Assembly (NCBI GenBank): GCA_011682355.1
Contig: JAACEU010000007.1
Location: 1-11,858 of the forward strand
Direction of reading: 5' to 3'
Length of the DNA: 11,858 nt
Source of the DNA: Nitrospirota bacterium
Lineage (GTDB): Bacteria > Patescibacteriota > Gracilibacteria > UBA1369 > LOWO2-01-FULL-3
Below the pieces are notes generated by a model. The model saw only the letters and a list, made by a program, of their open reading frames with translations. It ran no database searches and was not told the origin of the DNA. This document shows, piece after piece, positions 1 through 11,858 of the stretch. Numbering within the stretch: the stretch's first letter is position 1; each line of letters begins with the position of its first letter. The position numbers and the translations under genes were made by a program.

Positions 1-2545
1 CTTTTGGAGCATTTGCGGTAAATCCTTTGTTTGACAGTTTCTTTTCCAATGCTTCAATGAATTTTTGCTTTTCCGTAATTTCTTTTTTTAGTCTAATTGA
101 TTCTTTTTTGGTGTCTATCAGGTCTTTTAATGGCAAGTACGTGGTGGTTTTTCCAACATGAATGACTTTTGCTTTTGGAATTTTTTCGCCTTTATTTTTG
201 ATTTCCAAAGACTCCAATCTGGCCATCCTCATAATTGCCTCTCTTTTTGCTTCGATGTCTTTTGTTTTTGATCCGGCGTAAATAATTGCGTGGATTTTCT
301 TTGCCGGTTCAACTCCCAGTTCCGCTCTTATACTTCTTATTCCGCTAATGATTTCGTGGATTAGTTCCATAGTTTTCTTTTCCTCATTAAACACAAGATT
401 TTTGTCGTATTTAGGCCAATCTTCGATTATGAGCATGTTTTTTTCATCTACGAATTCCCATAGTTTTTCGGTAACGAATGGGACGAATGGGTGTAGAAGT
501 TTCAATGAAGTTTTTAGGACATGGAGAAGGACTGGTGGGTTTATGTGCTGACCTTTGCATATTTCCAGATACCAATCGCAGTAGTTTTTCCAGATAAATT
601 CGTATATTTTTGTTCCCGCGTCAGAAAATCTGTAGTTTTTCATGTCGCCATCAACCTCTTTGATGAGTGATTGTAATTCAGTCAAAATCCATTTATCGGC
701 GAAGGATTTGATCATTCCGGATTCAAACTCTTTTTCAAGATCTTCTTTTGTGACGTTTATTAGCGCGAATCTTGCGGCGTTCCATATTTTGTTGATGAAA
801 TTGCGATAACCGCCGATTTTCTCCTCATAAAGGCGCATGTCGCTTCCCGGAGCACTTCCAATTACCAGACTCAAACGTACTGCGTCCGTGCCATATTTTT
901 TGATCATTTCTAATGGATCTATACATGTTTCCGGTCTGGATTTGCTCATTTTGTTGCCATGGCGATCTCTGATCAATCCGTGAAGATATACGGTGTGGAA
1001 CGGTATTTCTTTTAGGGTGTACGTGGTCATGATGATCATTCGGGCCACCCAGAAAAACAGGATGTCGTAGCCCGTTTCCATGACAGATGTTGGGTGGAAG
1101 TATTTTAAATCTTTGGTTTTCTTTGGCCATCCGAGTGTTGAAAATGTCCACAGTCCGGACGAGAACCAAGTATCAAGCGTGTCCGAGTCTTGCTTCCATT
1201 TATCGTTTTTGCATTTCTTGCATTTGTTTGGTTTTTCTTTGCTGACTTCTATTTGATCGCAATTTTTGCAGTACCAAACCGGGATTCTGTGACCGAACCA
1301 AATCTGTCTGGATATGCACCAGTCGTGTAGATTTTCCATCCAATGGAAATACGTTTTGTTGAATTTTGTCGGAAGGATTTTTATTTCTCCGCTTTTTACG
1401 ACTTCAATCGCCTTTTCTTTGATTGTTTTTTTCTTGTTTCCTTCTTTTATGATTGGCTTGTCTACGTTGATAAACCATTGTTTTGAAATGAGCGGCTCAA
1501 TTGGGTGATTGCATCTGTAACAGATGGATAAGTTGTGAGTATAGTCTTCGATTTTTTCTATCAATCCCATTTTGTCCATGTCTTTTACTATTTCTTTTCT
1601 GCATTCGAGGGTTGTCATGCCTTCGTATTTACCGCAATTGCTCATCATTCTCCCCTTTTCGTCGATTACGGACTTGATCGGAATTTTGTTTCTTTGAGCT
1701 ATTTCAAAATCTACAAAACTGTGGGCCGGGGTGACTTTTACGGCGCCTGATCCGAATTTTGGATCAACTTCTTTGTCGGCCACTACCACGACTTCGAATT
1801 CCCCTATTGCTCCCGGAATCATATACTTATCCCCTATCATTTTTTTGTATCTTTTGTCGGATGGATGTACAGCTACAGCCGTATCTCCAAGTTTGGTTTC
1901 CGGTCTTGTAGTTGCCAAAACAAATGGTCCGTATTTTATCCAGTACAATTTTTCCTTTACCTCTTTGTATTCTACTTCGTCGTTTGCAAGTGTGGATTCA
2001 CAGCGCGGGCACCAGTTTACGATTCTGTCTCCCTTGTAAATCAGACCGTCCTTATACATTTTTATGAATGTTTCCTGGACCGCATCTGTAAGCCCTGTGT
2101 CGAGGGTGTATCTTTCTCTGCTCCAGTCACAGCTTGATCCCATTTTACGAATCTGGTTCCTGATAGTGTCTTGAGATTTTTTTATATACTTATGGACTTC
2201 TGTTAGGAAATCTTTTCTTCCCAGATCATATTTCGTCTTCCCTTTTTTTTCTAATAATTGTTCGACTTTGTTTTGTGTGGCAATTGACGCGTGGTCGGTT
2301 CCGGGCAACCACAATGATGGTGTCCCAAGCATTCTGTTGTATCTGATCATGATATCTTGAAGTGCGAGCATTACCGCGTGTCCAAGGTGAAGGACTCCCG
2401 TGGCGTTTGGGGGAGGCATAGAAATCACGAACGGTTTTTTCTTTGGGTCTATTTTTGGTTTAAACGCTCCGCTTTTTTCCCATTTCTTATATATTTTGTC
2501 CTCGTATTTTTTTGCTGTATATGCAGATTCTATCTTGAAATCCAT
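1..2545 (-). CDS. valS: Valyl-tRNA synthetase, C-terminal end cut by the window
   Basis: Class I aminoacyl-tRNA synthetase that charges tRNA-Val with valine in the cytoplasm. The frame is open from the ATG at 2545 to the window edge (848 codons seen; families of this type are about 870-950 residues, so little is missing). Visible signatures are PPPNATGVLHLGHA at residues 44-57 (HIGH motif HLGH at 53-56), a CP1 editing domain with TTRPET near 212-217 and GAVKVTPAH at 267-275, several CxxC zinc-knuckle pairs (CPRC, CYRC, CKNC, CKKC), the DTWFSSGLW core motif, GNKMSKS with KMSKS at 532-536, an anticodon-binding domain, and the start of the C-terminal coiled-coil arm ending in GFTANAPK. The editing domain has Ser276 where Thermus ValRS has Asp276. 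No Shine-Dalgarno site precedes the ATG. The gene is divergent from the nad operon. Confidence 0.97.
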   Translation of the reverse strand, partial: MDFKIESAYTAKKYEDKIYKKWEKSGAFKPKIDPKKKPFVISMPPPNATGVLHLGHAVMLALQDIMIRYNRMLGTPSLWLPGTDHASIATQNKVEQLLEKKGKTKYDLGRKDFLTEVHKYIKKSQDTIRNQIRKMGSSCDWSRERYTLDTGLTDAVQETFIKMYKDGLIYKGDRIVNWCPRCESTLANDEVEYKEVKEKLYWIKYGPFVLATTRPETKLGDTAVAVHPSDKRYKKMIGDKYMIPGAIGEFEVVVVADKEVDPKFGSGAVKVTPAHSFVDFEIAQRNKIPIKSVIDEKGRMMSNCGKYEGMTTLECRKEIVKDMDKMGLIEKIEDYTHNLSICYRCNHPIEPLISKQWFINVDKPIIKEGNKKKTIKEKAIEVVKSGEIKILPTKFNKTYFHWMENLHDWCISRQIWFGHRIPVWYCKNCDQIEVSKEKPNKCKKCKNDKWKQDSDTLDTWFSSGLWTFSTLGWPKKTKDLKYFHPTSVMETGYDILFFWVARMIIMTTYTLKEIPFHTVYLHGLIRDRHGNKMSKSRPETCIDPLEMIKKYGTDAVRLSLVIGSAPGSDMRLYEEKIGGYRNFINKIWNAARFALINVTKEDLEKEFESGMIKSFADKWILTELQSLIKEVDGDMKNYRFSDAGTKIYEFIWKNYCDWYLEICKGQHINPPVLLHVLKTSLKLLHPFVPFVTEKLWEFVDEKNMLIIEDWPKYDKNLVFNEEKKTMELIHEIISGIRSIRAELGVEPAKKIHAIIYAGSKTKDIEAKREAIMRMARLESLEIKNKGEKIPKAKVIHVGKTTTYLPLKDLIDTKKESIRLKKEITEKQKFIEALEKKLSNKGFTANAPK

Positions 2546-2573
2546 TAATTTTTCGTTTATATGATACTTGGTT

Positions 2574-2602
2574 ATTTTACAGAGTAGGCTTAATTGATAC
2601 AA
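2574..2602 (-). promoter_or_regulatory. Possible valS promoter
   Basis: On the minus strand TTGTAT (2602-2597) is followed after 17 bases by TAAAAT (2579-2574), 29 bases before the valS ATG. The -10 matches consensus at 5 of 6 positions, but the -35 only at 3 of 6. A second TATAAA lies nearer the start codon without a partner -35 and would give an almost leaderless transcript. Weak prediction. Confidence 0.3.
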
Positions 2603-2621
2603 TCTGTTTTGCCCGGATTGG

Positions 2622-2650
2622 TTGACAATAAGCCGTTTCTAGTTTAAAAT
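2622..2650 (+). promoter_or_regulatory. Promoter of the orf173-nadA-nadC operon
   Basis: A perfect -35 TTGACA (2622-2627) is followed by a 17-base spacer and TAAAAT (2645-2650, 5 of 6 to consensus), predicting a start near 2657 and a leader of about 17 nt before the ATG at 2674. A perfect TATAAT also lies at 2659-2664. If that one is used, transcription would begin at about 2671-2674 and the mRNA would be essentially leaderless. No Shine-Dalgarno sequence is present. A small inverted repeat (ATTG-ATA-CAAT, 2593-2603) lies upstream of the -35, but I cannot assign it to a known NAD regulator. Confidence 0.6.
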
Positions 2651-2673
2651 TCAATAGATATAATAATAAAAAT

Positions 2674-3195
2674 ATGGCGTCAGATTTGCAGATTAATAAA
2701 GTAAGCGGAAAGCCCTCCTTGGAAGCAAAAAAGGAGTCTACTTTTGGGAAAATTAAAGAAAGTAAGGAAGTCCGAAAAGCCGCGATTGGGAAAGAAGCGA
2801 TTGCTGAGGCTGTCGGTCATGGTGAGGCGGTTGCCGAAATGGGCGAGGTTGGTGAGGTTGCGAAGGAGCGGGCTGAGCAAAAAGGTGGTGCTGTACGTGC
2901 CGGTGCGGCCAGAGTCGCGATTGATCCGGAAACGATTCGAGCAAATTTGCTGAAAAATCTCCCGAATGAAAAAGTAATGCGCAAACAAATCGAAGGCGAA
3001 ATAAGGAAAGAAATAAAATATCTTCACAATAAAGCGGTGAAATTGATGGCTGTGCCAAGTGGTATGAGTTTTTTTGAGATCGCGAACTTGATGAAAAAAA
3101 TAAGGGAATTGAAGGGAATTTTGGTTGAACTTTTAAAATCTTCGATGGAAAATCTCAAAACTCTTTGGTTGCGATTTGTTCATGGAGTGATGTAG
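2674..3195 (+). CDS. Unrecognised 173-residue charged helical protein, first gene of the nad operon
   Basis: I do not recognise the family. The N-terminal half (residues 1-85) is low complexity and rich in Lys, Glu, Ala and Gly, without hydrophobic stretches. The C-terminal half (about 88-173) looks helical and amphipathic, beginning IDPETIRANLLKNLP and ending LWLRFVHGVM. There is no signal peptide, membrane segment, cysteine cluster or catalytic motif, so it is probably a soluble structural or adaptor-like protein. It starts at the first ATG after a strong promoter and its TAG stop lies only 9 bases before nadA, so co-transcription with nadA and nadC is very likely. A functional tie to NAD synthesis is only suggested by position. 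The coding call rests on the promoter, the operon spacing and a biased composition that reads well only in this frame. Confidence 0.8.
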   Translation: MASDLQINKVSGKPSLEAKKESTFGKIKESKEVRKAAIGKEAIAEAVGHGEAVAEMGEVGEVAKERAEQKGGAVRAGAARVAIDPETIRANLLKNLPNEKVMRKQIEGEIRKEIKYLHNKAVKLMAVPSGMSFFEIANLMKKIRELKGILVELLKSSMENLKTLWLRFVHGVM

Positions 3196-3204
3196 ATTTC
3201 AGGT

Positions 3205-4104
3205 ATGGACAAACTTGTCGACGAAATTAACAAGCTCAAACGGGAAAAGAACGCTATTGTTCTTGCTCATAGTTATCAGCGGCCGGAGATTTATGATGTG
3301 GCTGACTTTATTGGGGATTCGTTGCAATTGTGCCAGGAGGCGGCGAAGACGGATGCGGGGCTGATCGTTTTTTGTGGCGTGCATTTTATGGCGGAGTCCG
3401 CTTGCCTGCTGAATCCGGGGAAAAAAGTCATCGTGCCTCATGTTGATGCCGGTTGTGCTATGGCTGATATGGTGGAGGCTGAGGATTTGAGGAATTTCAA
3501 GGCGAAGCATCCCGGCGCGGTGGTGGTTTGTTACGTCAATTCTTCGGCTGAAGTAAAGGCGGAGTCAGATGTTTGCTGTACTTCGGCAAATGCGGCCAAG
3601 GTGGTAAGTCAAATGGATGCGGACGAGATAATTTTTGTGCCGGACAAGAATCTTGCCGCTTATGTGCAGACTCAGGTTCCGGGAAAGAAAATTATTCCCT
3701 GGAAAGGATTTTGCCCCGTACATCATACGCTTACAAAGCAGTATATTGAGGGAGTGCGGGAAGCTCATCCCGAGGCGAAGATTATCGCTCACCCCGAGTG
3801 TAGACCTGAAGTTTTGATGCTTGCTGATCACGTTTGCAGTACTACCGGTATGATTGAAGCGGCGCGGCGCGATCCTGCGGAGGAGTTTTTTATACTGACG
3901 GAATGTGGAATGACCGAGAGGTTGAACCGCGAACTTCCGGAGAAAAAGTTTTACGGTCTTTGTAATATGTGTTTCGATATGAAGAAAAATACGTTAGAAT
4001 CTGTTCTTGGCTGTTTGATAGACGAAAAAGAGGAGGTCCGGGTGGAAAAAAGTGTAGCGGACAAGGCCAGAAGTGCGTTAGATAAGATGCTTGAACTTTC
4101 ATAA
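3205..4104 (+). CDS. nadA: Quinolinate synthase (NadA)
   Basis: Cytoplasmic [4Fe-4S] enzyme condensing iminoaspartate with dihydroxyacetone phosphate to quinolinate, the second step of de novo NAD synthesis from aspartate. At 299 residues it is the normal length of the short bacterial/archaeal type. HSYQ at 22-25 holds the conserved active-site His and Tyr. GDSLQL is at 37-42. The three cluster cysteines expected for the family are Cys84 (DAGCAMAD), Cys169 (GFCPVHH) and Cys255 (CFDMKKNTL), almost the same numbers as in the Thermotoga enzyme (81, 168, 254). HPEC is at 195-198 and STTGM at 211-215. The ATG lies 9 bases after the preceding stop with no good Shine-Dalgarno (an AGG touches the start codon). 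nadC follows 14 bases downstream. No nadB gene lies in the window, so the source of iminoaspartate is unknown. Confidence 0.97.
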   Translation: MDKLVDEINKLKREKNAIVLAHSYQRPEIYDVADFIGDSLQLCQEAAKTDAGLIVFCGVHFMAESACLLNPGKKVIVPHVDAGCAMADMVEAEDLRNFKAKHPGAVVVCYVNSSAEVKAESDVCCTSANAAKVVSQMDADEIIFVPDKNLAAYVQTQVPGKKIIPWKGFCPVHHTLTKQYIEGVREAHPEAKIIAHPECRPEVLMLADHVCSTTGMIEAARRDPAEEFFILTECGMTERLNRELPEKKFYGLCNMCFDMKKNTLESVLGCLIDEKEEVRVEKSVADKARSALDKMLELS

Positions 4105-4118
4105 TAGCGGACAACAGT

Positions 4119-5129
4119 ATGGACAGAAAATCGATAGTACAATTCACACATCGGGCGGATAATTTTTTGGAAATCGGCAATTCCACGTATAAACAATGGG
4201 TTTTTAGGTATACTTTTTTGGAATTGGAGAAGGATTTGGGCACGAAAGGTGATGTCAGTACGGATTTGTTGTTTGCGGATGGAAAATTTCAGATTACGGG
4301 AAAAATAGTTTCCAGAAGCGAAGGGATTGTCGCCGGTGTTAGCGAAATTAAATATTTTTTGGTGGATTCCGATTCGAATTTCAGACCAAGTCTGAAGGGA
4401 CCGTTTGATATAAATTTCAAGGTCAATGATGGTGATTTTGTAAAAGCGGGAGACGTAATTATGGAAATTACTGCGGATGTACATGATCTTTTGGCTGTTG
4501 AACGTGTTGTTTTGAATTTGCTTATGAGAATGAGTTCTGTGGCTACATTTACCGGAAAGATTGTGGATTTGGTGAGGAATTCGGCGAATGAGTCATCGGA
4601 GGGGTCGGCGAATGGGAGCAATGTTTTGATCGTTCCCACTCGGAAGACTTTGTGGGGATTATTAGACAAAAAAGCGGTTTTGATCGGTGGTGGCGGGACT
4701 CATCGGATCAGCCTCACGGATGCGATAATATTGAAAGATACACATTTGGATATTTTGAAGCGGAATTTTGATGATGTTTTTGCGAGAATAGAAAAGGGAG
4801 AAAATGATTTTAGATTTTTGGAAATTGAAGTTGATAATCAGAAAGAGGTCGTGGAGGTGGCTGAGAAATTTTCAGAATTAACGAAAAACAATAAATTGAA
4901 CTCAATTGGGGTCGTTATGATGGACAATATGTCTGCGGCCGAGGTTTCTGAGGCCATGCAAGATGTCCAGAGCCGTGCATGCTACGATGACGTGCTGTTT
5001 GAAGCTTCGGGCGGGATTACCGGGGAAAACGTCTTAGAATATGCGAGAACGGGCGTAGATGTAATCTCTATGGGTTGTCTGACGCGTTCTGTCCCAAATT
5101 TTGATATGGGAATGGAGGTGGTACTGTAG
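4119..5129 (+). CDS. nadC: Nicotinate-nucleotide pyrophosphorylase, carboxylating (quinolinate phosphoribosyltransferase)
   Basis: Converts quinolinate and PRPP into nicotinate mononucleotide, CO2 and pyrophosphate, directly after NadA. Family motifs in order: VERVVLNLLMRMSSVATFTG (127-146), TRKT (174-177), GGGGTHR (190-196), KDTH (206-209, where most members have KDNH), EIEVDN (235-240), MMDN (267-270), EASGGI (295-300) and the closing GVDVISMG (312-319). At 336 residues it exceeds the usual 280-300. The extra length lies in the N-terminal region and in a Ser/Asn/Gly-rich insert at about 154-167 just before the TRKT strand. The ATG is 14 bases after nadA and lacks a Shine-Dalgarno site. The gene converges on the HNH gene and no obvious terminator hairpin follows it. 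Confidence 0.95.
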   Translation: MDRKSIVQFTHRADNFLEIGNSTYKQWVFRYTFLELEKDLGTKGDVSTDLLFADGKFQITGKIVSRSEGIVAGVSEIKYFLVDSDSNFRPSLKGPFDINFKVNDGDFVKAGDVIMEITADVHDLLAVERVVLNLLMRMSSVATFTGKIVDLVRNSANESSEGSANGSNVLIVPTRKTLWGLLDKKAVLIGGGGTHRISLTDAIILKDTHLDILKRNFDDVFARIEKGENDFRFLEIEVDNQKEVVEVAEKFSELTKNNKLNSIGVVMMDNMSAAEVSEAMQDVQSRACYDDVLFEASGGITGENVLEYARTGVDVISMGCLTRSVPNFDMGMEVVL

Positions 5130-5157
5130 ATCCAGTTCGGGTTGGCGTGCCCTCATG

Positions 5158-5190
5158 CTCCCAGAACTTCGCCGTAACTCATAGTTTCGC
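5158..5190 (-). pseudogene. Short relic resembling the neighbouring HNH gene
   Basis: These 33 bases match 5678-5710 inside the HNH gene in the same orientation at 30 of 33 positions. Read on the minus strand in the HNH frame they encode ETMSYGEVLG, against ETMSHGEVLG (residues 239-248) in the intact gene. Two of the three differences are third-position silent changes and the third gives Tyr for His. The frame is closed by TAA two codons upstream and TGA two codons downstream. This pattern fits the remains of a related gene copy better than a recent DNA duplication. It is short, so chance or convergence is not excluded. Confidence 0.5.
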
Positions 5191-5252
5191 TTTAGGTTTG
5201 CTTGATAGCATCAACATAGCTTAGTCGTGTCTTGGGGTCGCGACGTATGTCC

Positions 5253-6422
5253 TCATTCCCGCCGATAAACCTGCACGAATTCGTGTTGAGCGTGGGCTAG
5301 TTTGTGGTGGTTTTCGCAGAGGTATTCAAGCCCTTCGGGTGAATGCGATTTGGTAAGAGCGTAGCCGTTTATGTGGTGTAGGTCGGATGGTGGATGGGTG
5401 CAGTCGGCGCGAGCGCATTGATTGTTTTGGCGTGCGAGCACCAGGCGTTTTACCACTATTGGAACTGTTCTTGATTTTGATTCTTTTGCTTCTCGGGCTT
5501 TTTTCTCTGCGCAATCAGGGCAGACTTTTATTGTTACTTGTTTTTCCGTCTGCGCTCTCTGAGCCGATACTACCACCACTTCAGCCTGCTCAGGTTGTGA
5601 CGTTGGTGGTGCCACCGACGCTTCCGCTTCTTCCGCTTGCGCCACTGTTTTCGCTTTTTCTATCATTTTTATCAACTCTCCCAGAACTTCACCGTGACTC
5701 ATTGTTTCGCCTGATTGTTTTTCTAGTTTTTGCTTGAGTGCGCGAAATTTTCGCTCGACTTTCGGGTCAACATGAAAATTTAGATTGCCCCACGCCGGTT
5801 CCAAAATCCCCCCTTCATCTCTCGCCGGAATCGAAGCTTCCGCCACCTCATCTCCCAACATAATCTCCACCGTATTTCCCGCCGGAAGTTCCACCTGGCG
5901 GCCCCGTCTAAAGCCGGACTCCACGGACAGGTCAGATTGAAAACTGTGTTTAAACACAGTTTTGTTTTTCTCTCTTTCTTTGCTAACTGAAAGGTTTAGG
6001 ACAAATTGCGATTCTGTCTGCACTTTTTCCGCCCAAAACCCATCTGTTTCCGGTTTTGCCACATAAGCCACTCTCACCACTTTACTATAACCAACTTCCC
6101 CACTCTCAAAAGCCTCCCGCAACTTTGGCTTGTCCTCCAGTTTCGCTGATAATTGCAAAATTTGATCAACTTTCGGATGGCTCATTCCCGCCAGTTTCGC
6201 CGCAAATTCATGAATTGAGGTGAAACCGCGATGACGGTGCAATCTTCGCCTGCAAACCTCCGGCAACAAACCTTCAAACTTTCGCATCCAAAGCCGTGCA
6301 TTCCCCCCGTATTCTTTACATTTTTGGTAAAGTTGGGAATCGCTGATAACTTGCAAATTTATTTCGGCGAAACCTCTCAGGTCCTCATTTTTTGAATTTT
6401 TGTTTCCCATGTTTTCAATCAT
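5253..6422 (-). CDS. HNH endonuclease-like protein of a multicopy-type family
   Basis: 389 residues, TGA stop. The C-terminal third is an HNH nuclease domain: CARADC (Cys336, Cys341), LHHING (349-350 HH), LCENHHKLAH (Cys369, His372, His373, His377), that is, a zinc-binding beta-beta-alpha metal fold that nicks DNA. A further CPDC pair is at 301-304. The N-terminal region (about 25-250) is helical and resembles the long N-terminal domains of DUF222/13E12-type HNH proteins. A Glu/Ala/Val-rich linker (255-295) joins the two. The start is the ATG at 6422; Met5 is an alternative, and neither has a Shine-Dalgarno site. Residues 154-161 (KTVFKHSF) are encoded by a perfect 24-bp palindrome. The gene is alone on its strand, converging on nadC. 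The target DNA and biological role are unknown; the family is often repeated within genomes, which suggests mobility or domestication. Confidence 0.88.
   Translation of the reverse strand: MIENMGNKNSKNEDLRGFAEINLQVISDSQLYQKCKEYGGNARLWMRKFEGLLPEVCRRRLHRHRGFTSIHEFAAKLAGMSHPKVDQILQLSAKLEDKPKLREAFESGEVGYSKVVRVAYVAKPETDGFWAEKVQTESQFVLNLSVSKEREKNKTVFKHSFQSDLSVESGFRRGRQVELPAGNTVEIMLGDEVAEASIPARDEGGILEPAWGNLNFHVDPKVERKFRALKQKLEKQSGETMSHGEVLGELIKMIEKAKTVAQAEEAEASVAPPTSQPEQAEVVVVSAQRAQTEKQVTIKVCPDCAEKKAREAKESKSRTVPIVVKRLVLARQNNQCARADCTHPPSDLHHINGYALTKSHSPEGLEYLCENHHKLAHAQHEFVQVYRRE
5940..5963. repeat. 24-bp perfect palindrome, copy 1, inside the HNH gene
   Basis: The half-site AAAACTGTGTTT is followed immediately by its exact reverse complement. 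It fills codons 154-161 of the HNH gene exactly in phase. A second copy at 6620-6643 differs at positions 11 and 14, which pair with each other, so both copies stay perfectly symmetric. Both are preceded by TTGA on the plus strand. It could be a protein-binding site, an RNA hairpin, or an inserted palindromic element. Confidence 0.85.
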
Positions 6423-6619
6423 TATTAATTAGTCAATCGCCGGTCAAATAGTGAGAGTACGCACACCTTGCGTGTATCCTCACCATACGCCTCGTTACTC
6501 CCTTGCGCAAGACCAAAATCGCAACTCTGACTTGCACGAAGTACGAAAAATCAATATAACCGCCTCAGGCTCGAACTTGAACTCGGACTCGAGGTTTTTC
6601 GCTCAATTGATGCGAGTTG

Positions 6620-6643
6620 AAAACTGTGTGTACACACAGTTTT
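6620..6643. repeat. 24-bp perfect palindrome, copy 2, intergenic
   Basis: The half-site AAAACTGTGTGT is followed by its exact reverse complement. It differs from the copy in the HNH gene by one compensating pair (T/A to G/C at positions 11 and 14). On the plus strand it is followed by a TT that extends the T-run, so it could act as a weak AT-rich terminator, but the stem is not GC-rich. It lies about 200 bases upstream of the HNH start. Confidence 0.85.
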
Positions 6644-6787
6644 TGTGCTTAATTTTCGACTTAAACCGAAAAGTTAGGGTACAGAGTGAAGTCTGAAAAA
6701 CTATTGGGAATAACCTCAGAAAACGAAGTTTTTTTTGTTCAAATAAAAGAAAACAAACGGAATGGGCAAAAATATTTAATATCTGTA

Positions 6788-6801
6788 TTTCCGTACGGAA
6801 A
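6788..6801. repeat. 14-bp perfect palindrome TTTCCGTACGGAAA
   Basis: Fully symmetric around CGTACG, just beyond the A-run on the left flank of the hairpin at 6816-6854. It could be an operator half or a small stem. No second copy was seen in the window. Confidence 0.5.
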
Positions 6802-6808
6802 ATAAAAG

Positions 6809-6862
6809 AAAAAAACCTTCCGCCAGTTTGAGGCTTATGAACCTCGGCCGAAAGCTTTTTCC
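6809..6862 (-). ncRNA. Possible very small minus-strand RNA ending in a terminator hairpin
   Basis: On the minus strand TTGCTT (6896-6891), a 16-base spacer and TATTAT (6874-6869) could form a promoter starting near 6862. The predicted RNA of about 54 nt would contain an outer stem CUUUCGGCC/GGCGGAAGG with one G-G mismatch and one G-U pair, an inner GAGG/CCUC stem, and end in seven U. The -35 match is only 3 of 6. The same sequence could instead be merely a terminator with no RNA gene of its own. Confidence 0.25.
6816..6860. terminator. Two-way intrinsic terminator-like hairpin
   Basis: The outer stem pairs 6816-6824 with 6846-6854 and the inner stem GAGG (6830-6833) with CCTC (6842-6845). 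On the plus strand it is followed by CTTTTT (6855-6860), on the minus strand by seven T (6815-6809). No gene of either strand ends nearby, which makes its purpose unclear. It may insulate the giant gene and the HNH gene from each other's transcription or end a small RNA. Confidence 0.5.
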
Positions 6863-7011
6863 GCAAATATAATAGCAAAACAAGAGAAAAAAGCAAGTTT
6901 TTTAGCAGTTTCCGCATGACCCGTTCCACTTCTCAACTCCCCTTCACCCCACACCTCCCGAAACTGTCAATCTTTTATTCCTTTACTCCCTAGAAGAATC
7001 ACCGACCCATA

Positions 7012-7020
7012 TGTTATAAT
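7012..7020 (+). promoter_or_regulatory. Extended -10 promoter of the giant surface protein gene
   Basis: TGT followed by a perfect TATAAT (7015-7020) makes an extended -10 element; no -35 match lies at the right distance. Transcription should start near 7027, leaving an A-rich leader of about 35 nt without a Shine-Dalgarno site before the ATG at 7062. The element lies inside a 13-base odd palindrome (GTTATA-A-TATAAC, 7013-7025), so a repressor could overlap it. Confidence 0.6.
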
Positions 7021-7061
7021 ATAACAAGCTTTTTATTAAACACATAAAAACGCACAAAAAA

Positions 7062-10000
7062 ATGTTCAAGGCCCTAGAAAAATACTTTGTTTCATTCTTA
7101 CTTATTATTGCTTTGTTGACCGTCAGCCTTACCGCTTCGACTACCCACGCGGCTGTTCCGCATTATTTGGGTTACGAAGGGTACCTGACAGACACAAGCG
7201 ACAATGCTATTACGAGCACTTACAACATGACCTTTCGGATTTATGACGCGTTGTCCGGCGGTAATTTATTATGGACCGAAACACACCCGTCCATTACTGT
7301 TACAAACGGTTATTTTTCGGTTCAGTTAGGAAGTGTTACGGCATTGAGCTTGAATTTCGACATTCCATATTGGATTTCTTTTGAAATAGTTGGAGACACC
7401 GAAATGACTCCCCGCCAACCTATAAATTCGGTTGGTTATTCATATTTTTCGGATAATACTTACGCTTTGACCGACGCGAATTTGGATACTACCATAGACG
7501 CCAACACCGATGATCAGATAGACATAGCAATTGCCGGAGCAGACGATTTTCAGTTTGTAGCGAATATTTTGAAACTTCTTGCCGGAAGTTCCATGGAGAC
7601 AGATACTATTAATGAAACGACCGGGGCGGCCGGTGTTACTATTGACGGAATCAAGTTAAAGGATGGTGGAGCGACTGTTTTTACCGGAGGAACGAATACT
7701 TTTAATATTACGAACGGCACGTCTTCTATGGATGTAGCGGCCGGTTCGGCTTTGAACGTTGATGCGAATTTGACTGTTGAATCCGCTTCGTTTGTGAATC
7801 AGGATCTTACGACTGATGCGAGCGTGGCGTTTACGGGTTTGAGTAATACTGACGCAAATATTACCAATGTTGGGGATATTGCTTTGGATAGTATCTCGAG
7901 CGATGGTTCCAATATTTCGATTGGAGCGACAAACGGTACAGACATCTTGCAGATAGGCGACGGAACGTATACCTGGGGACATGCCCCAATGGTAGGAATA
8001 GAAGGGATTTTGGAGGTGGATGGTGCTTCTTATTTTGATGGAGGATTTAGTACGGGTGGTAATTTGGATATGGCAGGGAATGATATTTTGAATGTAGACC
8101 AGATCACAGGAAATTCAACATATATTACAGTGGGTGATGTCGGCGCGGCTAGCACTAACTCTTTAGTAGCAAACGATGATTTGCTTGTGGGTGGGAAGCT
8201 TGAGGTGGATGGAGCAACGTATCTCGATAGTACGACAACTTTTGTTGATGATCTTACTCTTGGCTCAAGCGCGAAGGTTATTGCTGAATCCTACACGGAT
8301 ACTACCGGCAATATTTGGTCTGTTAAGGCTACGCCCGGAAGTGCAAGTACGGCGGTAGTGATGACGTTGGAGGCAGATGGGAGTAATTGGGCATCAGGGG
8401 CACATGTCCTAGAGCTCATAACCGATGACAATGATGCAATTCCATTTGTGATAAATAATGGGTCAGGTGATGTGTTCACGTTTAATCGTGCTGGATCGCT
8501 TACTATGGCAGGCAATCTGATTTTTACAGGTGGAGGACAGGTGAATACTTCCGCTAATGGTGATTTAACATTACTCCCAAACGGCACCGGAATCACAATA
8601 GTCGGTGACGCGGGCGCAACTTCGCACGCTTTGAACGCTAATGACGACTTGTTTGTGAATGGGCAACTAGAGGTGGATGGGAATGTGTGGGCTGATGGAA
8701 CAGTGTATACAAATTCTATCTTTATGACAACCACCGCTGGTGGGACAACCGATGCTATGAGAATTAAATATTATGCCGATGACGGACAAAGATTCCATCT
8801 AAATAGTACAGACAATGCAGGCAACAACAATTTAATTATATCTAATTTTGCAAATAGGGACAAAGACCATGATCACGATACGCTAAGTGCTAGTCCAACT
8901 TTGTTTATTCATTCAGATACCGATGTCGATACCGACAACGCGGAATATCTTGGTTTGACCTATACGGGCCTTTCCGGTGGTACGATGGAGACGGATCGGG
9001 CGACATTTGATATGACATTGCAGACGGTAGCGCCATTTGCTACCGCTACGGGTACGAATAGGGATGGTGCTGATATTATTCTGCAAACTTCATCTCCGAC
9101 GAATTCAGGTACGGTTTATGGGGTGACGTCTATTGGGGCGAATACGAATAGTCACACTATTGGTGATACTGCCGATAGTTTGTTTGTGGATGGAAAACTG
9201 GAGGTGGATGGTGCGACGTATTTTGATGGAGGATTTAGTGCGGGTGGTAATTTGGATATGGCAGGGAATGATATTTTGAATGTAGACCAGATCACAGGAA
9301 ATTCAACATATATAACAATTGGTGATGTCGGCGCGGCTGCCGGACATGCTTCCGCAAACGACGACTTACTTGTAGGCGGGATTTTAGAGGTGGATGGGTC
9401 GAGTTATTTTGGTAGTACTGTAAGTTTAGGGCTTGGTGTGACATTACTGGCGAGTGCTGACAGGGGTGGAATCCTATTGTCTAACTCGTGGCAAACGCCA
9501 GACACTTTTACAATGCATACGGGAACTTTGGCTAATTCTATTTTAATTTCCGAATATAACGATAGATCTTACGACTTCGCCCACGCTCTCCAAACTAATC
9601 CAACTTTGTATATTCAATCAGCAAATCAATCGGCGGACGAATGGATTTCCCTTACACACGACCAAACCGATGGTGTGATTGATGTAGGAACGGGGACTAT
9701 AAAGATGAATGATAATGTAGGGATGGTTGGGAATGATATTTTGAATGTAGACCAGATCACGGGGAATTCAACATATATTACAGTGGGTGATGTCGGCGCG
9801 GCTACAGGACATGGTTTGGCGGCAAACGATGATTTGCTTGTGGGCGGGAAATTGGAGGTGGATGGTCAAACCTATATAGATCAGTCAATCTTTTTAAGTG
9901 GAACTCTGCAAATGAGTAGTGGCGGAAGTATTACAACTACTTCTGCGGGAGATTTGACTTTCCTTCCCGACACCACAGGAATTACAATAGTAGGTGACGC

Positions 10001-11858
10001 TGGGTCGACTTCGCACACACTTGCGGCAAACGACGATTTATTCGTAAGCGGAAAGTTGGAGGCGGATGGGGACGTGTATGCAGATGGACTATTTTATGCC
10101 GCTACTGGAATTAGAGGTATAGGTGATCAATATGGTGTTGTATTTGGAGCGGGTAGCGACGCTAAACTTGGTTATTATAACAATCAGACTCCAGACGCGC
10201 TTATTTTAAGTGTGGGTGCTGATAGTAATGGGTTTATAATCGCAGAAAATGCGGATACGGGTACCGATTTCGGCCATACCCTCCAAACCAACCCAACAGT
10301 ATTCATCCACTCTGCAGACGCTACAGACACGACTCAATGGCTCTCCTTCGCGCACGATCAGACAGACGGTCGAATCCAAACAGGAGCGGGGAACATAAGC
10401 ATAGGTTCCGGCAGTGATTCACATTCACTTACAACACCGAACGATTTATTTGTGAGTGGGAAGATGGAGGTGGATGGGGTGACTTATTTTGATGGGGCAG
10501 TTCAGTTTTACGCGCAACCAACAATCAATGATGACCTTCCTCTTAATTTTGGTACATCTTCGGATGCTAAACTGTATTGGAATACAGCACAAACACCAGA
10601 TGCCTTATCTTTATCGTTAGGGACAGACAGTAGGAGTCTCCTTATAGTTGAAACCGGAGATCATGCGGTCGACATGGGACACGCACAACAAACCAACCCA
10701 ACAATATTCATCCACTCTGCGGACGCGACGGACACGACTCAATGGCTCTCCTTCGCGCACGATCAGACAAACGCAGTTATCGAATCCGGTGCGGGAAACA
10801 TTCATTTTAATTCTTCGATCGAGACGGGGGCTTATGAGTTTTCCGAGGACGCGGGGTTTGTGTCGGCGATGGATATGAGTGTGTCGGCGACGCCGGCGGT
10901 GGGGACTCAGGAATCTTATACTTTTAAAATCGATGGCGAATCGTTCCTAAAGATGTACGCTGAGGCGGATAGTTCGGGTGGAATTCAGAACGAGGAACTC
11001 AGATTTTACAAGCCTATAGCGGGGGAATGGTTCACGGATGAAACTTCGACTCTGGTGAGTGTGAAGCAGAGTCCTACGACCGCGACAACGAATACAATGG
11101 TGACTTTGGAGGCGGATGGTACGAATTGGTCAGGAGGGTATGTTTTGCAACTTATTACAGATGATGCTCAAGCAGTTCCTTTCGATATTACAGATGGATC
11201 AGGAAGTGTATTTCAGGTTAGTCGCGCAGGTTCGTTGAGTATGGATGGAAATTTATTTTTCGATGGTGCCGCTGGAATATATACTCTTTCAAATGGTAAT
11301 TTATCGTTAGTCCCAAACGGCACCGGAATCACAATAATCGGTGATGCGGGCACGCAGGATAAAATGGGAACGCCTCTCAATGATGATTTATTTGTGAGTG
11401 GAAGGCTGGAGGTGGATGGGTTGGCTTATTTTGACGCAGGTGCTATTTCTGCCGGCAATATGCAGATGGGGAATAATAATGCAGTTACATTCGGAAGCGG
11501 GCAGGTTTCTGCTATGCGTTATTCTACATACCAGGACCCTGACGCGTTGTATATTGGGGTAGCTACAGCGAGTAACAGCCTTATGATTGGGGAAATGGCT
11601 GATTATAGTGTAAACGTTGCCCATGCGCAACAGACAAACCCCACCATATTCATCCACTCTGCGGATGCTACAGACACGACTCAATGGCTCTCCCTCGCCC
11701 ACGACCAAACAAACGCAGTCATCGAATCCGGCGCGGGAAACATTCATTTCAATTCTTCAATAGAAACGGGGGCTTACGAATACACCGAAGACGGAGGATT
11801 CCTATCGGCGATGGATATGAGCGTATCGGCTACACCGGCGGCGGGAACACAGGAATCT
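7062..11858 (+). CDS. Giant secreted modular surface protein (adhesin or fibre-like), 3' end beyond the window
   Basis: The frame is open for 1599 codons to the window edge. Residues 1-30 are a Sec signal peptide (charged start MFKALEKY, hydrophobic core FLLIIALLTVSL, likely cleavage after THA). Residues 33-140 form a recognisable extracellular domain (YEGYLTD, FRIYDALSGG, LWTET, NGYFSVQLG, MTPRQPINSVGYSYFSD), comparable to the common 'YQGRLTDSSGNP...LYDA...SVPYA' domain at the start of many large secreted and phage-fibre-like proteins. The rest is a chain of Asp/Thr/Gly/Asn/Ala-rich modules of three repeating types, divided by nine copies of a V-x-G-K-LEVDG motif. My translation contains no cysteine and few basic residues, as usual for long extracellular beta-rich fibres. 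No anchor is visible; it should lie downstream. Attachment or host/cell contact is a reasonable guess. It has its own promoter and no partner gene in view. Confidence 0.93.
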   Translation, partial: MFKALEKYFVSFLLIIALLTVSLTASTTHAAVPHYLGYEGYLTDTSDNAITSTYNMTFRIYDALSGGNLLWTETHPSITVTNGYFSVQLGSVTALSLNFDIPYWISFEIVGDTEMTPRQPINSVGYSYFSDNTYALTDANLDTTIDANTDDQIDIAIAGADDFQFVANILKLLAGSSMETDTINETTGAAGVTIDGIKLKDGGATVFTGGTNTFNITNGTSSMDVAAGSALNVDANLTVESASFVNQDLTTDASVAFTGLSNTDANITNVGDIALDSISSDGSNISIGATNGTDILQIGDGTYTWGHAPMVGIEGILEVDGASYFDGGFSTGGNLDMAGNDILNVDQITGNSTYITVGDVGAASTNSLVANDDLLVGGKLEVDGATYLDSTTTFVDDLTLGSSAKVIAESYTDTTGNIWSVKATPGSASTAVVMTLEADGSNWASGAHVLELITDDNDAIPFVINNGSGDVFTFNRAGSLTMAGNLIFTGGGQVNTSANGDLTLLPNGTGITIVGDAGATSHALNANDDLFVNGQLEVDGNVWADGTVYTNSIFMTTTAGGTTDAMRIKYYADDGQRFHLNSTDNAGNNNLIISNFANRDKDHDHDTLSASPTLFIHSDTDVDTDNAEYLGLTYTGLSGGTMETDRATFDMTLQTVAPFATATGTNRDGADIILQTSSPTNSGTVYGVTSIGANTNSHTIGDTADSLFVDGKLEVDGATYFDGGFSAGGNLDMAGNDILNVDQITGNSTYITIGDVGAAAGHASANDDLLVGGILEVDGSSYFGSTVSLGLGVTLLASADRGGILLSNSWQTPDTFTMHTGTLANSILISEYNDRSYDFAHALQTNPTLYIQSANQSADEWISLTHDQTDGVIDVGTGTIKMNDNVGMVGNDILNVDQITGNSTYITVGDVGAATGHGLAANDDLLVGGKLEVDGQTYIDQSIFLSGTLQMSSGGSITTTSAGDLTFLPDTTGITIVGDAGSTSHTLAANDDLFVSGKLEADGDVYADGLFYAATGIRGIGDQYGVVFGAGSDAKLGYYNNQTPDALILSVGADSNGFIIAENADTGTDFGHTLQTNPTVFIHSADATDTTQWLSFAHDQTDGRIQTGAGNISIGSGSDSHSLTTPNDLFVSGKMEVDGVTYFDGAVQFYAQPTINDDLPLNFGTSSDAKLYWNTAQTPDALSLSLGTDSRSLLIVETGDHAVDMGHAQQTNPTIFIHSADATDTTQWLSFAHDQTNAVIESGAGNIHFNSSIETGAYEFSEDAGFVSAMDMSVSATPAVGTQESYTFKIDGESFLKMYAEADSSGGIQNEELRFYKPIAGEWFTDETSTLVSVKQSPTTATTNTMVTLEADGTNWSGGYVLQLITDDAQAVPFDITDGSGSVFQVSRAGSLSMDGNLFFDGAAGIYTLSNGNLSLVPNGTGITIIGDAGTQDKMGTPLNDDLFVSGRLEVDGLAYFDAGAISAGNMQMGNNNAVTFGSGQVSAMRYSTYQDPDALYIGVATASNSLMIGEMADYSVNVAHAQQTNPTIFIHSADATDTTQWLSLAHDQTNAVIESGAGNIHFNSSIETGAYEYTEDGGFLSAMDMSVSATPAAGTQES
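8031..8150 (+). repeat. Module I, copy A (120-bp near-identical repeat)
   Basis: Encodes YFDGGFS, GGNLDMAGNDILNVDQITG, NSTYI and the GDVGAA end. It matches copy B (9219-9338) at 116 of 120 bases by eye, and its last 75 bases match copy C (9729-9803) at 73 of 75. Confidence 0.9.
8319..8681 (+). repeat. Module III, copy 1
   Basis: Encodes SVKATPG, TLEADGSNW, LELITDDNDAIPF, GSGDVF, RAGSL, LLPNGTGITIVGDAG and an LEVDG end. The full copy 2 at 11058-11420 has the same length (121 codons), and a shortened copy lies at 9915-10070. Confidence 0.85.
8736..8996 (+). repeat. Module II, diverged copy a
   Basis: Recognised by NNLIISNFANRDKDHDHD, then SPTLFIHSDTDVDTDNAEYL, which parallels QTNPTxFIHSADATDTTQWL in the later copies. 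This copy is clearly diverged and may be the ancestral type. Confidence 0.6.
9219..9338 (+). repeat. Module I, copy B (120-bp near-identical repeat)
   Basis: Same unit as 8031-8150 with four base differences: one near the start (acggg to gcggg) and three in the TYITV/TYITI segment. This high DNA identity contrasts with the other module types and suggests recent duplication or gene conversion. Confidence 0.9.
9438..9707 (+). repeat. Module II, diverged copy b
   Basis: Contains WQTPDTFTMHTG, SILISEYNDRSYDFAHALQTN, PTLYIQSANQSADEWISLTH and DQTDGVIDVGTGTIKM. It has the same order of elements as copies c-e with moderate protein similarity. Confidence 0.75.
9729..9803 (+). repeat. Module I, copy C (75-bp, shortened)
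   Basis: Begins at GNDILNVDQITG and lacks the YFDGGFS part. It differs from copy A at two bases. It is preceded by MNDNVGMV rather than LDMA, so the shortening happened at a module joint. Confidence 0.88.
9915..10070 (+). repeat. Module III, shortened copy
   Basis: Contains only the last part of the module: SAGDLTFLPDTTGITIVGDAG, then the ANDDLFVSGKLEADG junction. The TLEADG/LITDD part is absent. Confidence 0.75.
10137..10403 (+). repeat. Module II, copy c
   Basis: Contains FGAGSDAKLGYYN, QTPDALILSVGADS, HTLQTNPTVFIHSADATD, TTQWLSFAHDQTDGRI and GAGNISI. It lies between the seventh and eighth LEVDG junctions. Confidence 0.85.
10542..10916 (+). repeat. Module II, copy d with C-terminal extension
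   Basis: Contains FGTSSDAKLYWN, QTPDALSLSLGTDS, HAQQTNPTIFIHSADATD, TTQWLSFAHDQTNAVIES, GAGNIHF and the extension NSSIETGAYEFSEDAGF to GTQES. The last 80 codons (10677-10916) align without gaps to copy e. Confidence 0.88.
11058..11420 (+). repeat. Module III, copy 2
   Basis: Encodes SVKQSP, TLEADGTNW, LQLITDDAQAVPF, GSGSVF, RAGSL, LVPNGTGITIIGDAG and ends in GRLEVDG. It keeps the frame and overall length of copy 1, with one small deletion (after NW) and one small insertion (after GDAG) that cancel out. Confidence 0.85.
11484..11858 (+). repeat. Module II, copy e, running to the window edge
   Basis: Contains VTFGSGQVSAMRY, DPDALYIGVATASN, HAQQTNPTIFIHSADATD, TTQWLSLAHDQTNAVIES, GAGNIHF and the extension to GTQES. 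Its last 80 codons share 73 residues with copy d but carry many silent changes. The window ends at the same module position as the end of copy d. Confidence 0.88.

Follow-up and report, generated by a model that had tools for sequence, protein, structure and literature searches.

Rickettsia palindromic elements (RPEs) are said to have been described by Ogata et al. in 2000. The RAYTs (TnpAREP), linked to the palindromic REP sequences as dedicated DNA-cutting enzymes, are tyrosine enzymes with Y1 chemistry. RPEs are short, hairpin-forming mobile repeats that occur between genes and in frame within conserved protein genes, and the passages on them in two papers name no enzyme (PMC10969869, PMC2229807). 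Most REPs carry a GTAG or CGTC tag at one end (PMC3733652), and mitochondrial DNA harbors double-hairpin and repetitive hairpin elements that look mobile and lie occasionally in genes (PMC2800124). Among palindrome-reading proteins, ParB reads parS, with the core CACGTG, and Noc reads NBS, with the core CCCGGG, a single Noc arginine (Arg186) reading the base pair that distinguishes the two cores (PMC7383237).

The window analysed here, the whole stretch of 11,858 nucleotides, is contig C48 of a 782-kb genome in 153 contigs (G000), and carries two palindromes, one of them inside the gene of an HNH nuclease. Both are members of a palindrome family that occurs in Peregrinibacteria/Gracilibacteria (Patescibacteria), a group of tiny and little-known bacteria. 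In some genomes the palindrome has spread together with a small hairpin on its 5′ side, and in this full form it is the second hairpin of an element of ~57–65 bp that lies between genes and in frame within genes, housekeeping genes such as UppP, LipA, TsaD and QueG included. In occupying both intergenic DNA and conserved protein genes the element resembles the RPEs; it differs from them in size (RPEs measure 105–150 bp), in having two hairpins, in belonging to an unrelated phylum and in being carried by the gene of a candidate cognate nuclease. It shares with REP/RAYT the association of palindromic repeats with a dedicated enzyme, but here the enzyme would be an HNH nuclease joined to a ParB/Noc-like domain, and its putative site falls within coding sequence; the GTAG/CGTC end tag is absent from the element consensus (AAAATGGCTT...ACTTTT). 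Like the mitochondrial elements it has two hairpins, a mobile look and occasional copies in genes, but it is bacterial and nuclease-linked, with near-fixed spacing and conserved sequence (PMC2800124). With ParB-parS and Noc-NBS the HNH family shares a predicted DNA-binding fold, palindromes with a CACGTG or CCCGGG core, here putative binding sites, and a single base pair separating two probable specificities (PMC7383237), although here the fold is joined to an HNH nuclease. Homing endonucleases have their site disrupted by their own gene, whereas here an intact palindrome, if it is the recognition site, lies within the gene. Searches of open-access literature turned up no account of elements of this kind in these bacteria, nor of this HNH family. 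Our main reading, to which we assign a probability of about 0.72, is that the palindromes are the sites recognised by the HNH proteins, the family to which the palindrome-bearing gene belongs.

Palindromes of the window and of related HNH genes

The features of the window on which the argument draws are listed below.

5253 to 6422, minus strand: HNH nuclease gene, 389 aa
5949 to 6365, minus strand: predicted N-terminal ParB/Noc-like DNA-binding domain, residues ~20–158, with Gln-Phe at residues 139–140
5259 to 5519, minus strand: HNH nuclease domain, residues ~302–388
5940 to 5963: palindrome 1, perfect, 24 bp, core TTTAAA, placed in the HNH gene where the N-terminal domain ends
6620 to 6643: palindrome 2, perfect, 24 bp, core TGTACA, 197 bp upstream of the HNH start
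6619 to 6676, minus strand: full-length degenerate match to R2, the model of the double-hairpin element (20.8 bits, E 6e-4; window alone, filters off)

An earlier note on this DNA had claimed two perfect 24-bp palindromes related by a compensating change, one of them codon-phased, of a kind that chance would produce only very rarely in 12 kb, and had offered as readings the binding site of a dimeric protein, an RNA hairpin or a mobile palindrome inserted in frame. The coordinates are exact and both palindromes are fully self-complementary; the copies differ only at positions 11 and 14, which are each other's pairing partners; and palindrome 1 fills codons 154–161 (KTVFKHSF) of the minus-strand HNH ORF in phase 0. 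The claim of rarity holds as well, the longest palindrome in 100 first-order Markov simulations of the window being at most 18 bp.

The HNH-type catalytic domain is present, with His349, His350, Cys369, His372 and His377 invariant among 37 aligned sequences. The N-terminal domain adopts a ParB/Noc-type DNA-binding fold in the structure model; a Pfam scan of 37 family members at E≤0.01 gave no match to a ParB family, and the ParB CTPase domain is absent ahead of the DNA-binding domain, the helical domain starting near residue 20–28. Relatives carry the family in many copies (52 matched stretches in G035, 25 in G013), and a number of its genes, in G035 and others, sit at contig ends. Just past the end of the window's gene, a 33-nt stretch at 5158–5190 is a 91% identical copy of 5678–5710, as if the gene had been partly duplicated.

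Elsewhere in its own genome the palindrome has two further identical copies (C18:712–735 and C18:4055–4078) and one copy with 3 mismatches (C53:671–694); a reversed control pattern had 0 matches there. On its 3′ side the C18:4055 copy matches the 3′ flank of the HNH gene at 32/33 positions, except for a 21-nt gap (alignment score 46, against a shuffle maximum of 23.5), and its left flank is like that of the dispersed copy C18:712 and unlike the HNH gene. Because its two flanks point in these different directions, C18:4055 reads as an HNH relic or chimera and as no clean independent insertion. In the same-genus genome G001 the orthologous HNH gene has another perfect palindrome at the same place, AAAGTGTGTGTACACACACTTT, whose half-site departs from the window copy by two changed and compensated pairs and the loss of the outermost pair. 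Upstream of this orthologue lies a 22-bp palindrome with a 20-nt flank identical to the window's second copy. Gene-borne and dispersed palindromes of G000 and G001 are both of the AAASTGTG type, and 10 of 13 sites in the genus are perfect palindromes. One stretch of G001 (L126:1534–1590, in C14) holds two different family palindromes 13 nt apart.

HNH genes of relatives were gathered by protein similarity alone from 30 genomes, including that of the window, and further loci were added. Perfect palindromes with arms of at least 8 number 21 in 85 HNH ORFs, or 25.0 per 100 kb, whereas 289 other ORFs from five relatives have 2.8 per 100 kb. Of the 21, 15 lie in linkers and six in N-domains, five of these being a single palindrome shared by G039 paralogues and the sixth belonging to L029. 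Over the 160 codons around which the N-terminal domain ends, a palindrome score of at least 7 is reached by 37 of 83 HNH genes; codon shuffling gives 3.0, and stretches of other ORFs give 3.1. A wider set, which is biased in that it includes genes found via the element, has a palindrome in 59 of 117 HNH N-domains. The center falls on a codon boundary in 57 of these 59, and the commonest cores are CCCGGG (22) and CACGTG (9), together 31 of the 59 linker palindromes.

Many HNH genes thus have a palindrome between the N-terminal domain and the nuclease whose sequence changes yet stays symmetric. What is conserved in the gene is the palindromic symmetry and not the sequence. The earlier note had held that its reading would fail if KTVFKHSF were conserved among homologues over non-palindromic DNA and related genomes lacked further copies; homologue peptides vary, the varied DNA is still palindromic, and related genomes do hold further copies. 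The linker palindrome of G002, AAAGTGGTCATATGACCACTTT, has three more copies in that genome (1, 1 and 3 mismatches) and none in G000, G001 or G005 at up to 3 mismatches; one of the three, in C78, has 11 nt of HNH flank attached and may be an HNH relic. The linker palindrome AACTCATCACCGGTGATGAGTT of G013 (≤3 mismatches) occurs in that genome only in its two HNH paralogues, so some linker palindromes are not dispersed.

Several other features were seen nearby. At 6677–6793 (plus strand) lies a remnant of a short-ORF family, which over 33 residues shares 70% identity with the end of L005:1473–1895 (minus strand), with a piece of the ORF start just before it and the middle missing; a relative begins at L019:6869 (plus strand), and the family recurs near palindrome copies. 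L019 (JAUVQE010000048.1) is labelled Nitrospirota bacterium, a label that looks wrong, its palindrome positions being those of the same-genus contig G001:C20. Positions 7062–11858 (plus strand) form an open frame of 1599 codons that runs past the window end, with a secreted-protein-like start and near-repeats such as LEVDG and NPTIFIHSADATDTTQWLSFAHDQT.

Residue-base covariation

Position 2 of the HNH palindrome half-site is the same base pair that distinguishes the ParB and Noc cores, and it covaries with residue 139 encoded by the same gene. Among the 54 of 59 genes left by a 90% identity filter, residue 139 is Lys or Arg in 29/29 genes where position 2 is C; where it is G, Gln in 5/7; where it is T, Gln in 2/2; and where it is A (15 genes), the residues listed are Ser 3, Cys 3, Asn 3, Val 2 and Lys 1. 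In this coupling set, residue 139 and position 2 give z 12.2 (next 11.7) and z-APC 11.2, the highest of 1053 pairs (next 5.9). Among the 31 genes with a CCCGGG or CACGTG core, Lys/Arg139 goes with CCCGGG in 22/22 and Arg140 with CACGTG in 9/9, and the rule drawn from all 59 genes pairs CCCGGG with Lys/Arg139, CACGTG with Arg140 and CGCGCG with Gln139. Going by estimated linear position, residue 139 sits well downstream of Arg186 in Noc, a further difference from that system.

The core label switches about four times on the tree, at least three times via well-supported branches. In pairs at 55–95% identity, residue 139 differs in 84% of those with a different base versus 25% of those that share it. 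No other column contrasts as strongly in this range; at 65–95% residue 119 equals it. There are counterexamples: L308 (CGCGCG, removed by the filter) keeps Lys, as in the 94%-identical L157 (CCCGGG), and L245 (GACGTC) has Lys.

The rule was then applied to further proteins, whose cores were inferred from a dipeptide and are thus known from protein sequence alone. Among the matches listed in protein searches were 324 proteins, of which 309 lacked an exact training N-domain and 307 were mappable; for 186 a regular expression found no PG, HV or RA core dipeptide, and these were left out, while 121 had one, 105 remaining after a 90% filter. CCC|GGG (Pro-Gly) goes with Lys/Arg139 in 52/53 of these, CGC|GCG (Arg-Ala) with Gln139 in 21/21 and CAC|GTG (His-Val) with Arg140 in 24/31. 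Across the 105 proteins the rule was correct in 97 of 102 predictions, against a mean of 40.0 and a maximum of 57 with shuffled labels. It also held for proteins further from the training domains (71/76 below 80% identity to every one of them, 31/34 below 70%, 6/6 below 65%) and in 48 of 52 cases after the new proteins were clustered at 70%; a smaller earlier run had agreed in 5/5. Recognition of the site by the HNH protein, a speculation of the earlier note, thereby gains support from the ParB/Noc-like domain and from a covariation that carries over to unused proteins. As the core rule held outside the training set, it is very probable that an HNH protein of this kind recognises the palindrome that its own gene carries.

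The dispersed element and other readings of the palindromes

Allowing one mismatch, AAGTSTGCNNNNGCASACTT has 73 occurrences spread over 24 of 99 relatives, and its reversed control matches in 1 of 99. The loci of 68 of these sites were assigned, 9 to HNH ORFs, each centered on a codon boundary (9/9), and 59 elsewhere. Flanking the sites, at a nearly fixed distance, is a first hairpin; of 70 copies, 38 with a recognisable hairpin 1 (41 by score, 3 removed by eye) yielded the consensus AAAATGGCTTnnTTnAGCCAnnAAATGAnCCnAAAAGTCTGCnCGnGCAGACTTTTn, and the others listed have hairpin 2 only, the search having targeted hairpin 2. The conserved stretch spans about −10 to 55 in coordinates of the 57-nt model (35 copies). 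Paired positions make up 89.2% of the pair counts, against 25.6–43.6% in slid versions, with 47 doubly changed cells versus 15.0 in shuffles (0/500 as high) and 7 doubly changed pairs versus 4.3 (9/500).

At E≤0.01 R2 has a match in 57 of the 99 relatives, often just one weak one, and single weak matches are at chance level. Multi-copy genomes include G035 (48), G027 (20), G086 (18), G029 (17) and G048 (15), upper figures in that some places are read on both strands. At E≤1e-4 a match is present in 12 of 145 genomes from the class, including two that lie outside the order, and at E≤1e-3 in 9/24 HNH-positive versus 0/6 HNH-negative genomes, too few to show dependence. In the window, 5940–5963 matches hairpin 2 of the element only. 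Two patterns searched in viral_contigs gave no match, so a phage origin is unsupported. The exact genus motif recurs outside the group in 14 stretches of genome_contigs from unrelated organisms, one apparently the G001 contig itself; these we take as mostly chance. Perfect palindromes AAAACTGTGTGCGCACACAGTTTT or AAAACTGTGTACGTACACAGTTTT, in some cases longer, are present on six Bacteroidales/Saprospiraceae contigs (L013, L014, L015, L016, L018, L021) and may form a palindromic family of their own. A DNA uptake sequence was considered and rejected, the half-sites AAGTCTGC and AAGTGTGC having 0–3 copies, near expectation, in 16–100 kb samples of 6 genomes.

Nine element-bearing ORFs scanned against Pfam fall into seven protein families: MutL, PP-loop (TilS-like), QueG (three ORFs, with the element at different places), LipA, UppP (BacA), 6-phosphogluconolactonase-like (6PGL-like) and TsaD. 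In LipA, residues 257–285, within which the element peptide lies, find no equivalent in the best solved lipoyl synthase, where the matched stretches stop at chain residue 270 and restart at 272. Against solved relatives, TsaD shows gaps of 4 and 17 residues at the element, UppP gaps of 7, 2 and 1, and the 6PGL-like protein no clean gap. The QueG insert of G027 is missing from the same-genus G023 and G014; the UppP insert is common to G035 and its congener G048 and missing from G030 and G033 (G034, also a match, is not covered by the comparison). Over 23 residues, the element peptide of the 6PGL-like protein agrees at 74% with the HNH protein of G035:C3. Oriented by hairpin 1, the element is in sense in UppP and the 6PGL-like gene and in antisense in QueG of G027, TilS and QueG of G029 (the last with half of hairpin 1). 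The earlier note's idea of a mobile palindrome that inserts in frame is thus supported, in that the palindromic element is dispersed and also lies in frame in conserved genes.

Such insertions are what a selfish double-hairpin repeat of the RPE kind would also produce, moved by some other enzyme, with the HNH linkers an old, tolerant insertion site kept by descent. The copies in HNH linkers are always in sense (13/13 linker matches at E<1e-4 in scanned HNH loci, 16/16 among 41 further element contexts), as expected of one old insertion. This account nevertheless leaves unexplained why the core tracks residues 139–140 of the same protein outside the training set, and why linker palindromes occur in genomes where R2 found no element, G036, G038 and G018 among them; we regard it as unlikely.

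An RNA hairpin acting in the mRNA as a terminator, pause or stability element seems very improbable. HNH genes are enriched in small-spacer inverted repeats (spacers of 0 and 2–6, arms of at least 8) and T runs follow some dispersed copies, but the commonest spacers are 5–11 in intergenic DNA of the sampled relatives versus 0–6 in HNH genes, the symmetry usually reaches the center (a self-complementary central tetramer in 55/73 AAGTSTGCNNNNGCASACTT sites), and Rfam has no match in the 5 loci searched. A plain terminator in particular is unlikely given the spacer distribution and the copies in coding sequence, which cannot act as one. Mutational perfection alone, in which template switching in a fast, unconstrained linker perfects chance quasi-palindromes, fits linkers that are variable and modelled with low confidence (residues 159–208), but we give it next to no weight in view of the enrichment at the domain-linker junction, the common core letters, the codon-boundary centers and, strongly, the covariation with the DNA-binding domain.

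Proposed mechanism and significance

Under the main reading, recognition of the palindrome by the HNH family, the protein is laid out in the structure model as DNA-binding domain, flexible linker and HNH nuclease, and the ParB/Noc-like helix-turn-helix domain predicted at its N-terminus would, as the covariation suggests, bind a palindrome of ~22 bp as a dimer. Its cognate site would be encoded where that domain ends or immediately behind it. With reader and site in one ORF, a match between them would survive exchange and drift: the two may be inherited and exchanged jointly and so stay matched as specificity changes. The match between site and DNA-binding domain is itself seen as a pattern across genes. 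Most likely the HNH protein cuts or nicks the palindrome, which could account for the spread, the conversion and the perfect symmetry of the copies, and binding within its own gene would also allow self-control. The dispersed elements look like non-autonomous copies, standing to the HNH gene perhaps as REPs stand to RAYT, and we infer that the HNH protein mobilises them.

A bolder version, which we hold tentatively and at somewhat under even odds, is that this is a new mobile system, in which a ParB/Noc-steered HNH nuclease reads and cuts the palindrome of its own gene by a residue-base code and drives both the spread of the element and its concerted evolution, site and reader forming one travelling unit whose specificity changes repeatedly while the match is kept.

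If true, these findings would provide a candidate enzyme for a family of palindromic elements that enter coding genes. They would also provide a natural record of a ParB/Noc-like reader and its DNA site changing together, legible from single genes because reader and site share one ORF. A ready candidate specificity code is supplied, and in-frame mobile palindromes are indicated in another bacterial phylum. A role is also suggested for a large HNH family of the Patescibacteria, most of whose proteins go by the name "hypothetical protein" or "HNH endonuclease".
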